From an uncultured bacterium (GTDB taxonomy: Bacteria; Bacillota_I; Bacilli_A; RFN20; CAG-826), in NCBI GenBank assembly GCA_949295325.1, contig CASFKG010000001.1, positions 579,928-643,927 on the forward strand: DNA of 64,000 bases, given 5' to 3'. This document shows, one piece after another, positions 1 to 64,000 of this stretch. Position 1 is the stretch's first letter, and every line of letters begins with the position of its first letter. Under the pieces are notes generated by a model. It worked only from the letters and a program-made list of their open reading frames with translations. It did not search any database and was not told the origin of the DNA. A program made the translations under genes and the position numbers.

Positions 1-6
1 TATTAT
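1..6 (+). promoter_or_regulatory. -10 hexamer TATTAT of rpmG, leaderless
   Basis: TATTAT matches the -10 consensus at 5 of 6 positions and ends 5 nt before the rpmG ATG. No Shine-Dalgarno lies between them, so the transcript probably starts at or next to the start codon. The -35 region is outside the window. The same spacing recurs at about nine other genes here. Confidence 0.45.
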
Positions 7-11
7 CGTTT

Positions 12-161
12 ATGGGAAGGGAAAAGGTTGTTTTGATTTGCTCGGAGTGCCTAAGTAGGAACTACCAGGTGACCAAGCGGAAGGACGATCCCCGCCGCAT
101 CGAAATAAAGAAATACTGTCCCCACTGCAACCGCCATACGGTGCACAAGGAGAGCAGGTAA
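12..161 (+). CDS. rpmG: 50S ribosomal protein L33
   Basis: The 49-codon frame encodes L33, a small zinc-binding protein of the large ribosomal subunit near the E site. It begins MGREK and has the two family CxxC pairs (C10/C13 and C36/C39), so it is the zinc-binding (C+) form. The length is normal for the family. It lies 8 nt before secE, the conserved rpmG-secE-nusG order of Gram-positive bacteria. The ATG is the only sensible start; there is no ribosome-binding site before it, and a -10 hexamer lies just upstream. Confidence 0.93.
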   Translation: MGREKVVLICSECLSRNYQVTKRKDDPRRIEIKKYCPHCNRHTVHKESR

Positions 162-169
162 GGAGAACT

Positions 170-364
170 ATGACAAAACCAGCCAAGTACGTGCGGGAAG
201 TGGCGCGCGAAGCCAAACGCATCAGGTGGCCGAAGGGAGACGTGCTCTTCCCTACCATCGCGGTCGTCATCTGCATCACCGTCTTCGCGGCCCTATTCAT
301 CGTCCTTGAGGATCTGACCGCCAATGCCATCATAAATCTCCTCAAGCAAGCCTTCGGAGGTTAA
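170..364 (+). CDS. secE: preprotein translocase subunit SecE
   Basis: The 64-residue protein is a minimal SecE: an amphipathic N-terminal helix with the family-typical REAKRIRWP stretch (about residues 13-21), then one membrane span (about residues 28-50). SecE clamps the SecY channel in the cytoplasmic membrane. An AAGGAG site lies 5 nt before the ATG. It sits between rpmG and nusG with almost no gaps. The single-span form is usual for Gram-positive bacteria, unlike the three-span E. coli protein. Confidence 0.93.
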   Translation: MTKPAKYVREVAREAKRIRWPKGDVLFPTIAVVICITVFAALFIVLEDLTANAIINLLKQAFGG

Positions 365-365
365 C

Positions 366-920
366 ATGCCAGAAAACGTTGGAGAAAAACAGTGGTACAT
401 AGTTACCACCTATTCGATGCACGAGGCCAAGACCAAGGCCAATCTCGAAAAGCGCATCAAGAGCATGAACATGGAAGGACAGATCTTCCGTGTCATCATC
501 GCCGAACAGGAAGTACCCGTCCTCAAGGACGGCATCCCGACCGGGAAGACCAAGAAAATCAACCTCTACCCGGGCTATGTCTTCGTCGAGATGAAGATGA
601 CCGACGAATCCTGGTACATCGTCCGTAATACCCCGGGCGTTACCGGCATCGCCGGAAGTTCCGGCGGCGGCCAGAAGCCGACCCCGGTCCCGATGGAGGA
701 AATCGAACCGGTTCTCAAACGCATCGGCGAGATAAGCGAGGAAATGGCAAGCCGTTTCAAGGTCGGGGACAGAGTCAAGATCATCCGCGGCCCCTTGGCC
801 GACACGGAAGGGGAGATCATTTCCATCGATCCGGAGACCCACGTCTACCGCGTCCAGACCGTCTTCTTCGGAAGGCCGACCAACATCGAGGCCACCTTGT
901 CGGAAATCGACAAGATCTAG
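366..920 (+). CDS. nusG: transcription termination/antitermination factor NusG
   Basis: The 184-residue protein has the NGN domain at the N terminus (QWYIVTTYS, then a NLEKRIKSM helix) and a C-terminal KOW domain (FKVGDRVKIIRGPLADTEG, about residues 133-151). NusG binds the RNA polymerase clamp and couples transcription to Rho or ribosomal S10. Length is normal. It begins 1 nt after secE, and a strong terminator follows immediately. No inserted domain is visible. Confidence 0.96.
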   Translation: MPENVGEKQWYIVTTYSMHEAKTKANLEKRIKSMNMEGQIFRVIIAEQEVPVLKDGIPTGKTKKINLYPGYVFVEMKMTDESWYIVRNTPGVTGIAGSSGGGQKPTPVPMEEIEPVLKRIGEISEEMASRFKVGDRVKIIRGPLADTEGEIISIDPETHVYRVQTVFFGRPTNIEATLSEIDKI

Positions 921-922
921 GC

Positions 923-950
923 AAAGGACCTTCGGGTCCTTTTCCTTTTT
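923..950 (+). terminator. Rho-independent terminator of rpmG-secE-nusG
   Basis: A perfect 8-bp stem (AAAGGACC/GGTCCTTT) closes on a UUCG tetraloop and leads into a T-rich tract. It begins 3 nt after the nusG stop codon. Confidence 0.92.
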
Positions 951-981
951 GCAACAAATATGAATCAATAATCATTTTATA

Positions 982-1009
982 TTGCAATATGAAAATCTGT
1001 TCATATAAT
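982..1009 (+). promoter_or_regulatory. promoter with embedded SmtB/CzrA-type operator
   Basis: TTGCAA (982-987) and a perfect TATAAT (1004-1009) are 16 nt apart. An inverted repeat at 987-1006, ATATGAAAA-TC-TGTTCATAT, fills the spacer and reaches into the -10 box. It differs by one base from a perfect 9-2-9 dyad and resembles the operators of zinc-sensing SmtB/CzrA repressors. Binding there would block RNA polymerase, giving autoregulated, metal-derepressed expression of the repressor and exporter. Confidence 0.82.
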
Positions 1010-1037
1010 TAGGCCGTAAATGAAAGGAGATTCATAT

Positions 1038-1337
1038 ATGGCCCTGATACCGGAAGACCGCGTCGTGGACAAAATGGAATCGATGCTCAACATCGCCTCG
1101 GATTTCACGAGGCTGAAAATCCTCTATTCGATCCTGAGGGAGGAGAAGAACGTTTCCGAAATCGTGTCCCTCGTTGGGGCGAGCCAGTCCCTGGTCAGCC
1201 ACCAGCTGAATGTCCTTAGGAAAGCCCATCTCGTGGTCACCAGGCGCGAAGGCCACAAGGTCTTCTATTCGCTTGCCGACAGCCATGTGGAGTCGCTATT
1301 GAGAATCGTGGAAGAACACGCGAGGGAAGAAAAATGA
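1038..1337 (+). CDS. ArsR/SmtB-family zinc-responsive repressor
   Basis: The 99-residue protein has the winged-helix fold of ArsR/SmtB repressors, with recognition helix ASQSLVSHQLNVLRKA (about residues 48-63) and a wing near residues 64-77. The last helix holds D81-x-H83 and H94-x2-E97, the spacing of the alpha-5 zinc site in CzrA and SmtB. The alpha-3 Cys motif used for Cd/Pb is absent, so I infer a Zn sensor. The ATG at 1038 is chosen because AAAGGAG precedes it at the right distance; an ATG 18 nt upstream has none. It overlaps the exporter by 4 nt (ATGA), so the two are translationally coupled. Confidence 0.88.
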   Translation: MALIPEDRVVDKMESMLNIASDFTRLKILYSILREEKNVSEIVSLVGASQSLVSHQLNVLRKAHLVVTRREGHKVFYSLADSHVESLLRIVEEHAREEK

Positions 1338-3466
1338 AATCGTGCCGTTTCTACATATACGGGCTCGATTGTCCCGCCTGCGCGCTGAAGGTCGAGGAAG
1401 GGCTCGCCAAAGATCCCAGGATTAAGACCGCGAACGTCGACTATTCTTCCAAAAGGATCGAACTATCGTGCAAGGAATCCCTTGGCAAAGACGATGTCCA
1501 GGCCATCGTCGACAGATACGAAGACGGCTGCCGCATAGAGGAAGCCAAGAAGGAAGACGAGGAAGGGAAACGTTTCCGCGTAAAGCTCATAACCATCGGC
1601 GTTAGGGCATTGGTCTCCCTCGTGCTGGCGATAATCGGCACGACCATCCTCGGCGAGGCCAACGTCGGCCTCGGCTGGAATCTGGCGGTGATGCTAACCG
1701 CCTATCTCATTTCCAGTTACGACATTTTCTACAAGGCCGCGCTCGACATCGTCAAGCACCGCAACTTCTTCGACGAGAACGTCCTCATGTCCATCGCCAC
1801 CATCGGGGCCTTTTGCATGCGGGCCTTCGGACCCGAGCATAACGAGTTCTTCGAAGGCGTGATGGTCGTGGTCCTATACCAGATCGGCGAACTGTTCGAG
1901 ACCTTTGCTTCCGGCAGATCCCACAAAGCCATTCTCGACGCCGTAGGACTCAAGGCCAAAACCGCCCGGAGGATCAACGGGGACGGAAGCGTCAGCGAGC
2001 TTTCCCCGGAAGCGATTGTTCCCGGCGATAATCTGGAAATCCGGGTCGGCGACCTGTTACCCGTGGACGGGGAAGTCATAGACGGAACAGGCTCGGTCGA
2101 CGAATCCTCATTGACCGGCGAATTCATGCCGGTCGAGGCGGCGAAAGGAAGCCTGGTCAAGGCCGGGACGCTTCTTAAGTCGGGTTCCCTTTCGGTGAAA
2201 GCCACGGCGGCCTACCGCGACTCGAGCGTTGCCAAGATCCTCGAGATGGTGGAATCGGGCAGTGCGAAGAAGTCGAAGGTCGACAAGTTCATAAACAAAT
2301 TCAGCCGGGTATATACCCCGGTCGTAATTGCCTTGGCCTTGCTGCTCGCCGTGTTGCCTCCCCTTTTTACCGGCTATAACGATCCGCTGGTATGGGAGAG
2401 GTGGATATATACCGCCTTGTCCGCCCTCGTCATTTCCTGTCCCTGCGCCATCGTCATATCCGTACCCCTTAGCTACTTCGCGGGAATCGGCCTGGCAAGC
2501 CGACACGGCGTCGTGATCAAGGGCAGCAACAACTTCGATACCCTCAATTCCCTTTCGGCCCTCTGCGTCGATAAGACCGGCACTTTGACCGAAGGCCGCT
2601 TCAAGGTCGAGAAGAAAGTCTCCGAGATCGGCGAAAAGGATTTCGATACCTTCATCAAGGCCGCCGAAGCCCGTTCCAGCCATCCCATCGCCGAAGGCAT
2701 ACTCGGGGGAGAAGACGCTTCGGTTTACGGCAAGGACATCACCGAATTCGACGAAGTCGCCGGGCACGGCACCAAGGCCGTCTACAAGGGACACGCCCTA
2801 TTGGCCGGCAACGCCGCTTTCCTTGCCGATAACGGGATAAGGTCCCCGGAAGTCGCCGAGATGGGAACCATAGTCCACTTGGCCGTGGACAGCAAGTACG
2901 CCGGGTACGTCCTCCTAGACGACGCGGTAAGGGAAGAATCGGTGAAACTCGTCGACGGGATGCATGCTTTGGGAAAGAAGGTATACCTGCTTACCGGCGA
3001 TAGGGAAAAAGCCGCCTCGAAGGTGGCTTGCAAGCTGGGCTTGGACGGCTATAGGGCCGGGCTTCTTCCGGAAGACAAGAGGAGCCTCTTGGAAAGCTAC
3101 TCCAGGGATTCTCACGGAAGCGTCGGCTATCTGGGGGACGGAATAAACGACGCCCCTTGCATCGCGACCGCCGACATCGGTTTCGCGATGGGCGGAATCG
3201 GCAGCGACCTGGCCATCGAAAACGCCGATGCGATAATAATGAACGACGACCCCAGCAAGGTCGTGACCGCGGTAAAAGCCGCCCGCAAGACCCGCAACAA
3301 GGCCATTGCGAACATCGTGGCCGCCCTTGTCGTCAAGGCCGTCTTCCTCGTCCTTTCGGTTGCCATAGCCAATTTCCCCCTCTACATTGCCGTACTAGCC
3401 GATACCGGTCTGACCGCCATATTGGTTGTAAATGCCCTCCTTCTTCTAAGGGCCAAAGTAGAGTAG
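1334..3466 (+). CDS. P1B-type Zn/Cd/Pb-exporting ATPase
   Basis: The 710-residue ATPase exports soft divalent metals across the membrane. It has an N-terminal heavy-metal domain (GLDCPAC, C13 and C16), actuator loop TGE (261-263), the transmembrane CPC metal site (369-371), phosphorylated D413 in DKTGT, the HP dipeptide (450-451) and GDGINDAP (601-608). K668 and D690, in the ADTG of the penultimate span, match the pair that marks the Zn/Cd/Pb (ZntA/CadA) subclass, not copper pumps. It overlaps the repressor gene and is followed by a terminator, giving a two-gene resistance operon. The exact metal preference cannot be read from sequence. Confidence 0.92.
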   Translation: MKSCRFYIYGLDCPACALKVEEGLAKDPRIKTANVDYSSKRIELSCKESLGKDDVQAIVDRYEDGCRIEEAKKEDEEGKRFRVKLITIGVRALVSLVLAIIGTTILGEANVGLGWNLAVMLTAYLISSYDIFYKAALDIVKHRNFFDENVLMSIATIGAFCMRAFGPEHNEFFEGVMVVVLYQIGELFETFASGRSHKAILDAVGLKAKTARRINGDGSVSELSPEAIVPGDNLEIRVGDLLPVDGEVIDGTGSVDESSLTGEFMPVEAAKGSLVKAGTLLKSGSLSVKATAAYRDSSVAKILEMVESGSAKKSKVDKFINKFSRVYTPVVIALALLLAVLPPLFTGYNDPLVWERWIYTALSALVISCPCAIVISVPLSYFAGIGLASRHGVVIKGSNNFDTLNSLSALCVDKTGTLTEGRFKVEKKVSEIGEKDFDTFIKAAEARSSHPIAEGILGGEDASVYGKDITEFDEVAGHGTKAVYKGHALLAGNAAFLADNGIRSPEVAEMGTIVHLAVDSKYAGYVLLDDAVREESVKLVDGMHALGKKVYLLTGDREKAASKVACKLGLDGYRAGLLPEDKRSLLESYSRDSHGSVGYLGDGINDAPCIATADIGFAMGGIGSDLAIENADAIIMNDDPSKVVTAVKAARKTRNKAIANIVAALVVKAVFLVLSVAIANFPLYIAVLADTGLTAILVVNALLLLRAKVE

Positions 3467-3491
3467 AGGAAAGCCGGTTTCCCTGTTTGAT

Positions 3492-3515
3492 GCCGCTTTA
3501 TCGGGGCGGCTTTTT
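3492..3515 (+). terminator. terminator of the metal-export operon
   Basis: A GCCGC/GCGGC stem with a loop of about 9 nt is followed by TTTTT, 25 nt after the ATPase stop codon. Confidence 0.7.
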
Positions 3516-3808
3516 AAACTTCGGTCTATAATCTTTACGATTTGCCAATACCCGTGTTCGCAAAATAATAAAGCAATTAGTTCCAATGGCATGGAAATAC
3601 GAGATTTTCAAAATTACCTTTATATCGAATTCCCGTAAAACCAAGGTCAAAAGAGCAAAAACGACTTGATTTGCCGAGTTTTTCGTTTCGGAAACAAACT
3701 CGCAATAACCAGAAATGTCCGCTGATTTGTCCGTAATGGATTAAAGAAGTTGCCAAATTCAAGTTCGTGACGCCGTGTCGTATCGATGCAGCGGATGCAA
3801 AAAAACAT
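3516..3808 (+). other. AT-richer intergenic stretch without a recognised gene
   Basis: This stretch of about 290 nt is clearly AT-richer than its surroundings, and no frame shows a recognisable protein. It holds an orphan TATAAT (3527-3532) without a good -35, and a hairpin with a perfect 7-bp outer stem (CGAGTTT 3675-3681 with AAACTCG 3696-3702). A 27-codon frame at 3586 has no ribosome-binding site. It could be a decayed gene, an unrecognised small RNA or spacer; nothing decides. Confidence 0.4.
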
Positions 3809-3837
3809 TTGTGTATGCTGCTTCACCCGCATATGAT
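3809..3837 (+). promoter_or_regulatory. promoter of rplK-rplA
   Basis: TTGTGT (3809-3814), a 17-nt spacer and TATGAT (3832-3837) precede the rplK leader. The identical combination TTGTGT-17-TATGAT precedes the tRNA-Lys gene at 23659, which supports both as housekeeping promoters. Transcription would start near 3844. Confidence 0.72.
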
Positions 3838-3839
3838 AT

Positions 3840-3908
3840 GCGAGCGTGTCGCATGGACGCGCAAGCGTGGGAGGGCCGAGGCGTAGGCCCGCAACCACTG
3901 CATGTTGC
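3840..3908 (+). promoter_or_regulatory. structured 5' leader of rplK-rplA
   Basis: The untranslated leader contains four consecutive small hairpins: TGCGA/TCGCA, ACGC/GCGT, GGGCC/GGCCC and GCAAC/GTTGC. L1 commonly represses its own operon by binding a leader that mimics its 23S rRNA site, so an L1 leader is the natural guess. I could not match the L1 consensus by eye, so only the folding potential is seen. Confidence 0.4.
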
Positions 3909-3925
3909 CAACTAAAGGAGTGAAC

Positions 3926-4333
3926 ATGAGAAAGAAAATCACCAAAGTCGTCAAGATGGAACTCCCCGGCGGGGAGGCCCATCCGGGACCGAAGCTCGCT
4001 TCCGCCGGCGTGGTCATGAACAAGTTCTGCACGGACTTCAATGCCAAGACCGCCGACCGCAAGGGACAGGTTGTTCCCGTCATCATCACCGCATACGAAG
4101 ACAAGACCTACGACTTCGTCATCAAGACTTCGCCGGTCGCCGGCCTGCTACTCAAGGCCGCCGGAATCCAGAAGGGCAGCGGCAATCCGAAGAACATCGT
4201 CGGGCACATCACCAAGGCCCAACTCAAGGAAATCGCCGAATACAAGATGCCGGACCTCAACGCCAATGACGTCGAATCGGCCATGAAGATCATCGAAGGC
4301 AGCGCCCGCCAGATGGGCATCGCCGTCGACTAA
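3926..4333 (+). CDS. rplK: 50S ribosomal protein L11
   Basis: The 135-residue protein is L11 of the GTPase-associated centre, which contacts EF-G, RelA and thiopeptide antibiotics. The proline-rich N-terminal linker region (LPGGEAHPGPKLA) and the C-terminal RNA-binding part (KGSGNPKNIVGHITKAQLKEIA) are typical. The ATG at 3926 is preferred to an upstream in-frame ATG at 3902 because AAAGGAG precedes it and known L11 proteins align from there. It is followed by rplA after 11 nt. Confidence 0.95.
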   Translation: MRKKITKVVKMELPGGEAHPGPKLASAGVVMNKFCTDFNAKTADRKGQVVPVIITAYEDKTYDFVIKTSPVAGLLLKAAGIQKGSGNPKNIVGHITKAQLKEIAEYKMPDLNANDVESAMKIIEGSARQMGIAVD

Positions 4334-4344
4334 GGAGTCTCCAG

Positions 4345-5034
4345 ATGAAGAAGCACAGCAAGAAATACACCGAGGCTTCCAAGCTCATCGAAAAGGGCAA
4401 GGTCTATACCATCGAGGAAGCCGTACCCGTTTTGAAGAAGACCAGCTGCACCAAGTTCGATAGCAGCGTCGACGTCTCCTTCTCCCTCAACGTCAACCCC
4501 ACCCATGCCGATCAGCTGATCCGCGGCACCATCACCCTTCCCCACGGAAACGGCAAGACCAAGAAGGTCCTTGCCATCACCACGAAGGTCGATGAAGCCA
4601 AGGCGGCCGGAGCCGATTACGCCGGCGGCAAGGAACTTCTCGAGAAGATCCAGAACGAAAACTGGTTCGACTTCGACGTCATCGTCGCTACGCCCGACAT
4701 GATGGGAGAACTCGGGAAGATGGGCCGTCTGCTCGGCCCCAAGGGATTGATGCCGAACCCCAAGACCGGGACCGTTTCGCCCAACATCGCCCAGGCGGTG
4801 ACCGAAATCAAGGCCGGCAAGCTGTCCTACCGCGTCGACAAGGACGGCAATCTCCACCTGCCGGTGGGCCGTGTTTCCTTCGAGGATTCCTTTCTCGTGG
4901 ACAACATCAAGGCCGTCACCGACCATATCCAGAAGGCTCGTCCTTCGACCGTGAAGGGGACCTACGTCAAGAACTGCGTGGTCCATACCACCATGGGTCC
5001 GGGACTGGCCATCACTTACGACGGCCGTAACTAA
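4345..5034 (+). CDS. rplA: 50S ribosomal protein L1
   Basis: The 229-residue L1 forms the mobile stalk that helps release E-site tRNA, and in many bacteria represses its own operon. The family hallmark GRLLGPKGLMPNPKTGTV (about residues 129-146) is present, as are the N-terminal KKHSKKY and a C-terminal domain ending near TTMGPG. Length is normal. An AAGGAG lies upstream of the ATG. The structured L10 leader begins right after its stop codon. Confidence 0.96.
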   Translation: MKKHSKKYTEASKLIEKGKVYTIEEAVPVLKKTSCTKFDSSVDVSFSLNVNPTHADQLIRGTITLPHGNGKTKKVLAITTKVDEAKAAGADYAGGKELLEKIQNENWFDFDVIVATPDMMGELGKMGRLLGPKGLMPNPKTGTVSPNIAQAVTEIKAGKLSYRVDKDGNLHLPVGRVSFEDSFLVDNIKAVTDHIQKARPSTVKGTYVKNCVVHTTMGPGLAITYDGRN

Positions 5035-5040
5035 AAAGCC

Positions 5041-5119
5041 GATTCATCCAGGTGACTCGCTTCGTATACCTAAGAGAGCAACGGGCACGGGCCTTAATAA
5101 TTCACGTTGCGGAGGTATA
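5041..5119 (+). promoter_or_regulatory. ribosomal protein L10 leader (autoregulatory RNA)
   Basis: In the 141-nt gap before rplJ, TATACC (5065-5070) pairs with GGTATA (5114-5119), and GCAACG (5078-5083) with CGTTGC (5105-5110). Between the stems lie TAAGAGA on one side and GGA on the other, which can form the tandem sheared G-A pairs of a kink-turn. L10 leaders of Gram-positive bacteria contain a kink-turn bound by L10(L12)4 to repress rplJ-rplL. The pairing is visible; the family assignment rests on position and this architecture. Confidence 0.7.
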
Positions 5120-5175
5120 AACCGTTAGTTATATGGGGCATCACATAGAACACATTTTAGGAAAGGAGGAAAGTC

Positions 5176-5673
5176 ATGAACCAGAACGCACTCGCCAGCA
5201 AAAAGGCAGCCGTTAAGGAAATCTGCGACGGCCTTAAGGAAAACGCTACCCTAGTCGTCGTTTCCTATCAGGGATTCACCGTTGCCGAAATGAGCGAACT
5301 CCGCCATAAGCTCGCCGAAAAGGATTCGCGCCTCGGTGTCTACAAGAACACCTTGGTTGCCAAAGCCCTCAAGGAAAGCAACATCAGCGGACTCGACGAC
5401 ATCCTGAACGGTCCCAACGCCTTGGTATTCTCCAAGACCGAGACCGGCGCGCTTGCCCTGCTGCGCAAATTCGCCCGCCAGCACGAAAACATGAAGCTGC
5501 GCGGCGGACTTGTCGACGGAACGCCCGTCGACGAAAAGACGTTATTGGAGCTCAGCAAACTTCCCGACAAGAACGGAATGTACAGCATGTTCCTTAGCTG
5601 TCTCAACGCCCCCATCACCAAATTCGCGGCTACCATCAAAGCCTTGGCCGACAAGCAAGGCGCCGCGGCCTAA
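5176..5673 (+). CDS. rplJ: 50S ribosomal protein L10
   Basis: The 165-residue L10 forms the base of the L7/L12 stalk. Its N-terminal RNA-binding domain carries the typical pattern (KKAAVKEICDGLKENATLVVVSYQG in two parts), and a C-terminal helix from about residue 135 should bind L7/L12 dimers. AGGAGG lies 8 nt before the ATG. Downstream rplL follows after 21 nt with its own strong ribosome-binding site, matching the higher copy number of L7/L12. Confidence 0.95.
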   Translation: MNQNALASKKAAVKEICDGLKENATLVVVSYQGFTVAEMSELRHKLAEKDSRLGVYKNTLVAKALKESNISGLDDILNGPNALVFSKTETGALALLRKFARQHENMKLRGGLVDGTPVDEKTLLELSKLPDKNGMYSMFLSCLNAPITKFAATIKALADKQGAAA

Positions 5674-5694
5674 TCTTCACAGGAGGAAACAACA

Positions 5695-6078
5695 ATGGCT
5701 GAAAAGCTTACCAACGAACAGATTATCGAAGCCCTCAAGGGCATGACCATCGTCGAACTCAACGACCTCGTGAAGGCCGTCGAGGAAACCTTCGGCGTCA
5801 CTGCCGCCGTCGCCACCGCCGCGGCTGCTCCGGCCGAGGAAGAAGGCCCGGCCAATGCCGGCCCGAGCGAAGTCTCGCTCATCCTCAAGGGTCTTGGCAC
5901 CGGCTCCAAGGTCGCCATCATCAAGGCCGTCCAGACCATCACCGGCCTTGGTCTAATGGATGCCAAGAAGCTCGTCGATGCCGCTCCGAGCACCATCAAG
6001 GAGAAGATCTCCCCGGTGGAAGCCGAAGCCCACAAGGCCACTTTGGTCGCCGCCGGCGCCGAAGTCGAAGTCAAGTAA
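5695..6078 (+). CDS. rplL: 50S ribosomal protein L7/L12
   Basis: The 127-residue protein has the N-terminal dimerisation helices, an Ala-rich hinge (about residues 37-50) and the C-terminal domain with the factor-binding face (KVAIIKAVQTITGLGLMDAKKLV). Several copies form the flexible stalk recruiting GTPase factors. AGGAGG precedes the start. A G/C-rich hairpin follows the stop codon, but the cluster continues with the methyltransferase and rpoB. Confidence 0.95.
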   Translation: MAEKLTNEQIIEALKGMTIVELNDLVKAVEETFGVTAAVATAAAAPAEEEGPANAGPSEVSLILKGLGTGSKVAIIKAVQTITGLGLMDAKKLVDAAPSTIKEKISPVEAEAHKATLVAAGAEVEVK

Positions 6079-6094
6079 CCTTCGCCAACCTCAT

Positions 6095-6130
6095 CCCCCT
6101 TTCCCCGAGCCGGTCGCCCGGGGGAGGGGG
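6095..6130 (+). terminator. GC-rich hairpin between rplL and rsmC-like gene
   Basis: CCCCCTTTCCCCG can pair with CGGGGGAGGGGG over a loop of about 11 nt. Only a weak TATTCTT tract follows, so it is more likely a partial terminator or an mRNA-stabilising 3' structure that lowers rpoBC expression relative to rplJL. Confidence 0.55.
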
Positions 6131-6155
6131 TATTCTTGCCTAAATCCGGGAACAA

Positions 6156-6752
6156 ATGCCTACCTACTTCGATAACGTTTCTGAACTTCCCCATAAGGAA
6201 TACAAAATCGCTTTCGAAATAGAAGGAAGGCATTACGAATTGGCGGGAGATCGGGGCGTTTTCTCCAAGAACAGCCTCGACGAGGGGACCAGACTGCTTA
6301 TCGAAACCCTATTGCATAGGGATATAGGCAAGAAGGTCCTCGACCTAGGGTGCGGGCTAGGACCAATCGGACTAATCCTAGCGGCTTCCGACCCTGGATT
6401 ACGCGTCACTTGTTCCGACGTGAATCTCAGGGCCCTCGAACTAACCAGACGAAATGCGGAAACGCTCAACGTCGGCGATAGAGTCGAGACGGTCAACAGC
6501 GACCTTTACCACAACATTACCTCCACCTATGACTCGGTAATTTCCAACCCTCCCATCCGCGCGGGGAAGAAGGTTACCTATGCGATATACCTCGGGGCCA
6601 AGGAACACCTTAATCCCGGGGGGCACCTATATATAGTGATAAGGAAGAAGCAGGGTGCCGAGAGCGCCCTGGCCTATATCAAGACCATATACGAGTATGT
6701 GGAAGTCATCGCGTCGCATAAGGGCTATCGGGTCATAACCGCGGCCAATTAA
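6156..6752 (+). CDS. RsmC-like class I methyltransferase
   Basis: The 198-residue protein has a Rossmann methyltransferase fold: SAM-binding VLDLGCGLGPIG (about residues 62-73), an acidic residue after the second strand (CSDVN), and catalytic NPPI (about 130-133), as in RsmC-type rRNA guanine-N2 methyltransferases. It matches the single-domain form (YbxB type) that sits between rplL and rpoB in many Bacillota. The substrate, probably 16S rRNA, is inferred from family and position. The start has only a weak GGGA element upstream, so the N terminus is less certain. Confidence 0.85.
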   Translation: MPTYFDNVSELPHKEYKIAFEIEGRHYELAGDRGVFSKNSLDEGTRLLIETLLHRDIGKKVLDLGCGLGPIGLILAASDPGLRVTCSDVNLRALELTRRNAETLNVGDRVETVNSDLYHNITSTYDSVISNPPIRAGKKVTYAIYLGAKEHLNPGGHLYIVIRKKQGAESALAYIKTIYEYVEVIASHKGYRVITAAN

Positions 6753-6761
6753 GGAGTGCAA

Positions 6762-9700
6762 ATGCCAATATTCAAAGAAAAAGACGGCACCGTCGCCTGC
6801 CAAAATCCGGATACCGGCCACGTCTATCAAGCCGGCGAAAACGGTCGGATCGATTTCTCGAAGATCTCGGGCAGTTTCCCGCTTCCCGATCTCGTCGAAA
6901 TCCAAACCGCGAACTTCAAATGGTTCATAGAAAAGGGCCTCGACGAGGCCATGCGGGAAGTCTTCCCGATTTCCAACTATGCCGAAAACGTCTTCATAGA
7001 CTACGTTTCGAGCCGTTTCGAGGAACCCCTTTACGGACCCCTCGAGTGCAAGGAAAACGGACTCGATTACGCGAGCAAGCTGAGGGTCACCCTCAGGCTC
7101 CGTTTCGAGGATACCGGCGAAATCAAGGAAGACAACGAAGTTTTCATGGGCGACATACCGATGATGACCGATTCCGGTACTTTCATCGTGAACGGCGCCG
7201 AACGCGTTATAGTAAGCCAAATCGTCCGTTCGCCGGGAGCCTATTTCCAGAAGGGCTACGACAAAAACGGAACCGCCATCTATAACGGCGAGATAATACC
7301 GAGCCGCGGAACCTGGCTCCAGTTCGAAAGCGATTCGAAGGGCATTTTCTGGGTCCGCATCGACCGGCAGAGGAAAATGCCGGCCGTCGTCCTCTTCAAG
7401 GCGCTAGGCTATAGCGAATCCGAAATCAGGAAGTATTTCGGCGATTCCAAGGCCATACTCGATACCCTTGCCAAGGATAGCGACAACAAGGACACCCTCC
7501 ACGCCCTTTACGATATATTCAGGAAGCTGAAACCCGGCGAACCGGTCACCAACGACGGCGTAGTCAAGTTCCTTCGCCAGAAGTTCTTCGACGAGAAGAG
7601 GTACGACCTCGGGAAGGCCGGACGTTTCAAGTACCGCCGGAAACTCGGCATCTACGACCGTCTCCCCGGCTGCACGCTAGCGGAAGATCTCATCGACGCC
7701 AACGGGAACGTCCTGTTCAAGGAAGGACACAAGCTTACCAAGGAAGACGTTGCCTCTTTGATGGACGAAGAAGTCTTCGAAAAGGGAGCCCACACCTTCG
7801 ATTTGGTCAAGAAGCAGCACCAGGTCGACACCCACGCGGTCGTGAATATCCTTCACGTCTACGTAAAGGGCGAAGAGGGGAATATCTCCTTCCCGATAAT
7901 AGGCACCGATCTCAACCTCGAAGGGCTGCAGCGCGTCGCCATCAGCGACATGATCGCCTGCTTCAACTATTTCTGCGGTCTGCAATACGGCATGGGCCAG
8001 ACCGACGACATCGACCATTTGGGCAATAGGCGCGTCCGCCGCGTCGGCGAATTGCTGCAGAACCAGGTCCGCATCGGCCTATCCAAGATGGAAAAGACCG
8101 TCCAGCAGAAGATGTCGATCACCGATTTGGCCCAGGCCAAACCGAAGGAACTGATAAACATCCGTCCTTTGACTTCTTCGATACGCGAATTCTTCTCTGG
8201 CAACCAGCTCTCGTCCTTCATGGACCAGACCAACCCGCTTTCCGGGCTCACCAACAAGCGCCGTATCTCGGCTTTGGGCCCCGGCGGCATTACCCGCGAC
8301 CGCGCCTCGATGGAAGTGCGCGACGTCCACTATACCCATTACGGCCGCATCTGCCCCATCGAAACGCCGGAAGGACAGAACATCGGCCTTATCAACAACC
8401 TTTCGACCTATGCGAAGGTCGACGACCTCGGTTTCATCCGCACTCCCTACCGCCACGTTTTGCACATCAACGGGCATAACTACGTAAGCGAAGAAACCGA
8501 ATATCTTTCCGCCGACGACGAGCGCGGCTATTACATTGCCGAAGCCAATATCAGGCTCGGCGAACCGGTCAGCGTCAAGGACGGGGACCGCGACGTGGTC
8601 GTAAAGGAAATACTCGACCCCGAAGTGGTTACCCGCCACGATAGCGACAACGTCGTCGCCAAGGCCGACCTCGTCGACTATGTCGACGTTTCGCCTAAGC
8701 AGATCGTTTCCATCGCCGCGGCCTGCATCCCCTTCCTCGAAAACGACGACTCCACCCGTGCCCTGATGGGCGCGAACATGCAGCGCCAGGCCCTGCCCCT
8801 TCTCCGTCCGAGCCTTCCCTATGTCGGAACCGGGATGGAAAGGGCCATCGCCAAGGATTCCGGCATGGCGGTCATCGCCAAGGGAGACGGGGAAGTGGTC
8901 TATACCGATTCCTCTTTGATCAAGGTCAAGGAAGGAAAAGCCACCAAGATATACCAGCTTCAGAAGTTCGCCCGCAGCAACCAGGGCACCTGCATCAACC
9001 AGTGCCCGATCGTGAAAGTCGGCGACCACGTCAAGGCCGGCCAGGTCATCGCCGACGGACCTGCCATGCGCAACGGGGAATTGGCCCTGGGCCAAAACGT
9101 CCTGGTCGCCTACATGACTTGGAACGGCTACAACTACGAAGACGCCGTCATCATGTCCGAGAACATGGTGAAGAACGACACCTATACCTCCATCCACATC
9201 GAGCGCTACGACATCGAATGCCGCGAAACCAAGCTCGGCAACGAGGAAATCACTCAGGACGTCCCGAACGTTTCCGACGAAGCCAAGATGTTCCTCGACG
9301 AGCGCGGGATCATCGTCCAGGGCGCCGAGGTGAAAGAAGGCGACATCCTGGTCGGCAAGATCACCCCGAAGGGCCAAAGCGAGCCTACCCCCGAAGAAAG
9401 GCTTCTCATGCAGATCTTCGGCGAAAAGACCCGCGACGGCAAGGATTCCTCCTTGCGCGTCCCGCACGGCGGCGCCGGCATCGTCCACTCCGTCCACGTC
9501 TATAGCCGCAAGAACAAGGATCCGCTCCCGCCGGGAGTCATAATGTCGGTTTCGGTCTACATCGTGCAGAAGCGCAAGATCAGCGAAGGCGACAAGATGT
9601 CCGGCCGCCACGGCAACAAGGGCGTCATTTCCAAGATCCTTCCGGTCGAGGACATGCCGTTCTTGCCGGATGGCACCCCAATCGACGTCATGCTTAGCCC

Positions 9701-10472
9701 GATGGGCGTTCCTAGCCGTATGAACATCGGGCAAATACTCGAAGTCCATTTGGGACTTGCCTGCCGCAAGCTCGGCATCCGCGTTGCCACCCCGGTATTC
9801 GACGGTGTCTCCAACGAAGAAATTTACGACCTCATGAAGCAGGCCGGCCTATCCGAAGACGGGAAGACCGTACTCTACGACGGACGTACCGGCGAGCGTT
9901 TCGACGAGCGCATTTCGGTCGGCGTCATGTACATGATCAAACTCGTGCACATGGTCGACGACAAACTCCATGCCCGCGCGACCGGACCTTACACCCTTGT
10001 CACCCAGCAGCCGCTCGGCGGCAAGGCGCAGAACGGCGGCCAACGCTTCGGCGAAATGGAAGTCTGGGCCCTCGAGGCCTATGGCGCCGCCCATACCCTG
10101 CAGGAAATGATGACCGTCAAATCCGACGACCGGGTCGGCCGCCGCAAGACATACGAAGCCATCATCAAGGGCGAGGAACTGCCGTCTCCCGGCATGCCCG
10201 AAGCCTTCAAGGTTTTCACCAAGGAGCTGAAGGGCCTTGCCATGAACGTCCGTCTCTACGACAAGAACGGCGACGAAATCAACATGGATAGCCTCGCCAA
10301 GGAAGCTCTCATCGAAGAGCGCAAGGTCAATAGCGCCATCCGCAAGCTGACCTCACCTAGCGAGGAATCCCGTCCCGAAACCGAGGAAGTCGATGCCGCC
10401 ACCCAGGCCGACATCGCCCTCGAGGAAGGACTATCGCTAGCCAAGGGCATGCCCACCGGCGGCGAGGAATGA
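6762..10472 (+). CDS. rpoB: RNA polymerase beta subunit
   Basis: The 1236-residue beta subunit carries the rifampicin-pocket region ([19 protein letters not shown]) and a C-terminal switch/clamp region typical of the family. The residue equivalent to E. coli H526 is Asn498 (AAC at 8253-8255); the equivalents of D516 and S531 are unchanged. Asn at this site is known in mollicutes with natural rifampicin resistance. The ATG at 6762 is chosen because AAGGAG (6751-6756) overlaps a competing GTG at 6756. rpoC follows after 13 nt. Confidence 0.97.
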
Positions 10473-10485
10473 CAGGAGGCGAAAC

Positions 10486-14559
<4,074 letters not shown>

Positions 14560-14574
14560 TCCGCCATACAAATC

Positions 14575-14598
14575 GCCCCTCCTTGCGAGGGGCTTTTT
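14575..14598 (+). terminator. terminator of the rplJL-rpoBC cluster
   Basis: A perfect 7-bp GCCCCTC/GAGGGGC stem with a 5-nt loop is followed by TTTTT, 15 nt after the rpoC stop. Confidence 0.93.
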
Positions 14599-14779
14599 CT
14601 TTCGCAAAACGCCCTGCGGTTTTTGGCAAAATGGCGCAAAAACAACGCGGTTTTTCCGTTATTCGGCTTTTTTAAGAACCAAAACGGGCTATTATTCCTT
14701 GCTTTGCCTCGAGCGCCCGACGAGTTTTGCCTTATTACCGTCAAGGCGGGAAAAAGATCCCTAAAGCTTCCAAGCGGCT

Positions 14780-14807
14780 TTCACTATTTCCGCCCGTTGC
14801 ATATAAT
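14780..14807 (+). promoter_or_regulatory. promoter of the aquaporin-like gene
   Basis: A perfect TATAAT (14802-14807) with a weak TTCACT -35 (14780-14785, 16-nt spacer) ends 10 nt before the chosen ATG. There is no ribosome-binding site, so the mRNA is leaderless or nearly so. Confidence 0.6.
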
Positions 14808-14817
14808 GGGCGGCGTC

Positions 14818-15567
14818 ATGAATTTCCTTAGAAACGCGTTATCAGAAGGGCTCGGGTCCTTGGCCTTTTGCTTCCTTTTCGTCTTTTCGGGTTTCGTGGT
14901 ATCGGCCAACGGGGTTTCCTGGCTTAACCCTTTGCTCATGGGACTCTGCTTCATGATCTCCTATTACTGCTACGTCCCCTACGGGCGCGGGCATTTCGAC
15001 CCGAGTCTCGGATTTTCCCTCGTTTTGACCCGCAAGGAAGGAATCTTGGAATTCGTTTTCAACGGGATAGGCCAGTTCCTCGGCTGCCTTGCCGGTACCG
15101 CTTTCGCCGCCGGCGCTTATCTCTTGGCTTCCGGCAACGGCCTCGGCGACTTGGCGAGCGCCTATCCCACGACTTCGATCGCCGGTTACATCTCGGGCAT
15201 AAAGATTCTGTTCTTGTTTTTCCTATTGGTTATCCTGGCCGGGGTCTTTGCCTTCCTTTATCTTCAGATCCAGAGCAAAAAGGAGTACAACGCGGCCAGC
15301 GGAATCGTCTTGGCCCTAGGGCTGGCTGTCGTCTCTTACATGGCCGCCCCGTTTTTGGAAGGGGGGCTTAGCTACTCTTTCAATCCGTTCGTGACCATAG
15401 CCAGCAACATCGCCGCCGGCTATCTCGGCCAGGCGGCCCCTTGGTCCGATTCCTGGGTTTTCGTCCTGGCTCCCTTCCTCGGTGCCAGTTTCGCCGCCGG
15501 CGTTTACGTTTTGCTGAACCACCGTCTGAATCTTTTGCGGGGGATAAGAGTCAGGGAAAAGAAGTAG
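14818..15567 (+). CDS. aquaporin/glycerol-facilitator-like channel with degenerate NPA motifs
   Basis: The 249-residue, very hydrophobic protein has about six membrane spans and the pseudo-repeat of major intrinsic proteins. The first half-helix reads HFDPS (D61-P62-S63) and the second FNPFVT (N189-P190-F191), where canonical channels have NPA twice. It would conduct water, glycerol or another small neutral solute across the cytoplasmic membrane, but the altered motifs make selectivity unpredictable. I start at 14818 because family similarity begins there and a -10 box lies just upstream; a longer frame opens at 14623 but overlaps that promoter. It stands alone, facing the minus-strand lipoprotein genes. 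Confidence 0.7.
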   Translation: MNFLRNALSEGLGSLAFCFLFVFSGFVVSANGVSWLNPLLMGLCFMISYYCYVPYGRGHFDPSLGFSLVLTRKEGILEFVFNGIGQFLGCLAGTAFAAGAYLLASGNGLGDLASAYPTTSIAGYISGIKILFLFFLLVILAGVFAFLYLQIQSKKEYNAASGIVLALGLAVVSYMAAPFLEGGLSYSFNPFVTIASNIAAGYLGQAAPWSDSWVFVLAPFLGASFAAGVYVLLNHRLNLLRGIRVREKK

Positions 15568-15570
15568 GAC

Positions 15571-16860
15571 CTACTCCATGGAACCGGCTTCCAGGCCGGT
15601 TTCTTTTGTTAGCGGGGGATATTCATAAAGGAAGGCATCCACATCGTTTTCCGCATAGTCCACGTAGTTAATGGGCAATCCCCTATAATAAAGTGCCTGT
15701 TTCCTTTCCGCTGCAACCAAGAGCAAATCTCCATCTGCGTAGTATTTCGCCCCGCTAGTCATCAGTGCGGAAGCTTTCCTTCGAGCTTGGTTTGAAAGGA
15801 CGGCCGCTGCGGAAACAAGGCCGCTTTCCATGGAGGAGTAATCCTCTTCCACGATCTCCCTTACCGAGAAGGTCGGGGTGGAAAAATCACCGGATTCGCC
15901 AAGGCTATTCGACGTCACTTCGTATATTCCGTCCGCACTCTTATAAGCCGCATCCATGGTCCCGGCCAGCATTCCGGAAGGGGCCATTTCCATATGCAGC
16001 CCGGAGATATTCGTCCTCGATATCTCGATGCTTTCGTAAGACGAGATGCGGTTATTTTCAAGCATAACGGCGGAAAAATTCCCTCTGCTTGGCAAATTTT
16101 GGGGGTTTTCCAACTTAGAGAGCGCATCTTCTTGCGAAATTTCTTCCAAAACCGCCTCGGAATATGCCGTTCCTGCGTGGTTTTCGATATCCGGGAAGTC
16201 CGGAAAAGGCGGAAGCGAATAAGCAAAATCCGCGGTAAACGAGAAATCTTCCGAAGTAATGGAGACGTTTCTGAGGTAGTCGGACCCGATATAGGCATTC
16301 ACCCTGAACCGGCCTTCCTCGGATTCCTTTGCGAATGTAAGGTCCACGGATTGGGGATCGGGCGAGAGGACCTCGTACTCGGTTGGTCCATCTTCGTTGC
16401 CCGCTTCTATCTGCTTTAATGCGTAAAGAGCCCTTTCCGGAACCACCCTGAGCATCTCGTAGACGGGATAGACATAGGGGGAAGCGATTTTCCCGTAAAT
16501 AGATTCCGGCACTTCGAAAGGATAATCGATCAAGGTGTATGCTCCGTCCAAAAGGAGGCACTCCTTCAGGACGTTGTCTTCAATATAAAGATAGTGCTCG
16601 TAATAAGATTCCTCGGTTTCCAAGGATTCATACAAGCGATGGGTTCCTCCGTCGTAATAAAGTTTCTTGGCGATCCCGCCTTGCCTGCTATTGACCTGTA
16701 TGGTCGCCGGCAATAGGAAAGACGGGCTTTGGGTGTAGGAAGCCATCCCTTCCAAGGTAGTTAGCGCGTCGCTCAGGTAAAGGTTGCGGCCTTCGGAGCA
16801 GGACGCCAACGTTCCAAGAAGTAGAAGTACCGATAATGTTTTGTTCACTTGCTTTGCCAT
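15571..16860 (-). CDS. predicted lipoprotein, function unknown
   Basis: The 429-residue protein starts with a lipoprotein signal peptide: a short basic start, a Leu-rich core and lipobox LASC with Cys at residue 21. It should be anchored on the outer face of the membrane. The rest is acidic, rich in Tyr, Ser and Glu, and resembles no family I recognise. It overlaps the 3' end of the upstream lipoprotein gene by 16 nt, so the two form a translationally coupled operon on the minus strand. Its last codons overlap the terminator of the convergent channel gene. Confidence 0.75.
   Translation of the reverse strand: MAKQVNKTLSVLLLLGTLASCSEGRNLYLSDALTTLEGMASYTQSPSFLLPATIQVNSRQGGIAKKLYYDGGTHRLYESLETEESYYEHYLYIEDNVLKECLLLDGAYTLIDYPFEVPESIYGKIASPYVYPVYEMLRVVPERALYALKQIEAGNEDGPTEYEVLSPDPQSVDLTFAKESEEGRFRVNAYIGSDYLRNVSITSEDFSFTADFAYSLPPFPDFPDIENHAGTAYSEAVLEEISQEDALSKLENPQNLPSRGNFSAVMLENNRISSYESIEISRTNISGLHMEMAPSGMLAGTMDAAYKSADGIYEVTSNSLGESGDFSTPTFSVREIVEEDYSSMESGLVSAAAVLSNQARRKASALMTSGAKYYADGDLLLVAAERKQALYYRGLPINYVDYAENDVDAFLYEYPPLTKETGLEAGSME
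15582..15607 (+). terminator. terminator of the aquaporin-like gene
   Basis: A perfect AACCGGC/GCCGGTT stem over a 6-nt loop is followed by TCTTTT. It lies within the 3' coding end of the convergent lipoprotein gene. Confidence 0.8.
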
Positions 16861-17510
16861 GTCGTGTCGTAGATGGGGTAGCTCATTTCCGCTACGCCGT
16901 AATAGTAGTTTCCCGTCGCCCCGTTATAGGCGAATTCGTCTAATAGGCAGTAGGAGAACTTCGCGTTCCACTTTTCTCCTTTGATATATAGCGAGCCAGG
17001 AATGTCGTATGTACATTCCTCGGTGCCGTCCATTTCCTCGAGCACTTTCCTAGGGGCGTCCAGAACATAATTCTCGAACTCGTTTTCGAGTCTTTCCCGG
17101 TAGGTTTCCGGATTGTCGATCCGGCTGCAGCGGTAGTTTTTCTCCTCTTCGACCATCGTGAGGAAATCCAGCGTATTCGAATTTGTCGCCACGTAATGGC
17201 TGTACGTCCCGTTTACGTAGGTAAGATAGTCGTAGGTTTCGGCGTAAAGGATACCGGTTTCGGTTTCCTTTTCCCTTCTTTCATAGCGGTAGGCCTCCCT
17301 GAAGGATACCTCCAAGGTTAGGTCGATACCGCCACTACTGCCTTCGTAGCTATAACGGGTCGGCTTAACGTAATCTCCGGTCCGATAGGCATCGAGGAAA
17401 GACTGTAGGGTACTCCTGGCTTCCTCGTAGGTAAGGGCAGAGCCTCCGCAGGAGAAAAGCGTAATTCCCAATAATCCCAAGACACTTATAAGCAACGGCT
17501 TCTTTTCCAT
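16845..17510 (-). CDS. predicted lipoprotein, function unknown
   Basis: The 221-residue protein has a lipoprotein signal peptide (MEKKP start, hydrophobic core, lipobox LFSC with Cys at about residue 21). The mature part starts with a helical stretch (YEEARSTLQSFLDAY) and is rich in Tyr and charged residues. The general pattern resembles its neighbour at 15571, so they may be distant paralogues; I see no known domain. A longer frame extends upstream but lacks a signal peptide there. GGAGG lies rather far (about 16 nt) before the chosen ATG, so the start is only fairly secure. Confidence 0.72.
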   Translation of the reverse strand: MEKKPLLISVLGLLGITLFSCGGSALTYEEARSTLQSFLDAYRTGDYVKPTRYSYEGSSGGIDLTLEVSFREAYRYERREKETETGILYAETYDYLTYVNGTYSHYVATNSNTLDFLTMVEEEKNYRCSRIDNPETYRERLENEFENYVLDAPRKVLEEMDGTEECTYDIPGSLYIKGEKWNAKFSYCLLDEFAYNGATGNYYYGVAEMSYPIYDTTWQSK

Positions 17511-17711
17511 GGTTCCGGCAGGGCTTCCTCCTTTTCCAAGAATATATTCCAAGCCATGTTCCATAGGAAGGGGAATGGAGGGAGCGGCAGGTCGGTCACA
17601 GTCTAAAAGATTGGTGCCAGCAGCAATAAATTGTAAGGATTTTTTAAATTGATTTGGCCTTGTTTCACGAGGACACGGAACCGGGCGTATCAAAAAGCGC
17701 ATTTTGTCCCC
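17511..17711. other. divergent intergenic region, lipoprotein operon to str operon
   Basis: About 320 nt separate the minus-strand lipoprotein operon from rpsL. The half nearer the lipoprotein genes is AT-richer and shows no convincing gene or perfect promoter; a weak minus-strand TTGCTG-15-TAGACT pair (17600-17626) could drive the lipoproteins. The half nearer rpsL holds the str promoter and leader listed separately. Confidence 0.45.
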
Positions 17712-17740
17712 TTGCAACTGCGGCGGCGCCCGCGTATATT
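17712..17740 (+). promoter_or_regulatory. promoter of the str operon
   Basis: TTGCAA (17712-17717), a 17-nt spacer and TATATT (17735-17740) give a near-consensus promoter. Transcription would start near 17747 and leave a leader of about 85 nt before rpsL. Confidence 0.68.
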
Positions 17741-17754
17741 TGCACCGTTGCCGC

Positions 17755-17776
17755 GCCTAGCGATTAGGCAGTTTTT
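17755..17776 (+). promoter_or_regulatory. leader hairpin with T-run before rpsL (possible attenuator)
   Basis: GCCTA/TAGGC with a 5-nt loop is followed by AGTTTTT, inside the predicted str leader. The short stem makes termination uncertain; it could be an attenuator of rpsL-rpsG-fusA or chance. Confidence 0.35.
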
Positions 17777-17831
17777 AAAGGGCAACCCGTGATACACTCG
17801 GAAACGTGTGTATTCGGAAGGAGTTAGGAAA

Positions 17832-18251
17832 ATGCCAACCATCAACCAACTAGTAAGGTCGGGGCGTCAGAGCGCCCGGGCCAAGAGCAAGTCCCCGGCT
17901 CTCGGCAAGCGTTTCAATTCGCTGACCAAGAGGGAGACCAGCCAACCCAGCGCCCAAAAGCGCGGCGTCTGCACCCGTGTGGGCGTCATGACCCCGAAGA
18001 AGCCGAACTCGGCTCTTAGGAAGTACGCCCGTGTCCGTCTGAGCAACGGCTACGAAGTGACCGCCTACATCGGCGGCGAAGGACACAATCTCCAAGACCA
18101 CAGCACCGTCATGATCCGCGGCGGCCGTGTCAAGGATCTCCCGGGTGTCCGTTACCACATCATCCGCGGCTGCCTCGACTGCGCCGGCATCGAAGCCCGC
18201 CGCCAGGGCAGGAGCCTCTACGGCACCAAGAAGCCCAAGGAAAGCAAGTAA
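17832..18251 (+). CDS. rpsL: 30S ribosomal protein S12
   Basis: The 139-residue S12 sits at the decoding centre. The conserved [11 protein letters not shown] and [15 protein letters not shown] stretches are present with wild-type lysines at the classical streptomycin-resistance positions. AAGGAG lies before the ATG at 17832; a GTG 24 nt upstream is in frame but less likely. rpsG follows after 15 nt, as in almost all bacteria. Confidence 0.96.
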
Positions 18252-18266
18252 AAGGAGGATTAGCAA

Positions 18267-18737
18267 ATGTCACGCAAGGGAAAAACCGTCAAGCGGGACG
18301 TCCTGCCCGACCCCGTTTACAATAGCAAGCTCGTTACCCGTCTGATCAACCGCGTCATGTACGACGGCAAGAGGGGAACCGCCCAGACCATCATCTACAA
18401 GGCCTTCAAGAAGATCGAGGCCAAGACCGAAAAGCCGGCCATCGACGTGTTCGCCACCGCGATCAACAACATCATGCCGGAAGTCGAACTGAAGGTCCGC
18501 CGCATCGGCGCCGCCAACTACCAGGTGCCGGTCGAGGTTTCCCCCGAAAGGAAGCAGACCCTCGGTCTCCGCTGGCTCGTTACCTATTCCCGTCTCAGGA
18601 ACGAAAAGACCATGGAAGAGAAACTGGCCGCCGAAATCATCGATGCCGCCAACGGCACCGGTGCTTCCGTCAAGAAGAAGGAAGACGTACATAAGATGGC
18701 CGAGGCCAACAAGGCCTACGCCCACTATCGCTGGTAG
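18267..18737 (+). CDS. rpsG: 30S ribosomal protein S7
   Basis: The 156-residue S7 nucleates the 30S head domain and binds near the E site. The N-terminal [19 protein letters not shown] and the central [17 protein letters not shown] segment are typical. AAAGGAGG lies 8 nt before the start. fusA follows after 8 nt in the standard str order. Confidence 0.96.
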
Positions 18738-18745
18738 GTAGAACT

Positions 18746-20842
18746 ATGGCCGACGAAAAGAACATCAAGAACGCCGAAAACTACGATCTGCCCCATACCC
18801 GCAACATCGGGATCATGGCCCACATCGATGCCGGCAAGACCACTACCACCGAACGCATCCTCTATTACACCGGCCGTACCCACAAGATCGGCGAGGTCCA
18901 CGAAGGCACTGCCGTCATGGACTGGATGGAAGAGGAACAGGAGCGCGGCATCACCATCACTTCCAGCGCCACCACCTGCTTCTGGAAGGGCAACCGCATC
19001 AACATCATCGACACCCCGGGGCACGTCGACTTCACCGTCGAAGTCGAACGCTCCCTGCGCGTCCTCGACGGCGCGGTCACCGTCCTCGACTCCAAAAACG
19101 GCGTCGAGCCCCAGACCGAAACCGTCTGGCGCCAAGGCACCAAGTACAACGTCCCGCGCATTGTCTTCTGCAACAAGATGGACGCCATCGGCGCGGACTT
19201 CGACATGTGCCTGGAATCGCTAAAGGAAAAACTGGCCGCCAACGCTCCGGCCGTCCAGTGCCCGATCGGCCGCGAAAACGGCTTCAAGGGCGTGGTCGAC
19301 ATAATCGAGCGCAAGGCCTACGTCTATAGCGAAGACAAATCCGAGATGCCGGCTCCTTCCGAGATCCCGGCCGACCTCGTCGACAAAGTCGAAAACTACC
19401 GCAACATCCTCCTCGAGAAACTCGCCGACTACGACGACGATCTCATGATGATGCTCCTCGACGGGCAGGATATCCCCGTCGACCTGATCAAGAAGACCAT
19501 CCGCAAGGCCGTGCTTACCGGCACCTTCTTCCCGGTCTTCTGCGGCACCGCCTACAAGAACAAGGGCATCCAGCCGCTACTCGACGGCGTCATCGACTAC
19601 CTTCCCAGCCCTCTCGACATCCCGGGAGAAAAGGGAACCCTTAACGGCGAAGAGTACATTTGCTCTCCCGACGACAAGAAGCCCTTCGTCGGCCTGGCCT
19701 TCAAGATCGCTACCGATCCTTTCATCGGCCGTCTCGCCTATGTCCGTGTCTACCAAGGTGTTCTTAAATCCGGCAGCTACGTTCTTAATAGCTCCACCGG
19801 CAACCAGGAACGCATTGCCCGTTTGGTCCTTATGCATGCCAACCACCGCCAGGAGGTCGATCAGCTGAAGGCCGGCGAAATCGGCGCGGTCGTCGGATTG
19901 AAATCCACGACCACCGGCGATACCCTCACCGATCCTTCCTGCCCCGTCGTCCTCGAAAACCTCGTCTTCCCCGAACCTGTTTTGGAAGAAGCCGTGGAGC
20001 CGAAGACCAAGGCCGATCAGGAAAAGATGTCCGTCGCCCTCCAGAAACTGGCCGAGGAAGACCCGACCTTCCGCGTCCATACCAACGCCGAAACCGGCCA
20101 GACCATCATCGCCGGCGTCGGCGAACTGCAACTCGACGTCCTCGTCGAGCGCATGCGCCGCGAATTCGGCGTCGAGGTCAACGTCGGCGCTCCGCAGGTC
20201 AACTACCGCGAGACCATCAAGAAGGCCGGCGAGACCCAGGGCCGTTACGTCAAGCAGACCGGCGGCCACGGCCAGTACGGCGACGTCTGGATCCGTTTCG
20301 AGCCCAACCCCGGCAAGGGATTCGAGTTCGTCGACAACATCGTCGGCGGCGCCATTCCCAAGGAATTCATCAAGCCGACCCAGCAGGGTCTGGAAGAAGC
20401 CTTGCAGAGGGGTCTTGTGGCCGGCTACCCCGTCATCGACATCAAGGCGACCCTATTCGACGGGTCCTACCACGACGTCGACTCCTCGGAAGCCGCCTAC
20501 AAGGTTGCCGCCAGCCTTGCCCTCAAGGCAGCTGCCGGCAAGTGCGATCCGGTACTCCTCGAGCCCATCATGAAAGTCGAGATCACCGTCCCGGAACAGT
20601 ATTACGGCGACGTCATCGGCGACATCTCGAGGCGTAGGGGACAGCTGACCGGTGAAACCCAGCGCGGCAACGCCAAACAGGTCGACTGCGAAGTGCCTCT
20701 GGCCGAAATGTTTGGTTACGTCACCGACCTCCGCTCCCTCACCCAGGGCCGCGGAAACTTCACGATGTCGTTCGACCACTACGGCGAATGCCCGCGCTTC
20801 GTTGCGGAAAACGTCATCAAGCGCAATAACGGAGGCAAGTAA
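18746..20842 (+). CDS. fusA: translation elongation factor G
   Basis: The 698-residue GTPase drives ribosomal translocation. The G domain shows [12 protein letters not shown] (P-loop, about residues 25-36), [10 protein letters not shown] (switch I), DTPGH and NKMD; the conserved domain IV loop region [11 protein letters not shown] is also clear. Length is standard. No insertion or duplication is seen. It closes the str transcript before a separate tuf promoter. Confidence 0.97.
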
Positions 20843-20860
20843 CCCTTACTACGTAAGCGG

Positions 20861-20889
20861 TTGCCATCGCCCCCGCGATGCTCTAAGAT
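20861..20889 (+). promoter_or_regulatory. probable tuf promoter
   Basis: TTGCCA (20861-20866), a 17-nt spacer and TAAGAT (20884-20889) lie in the 96-nt gap between fusA and tuf. It would allow extra EF-Tu transcription beyond read-through from the str promoter. Confidence 0.5.
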
Positions 20890-20938
20890 AATCTAGCCTT
20901 TCAGAAGGAATTACCATATTCGGAGGAAATTAGAAGAA

Positions 20939-22132
<1,194 letters not shown>

Positions 22133-22151
22133 TTCGGTTTAGTGAATCAAG

Positions 22152-22177
22152 GGCCTAGGGAAACCTAGGCCTTTTTT
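22152..22177 (+). terminator. terminator of tuf
   Basis: A perfect 8-bp GGCCTAGG/CCTAGGCC stem with a GAAA loop is followed by TTTTTT. Confidence 0.95.
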
Positions 22178-22178
22178 G

Positions 22179-22207
22179 CTGACAATCTCATAGGCGCTTG
22201 CTATATT
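22179..22207 (+). promoter_or_regulatory. leaderless promoter of the first RDD gene
   Basis: CTGACA (22179-22184), a 17-nt spacer and TATATT (22202-22207) place the transcription start at or within a base or two of the ATG at 22215. No ribosome-binding site exists. This is the clearest leaderless case in the window. Confidence 0.75.
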
Positions 22208-22214
22208 TCCGTTT

Positions 22215-23612
22215 ATGGAAAAAACAACTGCAAACAACAGGATCGTTGCTGCCGGCTTCGGCAAGCGAACCGTTGCTTTCCTCATCGATTTCGGCATCGT
22301 GTTCATTGCCTCCATGATCCTGTGGAATACCGTTGGCTCGGGCCCCGTCATGGATGCGATGGGTAATAAGGAAACCATTAACGAACTTTACGGCTATGCC
22401 GAGCAAAGCTATCTCTTCGACGTTTCGAAAAACGACAACGGGGAGTACGTGTCCATGGCGGTATACGACTTCGTGGCCGGAAGGGAAGACGAGGCCGGAA
22501 ACGACCAAGGCGGATACGGGTACGAACTCTACCTGAAGCATTCCTTCGATGCCTATACTGTCTTTTTGGCCGACAACCCCCTTACCGACCGGGAAGTCGT
22601 CCTCGCGGACGGGACCGCGGTCGCCTCCGGAGAATACTACACGGGCCTCCGCTTCGGTATGGAATACCTAGGGCTTCCCGATCCAACCAAAATCACCGAT
22701 GTGTCCGACGAGGACAGCATCGACGACGAGATGCACTACTTCCGCTGGGTAGTGGAAGACGGGGCGATCGATACCGATGCCATGCCGGTGGCTACCAATA
22801 GCGCCTTGAACGTCATAAACGATACTTCTTCTTCCAACCGGTCGGAGACGCTGACGGCCATGCGTTCCATATTCGTGAATTCGGATTCGGAAGGCGGGGT
22901 TTACGTGGACATCTGCAATCTGGCCTTGGCCCAAAACTACTATGCGAGCCGCTACAACGGGTGGCTGTTCAATTCCTGGGCCGCGATGGCGGTCTTCTTC
23001 CTGCCCCTCGCTTTCGTCTGGTTCTTCGTTATCCCCCTTTGTTTCCCGGATGGGGAAACCCTGGGGAAGAAGATCATGGGCCTGGCCTTGGTCATGAAGG
23101 ACGGCTATGCCCTGAGGTGGGACGGCCATCTGCTGCACCCCTTCCTCATCTTCCTCATAGTCGCCACCGCCGGGGCCATACCGTTCAATCTCCTGAACCA
23201 GTACGTGTCCCTCCTCATGTTCCTGATACTCGCGGTCATCGACTACATGGTCGCCTTCGTCGGCCGCGACCGGAACAGGACGCTTACGGACAGGCTTTCG
23301 GGCACGATGGTGATAGACGCGAAGTCCTCGCTTTGGTTTGCCAACAAGGAAACCGAGGAGGAATACGAGAAAACCCACTCGACCTTGCGTCCGAAGAGCG
23401 CTTTCTTCAGCGAGGAACAGAAGTCCGAAAACGCCCGTATCGCCTTGGAGGATTCGATACTCGACCTATCGACGATCGACCGCCACAGGAAGGAAGCCGA
23501 GGCCATCACTTCCTTCGACGACTTCGAGAAGAACGGCGTCGATATATCCAATGTCGATCTAGATAAGAAAGACGAAAAAGACGGAGAAAAAGAAAGCAAG
23601 GAAGGGGAGTGA
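22215..23612 (+). CDS. RDD-family membrane protein with large outer domain
   Basis: The 465-residue protein has an RDD membrane core: first span after FGKRTVAFLIDFGI (about residues 15-38), then the family signature GETLGKKIMGLALV and two more spans. Between spans 1 and 2 lies an unusually large acidic domain of about 210 residues that should face outside. The C-terminal 90 residues are charged and cytoplasmic. RDD proteins are poorly understood; some are linked to ion exchange or compatible-solute responses. The gene is monocistronic between the tuf terminator and tRNA-Lys. Two further RDD proteins of similar design lie at 27960 and 29182. Confidence 0.78.
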   Translation: MEKTTANNRIVAAGFGKRTVAFLIDFGIVFIASMILWNTVGSGPVMDAMGNKETINELYGYAEQSYLFDVSKNDNGEYVSMAVYDFVAGREDEAGNDQGGYGYELYLKHSFDAYTVFLADNPLTDREVVLADGTAVASGEYYTGLRFGMEYLGLPDPTKITDVSDEDSIDDEMHYFRWVVEDGAIDTDAMPVATNSALNVINDTSSSNRSETLTAMRSIFVNSDSEGGVYVDICNLALAQNYYASRYNGWLFNSWAAMAVFFLPLAFVWFFVIPLCFPDGETLGKKIMGLALVMKDGYALRWDGHLLHPFLIFLIVATAGAIPFNLLNQYVSLLMFLILAVIDYMVAFVGRDRNRTLTDRLSGTMVIDAKSSLWFANKETEEEYEKTHSTLRPKSAFFSEEQKSENARIALEDSILDLSTIDRHRKEAEAITSFDDFEKNGVDISNVDLDKKDEKDGEKESKEGE

Positions 23613-23629
23613 TGCCCCTTCCTTGCTTT
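23593..23629 (+). terminator. 15-bp perfect hairpin spanning the stop codon of the RDD gene
   Basis: A 15-nt arm (23593-23607) pairs perfectly with 23615-23629 over a 7-nt loop that contains the TGA stop codon. Only CTTTG and a pyrimidine-rich tract follow, so termination may be weak. It could instead protect the mRNA 3' end or slow the terminating ribosome. Confidence 0.6.
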
Positions 23630-23658
23630 GCCTCTAGGCAAAGACAAGAACATACCCC

Positions 23659-23687
23659 TTGTGTCGGTGTCTTCTTTGACTTATGAT
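23659..23687 (+). promoter_or_regulatory. promoter of tRNA-Lys
   Basis: TTGTGT-17-TATGAT, identical in both hexamers and spacing to the rplK promoter at 3809. It ends 9 nt before the mature tRNA 5' end. Confidence 0.72.
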
Positions 23688-23696
23688 ACACGGGCT

Positions 23697-23772
<76 letters not shown>

Positions 23773-23782
23773 ATTGCCAATC

Positions 23783-23817
23783 ACCTATGACGCGGGAGCG
23801 CCGTAGGTTATTTTTTT
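23783..23817 (+). terminator. terminator of tRNA-Lys
   Basis: ACCTA/TAGGT forms the outer stem with an inner CGC/GCG helix, followed by ATTTTTTT. Confidence 0.8.
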
Positions 23818-23949
23818 ATCCTTTTTGAATCGGAAGCCGGTCGTCTTTGAGGCGGCCTGCCGTTCTCCACGGGGAGGCAAAGCGGCGTAACCGCCTTTGG
23901 CCATGGCCTTTGTTCATCGTATCGCTTCTTGTTTTGTCGCTTGAGCGGT

Positions 23950-23955
23950 TAATAT
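23950..23955 (+). promoter_or_regulatory. -10 hexamer TAATAT of cysK, leaderless
   Basis: TAATAT ends 7 nt before the cysK ATG, and no Shine-Dalgarno is present. A weak -35 (TTGTTT, 23929-23934) lies 15 nt upstream. Confidence 0.5.
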
Positions 23956-23962
23956 ATCGGCG

Positions 23963-24898
23963 ATGCATTACTACGGTTCCGTTTTGGAGACGGTCGGGCA
24001 TACCCCGCTCGTCCGTCTGAAGAAAATAGAAGAAAGGTTTTATCTCCGTTTCGCCCTATACGGGAAGATGGAATCCTTCAATCCCGGAGGCTCCGTCAAG
24101 GACAGGACCGCTTTGTCGATGATAAGGGACGCCAAGAAGAAGGGACTTATAAAAGACACGACCCTTATAATCGAGCCGACGAGCGGGAATACCGGCATTG
24201 CCCTAGCCATGATATGCGCCTATTTGGGGCTGCCTCTCCACATATACATGCCGGACAATGCCTCCAAGGAGCGCATCGCCTTCATGAGGGCTTACGGGGC
24301 CAAGGTCATCCTTACCCCCGCCAAAGAAGGCATGAGTGGGGCTATAAGCCGGGCGGAGGAGGAAAAGAAAAACGTCCGCGATTCCTTCTGTCCAAGCCAG
24401 TTCAGCAACCTCGCCAATCCGGCTGCCCACTACATGACGACGGGCCGCGAAATACTTGGCGACCTGGATGGAAACGTTTCGTGTGTGGTCGGCGGCGTCG
24501 GCACCGGCGGCACCCTTTCGGGCATTGCCAGACTGTTCAAGGACCTCGGAAGGACGACTTCCTTCGTCGCCGTCGAACCGGCATCGTCCCCCCTTCTTAC
24601 CAAACAGGTCAGCGGACCCCACAAAATCGAGGGGCTGGGACCGAATTTCGTACCAAAGACCCTTTCGGAGGAACTGCTCCACACCGTTATGGACATTACG
24701 GACGACGATGCCTTCGAGGGCACGCGGCTATTGGCCCGCGAGGAGGGCATTTTGGCCGGGGTTTCGAGCGGCGCGGCGGTCATGGCCGCGGTCAAACTGG
24801 AGGAACGCTACCACCATAACGGCAACGTCGTGGTTATCTTGCCCGACTCCGGCGACCGTTACCTCTCCCTCGACGGATTATTCGATGAAAAAGAGTGA
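23963..24898 (+). CDS. cysK: cysteine synthase (O-acetylserine sulfhydrylase)
   Basis: The 311-residue PLP enzyme makes cysteine from O-acetylserine and sulfide. PLP-binding Lys is K46 in GGSVKDR; the substrate loop TSGNTG (73-78) and the phosphate-binding GTGGT loop are intact. Length fits CysK. The partner serine acetyltransferase overlaps its 3' end by 14 nt, so the pair probably also forms the cysteine synthase complex. The C-terminal YLSLDGLF resembles the OASS C terminus. Confidence 0.93.
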   Translation: MHYYGSVLETVGHTPLVRLKKIEERFYLRFALYGKMESFNPGGSVKDRTALSMIRDAKKKGLIKDTTLIIEPTSGNTGIALAMICAYLGLPLHIYMPDNASKERIAFMRAYGAKVILTPAKEGMSGAISRAEEEKKNVRDSFCPSQFSNLANPAAHYMTTGREILGDLDGNVSCVVGGVGTGGTLSGIARLFKDLGRTTSFVAVEPASSPLLTKQVSGPHKIEGLGPNFVPKTLSEELLHTVMDITDDDAFEGTRLLAREEGILAGVSSGAAVMAAVKLEERYHHNGNVVVILPDSGDRYLSLDGLFDEKE

Positions 24899-25694
24899 AT
24901 ACTGTGAATTCATAGCCGCCCTTCATACTTTCAAAGGCCCTAGCGGCATGAAAAGGCTGTCGCGCAGCGGTGCCAAGGAGTTCTACGAGGAAATAAGGGA
25001 ACTTCTTTTCTACGACTGCTACCACGAAACATTCGAGACCGAGGCCATGTCTTCCCTTCTGGAAAAGGCCGAAGACCATTTCAAAGGGTTCGAGTGCACC
25101 GCCCAAAGCGGCACCTGCGGTCTTTTCCCGGAGTTTCTCGGAAAACTTCCGAAGATAAAGGAACTCCTCGATAGCGACGTCGAAGCCATCTACCAAGGCG
25201 ACCCGGCCTGTTATTCGCCGCTCGAGGTGGTATTGGCCTATCCGGGTTTCATTGCCATCTCGGCCCATCGGATCGCCCATGCCCTTCTCGAACTCGGCTA
25301 CGGATTCGCCGCGAGGGTCATAAGCGAGTACGCCCATTCGCGGACCGGCATCGACATCCATCCGGGAGCGGCAATCGGCGGCAGCTTCTTCATCGACCAC
25401 GGAACCGGCATAGTAATAGGGGAGACCGCCGTCATCGGCCGGGGCGTCAAAATATACCAGGGAGTTACCCTCGGTGCCCTTTCCCTCAAAGAGGGAAGGA
25501 AACTTACCGGGAAGAAACGCCACCCGACCATCGAAGACGGGGTAACTATATATTCCGGGGCTTCCATCTTCGGCGGCGATACCGTGATCGGCGAAGGTTC
25601 GGTCATCGGTTCGAGCGCCTTCATAACCCAAAGCGTGCCTCCCCATTCCACGGTCAGGACCAAGCCGTACGACCTCGAAATCAAAAGCAGGTAA
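24885..25694 (+). CDS. cysE: serine O-acetyltransferase
   Basis: The 269-residue enzyme transfers acetyl from acetyl-CoA to serine, the first step of cysteine synthesis. An N-terminal helical domain is followed by left-handed beta-helix hexapeptide repeats, including the signature HSRTGIDIHPGAAIGG and the GVTLGAL region. The start is the ATG inside the cysK 3' end (14-nt overlap); the same frame is open further upstream only by chance. The short C terminus ends in LEIKSR and lacks a clear C-terminal Ile, so complex formation with CysK is uncertain. Confidence 0.92.
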   Translation: MKKSEYCEFIAALHTFKGPSGMKRLSRSGAKEFYEEIRELLFYDCYHETFETEAMSSLLEKAEDHFKGFECTAQSGTCGLFPEFLGKLPKIKELLDSDVEAIYQGDPACYSPLEVVLAYPGFIAISAHRIAHALLELGYGFAARVISEYAHSRTGIDIHPGAAIGGSFFIDHGTGIVIGETAVIGRGVKIYQGVTLGALSLKEGRKLTGKKRHPTIEDGVTIYSGASIFGGDTVIGEGSVIGSSAFITQSVPPHSTVRTKPYDLEIKSR

Positions 25695-25695
25695 A

Positions 25696-25724
25696 TTGAA
25701 TCTAACTTCCGTTCGGCTTACCAT
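25696..25724 (+). promoter_or_regulatory. promoter of the ferritin gene
   Basis: TTGAAT-17-TACCAT lies in the 53-nt gap after cysE. AAAGGAAGGA then precedes the ferritin ATG, so this mRNA has an ordinary leader. Confidence 0.55.
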
Positions 25725-25747
25725 GGTGTCGAAAGGAAGGAAATCAA

Positions 25748-26233
25748 ATGAACAAACAAACGGAAACCCTTTTGGTTAACCAGGTCGAGCGTGAATTCTA
25801 CAGCGCCTATCTCTACCTCGCCATTTCCAATTTCTACGAGGAGAAGGGACTTATCGGATTCGGTTCCTGGTTCAGGAAACAGGCGGAGGAAGAAAAGGGG
25901 CATGCCCTGAAGTTCCTCGACTATCTCCATAAGGAGGGACGTGCCGTGCCGCTCAAGGACATCAAGGCGCCGTCCGCCGAATTCAAGGAGCTCCGGGAAC
26001 CGTTGGCCCTGCAACTAAGCCACGAGAAGGTCGTAACGGGGTTAATCGACGGAATCTATGCTTCCGCGCTGGCCGACGCCGATACCAGGACCCAATCGTT
26101 CTTGCGGCAATTCATCGATGAACAGGCCGAGGAAGAGGAAACGGCGGCCGTCCTGCTTGGAAAATTCGACATGCTTTCCGAAAGCAAGGTCGGTCTATAT
26201 CTCCTGGACAAGGAACTCGGAAAGAGGGAATAA
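25748..26233 (+). CDS. ftn: non-heme ferritin
   Basis: The 161-residue four-helix protein is a bacterial ferritin storing iron as a 24-mer. Ferroxidase ligands align with E. coli FtnA: E16, E49, H52, E93, Q126 and E129/E130. It lacks the heme-binding Met of bacterioferritins. In an anaerobe it would also protect iron-sulfur enzymes such as the PFOR encoded downstream against free iron and oxygen; that role is inference. It has its own promoter and terminator. Confidence 0.93.
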   Translation: MNKQTETLLVNQVEREFYSAYLYLAISNFYEEKGLIGFGSWFRKQAEEEKGHALKFLDYLHKEGRAVPLKDIKAPSAEFKELREPLALQLSHEKVVTGLIDGIYASALADADTRTQSFLRQFIDEQAEEEETAAVLLGKFDMLSESKVGLYLLDKELGKRE

Positions 26234-26248
26234 CCCCTGCCGTTAACG

Positions 26249-26276
26249 GGCGGAAGTTCGGTCTTCCGCCTTTTCT
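26249..26276 (+). terminator. terminator of the ferritin gene
   Basis: A perfect GGCGGAAG/CTTCCGCC stem with a 6-nt loop is followed by TTTTCTT. Confidence 0.93.
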
Positions 26277-26399
26277 TAACCCGATAGCATATCAATTCCA
26301 ATTTGGATTTCTATCAAAAACCGCTTTCACTCGCGGTGTGTTGATTTAATCCTTCGGGCTACCTAAAATGGGCTTGCAACCGAAAGGACATAATAAGGA

Positions 26400-27872
26400 A
26401 TGAAAAAGAAAACGTTGCTAGTCCTTGGCTTCTCCGCCGGCATGCTTTTGGCAGCCTGCGCCGGGCAGGGGACTCCCACAACTTCCGATTCCGGCACCAC
26501 TACCGACGACACCGTCTATGCTACCGGCATCGAAATCGTTGCCTACGGCACCCAGGACCCCATCGATGTTCTCAACATCTCCCTGACTGAAAACGGGGAC
26601 GTCGATACCATCATCACCCCGACCAACGCCGAAGACAAGACCGTTACATGGAGCGTTTCGGAAGAAGGCATTTTGGATCTGGCCGAAATCGAATACGGGA
26701 CGGTGGAAGGCCTCAAGGCTGGCACCGTTACCCTGACCGCCACCGCCAACGGCGCCGCCGCGGGACAGACGGTTTCCGACTCCATCACCGTCAACGTCAG
26801 CAAATACACCCACGCCGACATCAACGATCTTTCGTCCCTCGAAGGCGGCCATGTCTATGCTTTCAGCGGAATTCTCGAGGATCTGGACCACACTGACAAA
26901 CACGGCAATGCCTATGTTACCGATCCCGAAACCGGCGCCACCGTCCAGCTTTATGGTGCAACTACCACCGAGAGTGCTCTTGTGGAAACCGGCGGGACTT
27001 GGAAATACACCAATCCCAAGGATGCCGTGACCACCTTGGCCGATTACGAAAACGGCGATGAAGTCACCGGCTACGGACTTTGGGAGGCAGACTTTGGCAA
27101 TTTCAAAGCCATTTTGACCGGACACGAAGCCTCCAGCCGCACTTATGCCGCTTCCGTCGATGCCGCTATCGAAAACGGAACCGCGACCCTTTCCAAGGAA
27201 ACCGGCCTTGCCTACGGCGAAACCGTCACCGTTACGACTACCCCGGAATCCGGCTATACCGTGAGCAACGTCACCGTTGCCACTGCCTACGGCCAGCTCC
27301 CTGCTACCATGACCGCCGAGAATACCTACACTTTCCCCGCTACCTGCAAGAACGTCGTTTCCGTCGTTTTCTACAAGCAGGTCTCCGGCCAGGTTTCCGT
27401 CGATTTAACCGAATCCTCCGGTAACCTTGCCGGCTTTGGGCTCAGCACCCAATATGGCGCCGCCGAAGCCGATATTCAGGACCTCCACTTTGCCGGAACC
27501 TACATGAACGTCAGTGCTCAGTCGAAATGGTCCGAAAATCTTCTGGTTCTCGCAGACAATTCCAGCAAGGTCACTGCCGCCGAAGGAGGAACCCTGACCA
27601 TCACCGGGGCTACCTTCACCGGAATCGACGTGACCTACCGTTGGTGGGCCCAGCCTTCCGACACGTTCAGCATCCAATACAGCAACGACGGCACCCAATG
27701 GACCGACCTGCTGAACATCAACATGCCGAATGGCGTTGATTATGCCGAAGACCAGAACTATTCTTCGGAAGGCACCGAATTCACCGCTACCTACCTGCGG
27801 CTCTGCGTCAACACCGATGAGAAATCCAACAGGCGTGTCGGGCTCGTGAACATCACCGTCTTCACCGCCTGA
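26400..27872 (+). CDS. multidomain surface lipoprotein (Ig-like, OB-fold-like)
   Basis: The 490-residue lipoprotein has lipobox LAAC (Cys about residue 20) and a Thr/Ser/Asp-rich linker. Then come a bacterial Ig-like domain (about 42-135, with the NAEDKTVTWSV and GLKAGTVTLTA pattern), an OB-fold-like domain (about 138-240) as seen in surface nucleases, a short beta-rich repeat (about 255-335) that recurs in the nuclease lipoprotein at 35127, and a C-terminal beta-sandwich-like part. No catalytic motif is visible; binding to a polymer or host surface is a reasonable guess. It has its own terminator and an AAGGA site. Confidence 0.72.
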   Translation: MKKKTLLVLGFSAGMLLAACAGQGTPTTSDSGTTTDDTVYATGIEIVAYGTQDPIDVLNISLTENGDVDTIITPTNAEDKTVTWSVSEEGILDLAEIEYGTVEGLKAGTVTLTATANGAAAGQTVSDSITVNVSKYTHADINDLSSLEGGHVYAFSGILEDLDHTDKHGNAYVTDPETGATVQLYGATTTESALVETGGTWKYTNPKDAVTTLADYENGDEVTGYGLWEADFGNFKAILTGHEASSRTYAASVDAAIENGTATLSKETGLAYGETVTVTTTPESGYTVSNVTVATAYGQLPATMTAENTYTFPATCKNVVSVVFYKQVSGQVSVDLTESSGNLAGFGLSTQYGAAEADIQDLHFAGTYMNVSAQSKWSENLLVLADNSSKVTAAEGGTLTITGATFTGIDVTYRWWAQPSDTFSIQYSNDGTQWTDLLNINMPNGVDYAEDQNYSSEGTEFTATYLRLCVNTDEKSNRRVGLVNITVFTA

Positions 27873-27899
27873 TAAGACCCAGCTTCCACAAGCCAATCA

Positions 27900-27927
27900 G
27901 CCCCGGGCCACCCCGGGGCTTTTCTTT
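27900..27927 (+). terminator. terminator of the OB-fold lipoprotein gene
   Basis: GCCCCGG/CCGGGGC stem with a 6-nt loop, followed by TTTTCTTT. Confidence 0.9.
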
Positions 27928-27946
27928 ACTTGGCTTTCTTTTTGGT

Positions 27947-27952
27947 TAGAAT
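27947..27952 (+). promoter_or_regulatory. -10 hexamer TAGAAT of second RDD gene, leaderless GTG
   Basis: TAGAAT ends 7 nt before a GTG that is the likely first codon. There is no ribosome-binding site and only a weak TTTACT -35 (27925-27930). Confidence 0.5.
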
Positions 27953-27959
27953 TCCCGTT

Positions 27960-29195
27960 GTGAAGGAATATAGCCCCTACCGTCTCAACCTCATAGCCAA
28001 ATCATCCAAGTGCTTCTGGTCCTCCCTTTTGGACTATGCCCTAGTTTTCGTTCTTTCGTTTTTGCTTATCTTCGCGGCCGGCATTCCGACCTTCGACGCC
28101 ATTCCCGCCGCTTCCGCACTGGGGGAGAAGATGGATTATGCCCAGAAGCAGTCGTCTTCGATTATCGCTTCCACCCATTTGCTGGTCTACGGGGAAGACC
28201 TGGAACTTCTTTCGTCGGGGGAGATGGCCGCCGATTACGCGGAGGCCTTGGTCAAAACCTCTTACTATCTGAACGGAAAACCATATCCCTCTAGCGAAGG
28301 AGCCCCTTCCCCGGTCGATATTTCGGATACGTTTTTGGCCGCCGGGGAATATCCGCACGACTCCCTTTCCTATTACTTCCTTTCCTTCAAGGAAACCGGA
28401 GAAGGGATATCATCCTACGTATATGGCGGCGTGGACTATTCCACGGACAGGGAAACCTATTTGTACAAGGTGGCGATGGGCTACGACGATCCGTCCTATT
28501 TCGATGCCGGACTTAGCGGCGATTTACCCGTTTATAAATGCCTCGCCTTCTCCTATGCTGAACTGATAGCCGACTATCTCGTCTACGGGGACACGAGCGG
28601 CTCGGCAACCGGTGCCTACGACTATTTCGTGGATGCCTATTTGAAGGCCAACGGACTATTCAGCAGGGAAGTGGAGTCAAGTTACGTTCCCTATGTCGAA
28701 AACCGGGCCCTTTTGGAATCTTCGACCCAAGGCTATTATTCGTTGTTCCTGTTGGTTTGCCTTTGCTATTTCCTCTTGGGCTACATCATTCTGGAAACCG
28801 TGCCGCCTATCGTTTTCGGGGAAGGCAAGACCATCGGCATCAAAAGCTTCCGGCTGGCCTATAGCAAAGCCGACGAGACCAAGCCGTCTGCATGGAACTA
28901 CGCAATTAAGAGTTTGGCTAGGCTTCCGATCCACGTTTCCGTAATCGGGCTCTGCCTGATGTTCCTTTCGGATGATTTCCTGGGCCTGCTCTTCCTCGAC
29001 CTCGGGGGAGGCTTCTCGATCGCCTATGTTATATTGGCTTCGCTGCTGCTGGGTCTTGGCTCCACCGTATTTTGCCTTGTGAGGAAAGAACACCAGGGAT
29101 TTGCCGAAGCCGTCAGCGGCCTGGTGGTGAAAGACACGGAAGAGGCCGAGGCCTCATTGCCCGAAAACGAGAGGACCGAAGATGGAAGAGAGTAA
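27960..29195 (+). CDS. RDD-like membrane protein with large outer domain
   Basis: About 411 residues from a GTG start, which is preferred because a -10 hexamer lies 7 nt upstream; a longer frame from 27930 would cross that promoter. The first span (about residues 22-40) follows a basic segment, then an acidic, Tyr-rich outer domain of about 200 residues, then a span and the RDD-like GEGKTIGIKSFRLAY motif and two more spans. The family match is weaker than for the proteins at 22215 and 29182. It overlaps the next gene by 14 nt, so the two are coupled and may form a complex. Confidence 0.65.
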   Translation: MKEYSPYRLNLIAKSSKCFWSSLLDYALVFVLSFLLIFAAGIPTFDAIPAASALGEKMDYAQKQSSSIIASTHLLVYGEDLELLSSGEMAADYAEALVKTSYYLNGKPYPSSEGAPSPVDISDTFLAAGEYPHDSLSYYFLSFKETGEGISSYVYGGVDYSTDRETYLYKVAMGYDDPSYFDAGLSGDLPVYKCLAFSYAELIADYLVYGDTSGSATGAYDYFVDAYLKANGLFSREVESSYVPYVENRALLESSTQGYYSLFLLVCLCYFLLGYIILETVPPIVFGEGKTIGIKSFRLAYSKADETKPSAWNYAIKSLARLPIHVSVIGLCLMFLSDDFLGLLFLDLGGGFSIAYVILASLLLGLGSTVFCLVRKEHQGFAEAVSGLVVKDTEEAEASLPENERTEDGRE

Positions 29196-30162
29196 GAACA
29201 CCCAGAGCGGGAAGACCGAACTCGAATATTTCGTCGCGCCCATATGGCGGAGATTCGTCGCCCTTGTTCTCGATTTCTTCCTTATAGCCTTTACCGCCTT
29301 CGCCTTGTACGGATTGTCCAACATGGCCTTGGCGGAGACGCCTTGGTTCAAGGACGTGGCCGCGGAAAGGTCTTCGTACCAAGAGGCCTCCGGTCTCTAC
29401 GAAAACGGCTATTCCCTGGTAGAAAAACTTGATCAGGACACGGATGCGTCAGTTAGGGAGAAAAAGGACATACTCGCCGATTGTCTGGAAACATTCTACG
29501 TAAACAGCGAGTTTTGCGAGGATAACGCGATAATCGATTACAACGAAAGGCGTAAAGAAGCCAGATACGGCGTTGTTTTCCTATTTTCCGAAGTTGAGAA
29601 CGGGGTTTACGAGGAAAACGACGTCAACCCCCAGTATCTCTACGACTTTTACGTGGACGATTTTAACCGCTATGCCTTGGGATACCTTTCCTCCTACGGA
29701 CCATACGCCGAAACGACCCGCTTCTATTTCTGGAGCAGTTTCGTCCAGATTGTTTCCTATCTGACCCTTTCGTTGGTTGTCTATTGGCTGGTCCTGCCCT
29801 TGACCGCCTTCAAACGGGGCCGGATGACCATCGGGCGAAAGATCATGAACGTGGCGATCCTCGGCGCCAATGCCCTCACTCCGACCAAAGGCCGTTATTT
29901 GTTGCGTTTCCTTTTCGTCTATTTCGTTTATTTCTGGATCGGGTTCTTCTCGTTTCTCATACCCGAACTCGTTTCGGTCGGCATGCAGATGTTTTCCAAG
30001 AGGCAGCAGGATTTGGCCGAATACGTCCTCAACCAGTATTCGGTCGATTCCCGTAACCGCGACATATATTTGGACTACGGGGACTACGTGACGTTCAAAG
30101 ACAGGAAAGGCCGGGCTTCCATCTTTTCCAAGGAAATTCAGGACGGAAATGTCGGGCGTTAA
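29182..30162 (+). CDS. RDD-family membrane protein
   Basis: The 326-residue protein has an N-terminal RDD segment (APIWRRFVALVLDFFLIAF, first span), an outer domain of about 150 residues, then a span and the motif GRMTIGRKIMNVAI, two more spans and a cytoplasmic tail. Arg in the first motif and the Asp in the first span are the residues that name the family. It shares its design with 22215 and 27960. Its function is unknown; overlap with the preceding gene suggests co-translation. Confidence 0.75.
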   Translation: MEESKNTQSGKTELEYFVAPIWRRFVALVLDFFLIAFTAFALYGLSNMALAETPWFKDVAAERSSYQEASGLYENGYSLVEKLDQDTDASVREKKDILADCLETFYVNSEFCEDNAIIDYNERRKEARYGVVFLFSEVENGVYEENDVNPQYLYDFYVDDFNRYALGYLSSYGPYAETTRFYFWSSFVQIVSYLTLSLVVYWLVLPLTAFKRGRMTIGRKIMNVAILGANALTPTKGRYLLRFLFVYFVYFWIGFFSFLIPELVSVGMQMFSKRQQDLAEYVLNQYSVDSRNRDIYLDYGDYVTFKDRKGRASIFSKEIQDGNVGR

Positions 30163-30198
30163 GCGGTTTCAGAAACGATGGATGGGACAGTTGGCCGA

Positions 30199-30228
30199 TT
30201 TACCTCTTCCGAAGGGCAATGTTATAAT
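30199..30228 (+). promoter_or_regulatory. promoter of the ABC-transporter/nuclease operon
   Basis: TTTACC (30199-30204), an 18-nt spacer and a perfect TATAAT (30223-30228) end 11 nt before the ATG of the ATPase gene. No ribosome-binding site intervenes, so the leader is only a few nucleotides at most. Confidence 0.65.
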
Positions 30229-30239
30229 CCGTTCGACAT

Positions 30240-31715
30240 ATGGAAATCACGATCAAGAACCTAACTAAGGTTTTCCCGGGAAATCCGAAGAAGAACATCC
30301 CAGACACGACCGCCGTCGATTCTTTCAACCTCGACATTCAGGACGGCGAACTCCTGGGTTTGCTCGGACCTTCCGGCTGCGGGAAGTCCACAACCCTCTA
30401 CATGATTGCCGGCCTGAAGGCGCCGACATCCGGCGAAATCTGGTTCGGCGACGAAGACGTTACCAATTTGCCTCCCGAAAAGCGCGGCATCGGCCTGGTC
30501 TTCCAGAACTACGCGCTTTATCCGCACATGACGATTTACGACAACGTCAAGTTCCCCCTCACCAACCTGAGGGTCAAGACCACGAAGAAAGCAGCCGGCA
30601 TCATCTACGGCCGCAAGATCAAATCGCTTTTGACCGGGGATCTCGCAACCGTTTTGGAAGAAATCAGAAAGTCGGAGTTCGGCGGAAAGATTTCCAAGCA
30701 GGCGGCCGCGCGGAACCTGGTTTTTAAATTCCACATCGTCACTTCGATGGCCAAGAAGATATATTCCTATGGCCTCCACCTTCTGCCGGAAGAACAGATT
30801 CCGGCCAAGCTCGACGAAATCTTCCACGACATCGACGAAAAGGAAGCCAAGACCATCGAATCGCTGAAGAAAAAGGGCATTTCGCTGAACGACAAATTCG
30901 AATACCTGATCGACGGGAATACCGTTGAAACGGTGCGCCGCCTGACCAACGACGAGATCGACGAACTCGTCCAGGAGACCTCCAGGCTCGTCCAGATACA
31001 GGATTACCTAGACAGGAAACCCGCCCAGCTTAGCGGCGGCCAGCAGCAGCGTGTCGCCATAGCCCGCGCACTCGTGAAGAAACCCCGCGTACTGCTCTTG
31101 GACGAACCCCTGAGCAACCTCGACGCCAGGCTTAGGCTCCAGACCCGCGAGGAAATCCGCCGCATCCAGAAGGAAACCGGCATCACCACGATTTTCGTTA
31201 CCCACGACCAGGAAGAGGCCATGTCCATCTCCGACCGCATCGTCGTTATGAAACTCGGCATCAAAATGCAGGAAGACGCTCCCCAGACCGTCTACAACGA
31301 TCCGCACAATCTCTTCGTGGCCAAGTTCCTCGGAACCCCGCCGATCAACGTGTTCGAAGGCTATACGAAAGACGGGAGCCTCTATATCGGAGAGGAGAAG
31401 ATCCTGACCGACAAGAAGGCCCTCGCGGAAGACAAGAAGGTTTTCGTCGGCATACGCCCGGAGGGATTCTTGGCCGACGAACACGTCAAGGAAGAGGACA
31501 AGGTCTTCTCCATTGACGTCAAGCAGATAGTGACCATGGGCCGCGACATGTCCTTGGTCGCCGGCCACGGCAAATTCCTCGGCGAGGATATCAAGGTCAT
31601 CGTCGATAGCGACATCAAGGCCCACGTCGGCGTTATGAAGTTCGCCATCCGTCCCAACAAGATATTCGTCTTCGACGGGGAAACGGAGGAACGCATCTAC
31701 CTGAGCAAGAAGTAA
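30240..31715 (+). CDS. sugar-type (UgpC/MsmK-like) ABC ATPase with large insertion
   Basis: The 491-residue ATPase has Walker A GPSGCGKST (43-51), Q-loop Q89, signature LSGGQQQR (264-271), Walker B VLLLDEP (about 284-290), a switch His in VTHDQEE, and a C-terminal regulatory OB-like domain of the MalK/UgpC kind. The distance from Q-loop to signature is about 175 residues against about 50 normally, so about 125 helical residues are inserted at roughly 105-240. Enlarged UgpC-like ATPases are known in mycoplasmas. It heads an operon with two permeases, a binding protein and a surface nuclease, so the substrate may be nucleic-acid derived. Confidence 0.9.
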   Translation: MEITIKNLTKVFPGNPKKNIPDTTAVDSFNLDIQDGELLGLLGPSGCGKSTTLYMIAGLKAPTSGEIWFGDEDVTNLPPEKRGIGLVFQNYALYPHMTIYDNVKFPLTNLRVKTTKKAAGIIYGRKIKSLLTGDLATVLEEIRKSEFGGKISKQAAARNLVFKFHIVTSMAKKIYSYGLHLLPEEQIPAKLDEIFHDIDEKEAKTIESLKKKGISLNDKFEYLIDGNTVETVRRLTNDEIDELVQETSRLVQIQDYLDRKPAQLSGGQQQRVAIARALVKKPRVLLLDEPLSNLDARLRLQTREEIRRIQKETGITTIFVTHDQEEAMSISDRIVVMKLGIKMQEDAPQTVYNDPHNLFVAKFLGTPPINVFEGYTKDGSLYIGEEKILTDKKALAEDKKVFVGIRPEGFLADEHVKEEDKVFSIDVKQIVTMGRDMSLVAGHGKFLGEDIKVIVDSDIKAHVGVMKFAIRPNKIFVFDGETEERIYLSKK

Positions 31716-31717
31716 CC

Positions 31718-32644
31718 ATGGAAACCAAAAACAACTGGAAAGCGTGGCTCTATCTTGCGCCGGTAATAATCCTGCTGGCCGTGTTTACCTTTTACCCCAT
31801 CGTGAACACGTTCGTCGTTTCGTTTCTGAAGAACTACAACTACCTGAACGGTTCTTCGAGCGGCTTTACCTTCGACAACTATACGGCCATTCTTTCGCCC
31901 GGCGGCGTGTTCTTCGGGGACGTCATGCAGACCGCGTTGCCCAACACGCTGCTGATCACCTTCATCACGGTTCCTATTTCGATTGTCTTGGCTTTGCTTA
32001 TCGCCATCGGCCTTAATTCGATTCCCTGGGTCAAGAAGACGCTGCAGACGATCTTCTTCCTTCCCTACGTCACGAATTCCATCGCCATCGGCATGGTATT
32101 TGCGGTCATATTCGATTCCCGCTTCGGCGTGTTCAATACCATTCTTGGCACCCAGATAAGCTGGATTTCGTTCAATCCGAATACCCAGATGCCGGTAAAT
32201 TACTGGGCTGCTTTGTTCAGCCTCTCGTTCTATATCGTCTGGCACTCCCTGCCATACAAGATCCTCATTTTCCTCGGGGGGCTGCAGAACATCGATCAGC
32301 AGTATTACGACGCCGCGAAAATCGATGCCGCGGGGCGCATCAAAACAACTTGGAAAATCACCGTCCCGCTGCTTTCCCCGCAGATTCTCTACGTCATGAT
32401 CACTTCCTTCATCGGGGCCTTCAAGGAATACGATTCGGTAATCGGCTTGTTCGGCGACACCGGCGGAAGCTTCGACGCCACCACGGGGCCCGACTCCATG
32501 AAGACGGTCGTTTACTTCATATACCAGCAGATCAAAAACAATTCCGTCCAGTACGCCTCCTCGGCTGCGGTCATATTGTTCGTGATAATCCTTATCTTTA
32601 CCGGCATACAGTTCGCCGTGAGCAAGCGGAGGGTACACTACTGA
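31718..32644 (+). CDS. ABC transporter permease, MalF/UgpA type
   Basis: The 308-residue membrane protein has about six spans and the cytoplasmic EAA-type coupling loop (YYDAAKIDAAG, about residues 196-206) that docks on the ATPase. It begins 2 nt after the ATPase gene and overlaps the second permease by 1 nt. It belongs to the binding-protein-dependent family for sugars and glycerol-phosphate-like substrates, but here it is co-encoded with a nuclease lipoprotein. Confidence 0.92.
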   Translation: METKNNWKAWLYLAPVIILLAVFTFYPIVNTFVVSFLKNYNYLNGSSSGFTFDNYTAILSPGGVFFGDVMQTALPNTLLITFITVPISIVLALLIAIGLNSIPWVKKTLQTIFFLPYVTNSIAIGMVFAVIFDSRFGVFNTILGTQISWISFNPNTQMPVNYWAALFSLSFYIVWHSLPYKILIFLGGLQNIDQQYYDAAKIDAAGRIKTTWKITVPLLSPQILYVMITSFIGAFKEYDSVIGLFGDTGGSFDATTGPDSMKTVVYFIYQQIKNNSVQYASSAAVILFVIILIFTGIQFAVSKRRVHY

Positions 32645-33564
32645 TGAACAACGATTTGACCTTGGTACTCAAGAACTCCCGTCTTTCGGCGGACGCCCAG
32701 AAGGGGCTCTCCCTTGCCGTCAGGATACTGGGACTGATAGTAACCTACGTATTTCTGGTATTCATGGCGGTTTTGATGATTTTCCCTTTCTACTGGATGA
32801 TCATCACCTCCCTTAAAACCGGCGAGGAGATCCAGCTTATCCAGCAGACTTTCTGGCCGACGGTCATCTACTGGGAAAACTACGCCCAGGCCGTTACCCG
32901 CATGAATTTCGGGACCATCATCTTCAATACCCTGTTCGTGGGTATCGTCTCGACCTTGGGAACGCTGATAACGACGATCCTTGCCGCCTTCGCCTTCGCC
33001 AGGTTGGAATTCAAAGGGCGGGACGCTTGCTTCATGGTCCTTCTTTCGACCATGATGATACCGGGCGAAATGATGGTCATCACGAACTACATGACCGTGT
33101 CGCTCTTCGGGATGACCGGCGGGAACAACGCTGCCGGCGCCTATGCGGCCATGATACTTCCCTTCATGGTTTCCATCTTCTACATCTATCTGCTTAGACA
33201 AAACTTCAAGCAAATCCCCAACGAACTGTACTTGGCTGCCAAAGTCGACGGCAAGTCGGATTGGCAGTTCCTCTGGAAGGTTATGGTGCCGCTTGCCATG
33301 CCGACCCTCATCACCATTTTCATCCTCAAGCTGATGGGTGCCTGGAACTCCTACGTCTGGCCCAATTTGATTACCTCGGGCCACGAAGAACTCTACCTTG
33401 TCACCAATGCCCTCCGTAGTTCGTTCGACTCGTTGACCAATCCCGATGACGCCGGCGCCCAGATGGCCGCCACCGTCATCGTGACCGTACCTCTATTGCT
33501 TCTCTTCATCTTCTTTAGGAAATACATCATGCGCGGCGTTTCTCGCGCCGGCATCAAAGGCTAA
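32644..33564 (+). CDS. ABC transporter permease, MalG/UgpE type
   Basis: The 306-residue permease has six spans and the coupling loop ELYLAAKVDG (about residues 195-204). It pairs with the preceding MalF-type subunit to form the channel. The ATG at 32644 overlaps the previous stop codon (TGATG), which suggests translational coupling; the same frame is open much further upstream but only inside the preceding gene. Confidence 0.92.
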   Translation: MNNDLTLVLKNSRLSADAQKGLSLAVRILGLIVTYVFLVFMAVLMIFPFYWMIITSLKTGEEIQLIQQTFWPTVIYWENYAQAVTRMNFGTIIFNTLFVGIVSTLGTLITTILAAFAFARLEFKGRDACFMVLLSTMMIPGEMMVITNYMTVSLFGMTGGNNAAGAYAAMILPFMVSIFYIYLLRQNFKQIPNELYLAAKVDGKSDWQFLWKVMVPLAMPTLITIFILKLMGAWNSYVWPNLITSGHEELYLVTNALRSSFDSLTNPDDAGAQMAATVIVTVPLLLLFIFFRKYIMRGVSRAGIKG

Positions 33565-33578
33565 GAAAGGAGGCCTAT

Positions 33579-35111
33579 ATGAAAAAACTAAAGATTCTGA
33601 GTGTTGCCGCAACGCTCGCGTTCGTCGGTATTTCAGCCATCGCCCTGTCCGGCTGCGGAGGCGGCATGATGAGCGACGAGGATATCAACCCGACCCTTCC
33701 CGAAGGCGATCCCGATAGCGAAGTCACCGTAACCTTCTGGCACTGCATGGGCCATAACCGTACGACCCAAGTGGAAACCATCGTCAACGCCTTCAACAGC
33801 CAATACGCGGGGAAGTACAAGGTGGTTCTAAGCCGTGTCGCGGGAAGCTACGACGATCTTGACGATGCCGTAAGGACCCGTTTGGCCGGCGGGGAAGTAC
33901 CGGGCCTCACCATGGCCTATCCGGATTCCATCGCCCAGTACATCACCAGCGACCAGTACTATTCCGCTGTCTACCGCGTCGACAATTACATCGCCGATCC
34001 GGAATTGGGCTATAGCGAAGACGAACTCGACGACTTCGTCGACGATTACCTGGAAGAAGGCCGCGGCTACCAGTTCGAAGGAACCTGGTCCATGCCTTTC
34101 TACAAGTCCACGGAAATCATGTACTACAACGAGAATTATTTCCGGGGCTCCAACCCCCAGAATGCCGCGAAATTCGCTAATAACGGCGAATTCACCGCGC
34201 TTAATGCCGTGGTGACCGCGGCCGGCTCCGAGGTTACGGAAGACCAGCTCGTCGCCTTGGAGAACTGGGTGGAAAGCCACGACGGCTATACCTACGACGT
34301 TCCGACTACCTGGGACGAAATGGTCGCCGTCGGCCGCGAGATGATTGCCGACAGGAACCGCGAAGGCGTGACCGGCGAGTTCTATCCGGTCGGCTACGAT
34401 TCCGATGCCAACCTCATGATCAGCCAGCTGAGCCAAAGGGGCATTCCCTATACCACGAATGATCCGGAGGGCGGCGATCCTACCAAGCATTTCCTTTTCA
34501 ACAACGACCAGGCCGTCGATTTCCTGACCGGACTGACCGATCTCATCGACGATCGTGTCCTCGTCACCGGCAATACTTCCGGCGTCAACTACACCAATAC
34601 CCTCTTCACCGATTTGCGCACCGCGATGACCATCGGTTCCACCGGCGGTTCCAGCTACAACGTTTCGAGCAACTTCAAGGTTTCGCTCGCGCCGGTGCCT
34701 TATGCCAACGGCCAGCAGCAGTACATCATGCAGGGTCCCTCGATCTGTTTCTTTATCCAGAACGACCCCTACGTCCAGAAGGGCGCTTGGCTTTTCTACA
34801 AGGCCATGGCAGAAACCGATGCCAATACTCGGCTCGCCCTGGAATCCTCCTACGATCCGGTCCGCGATTCCTGCTACGAGACTGATACCTACAGGAATTG
34901 GATTGCTCAGGCCGACCTCGATTTGATTTACGCCATCCCCAACGCCACCAAAGACCTGAGGGATTGCTATATCACGAGCCCCGTCTTCATCGGCTCCGAC
35001 GTCGCCCGCGACGAGATGGACAACGTAATCTCCGCCGTCGTCGCCAGCAATTACACCCCGGCACAGGCCCTTCAGATGGCCTACGATGCCTGCCGCGCCC
35101 AGGTGTTCTGA
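33579..35111 (+). CDS. extracellular solute-binding lipoprotein (family 1)
   Basis: The 510-residue lipoprotein has lipobox LSGC (Cys 26) and the fold pattern of family 1 solute-binding proteins: VTVTFWHCMG at the first strand, then VETIVNAFNSQY, and a lobe starting near KSTEIMYYNENYF. It is longer than typical sugar-binding proteins (about 420). AAAGGAGG lies before the ATG. It delivers the substrate to the two permeases; the ligand cannot be read from sequence, and operon context makes nucleotides, nucleosides or sugar phosphates possible. Confidence 0.88.
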   Translation: MKKLKILSVAATLAFVGISAIALSGCGGGMMSDEDINPTLPEGDPDSEVTVTFWHCMGHNRTTQVETIVNAFNSQYAGKYKVVLSRVAGSYDDLDDAVRTRLAGGEVPGLTMAYPDSIAQYITSDQYYSAVYRVDNYIADPELGYSEDELDDFVDDYLEEGRGYQFEGTWSMPFYKSTEIMYYNENYFRGSNPQNAAKFANNGEFTALNAVVTAAGSEVTEDQLVALENWVESHDGYTYDVPTTWDEMVAVGREMIADRNREGVTGEFYPVGYDSDANLMISQLSQRGIPYTTNDPEGGDPTKHFLFNNDQAVDFLTGLTDLIDDRVLVTGNTSGVNYTNTLFTDLRTAMTIGSTGGSSYNVSSNFKVSLAPVPYANGQQQYIMQGPSICFFIQNDPYVQKGAWLFYKAMAETDANTRLALESSYDPVRDSCYETDTYRNWIAQADLDLIYAIPNATKDLRDCYITSPVFIGSDVARDEMDNVISAVVASNYTPAQALQMAYDACRAQVF

Positions 35112-35126
35112 TTTAGGAGAAACGAA

Positions 35127-37085
35127 ATGAAAGGCTATAAATTACTTCTTGCCCTAGCCGCTTTCGCCGCTGGCGGGGTTTTCCTTGCCGGCTGCGGGCC
35201 GCAGCCCGGCAGCGCCACTCTAAGCAATCTGCTTTCCGATTCCATCTACGGATCTGTCGCCTTTGACGAAGGCATCGATACCAACGCCCTGTCCGCCGGG
35301 CAGGAAATCGGATTCACCATCACCCCCGATACCGATTATTTCATCGGAACGGTTACCGTCAACGGTACCGCCATTGTTTCCGATGGCGCCGGAGAAGACG
35401 AAAACTCCGCCCACTATACCGTTACCCTTAATCAGGGCGTAAACCGTCTTACGGCAACTTTCGACATCGACCCAACCGTCGATATAGTCAGACAATTCAA
35501 ACTGCCGGTGGATGACAGAACGGGGTACGACCTTCTCAACAGGACCCAGTATCTCGACTTCCGCGCCGACGGAATCGAACAGGTGAGGACGACCTATCTT
35601 GACGAGGACGCCTTCATGAATTTCGTCGACGGCGATACCACCCACGTCGAAACCCTCCATTACGGGTATACCGTCAAGGTGCGCTATCTCAGCATCGATA
35701 CCCCCGAGTCCACGAGCGAACTCGAGGAATGGGGCAAATCGGCTTCTTTGTTCAACAAGAGCCGCCTCGTAAACGCCAAACACGTAATATTGCAAAGCCA
35801 AGGCCGCGCCATGTACCCGACCGCGGAAGACGGCGGAAATCAATCCGTCTGGGCTTCCACCGTCGATGCGAACGGCCGCAACCTGGCCTATGTCTGGTAT
35901 ACCGACGAGGCCGATCCGAAAATCAGCGACTTCCGCTGCCTGAACCTCGAGATGGTCTATAACGGTTACAGCTTCGGCACCGGTTCCATCGAGGATTCCG
36001 GCCTCGAATACTACAAGGTCTTCGAGAAGGCCAGGCGTTCGGCCGAGGCCAACAAGCGCGGTATGTTCTCGGATCAGCCGGACCCCAACTATTATTACGG
36101 GAAGCCGGTCGAGAAAACCCTCAAGGAAATCTATGCCGGAACCACCAAGGGCGGTGTCGACAGCCAAGACAACGACGAATACACCCTGTATGCGGTCGAA
36201 GGCTATGTCTCCCGGAAGGTCGAAGGTGCGTTCTACTTCCAGGATAAATACGACTACCAGCAGCAGGGGACCGAACCGGTCGAAGCCTATGGCATGTACG
36301 TCTTCACCTATGCCCAAACCGCCATCCAACCCGGCAACCATATCCGCGTTATCGGCGTCCTTAGCGAATACGGCGGAAATCTCCAGATGATGGGTATCAG
36401 CTGGAAGACGATCGATCCAGATCCGGACCGCGACACGACGATTTTGGATGACGGTGCCGTCACCCCGGTCGTTCCCGTCAAGGTCACCGAAGAGCAGTGG
36501 GAAAGCAGCGACTATTGCTACAACCACGTCCTCGTCGAATTCGTCAACGACGATGGAACCCCGCTCGCGGTCAATGCCCAAGACGAAAAGAGCAGCACGC
36601 GCGTCAGCGGCGTCTACAACGATTACGCGGAAGGCGGAACCCATAGCCTCAACAAGTACAACGAGACCTACCCCTTCTACAATGACAACAACAAGCTGAT
36701 CTTCCGCGGCGCCTTGGGAAGCGACTCCGGAACGAAGCTCAGGATTACGGTCGCCCAGGAGATCCTTCTCGTCTACGGTTCCGAAATATCCTATACCTAC
36801 AAGTTCTTCACCGGCGGCGAGAACTATTTTCTTGCCGGCAATCCGGAAGCCGTTGCCTACAAGGCCGGCTACTACGATTACGGCAGCGGTGCCAATGTCT
36901 TCGAAGACTTCAAAGACGAATGGGAAGCCGTCGCCGATACGGTCACTCCCGAGGTCTATACCCGCAAGCAGTTCAACCTGACCGGCATCAGCCAGTACTA
37001 CACTTCGACTTCCGGCAAAACCGAAAGCTGGACCATCAACATCGTCAAAGCCGGCGACGTCACCTTCACCGGAACACTCGCCTGA
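35127..37085 (+). CDS. surface nuclease lipoprotein, staphylococcal-nuclease-like
   Basis: The 652-residue lipoprotein has lipobox LAGC (Cys 23), a beta-rich repeat (about 40-115), then a thermonuclease-like domain (about 130-315). All expected active-site residues can be placed: VDGDT (D168, D170) for the metal pair, R186, D191 and E194 in R-x4-DTPE, and R251 in ANGR. An OB-fold-like domain (about 352-427) and a long beta-rich C terminus follow. It should be a calcium-dependent surface nuclease cutting DNA or RNA. It lies 15 nt after the binding-protein gene in the same operon, an arrangement like the mycoplasma nucleases next to ABC transporters (MG186, mhp379). Confidence 0.87.
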   Translation: MKGYKLLLALAAFAAGGVFLAGCGPQPGSATLSNLLSDSIYGSVAFDEGIDTNALSAGQEIGFTITPDTDYFIGTVTVNGTAIVSDGAGEDENSAHYTVTLNQGVNRLTATFDIDPTVDIVRQFKLPVDDRTGYDLLNRTQYLDFRADGIEQVRTTYLDEDAFMNFVDGDTTHVETLHYGYTVKVRYLSIDTPESTSELEEWGKSASLFNKSRLVNAKHVILQSQGRAMYPTAEDGGNQSVWASTVDANGRNLAYVWYTDEADPKISDFRCLNLEMVYNGYSFGTGSIEDSGLEYYKVFEKARRSAEANKRGMFSDQPDPNYYYGKPVEKTLKEIYAGTTKGGVDSQDNDEYTLYAVEGYVSRKVEGAFYFQDKYDYQQQGTEPVEAYGMYVFTYAQTAIQPGNHIRVIGVLSEYGGNLQMMGISWKTIDPDPDRDTTILDDGAVTPVVPVKVTEEQWESSDYCYNHVLVEFVNDDGTPLAVNAQDEKSSTRVSGVYNDYAEGGTHSLNKYNETYPFYNDNNKLIFRGALGSDSGTKLRITVAQEILLVYGSEISYTYKFFTGGENYFLAGNPEAVAYKAGYYDYGSGANVFEDFKDEWEAVADTVTPEVYTRKQFNLTGISQYYTSTSGKTESWTINIVKAGDVTFTGTLA

Positions 37086-37096
37086 TAGGAGCCGAC

Positions 37097-37564
37097 ATGC
37101 ACAAAAAGCAAGAAGCCATAGGTTCAACGCCGCTATTTTGCCTTAAGTGCGGCCACGTCCACTACGTGGAAGAGGGCGCGGACATCTGCCCCGTGTGCGG
37201 CGACAAACTCGTCGAAAAGCCCACACCCGAGGAGGCCAAGGCCTTCTCCGTCAAGGTCCATGACGACCGGACCAAGGCCACCGAAAAGTGGAACAACGCG
37301 ATGTGCTTCGTGGTCTTGGGATCCATTGCCCTGATAATCGGCGTCCTCTTCGTAATCCTTTCCTTGAAAAAGGTCCGGAACCAGATCGCCGGCATCAATT
37401 TCGCCTCCTTCCAGTTCGTGGTCGCGGTGCTCGCCCTAGTTCTTGGGGCTGCTGCCCTGGCCTACGGTCTATACGGGGTGATCCGCTCGGTTAAGGCAAC
37501 GAGAATCGCCAACAAGGAAATCAACCTCGTCGGCAATCTCTATCCCAAGGCCGGACCGCGGTAA
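37097..37564 (+). CDS. zinc-ribbon membrane protein
   Basis: The 155-residue protein starts with a rubredoxin-like zinc ribbon (C15-x2-C18 and C31-x2-C34), followed by a charged linker and two spans (about 69-89 and 105-127). I do not recognise a named family. It is the last gene of the transporter/nuclease operon, 11 nt after the nuclease gene and before a strong terminator. AGGAG precedes the ATG. It may help assemble or regulate the membrane complex; this is inference from position only. Confidence 0.72.
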   Translation: MHKKQEAIGSTPLFCLKCGHVHYVEEGADICPVCGDKLVEKPTPEEAKAFSVKVHDDRTKATEKWNNAMCFVVLGSIALIIGVLFVILSLKKVRNQIAGINFASFQFVVAVLALVLGAAALAYGLYGVIRSVKATRIANKEINLVGNLYPKAGPR

Positions 37565-37577
37565 TTCGGCAAAAGCC

Positions 37578-37599
37578 AGGGGACTTCGGTCCCCTTTTT
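37578..37599 (+). terminator. terminator of the transporter/nuclease operon
   Basis: Perfect AGGGGAC/GTCCCCT stem with a UUCG loop, then TTTTT. Confidence 0.95.
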
Positions 37600-37617
37600 C
37601 TTTTGGAGAAGTTAGGG

Positions 37618-37623
37618 GATAAT
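37618..37623 (+). promoter_or_regulatory. -10 hexamer GATAAT, leaderless
   Basis: GATAAT ends 6 nt before the ATG at 37630, with no ribosome-binding site. The upstream -35 would fall in the terminator T-tract and is poor. Confidence 0.45.
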
Positions 37624-37629
37624 CTAGCC

Positions 37630-38064
37630 ATGAAAAAGCTTACCAAGACGACTGCACGGCTTATCATCGGCGTATTGGACAAAAACAAGTCCAAGAAGTA
37701 CGTTCCCATTGACTTCGTGAGCCGGAAAATCGGCATTTACCCGGATGTGCTCGCGGAAGAGCTTAGCGAAATAGAACCTACCGCGATGCTCGATTCCGAA
37801 CTCGACATCAAGCCGCTCTACGAGGCGCTGGTCGAATTTTCCAAAACCGAGCCGAGGAAGGAAAAGACCCGCGTCAGCGTCACCAAAAAGGAACTTTCCC
37901 AGTATAGCGGTGTTTCCGACTTCATTTATAAACACATGACTTCGGCCGGAGGGCTTTTCGACCGCAACGCCAAGTTGAGCGACCAGGATCTGGCGGTTTT
38001 AAAAAAACTGATCAATACCGAAATAACGGGGCGGAACAAGAAAGGGAAGAAACATGTACGTTGA
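37630..38064 (+). CDS. unrecognised 144-residue basic protein
   Basis: About 144 residues, mostly helical, Lys-rich, cytoplasmic, with no signal peptide or span. A helix-turn-helix-like part (YVPIDFVSRKIGIYPDVLAEEL, in two pieces) lies near the N terminus and a basic tail at the end. A DNA-binding role is possible, but I recognise no family. The ATG is chosen over one 27 nt upstream because a -10 hexamer lies between them. It overlaps the DUF1893 gene by 11 nt. Confidence 0.6.
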   Translation: MKKLTKTTARLIIGVLDKNKSKKYVPIDFVSRKIGIYPDVLAEELSEIEPTAMLDSELDIKPLYEALVEFSKTEPRKEKTRVSVTKKELSQYSGVSDFIYKHMTSAGGLFDRNAKLSDQDLAVLKKLINTEITGRNKKGKKHVR

Positions 38065-38500
38065 CGCCAAAACTCTGGGGAATCAATTGGAAGAAGACCT
38101 TTCCGTCTCCCTTCTTTACATGTACAAGGGGCAGATCTATCCCTTATACGGACGGGGGATCGGGCCGCTTCTCAACCTCTATGAGGCCTATGGGGCGATG
38201 GACGGAATAGTCATTGCCGACAAGGTGGTCGGCCGCGCCGCCGCGTATATCATGGCCGCCCTTCACGTCAAGGAGGTCTACGCCCACCTCATTTGCGAAC
38301 CCGCGAGAGCATACCTGAAAGCAAAGGGGATTCCCTTGAGATACAAGAGCCTTACCGCGAACATCATGAATCGCGAGGGTACGGGATTATGCCCCTTCGA
38401 GCAATGCCTTGAAGGAATAGAGGACGAACAGGAAGCCCTCGCGGCTATAAGGCAAAAGGCCGCCGATTTGTTCGGCACTAGGAAGATCAAAAAGCACTGA
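38054..38500 (+). CDS. DUF1893-family protein
   Basis: The 148-residue protein resembles DUF1893: a GIGPLLNL segment, the ADKVVGRAAAYIM core (about residues 57-69), and CPFEQCLEGIED near the C terminus. The biochemical role is unknown; the fold is related to cytidine-deaminase-like proteins but without an obvious zinc site. It is coupled to the upstream unknown gene by an 11-nt overlap and followed by a terminator. Confidence 0.72.
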   Translation: MYVDAKTLGNQLEEDLSVSLLYMYKGQIYPLYGRGIGPLLNLYEAYGAMDGIVIADKVVGRAAAYIMAALHVKEVYAHLICEPARAYLKAKGIPLRYKSLTANIMNREGTGLCPFEQCLEGIEDEQEALAAIRQKAADLFGTRKIKKH

Positions 38501-38517
38501 ACGTTTGTAAATTGTGC

Positions 38518-38554
38518 CGGCTTTGCCAAAATCATTAGGCAAGGCCGATTTTTT
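38518..38554 (+). terminator. terminator after the DUF1893 gene
   Basis: CGGCTTTGCC pairs with GGCAAGGCCG with one internal mismatch over a loop of about 10 nt, followed by a run of T residues. Confidence 0.85.
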
Positions 38555-38644
38555 ATTTCGCCGTCATATTTATTTCGCCAAGGATTTCCATATTTCCCGG
38601 ATAGAATGCGGCAAGATAAAATCCAAAATCTCGGTGATGCGAAA

Positions 38645-38665
38645 ATAGTAACTAGTTACTATACT
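38645..38665 (+). promoter_or_regulatory. 18-bp perfect palindrome overlapping the nifJ -10 box
   Basis: ATAGTAACT-AGTTACTAT (38645-38662) is a perfect 18-bp palindrome, and TATACT (38660-38665) is the probable -10 of nifJ. There is no good -35, which suggests dependence on an activator, or tight repression. Its position fits an operator for a redox or metabolic regulator; I do not recognise the motif. Confidence 0.68.
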
Positions 38666-38686
38666 TTTGCTTGTTAAGGAGATTAC

Positions 38687-41600
38687 ATGTCAGAAATCAA
38701 AAAGACATTCCATTCCGTCGACGGCAATACCGCGGCGGCCATGGAAAGCTACTACTTCACGGAAGTAGCCGCGATTTATCCCATTACTCCATCATCCCCG
38801 ATGGCCGAACTGGTCGACGTCATGTCCTCCCGCGGCGACAAGAATTTCTTCGGTTCCCCGGTCAAGGTCGTCGAGATGGAGTCCGAAGGCGGTGCTTCTG
38901 GCACCGTCCACGGGGCACTTCAGGGCGGAGCTCTGGCTACTACCTATACCGCATCGCAGGGCCTCTTGCTCATGCTTCCCAACCTATACAAATGGGTAGG
39001 GGAGATGCTCCCGGCCGTTTTGCACGTCAGTGCCCGTAGCCTTGCCGCGAGGGCCCTATCGATATTCGGCGACCAAGCCGATATCTATGCCTGCCGCCAG
39101 ACCGGCGTCACGATGATCTGCAGCCATTCGGTGCAGGAGATCGCCGACCTCACCCCGGTCGCCCATCTGCTTGCCATCGATTCGATGACCCCGGTCCTCC
39201 ACTTCTTCGACGGCTTCAGGACCAGCCACGAAGTCCAGAACGTTGAATTCGTGGACGCCGAAGAATGGAAGAAGCTTCTTCCGACCGAAAAGCTCGAGGA
39301 ATTCAGGGCCCGCGCCTTGAATCCGCATACCCACGCGGTCACGCGCGGCGGCGCCGAGAACGACGATATCTATTTCCAAGGCCGCGAAGCCCAGAACAGC
39401 CATATCGCCAAGGTCGTCGAGTATGCCGAAAAGTACTTCAAGGAGGCCAGCCGCCTGACCGGGCGTCACTATGCTCCGTTTGTCTATGAAGGCGCCCCGG
39501 AAGCCGAACGCGTCATAATCGCGATGGGCTCGGTCACCGAAACCGCTTTGGAAGTCGTCAAGGACCTCAACGAAAAAGGCGAGAAGGTCGGCCTCGTGAA
39601 GGTTCATCTCTACCGTCCTTTCTCCGCCAAGCACCTGGTTTCCGTGATTCCGGCCTCGGTGAAGAAAATAGCCGTCCTCGACCGGACCAAGGAACCCGGT
39701 TCCATCGGCGAACCGCTTTACCTCGACGTCGTGGCGGCTCTTGCCCAGGAAGGACGCCATGTCGACGTCATCGTCGGCGGGCGTTACGGCCTTTCCAGCA
39801 AGGACACCCAGCCCAAACACGTGAAGTCCGTCTACGATTTCCTCGATTCCGAGAAGCCTTGGAACGGATTCACGGTCGGGATAGTCGACGACGTCACGCA
39901 TCTATCGATCCCCGTCGACGAGGACTACCGCATTGCCCATAGTTACACTTCCTGCCTCTTCTACGGCCTCGGAAGCGACGGTACCGTGAGCGCCAACAAA
40001 TCCTCCGTCAAGATCATCGGCGACGCGACCCACCAGTACGCCCAAGCCTACTTCCAGTACGACTCGCGCAAGGCCGGCGGCGTTACCCGCAGCCACCTGC
40101 GTTTCGGCAAGGAGCCCATCCATAGCGAGTACTACGTCAAGGATGCCGACTTCATCTCCTGCTCCCTCGATACCTATATCTTCCGTTTCGACATCATCAG
40201 CAATCTGAAAGACGGCGGAACCTTCCTGCTCAATACCGACATGGACGACGAAACCCTTTATAAGTCCATGCCCAACCGCATGAAGGCCCTGCTTGCCAAG
40301 AAACACGCGAAGTTCTACGTCATCGATGCCAACAAGATCGCTTCCGAAATCGGCATGGGTCGCCACACCAACACGACCCTGCAGGCGAGCTTCTTCAAGC
40401 TCAACGAATCCATCATGCCCTACGTGGAAGCCCAGGAATGGATGAAGAAGTTCGCCCTCAAGTCCTATGCCAAGAAGGGCATGGACGTGGTCGAACTAAA
40501 CTACAAGGCCATCGACGCCGGTGCCGAAGGCATCAGGGAAGTGAAGGTCCTTCCGGAATGGGCCGACCTCCCGCTCAAGAAGGAATCCGCGATGACCGGA
40601 GACGCCTATCTCGATGAATACATGGACGTCATCGGGGCTTTGGACGGGGACGAAATACCCACCAGCGAGTTCCAGAAATTCGAACTTCTGGACGGGACGA
40701 TGGAGCCCAACGTCACCTTTAAGGAAAAACGCGCCATCGCCGATCGCGTGCCGGTCTGGAACAAGGACAACTGCATCCAGTGCAATACCTGCGCCTTCGT
40801 CTGCCCCCATGCCACCATCCGTCCGTTCCTTCTGACCGAAGAGGAAGTCGCCAAGGCTCCGTCCGTGGTCAAGGACAACGTCGCCGAGGCCAAGGGACCT
40901 AGCGTCAAGGGCCTGAGTTTCCGCATCCAGATTTCCACCAAGAACTGCGTCGGCTGCGGCCTCTGCGTCAAGGAATGCCTTGCCAACAAAGCCGCCCAGC
41001 GCACGGGCAGCGGCAAGTTCGCCCTCAAACTCGTCGAGGCCAAGAGCCAGTTCGCCGAGGAAGAAGGGGCCGACTACCTATATAAGAAGGTTAGCTACAA
41101 GTCCGACAAGTTCCCGCTCAATACCGTCAAGGGCGTCGGATTCCTGATGCCTTATATGGAAGTCTCGGGTGCCTGCGCCGGCTGCGGGGAAACCCCCTAT
41201 TACCGTCTGGTCAGCCAGCTCTTCGGAAAGGACATGCTCGTGGCCAACGCCACCGGCTGCTCTTCCATCTACTGCGGCTCCACCCCGCTTACTCCCTTCG
41301 TCACCAACGAAAAGGGCGAAGGCCCGGCCTGGGCCAACTCCCTCTTCGAGGACAACGCCGAATACGGCTTCGGCATGAGGATGGCCACCGATTACAAGCT
41401 CGCGACCATCGCCAGATTGCTCGGTGAGGTCAAGGAAGAAGGAGACGAGAAGCTCAACGCTTTGATCGACAGCTATCTCTCCACCATCAAGGACAAGGCG
41501 GCTTCCCGCAAGGTCGTGCCCGATCTGATCGAAGCCTTGGAAAAGCACGCAACCTCCAAGAGCGACGCCCTAAAGCCCTACTACCGCGATTTCCTGGACA

Positions 41601-42247
41601 AATCCGTCTGGATCGTCGGCGGCGACGGCTGGAGCTACGATATCGGCTACGGAGGACTCGACCACGTGTTGGCCAACACGGCCGACGTCAATGTGCTGGT
41701 CCTCGACACCGAGCTATACAGCAATACCGGCGGCCAGGCTTCCAAGGCCTCGCAGACCGGTTCGATCAACAAGTTCACCGCTTCGGGCAAGAAGGAAGCC
41801 AAGAAGCCTTTCCCGCTCATGGCCATGGCCTACGGGCATGTCTACGTTGCTTCCATCAGCCTCGGCGCCAATCCGATGAAGGCCATCCAGGCCCTTCGCG
41901 AAGCCGAATCCTACGACGGCCCGAGCATCATCTTCTGCTATTGCCCCTGCGCCAACCACGGGGTCAAGGGCGGATTGGTGAACTCGATGCAGGAAGAAAG
42001 GGATGCGGTCAACTGCGGCTACTTCCAGATCTTCCGCTACGATCCGCGCAAGGTCGAAGAAGGCAAGCCCGGACTCGAACTTGACTTCGACAAACCCGAC
42101 TTCAGCAAGCTGAAGGACTTCGTAATGCACGAGACCCGTTATAGCCAGCTCCCGGTGGTCAACCCCGAGCACGCCGCGGAACTCCTGGACGAATGCCAGA
42201 AGCACGCCGAAGAGCGCTTCGAAGCACTAAAGAAGTTCGGCCTCTAA
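38687..42247 (+). CDS. nifJ: pyruvate:ferredoxin (flavodoxin) oxidoreductase
   Basis: The 1186-residue single-chain PFOR oxidises pyruvate to acetyl-CoA and CO2 and reduces ferredoxin or flavodoxin. Domain order is standard: N-terminal pyruvate-binding part (YPITPSSPMAE), a ferredoxin domain with two 4Fe-4S clusters (C696/C699/C702/C706 and C754/C757/C760/C764), the proximal cluster Cys near C830/C833 and the TPP part with GGDGWSYDIG. Intact clusters imply an oxygen-sensitive enzyme and an anaerobic fermenter. AAGGAG lies before the ATG. It is monocistronic, with a palindrome at its promoter. Confidence 0.97.
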   Translation: MSEIKKTFHSVDGNTAAAMESYYFTEVAAIYPITPSSPMAELVDVMSSRGDKNFFGSPVKVVEMESEGGASGTVHGALQGGALATTYTASQGLLLMLPNLYKWVGEMLPAVLHVSARSLAARALSIFGDQADIYACRQTGVTMICSHSVQEIADLTPVAHLLAIDSMTPVLHFFDGFRTSHEVQNVEFVDAEEWKKLLPTEKLEEFRARALNPHTHAVTRGGAENDDIYFQGREAQNSHIAKVVEYAEKYFKEASRLTGRHYAPFVYEGAPEAERVIIAMGSVTETALEVVKDLNEKGEKVGLVKVHLYRPFSAKHLVSVIPASVKKIAVLDRTKEPGSIGEPLYLDVVAALAQEGRHVDVIVGGRYGLSSKDTQPKHVKSVYDFLDSEKPWNGFTVGIVDDVTHLSIPVDEDYRIAHSYTSCLFYGLGSDGTVSANKSSVKIIGDATHQYAQAYFQYDSRKAGGVTRSHLRFGKEPIHSEYYVKDADFISCSLDTYIFRFDIISNLKDGGTFLLNTDMDDETLYKSMPNRMKALLAKKHAKFYVIDANKIASEIGMGRHTNTTLQASFFKLNESIMPYVEAQEWMKKFALKSYAKKGMDVVELNYKAIDAGAEGIREVKVLPEWADLPLKKESAMTGDAYLDEYMDVIGALDGDEIPTSEFQKFELLDGTMEPNVTFKEKRAIADRVPVWNKDNCIQCNTCAFVCPHATIRPFLLTEEEVAKAPSVVKDNVAEAKGPSVKGLSFRIQISTKNCVGCGLCVKECLANKAAQRTGSGKFALKLVEAKSQFAEEEGADYLYKKVSYKSDKFPLNTVKGVGFLMPYMEVSGACAGCGETPYYRLVSQLFGKDMLVANATGCSSIYCGSTPLTPFVTNEKGEGPAWANSLFEDNAEYGFGMRMATDYKLATIARLLGEVKEEGDEKLNALIDSYLSTIKDKAASRKVVPDLIEALEKHATSKSDALKPYYRDFLDKSVWIVGGDGWSYDIGYGGLDHVLANTADVNVLVLDTELYSNTGGQASKASQTGSINKFTASGKKEAKKPFPLMAMAYGHVYVASISLGANPMKAIQALREAESYDGPSIIFCYCPCANHGVKGGLVNSMQEERDAVNCGYFQIFRYDPRKVEEGKPGLELDFDKPDFSKLKDFVMHETRYSQLPVVNPEHAAELLDECQKHAEERFEALKKFGL

Positions 42248-42263
42248 TCATCAAATGATGGAC

Positions 42264-42290
42264 GGGGGCGGGCGACCGCCCCCTTTCCTC
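42264..42290 (+). terminator. terminator of nifJ
   Basis: GGGGGCGG/CCGCCCCC stem with a GCGA loop, followed by a short pyrimidine tract TTTCCTCTT. Confidence 0.75.
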
Positions 42291-42327
42291 TTCCATACGG
42301 TTGGACCCCCTTTCCGTAAAACAATTA

Positions 42328-42355
42328 TTGACAAAAGGGATTTTGACCTTATATT
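42328..42355 (+). promoter_or_regulatory. promoter of the opp operon
   Basis: A perfect TTGACA (42328-42333), a 16-nt spacer and TATATT (42350-42355). It is the best -35 in the window and implies strong constitutive transcription of the peptide-uptake operon. Confidence 0.85.
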
Positions 42356-42382
42356 ACACACGCCCATAAAGGAGAAATGATT

Positions 42383-44302
42383 ATGAAAAAACTTAGTGCG
42401 GTCCTAATGGTCTCCGCGGCAGCTATCCTGGGAATCGGGCTGGCTTCCTGCGGAGGGGAAGGCGGAGTATCGACTTCGACTGTCGATAAAACCGCTTCGT
42501 CCATCAGGAATACCATCGGTTCGAACCCGTTCGCGGTCGGTACCGAAATCAACCTCGACGATTACATAACAGTCGTCTACAGCAACGGCACCGAGGACAA
42601 GGACTATACCGTCTCTTGCTCCAACGCCAACGTCACCATCGCCGGCCATAAGGCCACCCCGACCGCCGTTGGTACCTATACCCTCGACGTCTCTTCTTCC
42701 GACGGAGCCCGCAGCATCCGCGTCTCGATAGACGCGAGGAGCGCGGAGGTCATGGAGATAATCGACTTCCTTAGTCCGATTACCACCAATACGTCCAACT
42801 TCATCATCGACTGCTACGAGACTAGCAAAAGCGGCTCCATTTCCCGTTACCAGTCCGCCGTCCACAACGAGCACTATGGCGTCAATGCCAACCTCGACGA
42901 CCTCGGCGAAACCTACGGCGGGGAACCCAATTCCTTAATTTTGGCCGAACTTAGCGACGGAAATTACTATCAAGGCTATTTCAACCAGAACGGACAGCCC
43001 GTTTTCAAGCCCGGCGTCGAAAGCAATTACGCCAACTACTTCATCTGCATGCCGACTTCCCTGAACCCGCTCGGCATAAACGAAGTCGAGATGGAGACCG
43101 CCACCGGCGCTACCCAAACCGTAATCGCCGGCGATGCCAGCTTCAGCCAGGAAATGTGCTGGGCGGCTTCTTATCCAATCGACCAAATCTATGACATCGT
43201 CTTTATCGGCTATTCGTATAGCGAGGTTCTTGGCCTCTACGATACCGACGGCGACGGAACCAAGGACACCCTCATCGTTAAGCCTAGCTACGTCATGTAC
43301 GAGTTCGAGTACGATGACGAAGGAAACCCGGTCCCGGTCCTCGATGACGACGGCAACATGATCGAAATGGAGCCGTTCTCCTTCAGTAACGTCATTCTTG
43401 GCATCCGGAACATCGGTACCGCTTCGCTCGACGTCATGGAAAACGTCCGCAACGATGCCTCTTATTTGCCGCAGAAACTCGAAGCCAGCGAGCTACAGAC
43501 TTCCTTCGCAGCCGTATCCGCGGCCAAGAACTACACCGTCGACATTGCCGCCTATCCTTCCGACGACACCGGTGCCAAGCTCTATTCGGCCGCTGCCGGC
43601 AGCGCCTATTCCACCGTCTTCGGAACCAGCAAGCCAATCTACCAGACCAACAGCGTTACCAGCGAAGGCGTCTTGGGCGAACTCGGGACCCTCTCCAACG
43701 GCGGATCTGGCGAAACCAAGGATGCCGCTACCATGCAGACCGGTTACTTCAACCGCGACGGGCAGGGTTATTCCTTCACCGTCGGTTCCTATCCTCTCGA
43801 TGAATCCACTTCGGGCGACGAAGGAACCGCCAATACCCCCATCAACGAAGTTACCGCCTTGGATGGCGTAACCGATGTCTTCGCGGGTGCCGCTTCGGCC
43901 CAAACCGTCGCCGACGTCACCGGCTTCGGCGAACTGAACATCACCAGCAAGACGACGAACGGCAATGAGGTAACCGTGGTCAGCGAGGTCGGCGACAACG
44001 ACGGGACCACCAAGGCCAACACCCTCTTCGAAACCCTCTTCAACCAGATGACCGCCTACACCATCGGCGAGTCCTGGACTGAAGCCGTCGAGTTCACCGG
44101 CGGGGATTACCATGCCCTTACGATCTACAGCGACTACATCGGCCTTACCTGCGATACCGTCACCAACGAAATCCACATCGAAGTATTGGTCTATCTGCCG
44201 ATTGGACTAGATGATGCCTATGTCGTTCTTACTTACGACGTGAGCAGCATCGGCACCACGACCGCCGACTTCAGCGGTTTCCAGCCCTCGCAGCTGGCCT
44301 AA
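42383..44302 (+). CDS. large surface lipoprotein heading the opp operon
   Basis: The 639-residue lipoprotein has lipobox LASC (Cys 23), an Ig-like domain (about 45-118) and a Ca-binding-type loop DTDGDGTKD (D287-D295). The rest is acidic and beta-rich, with no known catalytic motif. The ATG at 42383 is chosen over one 6 nt upstream because the GGAG site stands 8 nt from it but only 2 nt from the other. As first gene of the opp operon it may bind substrate or aid protein or peptide capture. A hairpin separates it from oppA. Confidence 0.75.
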   Translation: MKKLSAVLMVSAAAILGIGLASCGGEGGVSTSTVDKTASSIRNTIGSNPFAVGTEINLDDYITVVYSNGTEDKDYTVSCSNANVTIAGHKATPTAVGTYTLDVSSSDGARSIRVSIDARSAEVMEIIDFLSPITTNTSNFIIDCYETSKSGSISRYQSAVHNEHYGVNANLDDLGETYGGEPNSLILAELSDGNYYQGYFNQNGQPVFKPGVESNYANYFICMPTSLNPLGINEVEMETATGATQTVIAGDASFSQEMCWAASYPIDQIYDIVFIGYSYSEVLGLYDTDGDGTKDTLIVKPSYVMYEFEYDDEGNPVPVLDDDGNMIEMEPFSFSNVILGIRNIGTASLDVMENVRNDASYLPQKLEASELQTSFAAVSAAKNYTVDIAAYPSDDTGAKLYSAAAGSAYSTVFGTSKPIYQTNSVTSEGVLGELGTLSNGGSGETKDAATMQTGYFNRDGQGYSFTVGSYPLDESTSGDEGTANTPINEVTALDGVTDVFAGAASAQTVADVTGFGELNITSKTTNGNEVTVVSEVGDNDGTTKANTLFETLFNQMTAYTIGESWTEAVEFTGGDYHALTIYSDYIGLTCDTVTNEIHIEVLVYLPIGLDDAYVVLTYDVSSIGTTTADFSGFQPSQLA

Positions 44303-44314
44303 CAAAACCACTCT

Positions 44315-44340
44315 CCAAGGGGGCCAGACGGTCCCCTTGG
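44315..44340 (+). terminator. intra-operon hairpin between lipoprotein and oppA
   Basis: CCAAGGGG/CCCCTTGG with an inner CC/GG helix forms a strong stem, but only TCTGAATT follows. It may be a partial terminator or processing site setting the lipoprotein to transporter ratio. Confidence 0.5.
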
Positions 44341-44359
44341 TCTGAATTAGGAGAAAACT

Positions 44360-47068
44360 ATGAAAAAGACAATCCTCGGGGTTGCCCTGCTCTCCGCCAC
44401 GCTGGCGCTTGCCGGCTGCGGGGGAGGAGGTGCCCAGTCCGGTGTCTACACCTACAGGACCTTCCTATCGACCAACCCCACTACATGGAATACCCATACT
44501 TGGGAAACCAACGACGAAGCCTATATAACCTCCTTCACGGAAATGGGCCTCTACGACCTCATCTTCAACGCCAACCGCGACGGCTACGAGTTCATGCCGG
44601 AAATGGCTTCGGCGGAACCGGTTTCCGTGGATCCGGCCGAACTGTCGGATGAGGAACTCGACCTCTTCCTGAATGCCGGCGCCGGCAACCCGGCCCGCGG
44701 CATGATCTGGGACATCCCCCTCAACCGCAGCGCCTGCTTCGACGACGGCACCGTCATCAACGCGAAGACCTACGTCGATTCGATGGAGCGCCTGCTCAAC
44801 CCGCAGTATGCCAACTACCGTGCCGACGGTTACTACTCCGGCGAATTGGTCCTGCTCAACGCCGAAAACTACTTCAAGTCCGGCCGTCAGACCATCGAAC
44901 CGGCCTTCGACTACGTGAACAAGACCACCGGCGCCCTCGAAAACCCCACCGGTTACTGGTACATCAACCTCGGGCAGAGCACCCCGATGTTCAATGCCTT
45001 GTTTACCGGCGAATCGGGAGAAGGCAATTTCTACCAGGTCCTGAACAACCGCGCCAGCGAAGCTTCGGCTTCGGTCGAACTCGCGGCCACCCGCATTACC
45101 TACGCGATTGCCTATTACCTCCATGCCTTCGTCTATACTCCGGATAGCAACGCCATCCAGAACAGCGAAGACCGGACCGACTGGGAAGCCCTTTACGAAG
45201 ACGGCTTCCGGCCCGACCAGGTGAGCTCCGACATGTTCACCAACGACCGTACCTACATCGACCTCGTTGAGTTCGACAACAAGGACGTCTACACGGTCAA
45301 GACCGACAGCACTTCCTGGGACGATAGCAACATCGAGCGCTACACCCAGGCCGACCTTAAGGCGGACCTTTCCACCTTCATTAGCGGCGTCACCCAATTC
45401 CGCAACTCTTCCTGGAACTGGGAACTACCTCTGTTCACCCAGATTACCCACGAAGACGCCGGTTTGACCGAGGATGACCTTGGCATCAAGGCGGTCGACG
45501 ACTATACCATCCGCCTCTACCTCGCCAAGTCGATTACTTCCTTGAACCTCCGCTTCGCCCTGACCAGCAACTGGATAGTCGACGTCGATCTCTACAACCG
45601 TTTGACCAGGGACGGCGGGAACAACACCAAGTACACAACCTATGCCTCGGGTTCGGTCGACAACTACCGTTCCTACGGACCTTATAAGCTGAGCCACTAC
45701 GAATCGGGCAACCAAATCGATATCGTCCGCAACGACAAGTGGTACGGCTATACGGACGGCCGGCACGAAGGCATGTACCAGATGGATGCCATCGAAACGC
45801 GCATCATCAACGACCACAACACCGCCCTCAGCGAGTTCATGGCTGGGAAGCTCGACGACATCGACTTGACTTCCAACGACATGACCCTCTACGGCAATAG
45901 CTCCCGCCGTAGCACCACCTACGAGTCCTACACCCAGAAGCTCTCCTTCAATACGGACAGGGCCACGCTGCTCAACCGCCAAAATGACATTGCCGGCGGC
46001 ACTAGCAACAAGACTATCCTCGCCAATACCGACTTCAGGAAGGGCCTGAGCCTTGCCATCGACAGGACGAGTTTCGCGGCTACCACCACCGGCGGTTCGC
46101 GTGCCTTCACCGGCCTACTCAACGACCTATACATCGCCAATAACGCTGATGGAACTTCTTACAGGAGCACCGCCCAAGGACAGTCCGTCTACAGTGCTGT
46201 CTACGGCAATTTGGGTGGAGAAACTCTCGACTCCAACGAGCCGCTGCCCGAATCCCGTGTCGGTTACAACTACTCGCTTGCTGTCGAATACATCGCCAAG
46301 GCCCTTACGGATGAGGCCTCTAGCCAGGCAGAAGGGCACCTCGAGAGCGGTGACACGATCGATATCGAGTTCCGCGTCTACGACGCCGAGTCCGAAACCA
46401 CGATCGGCATGTTCAACTTCCTGACCGATGCTTGGTCCGAAGTCATCGCCGATGCCTCCGAAAAGGCCGGCATCGCCGTAACTCTTAACCTGCATACTGT
46501 CACCGACCAGGACTACTACACCTCGGCGACCACCGGCCGTTACGACATGATCTTCTCCATCTGGGGCGGTGCCACCATCGATCCTTACGGACTTATGGAA
46601 GTCTACTGTGCCTCCGACTTCGTCAACTGCTGCGAATACGGCTTCAAGGGCCGCCAGAACCAGGTCAGCCTTGAAATCGACAGCGACGGCGACGGCGTCA
46701 TGGAAACCAACACCTTCGACGGCTGGTACCACATGATGACCGAAGACATCAACGAAGCCCAGTACGGGGACGATCCTTCCGAAATGAACGATACCGACTA
46801 CGCGTTGTGGGAAGCTGCCCACAACATGAGGCTCAACATCCTTGCCGGCCTCGAAATCGGCATCCTCAACCGCTTCGAAGCCGTTCCCATCGTTGCCCGC
46901 GGCACTTCCAGCCTCATGAGCTACAAGTGGGAAAACGGTTCTGACGTCTACGTCAACCTCATCGGCTACGGAGGAGTCCGCTACATGACCGCCAACATGG
47001 ACGACCTGCAGTGGGAAACCTTCGTTAGCGAGAACGGCGGAAATCTCACCAATCTCTACCGTCAATAA
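44360..47068 (+). CDS. oppA: oligopeptide-binding lipoprotein OppA, enlarged
   Basis: The 902-residue lipoprotein (lipobox LAGC, Cys 20) belongs to the family 5 peptide-binding proteins: the first-lobe motif NPTTWNTH, GMIWDIPLN near residue 115, and the late-lobe segments DFRKGLSLAIDR and YDMIFSIWGG are visible. It is about 350 residues longer than usual OppA, as also seen in mycoplasmas. It delivers peptides to OppBC. GGAG precedes the ATG. A hairpin lies between it and oppB, which may raise the binding-protein to permease ratio. Confidence 0.9.
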   Translation: MKKTILGVALLSATLALAGCGGGGAQSGVYTYRTFLSTNPTTWNTHTWETNDEAYITSFTEMGLYDLIFNANRDGYEFMPEMASAEPVSVDPAELSDEELDLFLNAGAGNPARGMIWDIPLNRSACFDDGTVINAKTYVDSMERLLNPQYANYRADGYYSGELVLLNAENYFKSGRQTIEPAFDYVNKTTGALENPTGYWYINLGQSTPMFNALFTGESGEGNFYQVLNNRASEASASVELAATRITYAIAYYLHAFVYTPDSNAIQNSEDRTDWEALYEDGFRPDQVSSDMFTNDRTYIDLVEFDNKDVYTVKTDSTSWDDSNIERYTQADLKADLSTFISGVTQFRNSSWNWELPLFTQITHEDAGLTEDDLGIKAVDDYTIRLYLAKSITSLNLRFALTSNWIVDVDLYNRLTRDGGNNTKYTTYASGSVDNYRSYGPYKLSHYESGNQIDIVRNDKWYGYTDGRHEGMYQMDAIETRIINDHNTALSEFMAGKLDDIDLTSNDMTLYGNSSRRSTTYESYTQKLSFNTDRATLLNRQNDIAGGTSNKTILANTDFRKGLSLAIDRTSFAATTTGGSRAFTGLLNDLYIANNADGTSYRSTAQGQSVYSAVYGNLGGETLDSNEPLPESRVGYNYSLAVEYIAKALTDEASSQAEGHLESGDTIDIEFRVYDAESETTIGMFNFLTDAWSEVIADASEKAGIAVTLNLHTVTDQDYYTSATTGRYDMIFSIWGGATIDPYGLMEVYCASDFVNCCEYGFKGRQNQVSLEIDSDGDGVMETNTFDGWYHMMTEDINEAQYGDDPSEMNDTDYALWEAAHNMRLNILAGLEIGILNRFEAVPIVARGTSSLMSYKWENGSDVYVNLIGYGGVRYMTANMDDLQWETFVSENGGNLTNLYRQ

Positions 47069-47086
47069 TTTAGGACCTGCGTCCTT

Positions 47087-47122
47087 GGGCTAGGCGGGGA
47101 ACTACCTGCCTAGCCCTCTTTG
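47087..47122 (+). terminator. hairpin between oppA and oppB (partial terminator)
   Basis: A perfect 9-bp GGGCTAGGC/GCCTAGCCC stem over a 12-nt loop is followed by TCTTTGTGTC. The weak T-tract and the conserved gene order downstream suggest partial termination. Confidence 0.6.
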
Positions 47123-47159
47123 TGTCTAAAATAAGCCGTATGGCTTTATAGGAGGCTAC

Positions 47160-48179
47160 ATGCGAGAAACCAAGCAAACCTTGATTTACATCGCGAAGCG
47201 CCTGGCCCTGATGGTGGTGACTTTCATCGCCATCTTCGTCATCTGTTTCGTACTCATTAGGCTTTTGCCGCTGACCCCGGAACTCGGAACCGGCGATATG
47301 GAGGTTTTCTATATCCGCATGGTGGCCCAGGGCCGTATGCGGAAAGACCCGAGTTCGCCGACCGGTTATTCCATGGTTCCGATTTTGGAGCAGCTTTGGA
47401 ATTTCTTTGCCAATCTCTTCAAACCCGGCAACGAGTTTCCGTTTGGCATGAGCTATAAGATCGAGAAATGGGCTAGCCCGGTAGATATACTCTTCTCTCG
47501 CATGCCCCCCACGATTCTCATCAACGTCTACTCGATGATCATCGCGATCCCCGTCGGCATCGGCCTTGGGATCTACATGGCCCTAAAAAAGAACAAGTGG
47601 CAGGACCAGCTTCTTTCGGTGCTCGTCATGCTCGTCATTTCGGTTCCGAGCTTCGTCTATGCCTTCGTTTTCCAGTATCTTTTCGGCTATGTCTGGCAGA
47701 TACTGCCTCCCACCCGGGCGAGTTCCTCGTTCGGGTGGTTCTCGCCGCAAATGACGCTTTCGCTCATTTTGCCGGTCATGTCCATGTGCGTAGGCTCCAT
47801 TGCCGGTTTTGCCCGCTATACCAGGGCCGAGCTGACCGAAGTGCTTACCAGCGATTTCATGCTGCTTGCCAGAACCAAAGGCTTGACGAGGGCCCAGGCT
47901 ACGGTCAGACATGCCCTTAGGAACTCCATGGTTCCGATTTTCCCGATGATACTAGGGGAGATCATCTCCGTTTTGTCCGGGTCGCTAGTCATCGAAAACG
48001 TCTTCAGCGTCAACGGCGTCGGCGCCCTTTACGTCGAGTCAATCACCACCCGCGACTACGACGTGTTCCAATTCGTGGCCATGTTCTACGTGGCCATCGG
48101 CCTGATCGGCACCCTGGTGGTCGACGTTTCCTACGGTTTGGTCGATCCCCGCATCCGCATGGGAGGTAAGAAAGCATGA
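47160..48179 (+). CDS. oppB: oligopeptide ABC transporter permease OppB
   Basis: The 339-residue permease has six spans, an outer loop after the first span, and a cytoplasmic coupling loop (RTKGLTRAQATVRHALRNS, about residues 239-257). It pairs with OppC. AGGAGG precedes the ATG, and its 3' end overlaps oppC by 4 nt (ATGA). Length is near the family norm. Confidence 0.93.
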   Translation: MRETKQTLIYIAKRLALMVVTFIAIFVICFVLIRLLPLTPELGTGDMEVFYIRMVAQGRMRKDPSSPTGYSMVPILEQLWNFFANLFKPGNEFPFGMSYKIEKWASPVDILFSRMPPTILINVYSMIIAIPVGIGLGIYMALKKNKWQDQLLSVLVMLVISVPSFVYAFVFQYLFGYVWQILPPTRASSSFGWFSPQMTLSLILPVMSMCVGSIAGFARYTRAELTEVLTSDFMLLARTKGLTRAQATVRHALRNSMVPIFPMILGEIISVLSGSLVIENVFSVNGVGALYVESITTRDYDVFQFVAMFYVAIGLIGTLVVDVSYGLVDPRIRMGGKKA

Positions 48180-49849
48180 GCAATCTAGCGAAGAAAGAAC
48201 TTTCCGGTGAAGTCCTCGACAAATCCCTTTTCAAGAGGATAGACCGGACCAATATCCACGACCAGGCCTTCGAAACCAAGCCCGTTTCCTATTTGCGCGA
48301 CTGCTTCCGCCGCTTCCGGAAAAACAAGGGATCGGTTGTCGCCGGCATAATCATCCTGCTCATCGTCCTCTACGCGATAATCGTGCCGGAGGTTTCCCCG
48401 CGCGCCCATCTTAGCGGCTTTACGAACGGCTATTACGACACCAATTTCAAGTACGTCCTTCCTTACAACCCGATTTTCAAGGGAACCGGCTTTTGGGACG
48501 GTACCAAAGTCGAACTTCTCAACGAAAGGGCGTATGCCATCCAGACGACCACCGATGCCAACCATCCTTATGTCGTGGAAACGTTGGAACAGACCCACGA
48601 CATAATTTCTGCCGGCGATATCATCATCAGCGATACGATCGCCTACCGGTGCCGCGTCGATACCTACGCCGTCGGCGTGAAGAACGTGAGCATTTCGCCG
48701 AGCAAATACACCGCGCTCGTCGACTACGAAAAGGAACAGGGCATCTACCAGACCGAAAATTCCATAATCAAACCGAGTGTTGATTACGAAACCTACCTCG
48801 ACGAATACAGCGGCCATCTTAGCGAAAACGGCTTGGCTCCCACCACGGTCACGACCATCATCAACGAGATGGAGACCTACTATAGCAACAACAGCAACGT
48901 CTTCTTCGCCCTCAGCTGCTATCCCAACAACGACGAAACCCAGTCCCCGAGCTCGAATTCGAACATGTTCAGCCCGGTTTACGACGAAAACGGCGAAATC
49001 GTCGACATTTATAGAAGGGATGCCGATGGCAATCTCGTATACGGGACCTACGCAACCGGCCGCTACACCCTGCGGGTGGACTATTTCGACTATTCAACCT
49101 ACGATTTGGGTTTCGAACCCTACATGCTCTTCGGTGCCAATTCCGAAGGAAGGGACATTTTCCTGAGGTTGGCCGAAGGCACGCGTTTCTCTCTCATACT
49201 AGGCGTCTGCATTTCTTTCATAAACTTCATCATCGGTCTGATCTGGGGCGCCATCTCCGGCTATTACGGAGGGACGACCGACCTCGTCATGGAACGCATT
49301 ACCGACATAATCGGCAACGTTCCTAGCATCGTCGTCCTTACGATCTGCTCGGTTGCCTTTACGAGCAACGGGGCAGTGCTGGGAAGCCTTGGTGCCGCCG
49401 GCGTCCTCATCGTCTCGATATTGCTTTCCTTTGTCTATTCGGGCTGGATCGGCACGGCGAGTACGACCCGCATGCAGTTCTACCGCTACAAAGGGCAGGA
49501 ATACGTCCTAGCTTCCCGGACCTTGGGTGCCAAGGACAGGCGGCTTATATTCCGCCACATTTTGCCCAATGCCGCCGGTACCTTGGTAACCTCCTCGGTA
49601 CTCATGGTCCCCGGCGTCATCTTCTCCGAAACATCGCTTAGCTACCTGGGCCTCATCAACTTCACGACTTCGGGCCTATGTTCGATCGGCTCTTTGCTCA
49701 ACGAAGGGCAGAAAGCCGGCCTCAACCTGCAGCCGCACATGCTTTTGTTCCCCTGCATCGTCATATCCCTATTGATGATTTGCTTCAACCTGTTCGGGAA
49801 CGGCCTGCGCGATGCCTTCAACACCACCTTGAAAGGAGCGGACGACTGA
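48176..49849 (+). CDS. oppC: oligopeptide ABC transporter permease OppC with outer insert
   Basis: The 557-residue permease is about 250 residues longer than usual. The first span (about 54-72) is followed by a hydrophilic stretch to about residue 325, which must lie outside, then the standard core begins with NSEGRDIFLRLAEGTRFSLILG. The coupling loop (RTLGAKDRRLIFRHILPNA) is intact. The outer insert is rich in Tyr, Asn and Ser and may contact OppA, the protease or the other lipoproteins. It is joined to oppB by a 4-nt overlap; oppD begins 1 nt later. Confidence 0.92.
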   Translation: MSNLAKKELSGEVLDKSLFKRIDRTNIHDQAFETKPVSYLRDCFRRFRKNKGSVVAGIIILLIVLYAIIVPEVSPRAHLSGFTNGYYDTNFKYVLPYNPIFKGTGFWDGTKVELLNERAYAIQTTTDANHPYVVETLEQTHDIISAGDIIISDTIAYRCRVDTYAVGVKNVSISPSKYTALVDYEKEQGIYQTENSIIKPSVDYETYLDEYSGHLSENGLAPTTVTTIINEMETYYSNNSNVFFALSCYPNNDETQSPSSNSNMFSPVYDENGEIVDIYRRDADGNLVYGTYATGRYTLRVDYFDYSTYDLGFEPYMLFGANSEGRDIFLRLAEGTRFSLILGVCISFINFIIGLIWGAISGYYGGTTDLVMERITDIIGNVPSIVVLTICSVAFTSNGAVLGSLGAAGVLIVSILLSFVYSGWIGTASTTRMQFYRYKGQEYVLASRTLGAKDRRLIFRHILPNAAGTLVTSSVLMVPGVIFSETSLSYLGLINFTTSGLCSIGSLLNEGQKAGLNLQPHMLLFPCIVISLLMICFNLFGNGLRDAFNTTLKGADD

Positions 49850-49850
49850 T

Positions 49851-51629
49851 ATGGAAAAGACCAACGAAAAACGCGAAAAGGTCCTCGAAGTAAAAGACCT
49901 CCGGATCTCCTTCAAGACCAACGGCGGCACCGTGAAGGCCGTCCGCGGCATCTCCTTTTCCCTCTACCGGGGACGGACTCTCGCCATCGTCGGGGAATCC
50001 GGCTCCGGCAAATCCGTCACGAGCAAAGCCATCCTGGGGATTTTGGCCAACAACAAGATCATCGAGGGCGGCCAGATAATCTACGACGGGAAGGACCTTC
50101 TCGAAATCAGCGAGGAAGCCTTCTCGAAGCTCCGCGGCGTGAAGATCTCCATGATCTTCCAGGACCCCCTTTCCTCGCTTAACCCCATCATGATCGTAGG
50201 GAAGCAGTTGACCGAGGCCATGCTATTGAAGAACAAGGCCACGAGGAAGGCTGCCAAGCGCTACCTCAAGCGGATCGAAGGCCTTTTGTCCAAGGCCGAT
50301 AGCGGGGAAGCCGAAGCCATTTACAATCCCCTTCGCGAAAAGCCCTTCACGGTCGAGGAACTCGGAGAATATAGGGAAACATTCAAATCCGCCCTCCTTG
50401 CTTCCATTTCGCGGCAAAAGTCGGCCATTTCGGAAGCCCTCGAAGCCCTCGAAGCCTATAGGACCAGCACCCTTTACGGCGATTTCGGGCTGAAAGACGC
50501 CTACAAGAAAGGGAAAGCCGTCTTCAAGCTGGTCAAAGGCACCCAGCTCGACATTTCGAGCGACGTCGACGACATAACCTCGACTTTCCAAAGCATCCTT
50601 CTCGATATAGTCGAAAAGGAAGGCCGGGCGGTCATGCAACGCAAAATCCGCGACAGGGACTACGAAAAGTTCCATGCCGACAACCTCTATGATTTGCCGC
50701 CGGAAGTCCGGGCCAAGGAGTCCGAAGTCATTATATCGACCGAGGAAGCGCGCAAGGCCTACCTCGAGGAAGTCGACAACGTTTTCGCCCACCTTGCCGG
50801 CATAGCCAGTCGCCTCGACGAAGATATCGACGCAAAAGTCGATTCCCTCATCAAGGATTTCGCCGCTTTCAGCAATGACCTGCACAGCAAGTTAAGCAAA
50901 GGCGAAGCCAAGGAGAAGGCCATCGGCCTCCTCAAAGAAGTCGGCATCGACGAACCGGAAAGACGCTACAGGCAATATCCTTTCGAACTCTCGGGCGGCA
51001 TGCGCCAGAGGATCGTTATCGCCATTGCCCTGAGTTCTTCTCCGGAAGTCCTTATCTGCGACGAACCGACCACGGCTTTGGACGTTACCATACAGGCGCA
51101 GATACTCGAACTCATAAACAAGCTGAAGGCCGAGAGGAATCTCTCCATCGTCTTCATCACCCACGACCTCGGGGTTGTCGCCAACATGGCCGACGACATC
51201 GCGGTCATGTACGCCGGCAAAATCGTCGAATTCGGGACCGCCGAGGAGATCTTCTACGACCCCCGGCATCCGTATACATGGGCTCTATTGGGTTCCATGC
51301 CGGACCTCGAGACCAAGGAAAGGCTCCACGCCATCCCGGGCACTCCGCCCAACATGCTCCTTCCGCCGAAAGGCGATGCCTTCGCGGCCCGAAACGAATA
51401 CGCCTTGAAGATAGACGAGTTGAGGGAACCCCCGTTCTTCGAGGTATCCCCGACCCACTACGCGGCCACGTGGATGCTCCACGAGGATGCCCCGGACGTG
51501 GAAGTGCCTTCCATCGTCCGCGAAAGGATCGCCAAGGCCCTGAAGGACCATCCGGAAGCCATGCCCAAGCCGGATAACTACAAGAACTCCGTCCTCAACT
51601 ACCTGGTCAAGAAAGGAGGGAAGCAATGA
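49851..51629 (+). CDS. oppD: oligopeptide ABC transporter ATPase OppD with large insertion
   Basis: The 592-residue ATPase has Walker A GESGSGKS (48-55), Q-loop Q104, signature LSGGMRQR (380-387), Walker B VLICDEP (about 400-406) and the switch His in ITHDLG. The Q-loop to signature distance is about 277 residues, against about 57 in ordinary OppD, so about 220 mostly helical, charged residues are inserted at about 125-350. The C-terminal peptide-transporter extension (HPYTWALLGSMP) is present but I see no clear Cys cluster. It overlaps oppF by 4 nt. Confidence 0.93.
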   Translation: MEKTNEKREKVLEVKDLRISFKTNGGTVKAVRGISFSLYRGRTLAIVGESGSGKSVTSKAILGILANNKIIEGGQIIYDGKDLLEISEEAFSKLRGVKISMIFQDPLSSLNPIMIVGKQLTEAMLLKNKATRKAAKRYLKRIEGLLSKADSGEAEAIYNPLREKPFTVEELGEYRETFKSALLASISRQKSAISEALEALEAYRTSTLYGDFGLKDAYKKGKAVFKLVKGTQLDISSDVDDITSTFQSILLDIVEKEGRAVMQRKIRDRDYEKFHADNLYDLPPEVRAKESEVIISTEEARKAYLEEVDNVFAHLAGIASRLDEDIDAKVDSLIKDFAAFSNDLHSKLSKGEAKEKAIGLLKEVGIDEPERRYRQYPFELSGGMRQRIVIAIALSSSPEVLICDEPTTALDVTIQAQILELINKLKAERNLSIVFITHDLGVVANMADDIAVMYAGKIVEFGTAEEIFYDPRHPYTWALLGSMPDLETKERLHAIPGTPPNMLLPPKGDAFAARNEYALKIDELREPPFFEVSPTHYAATWMLHEDAPDVEVPSIVRERIAKALKDHPEAMPKPDNYKNSVLNYLVKKGGKQ

Positions 51630-53245
51630 AAGCCCCGAAAAAGGAAGTAACCGCCAAGGCCAAAACCCCGAAGGCTTCTTCGACTGCTCCCAAGAAGGCC
51701 GCGGGGGCGAAGAAGGCCGCTGCCAAAAAGACCCGCAAACCGGCCGGACCGACCATCAAGATGGTGAAGGAGGAAAAGGTAAACGTGGTTAAAAAGGAGG
51801 CGGCCGAAAAGGCCCCGTCCGAAGACCGGCTCCACCACAAGTCATTTGATTACGACAACGCCGAAGTCCTCCTGGAACTGCGCCACCTCAAACAGTATTT
51901 CCGCTTCAAAGGCGGGATGACCAAATACCTCAAGGGCGTCCACGACGTCTCCTTCCGGGTATATAGGGGCGAAGTGTTCGGCCTCGTCGGCGAATCCGGC
52001 TGCGGGAAAACCACGACCGGACGTGACATCCTCAAGCTATACAAGATAACCTCGGGCGACATATGGCTGGAGGGAACCCGCATAGCCGCGGGGACCCGCT
52101 GGAACGAAAAGGAAATCAAGTTCACCAACATCAGGGCCCGCGAGGCCATCGCGAAAATAAGGGCGGAACAGGCCGAGATAAAAAAGGCATTCGCCGCCCA
52201 GGTGGCCGAGCGCGTCTATAGCGAACACCTCAGTTTCCGCAAGGCCAAGGCCTTGGCTGAATCCGAGCCAGAAATCGATGCCCTGCTGAAGGAAGCCGAA
52301 GCCAAAATAGCCGACCTCGACGGCAAGGCCAAGGAAATAAGCGACCATGCCAAGGAAGTAACGCGCATCCAGACCGAGAAAATCAAAAAAGCCCGGGAAG
52401 ACGACCGCGACTACAACAAGAACCTGGCCGCCAAGGCCGTCGAGAAGGTCAGGGAAAAATACCTTCCTTTCCTCGAGGAATACGAAAAGGCCGGGGAGAA
52501 GACCCCGGAACTCGAGGAACGGTTCAATGAGTACCAGAAGGAACTAAAGGCCGCGAAGAAGACTTCGCTTGCAAACAAGGTCCAGATGATATTCCAGGAC
52601 CCGATCGCCTCGCTCAACCCCCGCATGACGGTACGAAACATCATCGCCGAAGGCCTGATAATCCAAGGCGTCCACGACAAGGCCTACATCGACCGCAAGG
52701 TAGCTGAAGTACTGACCATGGTTGGCCTCGTGCCCGAACACGCCAACCGCTATCCCCATGAATTCTCGGGCGGGCAGAGGCAGCGCATCGGGATTGCCCG
52801 GGCCATCATCATGAACCCCGAGCTCATAGTAGCCGACGAACCGGTAAGCGCTTTGGACGTTTCGGTTCAGGCCCAGGTCATCAACCTTCTTAACGAACTT
52901 AGGGAAAAACTGAGCCTCACCATCATCTTCATCGCCCACAACCTCTCGGTCGTCAAATACTTCTGCGACCGCATCGCGGTCATGTACTACGGAAACCTCG
53001 TGGAACTCGCCACTTCGGAGGAGCTCTTCAAGCATCCGCTCCACCCATATACGAAATCGCTGCTTTCCGCCGTTCCTTACCCCGATCCGATCGTGGAGGA
53101 GAACCGCCGCCGCATCGTCTACGTTCCGGAACGGGACCACGACTACAGCAAGCAGAAGCCGACCTTCCGCGAGATAGCGCCCGGACATTTCGTCTCCTGC
53201 AACGACGAAGAGGCCGAACGCTACAAGGCGATATTGGCGCAATGA
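51626..53245 (+). CDS. oppF: oligopeptide ABC transporter ATPase OppF, basic tail and insertion
   Basis: The 539-residue ATPase begins with about 60 Lys/Ala/Pro-rich residues resembling a histone-H1 tail, then the ATPase core: Walker A GESGCGKTT (122-130), Q-loop Q324, signature FSGGQRQR (380-387), Walker B LIVADEP (400-406). Walker A to Q-loop spans about 195 residues against about 50 normally; the extra part (about 160-312) is a charged coiled-coil-like region. Its position differs from the insertion in OppD. The switch His is in IAHNLS. All core motifs are in one frame, so this is not a fusion artefact. Confidence 0.92.
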   Translation: MKAPKKEVTAKAKTPKASSTAPKKAAGAKKAAAKKTRKPAGPTIKMVKEEKVNVVKKEAAEKAPSEDRLHHKSFDYDNAEVLLELRHLKQYFRFKGGMTKYLKGVHDVSFRVYRGEVFGLVGESGCGKTTTGRDILKLYKITSGDIWLEGTRIAAGTRWNEKEIKFTNIRAREAIAKIRAEQAEIKKAFAAQVAERVYSEHLSFRKAKALAESEPEIDALLKEAEAKIADLDGKAKEISDHAKEVTRIQTEKIKKAREDDRDYNKNLAAKAVEKVREKYLPFLEEYEKAGEKTPELEERFNEYQKELKAAKKTSLANKVQMIFQDPIASLNPRMTVRNIIAEGLIIQGVHDKAYIDRKVAEVLTMVGLVPEHANRYPHEFSGGQRQRIGIARAIIMNPELIVADEPVSALDVSVQAQVINLLNELREKLSLTIIFIAHNLSVVKYFCDRIAVMYYGNLVELATSEELFKHPLHPYTKSLLSAVPYPDPIVEENRRRIVYVPERDHDYSKQKPTFREIAPGHFVSCNDEEAERYKAILAQ

Positions 53246-53700
53246 GCGGGAACAAAAGCGATAAAAAGCCTTTCTTCACGAAGGATTTCCTGATATCGCT
53301 TGGCATAAGTTTCGCCGTTGCCTGCGCCCTTTGCCTCCTTATCTTCCTCGCCCTCTATTACGGCTCGGGAAGGTACGGGGACATGCCGGTCTGGATGCTA
53401 TACGGCCATCTGGCCGACGGATTCGGCATAGCGGGATTGCTGATGTTCCTCGGCTATGTCCTTAGCTGGGTTTCGAGCAAAGGCACCTTCGACATGCTCT
53501 ACTATTCGGTCTACACGATTTTCTATGCCGTGTTTGCCTATAACAAGTGGAAGGACGATCCGGAGCGCGACTACTATTCCTACAAGAGGAAGAAGGACAG
53601 CAAGGAAAGGAAACCTTTGCTTGCAATTCTCATAGTTTCGGTGATATTTATTTGCGCCGGTTTGCTGCTGCTAATCGGCTACTACGTCAACCTTAATTGA
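53242..53700 (+). CDS. small membrane protein in the opp operon
   Basis: The 152-residue protein has two spans in the first half (about 17-38 and 55-76), a charged cytoplasmic loop, and a third span near the end (about 128-148). It loosely resembles the DUF3899-type proteins of Bacillota and mollicutes; this is a tentative match. It overlaps oppF by 4 nt and precedes the protease gene by 18 nt, so it is likely co-expressed with both. The function is unknown. Confidence 0.62.
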   Translation: MSGNKSDKKPFFTKDFLISLGISFAVACALCLLIFLALYYGSGRYGDMPVWMLYGHLADGFGIAGLLMFLGYVLSWVSSKGTFDMLYYSVYTIFYAVFAYNKWKDDPERDYYSYKRKKDSKERKPLLAILIVSVIFICAGLLLLIGYYVNLN

Positions 53701-53718
53701 ATTAGAGAGGACAATCCT

Positions 53719-55458
53719 ATGAAAAAGAAATACATTTCCCTCGGACTGCTGGTGGGCCTTCTGGCCCTCTCCGGCTGCGGAGGCGGTGCCAATCCCGGCA
53801 GCGGTTCGACTTCGACCAGCACCGGCGGAGCGACCGGCTCCTCCATAACCGAGGAAGATCTCGACCGCGGCATTACCACCTATACGGATACCGACGGTGT
53901 CGAGAAGCCCCTTAACCGCGATACCCTTTACCGCAATGCCGGGGACCCGCACGTGGCCTCGTATTCGGTGGGATCGGAAAAAAGCAAGCTTCTCGTCGCC
54001 CCTTTCCGTTTCCAGAACTATAGCGGCATCGTCGCCGACGACGCCCTGCTCGAGAAAATCAGGATCGCCTTCGACGGTACGCCGGAGGAAACCGAAGAAG
54101 TCGGCGGCTATATTTCGGTCAGCGAATTCTACGAGCAGTCGAGTTTCGACAAGGGGGCTTTCGACGTCGTCGTCTTGCCCTGCTGGGTCGACTATAGCGG
54201 CTCCCCGGCCCAGTTCCAGAACGCCGCGGGCGGAAACGCCGGCATCTACGCGGCCGAATACGTCCGCACGTGGTATCTGAACGAGTACGCGAAGGACGGC
54301 CACGGACTACTTGGGGCCGATTGGGAGTACGAGTGGCGTGACTTCGACGCCGACAAAGACGGCTACCTCGACCTCATGTGGACCGTCTATGCCTACCCGT
54401 ATACCCAGAACGACACTTCCTTCTGGTGGGCTTATGTCACCTATACAAGCAACCAGCCGAACATGACAACCCCGATGGTCAAGACGCTGGCTTGGGCCTC
54501 CACCAACTTCATGAGCGCCTATAACGGCTACGACTCCCATACCTTCATCCACGAAACCGGCCATACCCTCGGCCTCAACGACTACTACGACTACAACAAC
54601 ACGTGGAAGCCGATGGGCCGCGTCGACTACATGGACAACAACGTGGGCGACCATAACGCCTACTCCAAGTTCGCCCTAGGCTGGATCAACCCCTATATCC
54701 TCAGGGAAGGGGACATCGACGGCGTCGCCGACGAAAACGACGTCGGCGAAGGGGTGACCTCGGCGGTCATTACCCTCCGCCAGAGTTCGCTCTCAGGCGA
54801 CGCGCTGGTCCTTGCCAGCCCCGGCTACAACGGCACCGCATTCGACGAATACCTGATCATGGAACTGGTCGGTCCCTATGGCCTATGTGAAACCGACTAC
54901 AGCGCCGGTTACGACGGTACGTCCGGCTACACGGTTCCCGGAATCAGGCTTCTCCACGTCGACGCCCGCGCCCGCGCCACCAATTGGAGCAGCTATGTCC
55001 AAGATGCCGACCTCATCGGGCAGACTGCTACCGACATCCGAGTTTCCAATACCTATAAAGGGCGGATGGGCGTCGGGAACGATTCCGACTACTGGCCGCA
55101 CGAAACCTCTTCCTCGGTCGAGTACGACTATTTCACTGAAGTTAGCCTAATCGAAAGCACCATACTTCCGACCAACTGGACCAACTCGGCTTCCTACCAG
55201 GCCACCAATTCCTCGCTCTTCCAAAAGGGTTCGAGCTTCCGCTGCGATCCGCGTTACGGTTGGACCGAGGAATTCTTCCCCAGCCGCAGCCGTCTTTGGA
55301 ACAAAGCCAAGACCATAACCGGCAATCCTTCGAGCCTCAACCAGACCTTTGAAATTGACGAAAGCGTTGGCTGCAACTTCAACTTCAGGGTCAACGACAT
55401 CGTCACCGATCCCGAATACGGCGCAATCGCCACGGTCACCGTTACGCTGGCCGATTGA
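53719..55458 (+). CDS. M6-type surface metalloprotease lipoprotein
   Basis: The 579-residue lipoprotein has lipobox LSGC (Cys 20), a Gly/Ser/Thr linker and a zinc metalloprotease domain with H278-E279-x2-H282 followed by LGLND (D288), the extended motif of the M6 (immune-inhibitor-A) family. A downstream GDHNAYSKFALGWI segment matches the family too. A Ca-type loop D210-x-D212-x-D214-G-x2-D218 precedes the active site. It should cut proteins on the cell surface; lying last in the opp operon, its products are natural Opp substrates. A strong terminator follows. Confidence 0.87.
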   Translation: MKKKYISLGLLVGLLALSGCGGGANPGSGSTSTSTGGATGSSITEEDLDRGITTYTDTDGVEKPLNRDTLYRNAGDPHVASYSVGSEKSKLLVAPFRFQNYSGIVADDALLEKIRIAFDGTPEETEEVGGYISVSEFYEQSSFDKGAFDVVVLPCWVDYSGSPAQFQNAAGGNAGIYAAEYVRTWYLNEYAKDGHGLLGADWEYEWRDFDADKDGYLDLMWTVYAYPYTQNDTSFWWAYVTYTSNQPNMTTPMVKTLAWASTNFMSAYNGYDSHTFIHETGHTLGLNDYYDYNNTWKPMGRVDYMDNNVGDHNAYSKFALGWINPYILREGDIDGVADENDVGEGVTSAVITLRQSSLSGDALVLASPGYNGTAFDEYLIMELVGPYGLCETDYSAGYDGTSGYTVPGIRLLHVDARARATNWSSYVQDADLIGQTATDIRVSNTYKGRMGVGNDSDYWPHETSSSVEYDYFTEVSLIESTILPTNWTNSASYQATNSSLFQKGSSFRCDPRYGWTEEFFPSRSRLWNKAKTITGNPSSLNQTFEIDESVGCNFNFRVNDIVTDPEYGAIATVTVTLAD

Positions 55459-55470
55459 CCATCCTTGACG

Positions 55471-55496
55471 GGGAGCCCTCCGGGGCTCCCTTTTTT
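55471..55496 (+). terminator. terminator of the opp operon
   Basis: Perfect GGGAGCC/GGCTCCC stem with a 6-nt loop, followed by TTTTTT. Confidence 0.95.
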
Positions 55497-55502
55497 CGCA
55501 TC

Positions 55503-55526
55503 AAAAAAGCGGACCGGCCGGTCCGC
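55503..55526 (-). terminator. terminator of tRNA-Pro
   Basis: On the minus strand GCGGACC/GGTCCGC with a GGCC loop is followed by TTTTTT. It lies back-to-back with the opp terminator. Confidence 0.93.
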
Positions 55527-55536
55527 GGTTTCACAC

Positions 55537-55613
<77 letters not shown>

Positions 55614-55624
55614 AGTGCCCGCTT

Positions 55625-55630
55625 ATTATA
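55625..55630 (-). promoter_or_regulatory. -10 hexamer of tRNA-Pro
   Basis: TATAAT on the minus strand ends 11 nt before the tRNA 5' end. The -35 region is poor. Confidence 0.5.
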
Positions 55631-55681
55631 GTGTATGATTTGGCTTTTTCCATAGACACTTTGTTAGTAGGAAGGGCCCTT

Positions 55682-55700
55682 ACCGCTATAATATAGCGGT
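55682..55700 (+). promoter_or_regulatory. 19-bp perfect palindrome containing the uvrA -10 box
   Basis: ACCGCTATA-A-TATAGCGGT is a perfect inverted repeat with a single central base. TATAAT (55687-55692) lies within it and ends 10 nt before the uvrA ATG. It does not match the Gram-positive LexA box. It is a strong candidate for an operator that blocks the -10 region. Confidence 0.7.
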
Positions 55701-55702
55701 CC

Positions 55703-58543
55703 ATGGAAGATTACCGCAATTTCATCGTCGTGGAGGGAGCCCGCGAGAACAACCTGAAAAACGTTTCCCTGTCGATACCCAAGAATACCCTGACCGTCTT
55801 CAGCGGCCTTTCCGGTTCGGGTAAATCAACCCTGGCCTTCGATACCATCTATGCCGAAGGCCAGAGGCGCTACGTCGAATCGCTGTCCCCCTATGCCAGG
55901 CAGTTCCTCGGCGGGGTCGACAAGCCGGACGTCGATTCGATAGAAGGGCTGTCCCCGGCGATATCGATTGACCAGAAGACGACCAGCCACAATCCGAGGT
56001 CGACGGTCGGCACGGTTACCGAGATCTACGATTACCTGAGGCTATTGTTCGCCAGGGTAGGGGTTCCATATTGCCCCAACCACAACATACCGATCCTCTC
56101 CTATAGCCCCGTCGCGATGGGGGACGACGTCATGAATCTGCCGACCGGGACGAAGATCCAGATATTGGCCCCGGTGGTCCGCCACGAAAAAGGCACCCAG
56201 GCTGACGTCCTTTCGAAACTCAGCTCCAAGGGCTTTTCGCGCGTCCGGGTAGACGGGGAATTCCATTTGCTCGGGGAAGTGCCGGAACTCGAGAAGAACA
56301 AGCGCCACGACGTCGAACTCGTGGTCGACAGGCTTTCCCTGAAGGAAGAGTCGCTAAGCCGGCTCAACGAATCAATCGAAACCGCGCTGGATTACGGCAA
56401 CGGCTACATGATCGTCTACCACGACGGCGCCGAAAAACTCTACAGCAGCCACCATACCTGCCCCGAATGCGGATTTTCGGTCCCGAGCCTCGAACCGCGT
56501 CTTTTTTCCTTCAATGCCCCTTTGGGTTACTGCGAACGCTGCAAGGGCCTAGGCATAACCCGCGAGGTCGCGGAGGACCTTCTGGTTCCCGATCCGGACT
56601 TGACCATAAACGAGGGGGCCATCCGTTACTACAAGGGGATAGTGGGGACCGGGGCCATAGAGTGGCAGGAGTTCTGCCACATGATGGACCATTACCGCAT
56701 TCCCTACGACGTGCCTTGGAAGGACCTGAGCAAGCAGGAAAAGAAACTGATCATGCTCGGCAGCGATACCGACTTCGACTATGTCATCAAGACCAATTCC
56801 GGCAACCTCATGCACAAGCGCGGCCGTTTCGAAGGCGTGAAGAACCGCCTCGAACGCCTTTACCGCGATACCGGTTCCGAATGGATGAGGCAATATTACG
56901 AGTCGTTCATGCGGGATTCCGAGTGCACCGCCTGCCACGGGGCGAGGCTCAACCCGGCTGCCCTTTCGGTCAGGGTCAATGGACTCAATATCTACGAGGC
57001 GACCTGCCTGCCCATCGGCGAGCTACTGAAGTACATCGATTCAACGCGTAAATCGCTGGCCCCGATGCAGCTCGAAATCGCCTCGATGGTCCTTAAGGAA
57101 ATCGAAAACCGGGCCGCCTTCCTTAGCGACGTGGGACTCGATTACCTGACCCTTTCGCGCATGGCGATGACCCTTTCGGGGGGCGAAGCCCAGCGCATCA
57201 GGCTGGCGACGCAGATAGGTTCACGCCTTAGCGGCGTCCTCTATGTCCTCGACGAACCTTCCATCGGCCTGCACCAACGGGACAACCAGAAGCTCATCGC
57301 CACGATGAAGGAGATGCGCGACCTCGGCAATACGCTCATCGTGGTCGAACACGACGAAGAGACGATCCGCAGCGCCGACTACATCGTCGACATCGGCCCG
57401 GGCGCGGGGGACAAGGGCGGGAAAATAGTGGCTGCCGGGAGCGTCGAGGACATCGTCGCCGCGAAGGATTCCATAACCGGCAAATACCTTTCGGGCGAGT
57501 GGAAAATCGAAGTGCCGAAAACCCGGAGGAAGGGGAACGGGCACAAACTGACCATCAAGGGATGCCGCTGCCACAATCTCAAGAACATCGAAGTCTCTTT
57601 CCCCTTGGGGACCTTTATCGCCGTCACCGGCGTTTCCGGTTCCGGCAAATCGAGTCTCGTCAACGAGACCCTGTATAAGGCGTTGGAAAAGAAACTCGGA
57701 AAGGATTCCGACGCGGTTCCGGGCCCGTTTTCCTCCATCACGGGGCTGAACTACGTGGATAAAGCCATAAACGTCTCCCAAGAGCCGATCGGCAGGACGC
57801 CGCGCAGCAATCCGGCCACCTACATCAAACTATTCGACGACATAAGGGATCTTTACGCGGAAACACCCGTTGCGAGGGAAAAGGGCTACGACAAGGGCCG
57901 TTTCTCTTTCAACGTTCCGGGCGGCCGCTGCGAAAAGTGCCAAGGCGGCGGCGTGGTCCGGGTCCCGATGAACTTCCTGCCCGACATCTACGTGAAGTGC
58001 GACGAATGCGACGGCCTCAGGTACAATGCCGAAACGCTGGAATGCACATATAAGGGGAAGAACATCCACGACGTTTTGGAAATGAGGGTCGAGGAGGCCA
58101 TGGAATTCTTCGCGGCCCGCCCGAACATCTTCCGCCGTCTGAAGACGCTTTACGATGTAGGCCTAGGCTATATCAAGCTAGGGCAGAGCGCGACCACCCT
58201 CTCGGGCGGCGAGGCCCAGAGGGTGAAACTGGCCTACGAACTGCAAAGGAGGCCGACCGGGAAGACGGTCTATATCCTCGACGAGCCGACGACGGGTTTG
58301 CATACCGACGACGTCAAGCGCCTGATCAAGGTGCTGGATTCCTTGGTCGACCACGGCGACACCGTGATCGTCATCGAACACAACCTCGACGTCATAAAGG
58401 TCGCCGACTATGTCATCGACATCGGCCCCGAAGGCGGCGACAAGGGCGGGAACGTCGTCGCCAAAGGCACCCCGGAGGAGGTCGCCGCAACGCCGGGCTC
58501 CTACACCGGAATCTACCTTCGTCCGCTTTTGGGGGTGAAATAA
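55703..58543 (+). CDS. uvrA: excinuclease ABC subunit A
   Basis: The 946-residue UvrA recognises DNA damage for nucleotide excision repair. Two ABC ATPase modules are present: Walker A GLSGSGKST (35-43) and GVSGSGKSS (643-651), with both LSGGE signatures, and zinc modules of the CPEC/CERC and CEKC/CDEC kind. Length is normal. No ribosome-binding site precedes the ATG; a -10 box sits 10 nt upstream within a palindrome. It lies upstream of lgt, as in related Bacillota, but no uvrB or hprK lies between or next to them here. Confidence 0.97.
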   Translation: MEDYRNFIVVEGARENNLKNVSLSIPKNTLTVFSGLSGSGKSTLAFDTIYAEGQRRYVESLSPYARQFLGGVDKPDVDSIEGLSPAISIDQKTTSHNPRSTVGTVTEIYDYLRLLFARVGVPYCPNHNIPILSYSPVAMGDDVMNLPTGTKIQILAPVVRHEKGTQADVLSKLSSKGFSRVRVDGEFHLLGEVPELEKNKRHDVELVVDRLSLKEESLSRLNESIETALDYGNGYMIVYHDGAEKLYSSHHTCPECGFSVPSLEPRLFSFNAPLGYCERCKGLGITREVAEDLLVPDPDLTINEGAIRYYKGIVGTGAIEWQEFCHMMDHYRIPYDVPWKDLSKQEKKLIMLGSDTDFDYVIKTNSGNLMHKRGRFEGVKNRLERLYRDTGSEWMRQYYESFMRDSECTACHGARLNPAALSVRVNGLNIYEATCLPIGELLKYIDSTRKSLAPMQLEIASMVLKEIENRAAFLSDVGLDYLTLSRMAMTLSGGEAQRIRLATQIGSRLSGVLYVLDEPSIGLHQRDNQKLIATMKEMRDLGNTLIVVEHDEETIRSADYIVDIGPGAGDKGGKIVAAGSVEDIVAAKDSITGKYLSGEWKIEVPKTRRKGNGHKLTIKGCRCHNLKNIEVSFPLGTFIAVTGVSGSGKSSLVNETLYKALEKKLGKDSDAVPGPFSSITGLNYVDKAINVSQEPIGRTPRSNPATYIKLFDDIRDLYAETPVAREKGYDKGRFSFNVPGGRCEKCQGGGVVRVPMNFLPDIYVKCDECDGLRYNAETLECTYKGKNIHDVLEMRVEEAMEFFAARPNIFRRLKTLYDVGLGYIKLGQSATTLSGGEAQRVKLAYELQRRPTGKTVYILDEPTTGLHTDDVKRLIKVLDSLVDHGDTVIVIEHNLDVIKVADYVIDIGPEGGDKGGNVVAKGTPEEVAATPGSYTGIYLRPLLGVK

Positions 58544-58557
58544 TCCCTCTTTGCGTT

Positions 58558-58563
58558 TAGGAT
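58558..58563 (+). promoter_or_regulatory. -10-like hexamer TAGGAT before lgt
   Basis: TAGGAT ends 7 nt before the lgt ATG, and no ribosome-binding site is present. The -35 is weak. It is kept because its spacing fits the leaderless pattern of the window. Confidence 0.3.
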
Positions 58564-58570
58564 TTTGTCC

Positions 58571-60088
58571 ATGGCAATAGCATTTCTGGTAATCGGGCTC
58601 ATATTGGCCCTCGGGGGACTCGGAGGAACCATCTATACCTCGCGGAGCGCCATCCGCAACGGGGAAGCGGCGGTCAGCCGCAGGGAACTCCTCTTCATCA
58701 TGGGGTCAATCGGCGTTGCCTCGGTCGGAACCGGGTTCCTGAGCGCCGCCACGAATACGTGGGGCTCCTGGAACATGGGCAGCGGGGACGCGGCGATGGC
58801 CGTTAGCGGCATTGCTCTTTGCGTCTTCTTCCTTTTGGTCCTTTGGGTCTCGTTCGCCTTCTATTACTACAAGTCGGGTTTCGACGCGAAGCAGAAGAAA
58901 ATGGCCCGCATCGCGATGTTCGCGGCCATTCCCTTCGTGTTCGCCTTCTTCCTGCTATTCGGGGAAGGCGTTGCCCCTTATCTCGATTACCCGTTGGTCA
59001 ACGGAATCGTCTTCGGAGGCGACGCCGGATTCTATTTCTCCACTCCCGAAACCGGAAATACCGGCGGCGTCCACATCATGTGGTATGCCGTATTCATCCT
59101 TTCCGGCGTGGCCGTCTGCTATTTCATCAGTGACCACGAGTTCTACAAGCGTTACGGCCGCCACGGTATCCTGGAAGTACTCGTAGTCGTGGCCTTCCTC
59201 TGCGGCATTATCGGCGCAAGGGTCTGGTATGTCGTGGGCAATTGGACTTTGAAAGGCTTCGACAAGGACTTTTCCAAGGTTTTCGCCATCTGGGACGGCG
59301 GACTCACCATCATCGGCGGTGCCGTCTTCGGCATCGTCGGGGGCGTCTGCTTCATCGCCTTCAACAAGAAATACCGTTTCGTGGAAATACCCTGGGGAAT
59401 GGGGATCATCGTCCCGACCATCCTTTTGGCCCAAGGCATCGGTCGCTGGGGGAACTTCTTCAACTGCGAAGTCCACGGCGTCGCCGTGGCCCTGAGCGAC
59501 GGGTGGCAGTGGCTGCCGACATGGCTATGGCGGAACATGCAGTATTCGTCGATGGGGCCTAGCCTGGCCGGGACCGACCAGATCTACGTCCCCCTCTTCC
59601 TCATCGAATCGATGATCAACATAGCCGGGTATTTCATCATCCGCTACGGCATCTGCTATCCGCTCCGCAAGTGGATCGCCGACGGCGATGCTGCGGGTCT
59701 CTATTTCATCTATTACGGGGTCACCCGCATCATCATGGAACCCCTTCGTTACCAAGCCTACAACATGGGCGAAGACGGAAACTTCTCCATCTGGGGCTCC
59801 CTGGCCTTCATCATCATCGGGGTTCTCCTAATCGCCTTCTTCGAACTCTGGCGGCTTTTTGCCAAGCACTTCAAGGAAAGGAAGCCCGCCGTGCCTAGCG
59901 GCGACGTCATCGAAGCCCACTTCGCCGAAGCGGAAAGCGCGATCGAAGGCGGGGAGAAGAAAGCCATCGAAGAAACTTCCGAAGAACCCGAGTCCATCGG
60001 GGATAAGGCCGGAGAGTCCGGCAAGCAGGAAGCGGAGAAGGAACCCGTCGAGCTGAAGGTTACCAAGGACGGGAAAATAGAAAACTAG
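58571..60088 (+). CDS. lgt: prolipoprotein diacylglyceryl transferase with N-terminal extension
   Basis: The 505-residue membrane enzyme adds diacylglycerol to the lipobox Cys of prolipoproteins; at least eight such substrates are encoded here. The Lgt signature RWGNFFNCEVHG starts at R292, about 150 residues later than in E. coli, and the GGLTIIGGAVFG segment precedes it. The extra N-terminal part holds about four spans, and an acidic Glu/Lys-rich tail of about 70 residues ends the protein. Usual Lgt has about 270-300 residues. The ATG at 58571 is preferred to an in-frame TTG 6 nt upstream. Confidence 0.92.
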   Translation: MAIAFLVIGLILALGGLGGTIYTSRSAIRNGEAAVSRRELLFIMGSIGVASVGTGFLSAATNTWGSWNMGSGDAAMAVSGIALCVFFLLVLWVSFAFYYYKSGFDAKQKKMARIAMFAAIPFVFAFFLLFGEGVAPYLDYPLVNGIVFGGDAGFYFSTPETGNTGGVHIMWYAVFILSGVAVCYFISDHEFYKRYGRHGILEVLVVVAFLCGIIGARVWYVVGNWTLKGFDKDFSKVFAIWDGGLTIIGGAVFGIVGGVCFIAFNKKYRFVEIPWGMGIIVPTILLAQGIGRWGNFFNCEVHGVAVALSDGWQWLPTWLWRNMQYSSMGPSLAGTDQIYVPLFLIESMINIAGYFIIRYGICYPLRKWIADGDAAGLYFIYYGVTRIIMEPLRYQAYNMGEDGNFSIWGSLAFIIIGVLLIAFFELWRLFAKHFKERKPAVPSGDVIEAHFAEAESAIEGGEKKAIEETSEEPESIGDKAGESGKQEAEKEPVELKVTKDGKIEN

Positions 60089-60089
60089 C

Positions 60090-60731
60090 ATGTATTCCTG
60101 CGTCCTTTTCGATTTGGACGGCACCTTGCTCGACAGCGATTTCATGATCGCCCTGACGATGCACGAGCTCTACAAACTCTACCGCCCAGGTTTCAAGCCA
60201 CATCTCAGGGACATGCTCTATTTTTCCGGCCCCCCGCTCATCGATACCATGAGGGAGGAATTCCCCGGGCAGGATCCGGAATTCATGAGGAGGCAGTTCG
60301 TCGAACGCTCGCCGAAATACTACGAGGACACGGTCTGCCTATATAGGGGCGCCAAGGAATTTCTCCTTTCCCTCAAGGACAAGGGGACAAAGCTGGCCCT
60401 GGTCACCAACAAAGCCAAAGGCGCTACGTTTCTCTCGCTACGGCTGACGGGGCTCGAAAACGTCTTCGACGCCGTCGTTTCCGGCGACGACGTAAGCCGG
60501 CCCAAGCCCGATCCGGAACCTTTGAGGAAAGCACTCTCTTTGCTTGGGGCCAAGCCGGAAGATAGCCTATACATAGGCGATTCGGAGTACGACGAACTCG
60601 CAGCTGGCCGGATCGGCATCGACATGGCCCTGGCCGAATTCGCCCCGCGGAAGCTATTAGCGGGCTACACCCCGAAGTACCGCTTCGACGACTATGGGGA
60701 ACTACTGGGGGAACTATATGGAAATCCTTGA
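60090..60731 (+). CDS. HAD-family phosphatase (PpaX/Gph-like)
   Basis: The 213-residue hydrolase has DLDGT (D8, D10), a helical cap, TNKAK (motif II), a KPDP motif III and GDSEYD (motif IV). It belongs to the phosphoglycolate phosphatase / pyrophosphatase PpaX branch. In Bacillus the order hprK-lgt-ppaX is conserved, so the position next to lgt supports a PpaX-like role; hprK is missing here. It starts 1 nt after lgt and overlaps trxB by 14 nt. Confidence 0.85.
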   Translation: MYSCVLFDLDGTLLDSDFMIALTMHELYKLYRPGFKPHLRDMLYFSGPPLIDTMREEFPGQDPEFMRRQFVERSPKYYEDTVCLYRGAKEFLLSLKDKGTKLALVTNKAKGATFLSLRLTGLENVFDAVVSGDDVSRPKPDPEPLRKALSLLGAKPEDSLYIGDSEYDELAAGRIGIDMALAEFAPRKLLAGYTPKYRFDDYGELLGELYGNP

Positions 60732-61644
60732 TTACGTCGTTATCGGAGCCGGTCCGGCCGGCTTATCCGCGGCCATCTATTTCTGCCGCTCCTCCCTCAA
60801 GGGAATAGTCCTCGAAGCCTCGACGCCGGGCGGCAGGCTCATAGACATAAAGCAGATAGACAATTATCCCGGGGTCCCCCACGGCTCCGGGGTCGACTTG
60901 GCTTTGGCGATGCTAAACGAGGCGATGGGCCTAGGGGCCGAGATCGTCTACAAGAAAGCCATTTCGGTGGACATGGAAGGGGAGTTCTTCAAGGTGAGTC
61001 TCGAAGATTCCTACCTGCTATGCCGCTACGTTGTTCTGGCTACCGGCACGAGTGCCCAGGGAAAGGGCATCGAAAACGAAAAGGAATACCTGGGCCGGGG
61101 AATAAGCCACTGTGCGACCTGCGACGGGGCTTTCTACCGCGGCAAGTCCGCCATCGTCGTCGGAAACGGCGAGAAGGCCGTGAGCGAAGCCCTTTATCTT
61201 TCCGGTTTGGCGGAACATCTCGATTTCCTTTGCCCCGACCGGGATCTCAAGGGCGATTCCTCATCCGTGGCCGCTTTGCGGGGAAAAGACAACGTCTATT
61301 TCCATTTCAGCGCAAAACCCCTCCGTTTCGTCCCCAATTCCGGTAAAGACGGGATAGACAGAATCGAATTCGAAGAAGGAGGGGAAGAAAAAAGCCTCCG
61401 TGCCGACGGTTATTTCCCCTATGGGGGGCAGACCGGGCCCCTGGCCCTTCTCTCTTCCCTCAATCCCAGGACCAAAGGAAATTTCCTCGAGGTCGACCCT
61501 TATACGTGCGAGACCAGCATCAAGGGCATCTACGCCTGCGGCGACTGCCGCTATTCGCTCCTAAAGCAGGTAGTGACTTCCGCCTCCGACGGGGCCGAGG
61601 CCGCGAGCGCCGTCATCAGGGAGGCCATGAGGGCAAAACGCTAG
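60718..61644 (+). CDS. trxB: thioredoxin-disulfide reductase
   Basis: The 308-residue flavoprotein has an FAD-binding GAGPAG (10-15), a second nucleotide-binding fold near residue 145 and the redox-active CATC (C132, C135). It passes electrons to thioredoxin. The ATG at 60718 is preferred to the in-frame one at 60694 because the FAD motif then begins at the normal distance. The second fold reads VGNGEKA where NADPH-type enzymes have GGGDSA, so the electron donor could be unusual, for example ferredoxin or a flavin cofactor; this is tentative. Confidence 0.87.
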   Translation: MEILDYVVIGAGPAGLSAAIYFCRSSLKGIVLEASTPGGRLIDIKQIDNYPGVPHGSGVDLALAMLNEAMGLGAEIVYKKAISVDMEGEFFKVSLEDSYLLCRYVVLATGTSAQGKGIENEKEYLGRGISHCATCDGAFYRGKSAIVVGNGEKAVSEALYLSGLAEHLDFLCPDRDLKGDSSSVAALRGKDNVYFHFSAKPLRFVPNSGKDGIDRIEFEEGGEEKSLRADGYFPYGGQTGPLALLSSLNPRTKGNFLEVDPYTCETSIKGIYACGDCRYSLLKQVVTSASDGAEAASAVIREAMRAKR

Positions 61645-61654
61645 GACTGTGGTT

Positions 61655-61660
61655 TAATAT
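61655..61660 (+). promoter_or_regulatory. -10-like hexamer TAATAT before rapZ, leaderless GTG
   Basis: TAATAT ends 6 nt before the likely GTG start of rapZ, in the 22-nt gap after trxB. No ribosome-binding site is visible and the -35 is poor. Confidence 0.35.
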
Positions 61661-61666
61661 TAGGCA

Positions 61667-62530
61667 GTGGAAGAAAACAGCAAAATCCAGATAGCGATAC
61701 TGAGCGGCCTTGCCGGGGCCGGCAAGACGACGGCCTCCTTTGCCTTCGAAGCCAGCGGCTACTACATAGTGGAAGACCTGCCCCTCAAGATGGTGCCCGG
61801 GGCCCTTTCGCTATTCAAAAGCGAAAAGGACAACTACCGGCGGGTTGCCTTGATATTGCCCCTGAGGGAAGTGGAGGAAGTGGCCCGCCTGATCAGACGC
61901 GACGATTCCTTCAGCCTAACCACCATCGGACTGGACTGCCGCGAGACGACTTTGCTCAGCCGTTTCAAGCTCACCAGGCACATCCATCCGCTCATGACCC
62001 GCGGATATAGCCTGGAGGAGGCCCTGAAGGCCGACCGGGCGGCGATGGAAACCGCCAGGAACGCCTTCGATGTCTACATCGACACCTCCGACCTTTCCGA
62101 GAAACAATTGAGGACGGCCATTTACGGAGTGATAAACCACGACGGGCTGAAGAACCTGAACGTCGTTTTCCAGTCCTTCGGGTACAAATACGGCATACCG
62201 CTGGACGCGGACATCGTCGTGGACGCCAGGGTTCTGGACAATCCCTACTGGGTAAAGGAACTCGCGCCATTGACGGGACTCGACGATGGTGTCGTCGACT
62301 TCATCGAAAAAGACGCGAAGACCCCCCTTTTCCTCGATTCGCTCTACGAATACCTAGACTCCTTCCTAAGACTCTGCGAAAAGGACGGAAGGACCTACGT
62401 CAACGTCGCCGTCGGTTGTTCGGGCGGACAGCACCGCTCCGTCTACGTGGCCAAGAAGCTTTTCGAACGTTACCGCGGTTCCTATAGGGCTTCGCTATTC
62501 CACCGGGAAATGCCCCGTTATAGAAAATGA
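61667..62530 (+). CDS. rapZ: RNase adapter / nucleotide-binding protein RapZ (YvcJ)
   Basis: The 287-residue protein has a Walker A (GLAGAGKTT, about 14-22), the EDLP motif near residue 36, and the C-terminal signature VGCSGGQHRSV. RapZ-type proteins bind nucleotides or aminosugar phosphate and, in E. coli, guide RNase E; YvcJ of Bacillus is a nucleotidase-like protein of less clear role. GTG is the probable start. It overlaps whiA by 4 nt. The gene yvcK, normally between rapZ and whiA, is absent. Confidence 0.92.
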   Translation: MEENSKIQIAILSGLAGAGKTTASFAFEASGYYIVEDLPLKMVPGALSLFKSEKDNYRRVALILPLREVEEVARLIRRDDSFSLTTIGLDCRETTLLSRFKLTRHIHPLMTRGYSLEEALKADRAAMETARNAFDVYIDTSDLSEKQLRTAIYGVINHDGLKNLNVVFQSFGYKYGIPLDADIVVDARVLDNPYWVKELAPLTGLDDGVVDFIEKDAKTPLFLDSLYEYLDSFLRLCEKDGRTYVNVAVGCSGGQHRSVYVAKKLFERYRGSYRASLFHREMPRYRK

Positions 62531-63483
62531 GGGAAGGGCCTTCCTTTTCGTATTTGGTGAAGGAAGAGCTTTCGGCCCTTCCTAGATCCAATGCCGCCAT
62601 GCGGGCCCTGCTTTCCGCCTTCCTCAAGGGAAGCGGGAACATCCGTTATAGCAAGGGCGAAAGACTGCTCGACATTTCCAGCGAATCCAGCAAGTCGGCG
62701 ACTTTGATGTACAAGTGCATCAAATCCCTTTATCCGGGGGCGGACCCCTATTTCTCCTATACCCGGGAATCGGGTTTTGCCCACCGGGTCCGCTACCACG
62801 TCAATCTCTCGGTAGGGCTAAAGGAGGCGCTGCTCGACCTCATGGTTTCCCCGCTCGACCAAAGCATTCCGCCCTATGCCTTTTCGAGCAAGGAAGAGTC
62901 GGTGGCCTACGCTACCGGGGCGTTCCTCTCCGGCGGCTCCGTCACATCCCCCAGTAGCAGCCATTACCATCTGGAAATATCCCTCGAGGATGCCGAGTAC
63001 GCGCGTAACCTCCTGAGGCTCCTCAACAGGTACCTCCTCCGGCCGTTTTCCTTCAAGATCGCCTCGAGGCGCAGGGAGTACGTCTGCTACATAAAGAAAT
63101 CCCAGGACATTGCCGATTTCTTGGCATGCATGGGCGCTTCCTCGATGACGCTTGAGTTCGAAAACGTCCGGATGGAACGCGACATGCACAACGTTTCCAA
63201 CCGTTGGAACAACCTCGACAAAGCCAACATGGGCAAGACAATAAAGGCAAGCGAAAGGCAGAAGGAAGAAATACTTTATTTCCAGAATAGGGGCGGAATC
63301 GGCCGACTCGGTTCCCCCAAGCTTTCCGCCCTAGCGAAGCTCCGCCTCGAACACGAGGACGCCTCTTTGTCGGAATTGGCCGAACTATTGAGCCAGGAGC
63401 TGGCGAGCGAAATCACGCGCAGCAACGTGAACCATTTGTTCAGGAAACTCGACGAGGAGTACAGGAAATGCCGCAGGGGCTAA
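62527..63483 (+). CDS. whiA: WhiA-family DNA-binding regulator
   Basis: The 318-residue protein has the two LAGLIDADG-like halves (including GAFLSGGSVTSP near residue 131) and a C-terminal helix-turn-helix (SLSELAELLSQELASEITRSNVNHLFRKL, in parts). WhiA acts in division and sporulation control in Gram-positive bacteria; in wall-poor lineages its role is unclear. It is coupled to rapZ by 4 nt and to the XRE gene by 16 nt. Confidence 0.92.
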   Translation: MREGPSFSYLVKEELSALPRSNAAMRALLSAFLKGSGNIRYSKGERLLDISSESSKSATLMYKCIKSLYPGADPYFSYTRESGFAHRVRYHVNLSVGLKEALLDLMVSPLDQSIPPYAFSSKEESVAYATGAFLSGGSVTSPSSSHYHLEISLEDAEYARNLLRLLNRYLLRPFSFKIASRRREYVCYIKKSQDIADFLACMGASSMTLEFENVRMERDMHNVSNRWNNLDKANMGKTIKASERQKEEILYFQNRGGIGRLGSPKLSALAKLRLEHEDASLSELAELLSQELASEITRSNVNHLFRKLDEEYRKCRRG

Positions 63484-63713
63484 GCATATACGTCCAGCTA
63501 GGGCGGCGCGTCTGCTATCTGAGGGGAAAGGCCGGACTTACCCAACTCGATCTCTCCCTCGAAGCCGGCTTAGCCAAGAGCTATGTGTCCGAAATAGAAG
63601 CCGGCAAGAGGAACCCGAGCCTTTCCTCCCTTTCGAAAATGGCAAAAGGCCTCGGGGTCTCCCTCGAGGAACTGCTCCGGGGAATCGACGATATAGGCCT
63701 TCCTTCTTTATAA
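63468..63713 (+). CDS. XRE-family helix-turn-helix regulator
   Basis: The 81-residue protein is a single Cro/C1-type HTH domain (LRGKAGLTQLDLSLEAGLAK, then SYVSEIEAGKRNPSLSSL). It lacks any effector domain. It overlaps whiA by 16 nt, so the two are likely co-translated. The slot often holds crh in Bacillus; an XRE gene there is unusual. A short 8-bp hairpin covers its stop codon, without a T-tract. Confidence 0.85.
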   Translation: MPQGLSIYVQLGRRVCYLRGKAGLTQLDLSLEAGLAKSYVSEIEAGKRNPSLSSLSKMAKGLGVSLEELLRGIDDIGLPSL

Positions 63714-63752
63714 AAGAAGGTCCGCGGAACCCAAACCTTTCAAGTTGCACTA

Positions 63753-63780
63753 TTTACCTAATCGCCCCGGGGGTTATAAT
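63753..63780 (+). promoter_or_regulatory. promoter of gapA
   Basis: TTTACC (63753-63758), a 16-nt spacer and a perfect TATAAT (63775-63780). A normal leader with AGGAGG before the ATG follows, so this mRNA is not leaderless. Confidence 0.7.
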
Positions 63781-63801
63781 CATGCCGCAAGAGTTATTTA
63801 G

Positions 63802-64000
<199 letters not shown>

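What the first reader, a model, noticed from the sequence alone, without database searches (positions are those of the whole stretch)
55682..55700. 19-bp perfect palindrome on the uvrA -10 box
ACCGCTATA-A-TATAGCGGT is perfectly symmetrical and contains the -10 hexamer. It does not resemble the CGAAC-N4-GTTCG LexA box of Gram-positives. It may be the operator of a different DNA-damage or stress regulator, with uvrA controlled directly at the -10 region.
Basis: partly seen in the sequence, partly recalled or inferred. Interest (0 to 1): 0.6.

Follow-up and report, generated by a model that had tools for sequence, protein, structure and literature searches.

The report
Palindromic -10 box at leaderless uvrA
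The start signal of a DNA-repair gene operon in an uncultured gut bacterium lies inside a perfect 19-letter palindrome that its two closest relatives share; it is probably part of the promoter itself rather than the docking site of a DNA-damage switch shared with other genes.

Summary
The palindrome ACCGCTATA-A-TATAGCGGT is real (55682-55700) and not chance. The -10 hexamer TATAAT (55687-55692) lies inside it, and the predicted transcription start (~55699) is 3-4 nt before the uvrA ATG. A near-leaderless uvrA promoter recurs in all 35 genus loci readable and in 46 of 60 loci from other genera of the family. The exact palindrome occurs once in the 1.1 Mb genome. The two nearest relatives keep it as 17 and 15 bp versions; the 15 bp one has half-sites 2 bp closer, although the sequence just outside has diverged. 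Elsewhere in the genus the arms are lost or replaced; three other lineages carry unrelated palindromes over this -10 box. The same genome has unusually many gene-private palindromes over -10 boxes (lysS, rpsF, rplK, RNase J, DivIVA-like, ung). It has no LexA above cut-off. The operon's own XRE regulator keeps a similar recognition helix across the genus while the arms change. A shared DNA-damage operator is therefore not supported. Best reading: a cis-acting core-promoter feature, a symmetric, possibly bidirectional -10 flanked by GC-rich arms, heading uvrA-lgt-ppaX-trxB-rapZ-whiA-XRE. A private repressor, cruciform extrusion or template-switch origin remain open.

The parts
55682..55700 (.). 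19-bp perfect palindrome ACCGCTATA-A-TATAGCGGT
   Evidence: kept as 17 and 15 bp versions in the two nearest species
55687..55692 (+). -10 hexamer TATAAT of the uvrA promoter; predicted start ~55699 (range 55698-55701), no convincing -35 box
   Evidence: consensus match; gap of 10 nt to the ATG here, mode 9 nt in relatives. Start site inferred, not measured
55688..55695 (-). mirror-image -10-like hexamers on the minus strand: TATTAT (55693-55688) and TATATT (55695-55690), predicted minus starts ~55681 and ~55683
   Evidence: read from the sequence; geometry of bidirectional promoters from PMC12825309 and PMC10268837. Activity inferred
55703..58543 (+). uvrA, near-leaderless, first gene of the string
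   Evidence: NCBIfam UvrA equivalog NF001503, 1451 bits against cut-off 1147
58565..60088 (+). lgt, prolipoprotein diacylglyceryl transferase
   Evidence: TIGR00544 over cut-off
60090..60731 (+). PpaX-like HAD phosphatase
   Evidence: best match PpaX NF009804 but below its cut-off
60694..61644 (+). thioredoxin-reductase-like protein
   Evidence: best match TIGR01292 but below its cut-off
61667..62530 (+). rapZ
   Evidence: NF003828 over cut-off
62527..63483 (+). whiA
   Evidence: TIGR00647 over cut-off
63468..63713 (+). 81-aa XRE (HTH_3) regulator, last gene, conserved at this place in the genus
   Evidence: PF01381 over cut-off; relatives
55537..55613 (-). tRNA-Pro(GGG), divergent, with its own promoter-like site TGGAAA-16-TATAAT (55652-55625)
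   Evidence: tRNA-Pro-like sequence upstream of uvrA in 24 of 35 genus loci

Best explanation
The palindrome is a cis-acting feature of the core promoter of the uvrA-lgt-ppaX-trxB-rapZ-whiA-XRE gene string. Shown by sequence: the consensus -10 box lies in its centre, uvrA is nearly leaderless, and the arms are kept in three sister species. Inferred: the right arm (ATAGCGG) is the GC-rich discriminator of the forward promoter, and the left arm gives the mirror-image promoter on the other strand the same discriminator, so RNA polymerase could open the site in either orientation, towards uvrA or towards tRNA-Pro. The arms are kept in this clade for promoter opening and start properties; elsewhere in the genus they have been lost or replaced. 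No operator of a shared DNA-damage regulon is needed.
For: Consensus TATAAT 10 nt before the ATG, and the same near-leaderless layout in all 35 genus loci readable and 46 of 60 loci of other genera; a leaderless class genome-wide. Arms identical in G000 and G036 and kept with 2-bp shorter spacing in G024, while the flanks outside have diverged, so the arms are under selection. Minus-strand TATTAT/TATATT in the 16-18 bp geometry of known bidirectional promoters. Single copy, no LexA over cut-off, XRE helix conserved while arms change.
Against: No transcription data. The full symmetry of the GC arms is more than a bidirectional -10 needs. Palindromic promoters in this genome are not commoner between divergent genes (47% in both groups), and symmetry also occurs in relatives without an upstream tRNA-Pro. 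Mutating the arms might show that only a protein reads them.
Confidence: 0.45

Rival explanations
1. Operator of a repressor dedicated to this operon: a dimeric protein, perhaps the operon's own XRE protein or WhiA, binds the palindrome and blocks RNA polymerase at the -10 box.
For: A perfect dyad over a -10 box is the classic layout of a repressor site; an XRE protein and WhiA are encoded in the same gene string; the arms are conserved in three sister species. Of the E. coli sites found by the same scan, TGCTGTATATACTCACAGCA looks like a LexA box (my reading).
Against: Single copy. Half-sites 2 bp closer in G024. The XRE recognition-helix region is similar across the genus while the uvrA arms change completely, and G036, with nearly the same palindrome, has an XRE only 41% identical.
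Confidence: 0.25
2. Mutational by-product: replication template switching at the near-palindromic -10 box makes and repairs perfect palindromes, which are tolerated and turn over without a function of their own.
For: -10-spanning palindromes with unrelated arms are in excess in G000 (at least 18: 5 seen, 0.5 expected); orthologous promoters of sister G024 do not share them (12 pairs); perfect palindromes are enriched in intergenic DNA. Template switching can create and repair perfect stems in one event (PMC8794818).
Against: At uvrA the arms are conserved in three species although neighbouring sequence has diverged; the ychF palindrome is conserved in 16 genus genomes.
Confidence: 0.2
3. Hairpin or cruciform switch: under negative supercoiling the arms pair within each strand and hide the -10 box.
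For: The single strand folds into an 8-bp, 3-nt-loop hairpin at -7.0 kcal/mol, z -4.6. Symmetry with different arms recurs at this promoter in other lineages (swap test without the window's clade, 17 clusters, p<0.001 for loops up to 10 nt). A hairpin tolerates the 2-bp change in G024.
Against: Very short for cruciform extrusion (general knowledge). With loops up to 5 nt the swap test is not significant (p=0.09). Little or no effect outside the genus (p=0.16 and 0.87).
Confidence: 0.1

Closest known systems
Bidirectional promoters with symmetric -10 elements (E. coli, Salmonella and other prokaryotes; PMC12825309, PMC10268837)
   Same: A shared -10 element readable on both strands; predicted starts 18 (or 16) bp apart; reciprocal -7T and -11A positions.
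   Different: Here symmetry extends through GC arms to 19 bp and is perfect; no minus-strand transcript has been measured.
Leaderless genes with a Pribnow box just before the start codon (PMC3160421, including some Firmicutes)
   Same: -10 box a few nt before the ATG, no Shine-Dalgarno in a leader.
   Different: uvrA keeps a leader of a few nt (gap mode 9), and its -10 is inside a palindrome.
Repressor operators over the -10 box, such as LexA boxes
   Same: Perfect dyad over the -10 box of a repair gene.
   Different: Sequence unlike the LexA box, single copy, no LexA over cut-off.
Inverted repeats with cruciform-forming potential in E. coli promoter regions (PMC6060812)
   Same: Perfect inverted repeats enriched in promoter regions.
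   Different: Here centred on the -10 box, with gene-private arms.

Membership tests
LexA/SOS regulon operator | LexA-box sequence (CGAAC-N4-GTTCG type) | tested here: not met
   read directly from the sequence
LexA/SOS regulon operator | LexA encoded in the genome | tested here: not met
   PF01726: two weak matches, best 20.5 bits against cut-off 23.7; assembly 95% complete
LexA/SOS regulon operator | same box before other repair genes such as recA | tested here: not met
   single copy with up to 3 mismatches; nothing before recA; uvrB, uvrC and others were not located by the scan
Bidirectional promoter | -10-like hexamers on both strands in the 16-18 bp start geometry | tested here: met
   TATAAT (+) and TATTAT/TATATT (-), read; geometry
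Bidirectional promoter | divergent transcripts from the shared -10 | not testable with these tools
   needs 5'-end mapping
Leaderless gene promoter | -10 box about 6-9 nt before the start codon, no Shine-Dalgarno in a leader | tested here: met
   gap 10 nt here (leader of 3-4 nt predicted), mode 9 nt in relatives; class visible genome-wide
Autoregulated XRE operator | operator arms change together with the recognition helix of the XRE | tested here: not met
   helix region similar across the genus while arms differ
Autoregulated XRE operator | direct binding of XRE to the palindrome | not testable with these tools
   needs EMSA or DNA affinity purification

The most novel reading that the evidence does not exclude
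In this lineage of reduced-genome gut Bacilli a class of housekeeping promoters (uvrA, ychF, ung, lysS, rpsF, rplK, RNase J and others) carries its -10 box inside gene-private perfect palindromes whose arms are exchanged over evolution while the symmetry is kept: a regulator-free, cis-acting promoter switch (hairpin, cruciform or orientation choice of RNA polymerase) in place of operators.
Probability: 0.12. Interest if true: 0.7.

Novelty: new variant of a known kind. Interest (0 to 1): 0.33.

Why it matters
It shows that a striking dyad on a uvrA promoter need not be a damage operator, and it points to a testable pattern: -10 boxes embedded in private palindromes in small genomes. If the symmetry itself is functional, it would be a way of controlling promoters without a transcription factor. 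The conserved near-leaderless uvrA is useful in its own right for start-codon annotation in this family.

Tried and rejected
Shared regulon: rejected, the motif is single-copy. LexA: no domain over cut-off. XRE as reader of the arms: disfavoured, similar helix across the genus while arms change. tRNA-Pro as reason for the symmetry: some relatives with palindromes show no tRNA-Pro upstream, and palindromic promoters are not commoner between divergent genes. Known RNA element: Rfam gives only the tRNA and one sub-threshold chance match. General covariation of uvrA -10 flanks: clear in the genus with loops up to 10 nt, but with loops up to 5 nt and without the window's clade p=0.09-0.25, and outside the genus p=0.16 (swap, loops up to 10) and 0.87 (loops up to 5). 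Control genes ung, lepA and prfA show little or no excess; ychF does. First attempts to parse control promoters failed on over-strict patterns and were redone.

Full report
1. The observation. Window 55682-55700 reads ACCGCTATAATATAGCGGT, two perfect 9-bp arms around an A. It has no second copy in the window or genome with up to 3 mismatches. Keeping the hexamer and shuffling the flanks never reproduced its score (0 of 2000). The AT core is partly self-symmetric (TAT-A-ATA), so the unusual part is the pairing of ACCGC with GCGGT.

2. Anatomy. TATAAT ends 10 nt before the uvrA ATG, so the predicted start (~55699) leaves a leader of a few nt with no room for a Shine-Dalgarno. Genome-wide, exact TATAAT peaks 6-8 nt before start codons next to a normal Shine-Dalgarno peak, so this genome has a leaderless class; a loose scan gives 141 candidates among 919 crude genes. 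uvrA heads a packed gene string: lgt, PpaX-like, thioredoxin-reductase-like, rapZ, whiA and a small XRE protein. A tRNA-Pro with its own promoter-like site lies divergently upstream; tRNA-Pro-like sequence is upstream of uvrA in 24 of 35 genus loci.

3. Relatives. The genome belongs to an uncultured Bacilli lineage; the best named relatives are metagenome-assembled Bacilli, with Candidatus Onthovivens at 64% uvrA identity. A uvrA match was found in all 37 genus genomes. In all 35 genus loci analysed, and in 46 of 60 loci from other genera, a -10 hexamer lies 6-13 nt before the start codon. The palindrome is kept in the two nearest species: G036, CCGCTATAATATAGCGG (17 bp), and G024, CCGCTATAATAGCGG (15 bp), although the sequence just outside has diverged. 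The G024 form differs by an AT missing from the inner repeat, which leaves the symmetry intact but brings the half-sites 2 bp closer. Elsewhere the arms are lost or different. Three other lineages have unrelated palindromes at the same place: CTTGTTA-AAA-TAACAAG, TCTTATTAT-TTCGT-ATAATAAGA and AGGTAT-A-ATACCT (three of 17 clusters at p of 0.034 or less, binomial 0.02). Exchanging right flanks between species lowers the symmetry score (p<0.001 with loops up to 10 nt, also without the window's clade); with loops up to 5 nt and without that clade it is not significant, and there is little or no effect outside the genus. Symmetry retained despite arm turnover is therefore suggestive, not shown.

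4. Not only uvrA. ychF has a conserved TAGAGATATAATCTCTA on its -10 in 16 of 37 genus genomes, single-copy in nearly all, and a different 21-bp palindrome in G024. In G000 the strongest site is TCCGGCATATAATATGCCGGA before a lysS-like gene; others lie before S6-, L11-, RNase J-, DivIVA-, Ung- and enolase-like genes (these names were read from the sequences by eye, not tested). Sites scoring at least 16: 8 against 1.9 by flank swapping; at least 18: 5 against 0.5. E. coli K-12 (400 kb) has only a mild excess, G035 none, sister G024 a small one. Orthologous promoters of G000 and G024 do not share the property (12 pairs). Perfect palindromes are generally commoner in intergenic than coding DNA of G000.

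5. Mechanism. A regulon operator is not supported: single copy, no LexA above cut-off, nothing before recA. The operon's XRE keeps a similar recognition-helix region across the genus while the arms change. I favour a cis-acting core promoter in which the symmetric -10 and GC arms act as promoter elements, possibly in both directions: the minus strand offers TATTAT and TATATT with predicted starts 18 or 16 bp away, matching the geometry of bidirectional promoters. Shown: the sequence, its conservation in three species, the conserved near-leaderless layout, uniqueness. Inferred: start site, bidirectionality, the arms' role. Rivals kept open: a private repressor, template-switch by-product, hairpin or cruciform.

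6. Verdict. A real, clade-conserved but gene-private palindrome on a near-leaderless uvrA promoter: an unusual variant of known promoter symmetry. Interest is modest for the single site and higher for the genome-wide pattern if confirmed.

Noticed in passing
L263-L291 (ychF loci), e.g. L273 and L284: ychF promoters in 16 of 37 genus genomes carry a sequence-conserved 17-bp palindrome TAGAGAT-ATA-ATCTCTA on the -10 box; sister G024 (L263) has a different 21-bp palindrome AGGGAATTA-ATA-TAATTCCCT there, and G000 has none.
   Followed up: partly
G000 C1:456517-456537 (outside the window): A 21-bp perfect palindrome TCCGGCATATAATATGCCGGA lies on the -10 box of a lysS-like gene, stronger than the one at uvrA; similar private palindromes lie before S6-, L11-, RNase J- and DivIVA-like genes.
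   Followed up: partly
window 55703 and uvrA loci of the whole family: uvrA is near-leaderless (gap of 6-13 nt between -10 and start codon) in all 35 genus loci and 46 of 60 loci of other genera, while ychF, lepA and prfA switch between leaderless and led forms.
   Followed up: yes
L205-L209, L212, L214, L217, L028 (uvrA upstream regions): Many relatives without a palindrome on the uvrA -10 have a perfect hairpin directly upstream of it, for example TAGGAC-TTT-GTCCTA or CCTTTCCC-CAAA-GGGAAAGG; seen by eye, not tested against chance.
   Followed up: no
prfA loci L351-L380: Palindromes such as TTCTCACTAGTGAGAA or CCTTCCATTATGGAAGG lie upstream of prfA in many genus genomes.
   Followed up: no
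window 55654-55658: A GACAC pentamer (the motif recalled for WhiA in Streptomyces) lies upstream of the uvrA promoter, with whiA in the same operon; GTGTC also appears upstream of uvrA in several relatives, but by eye this is not clearly more than chance.
   Followed up: no
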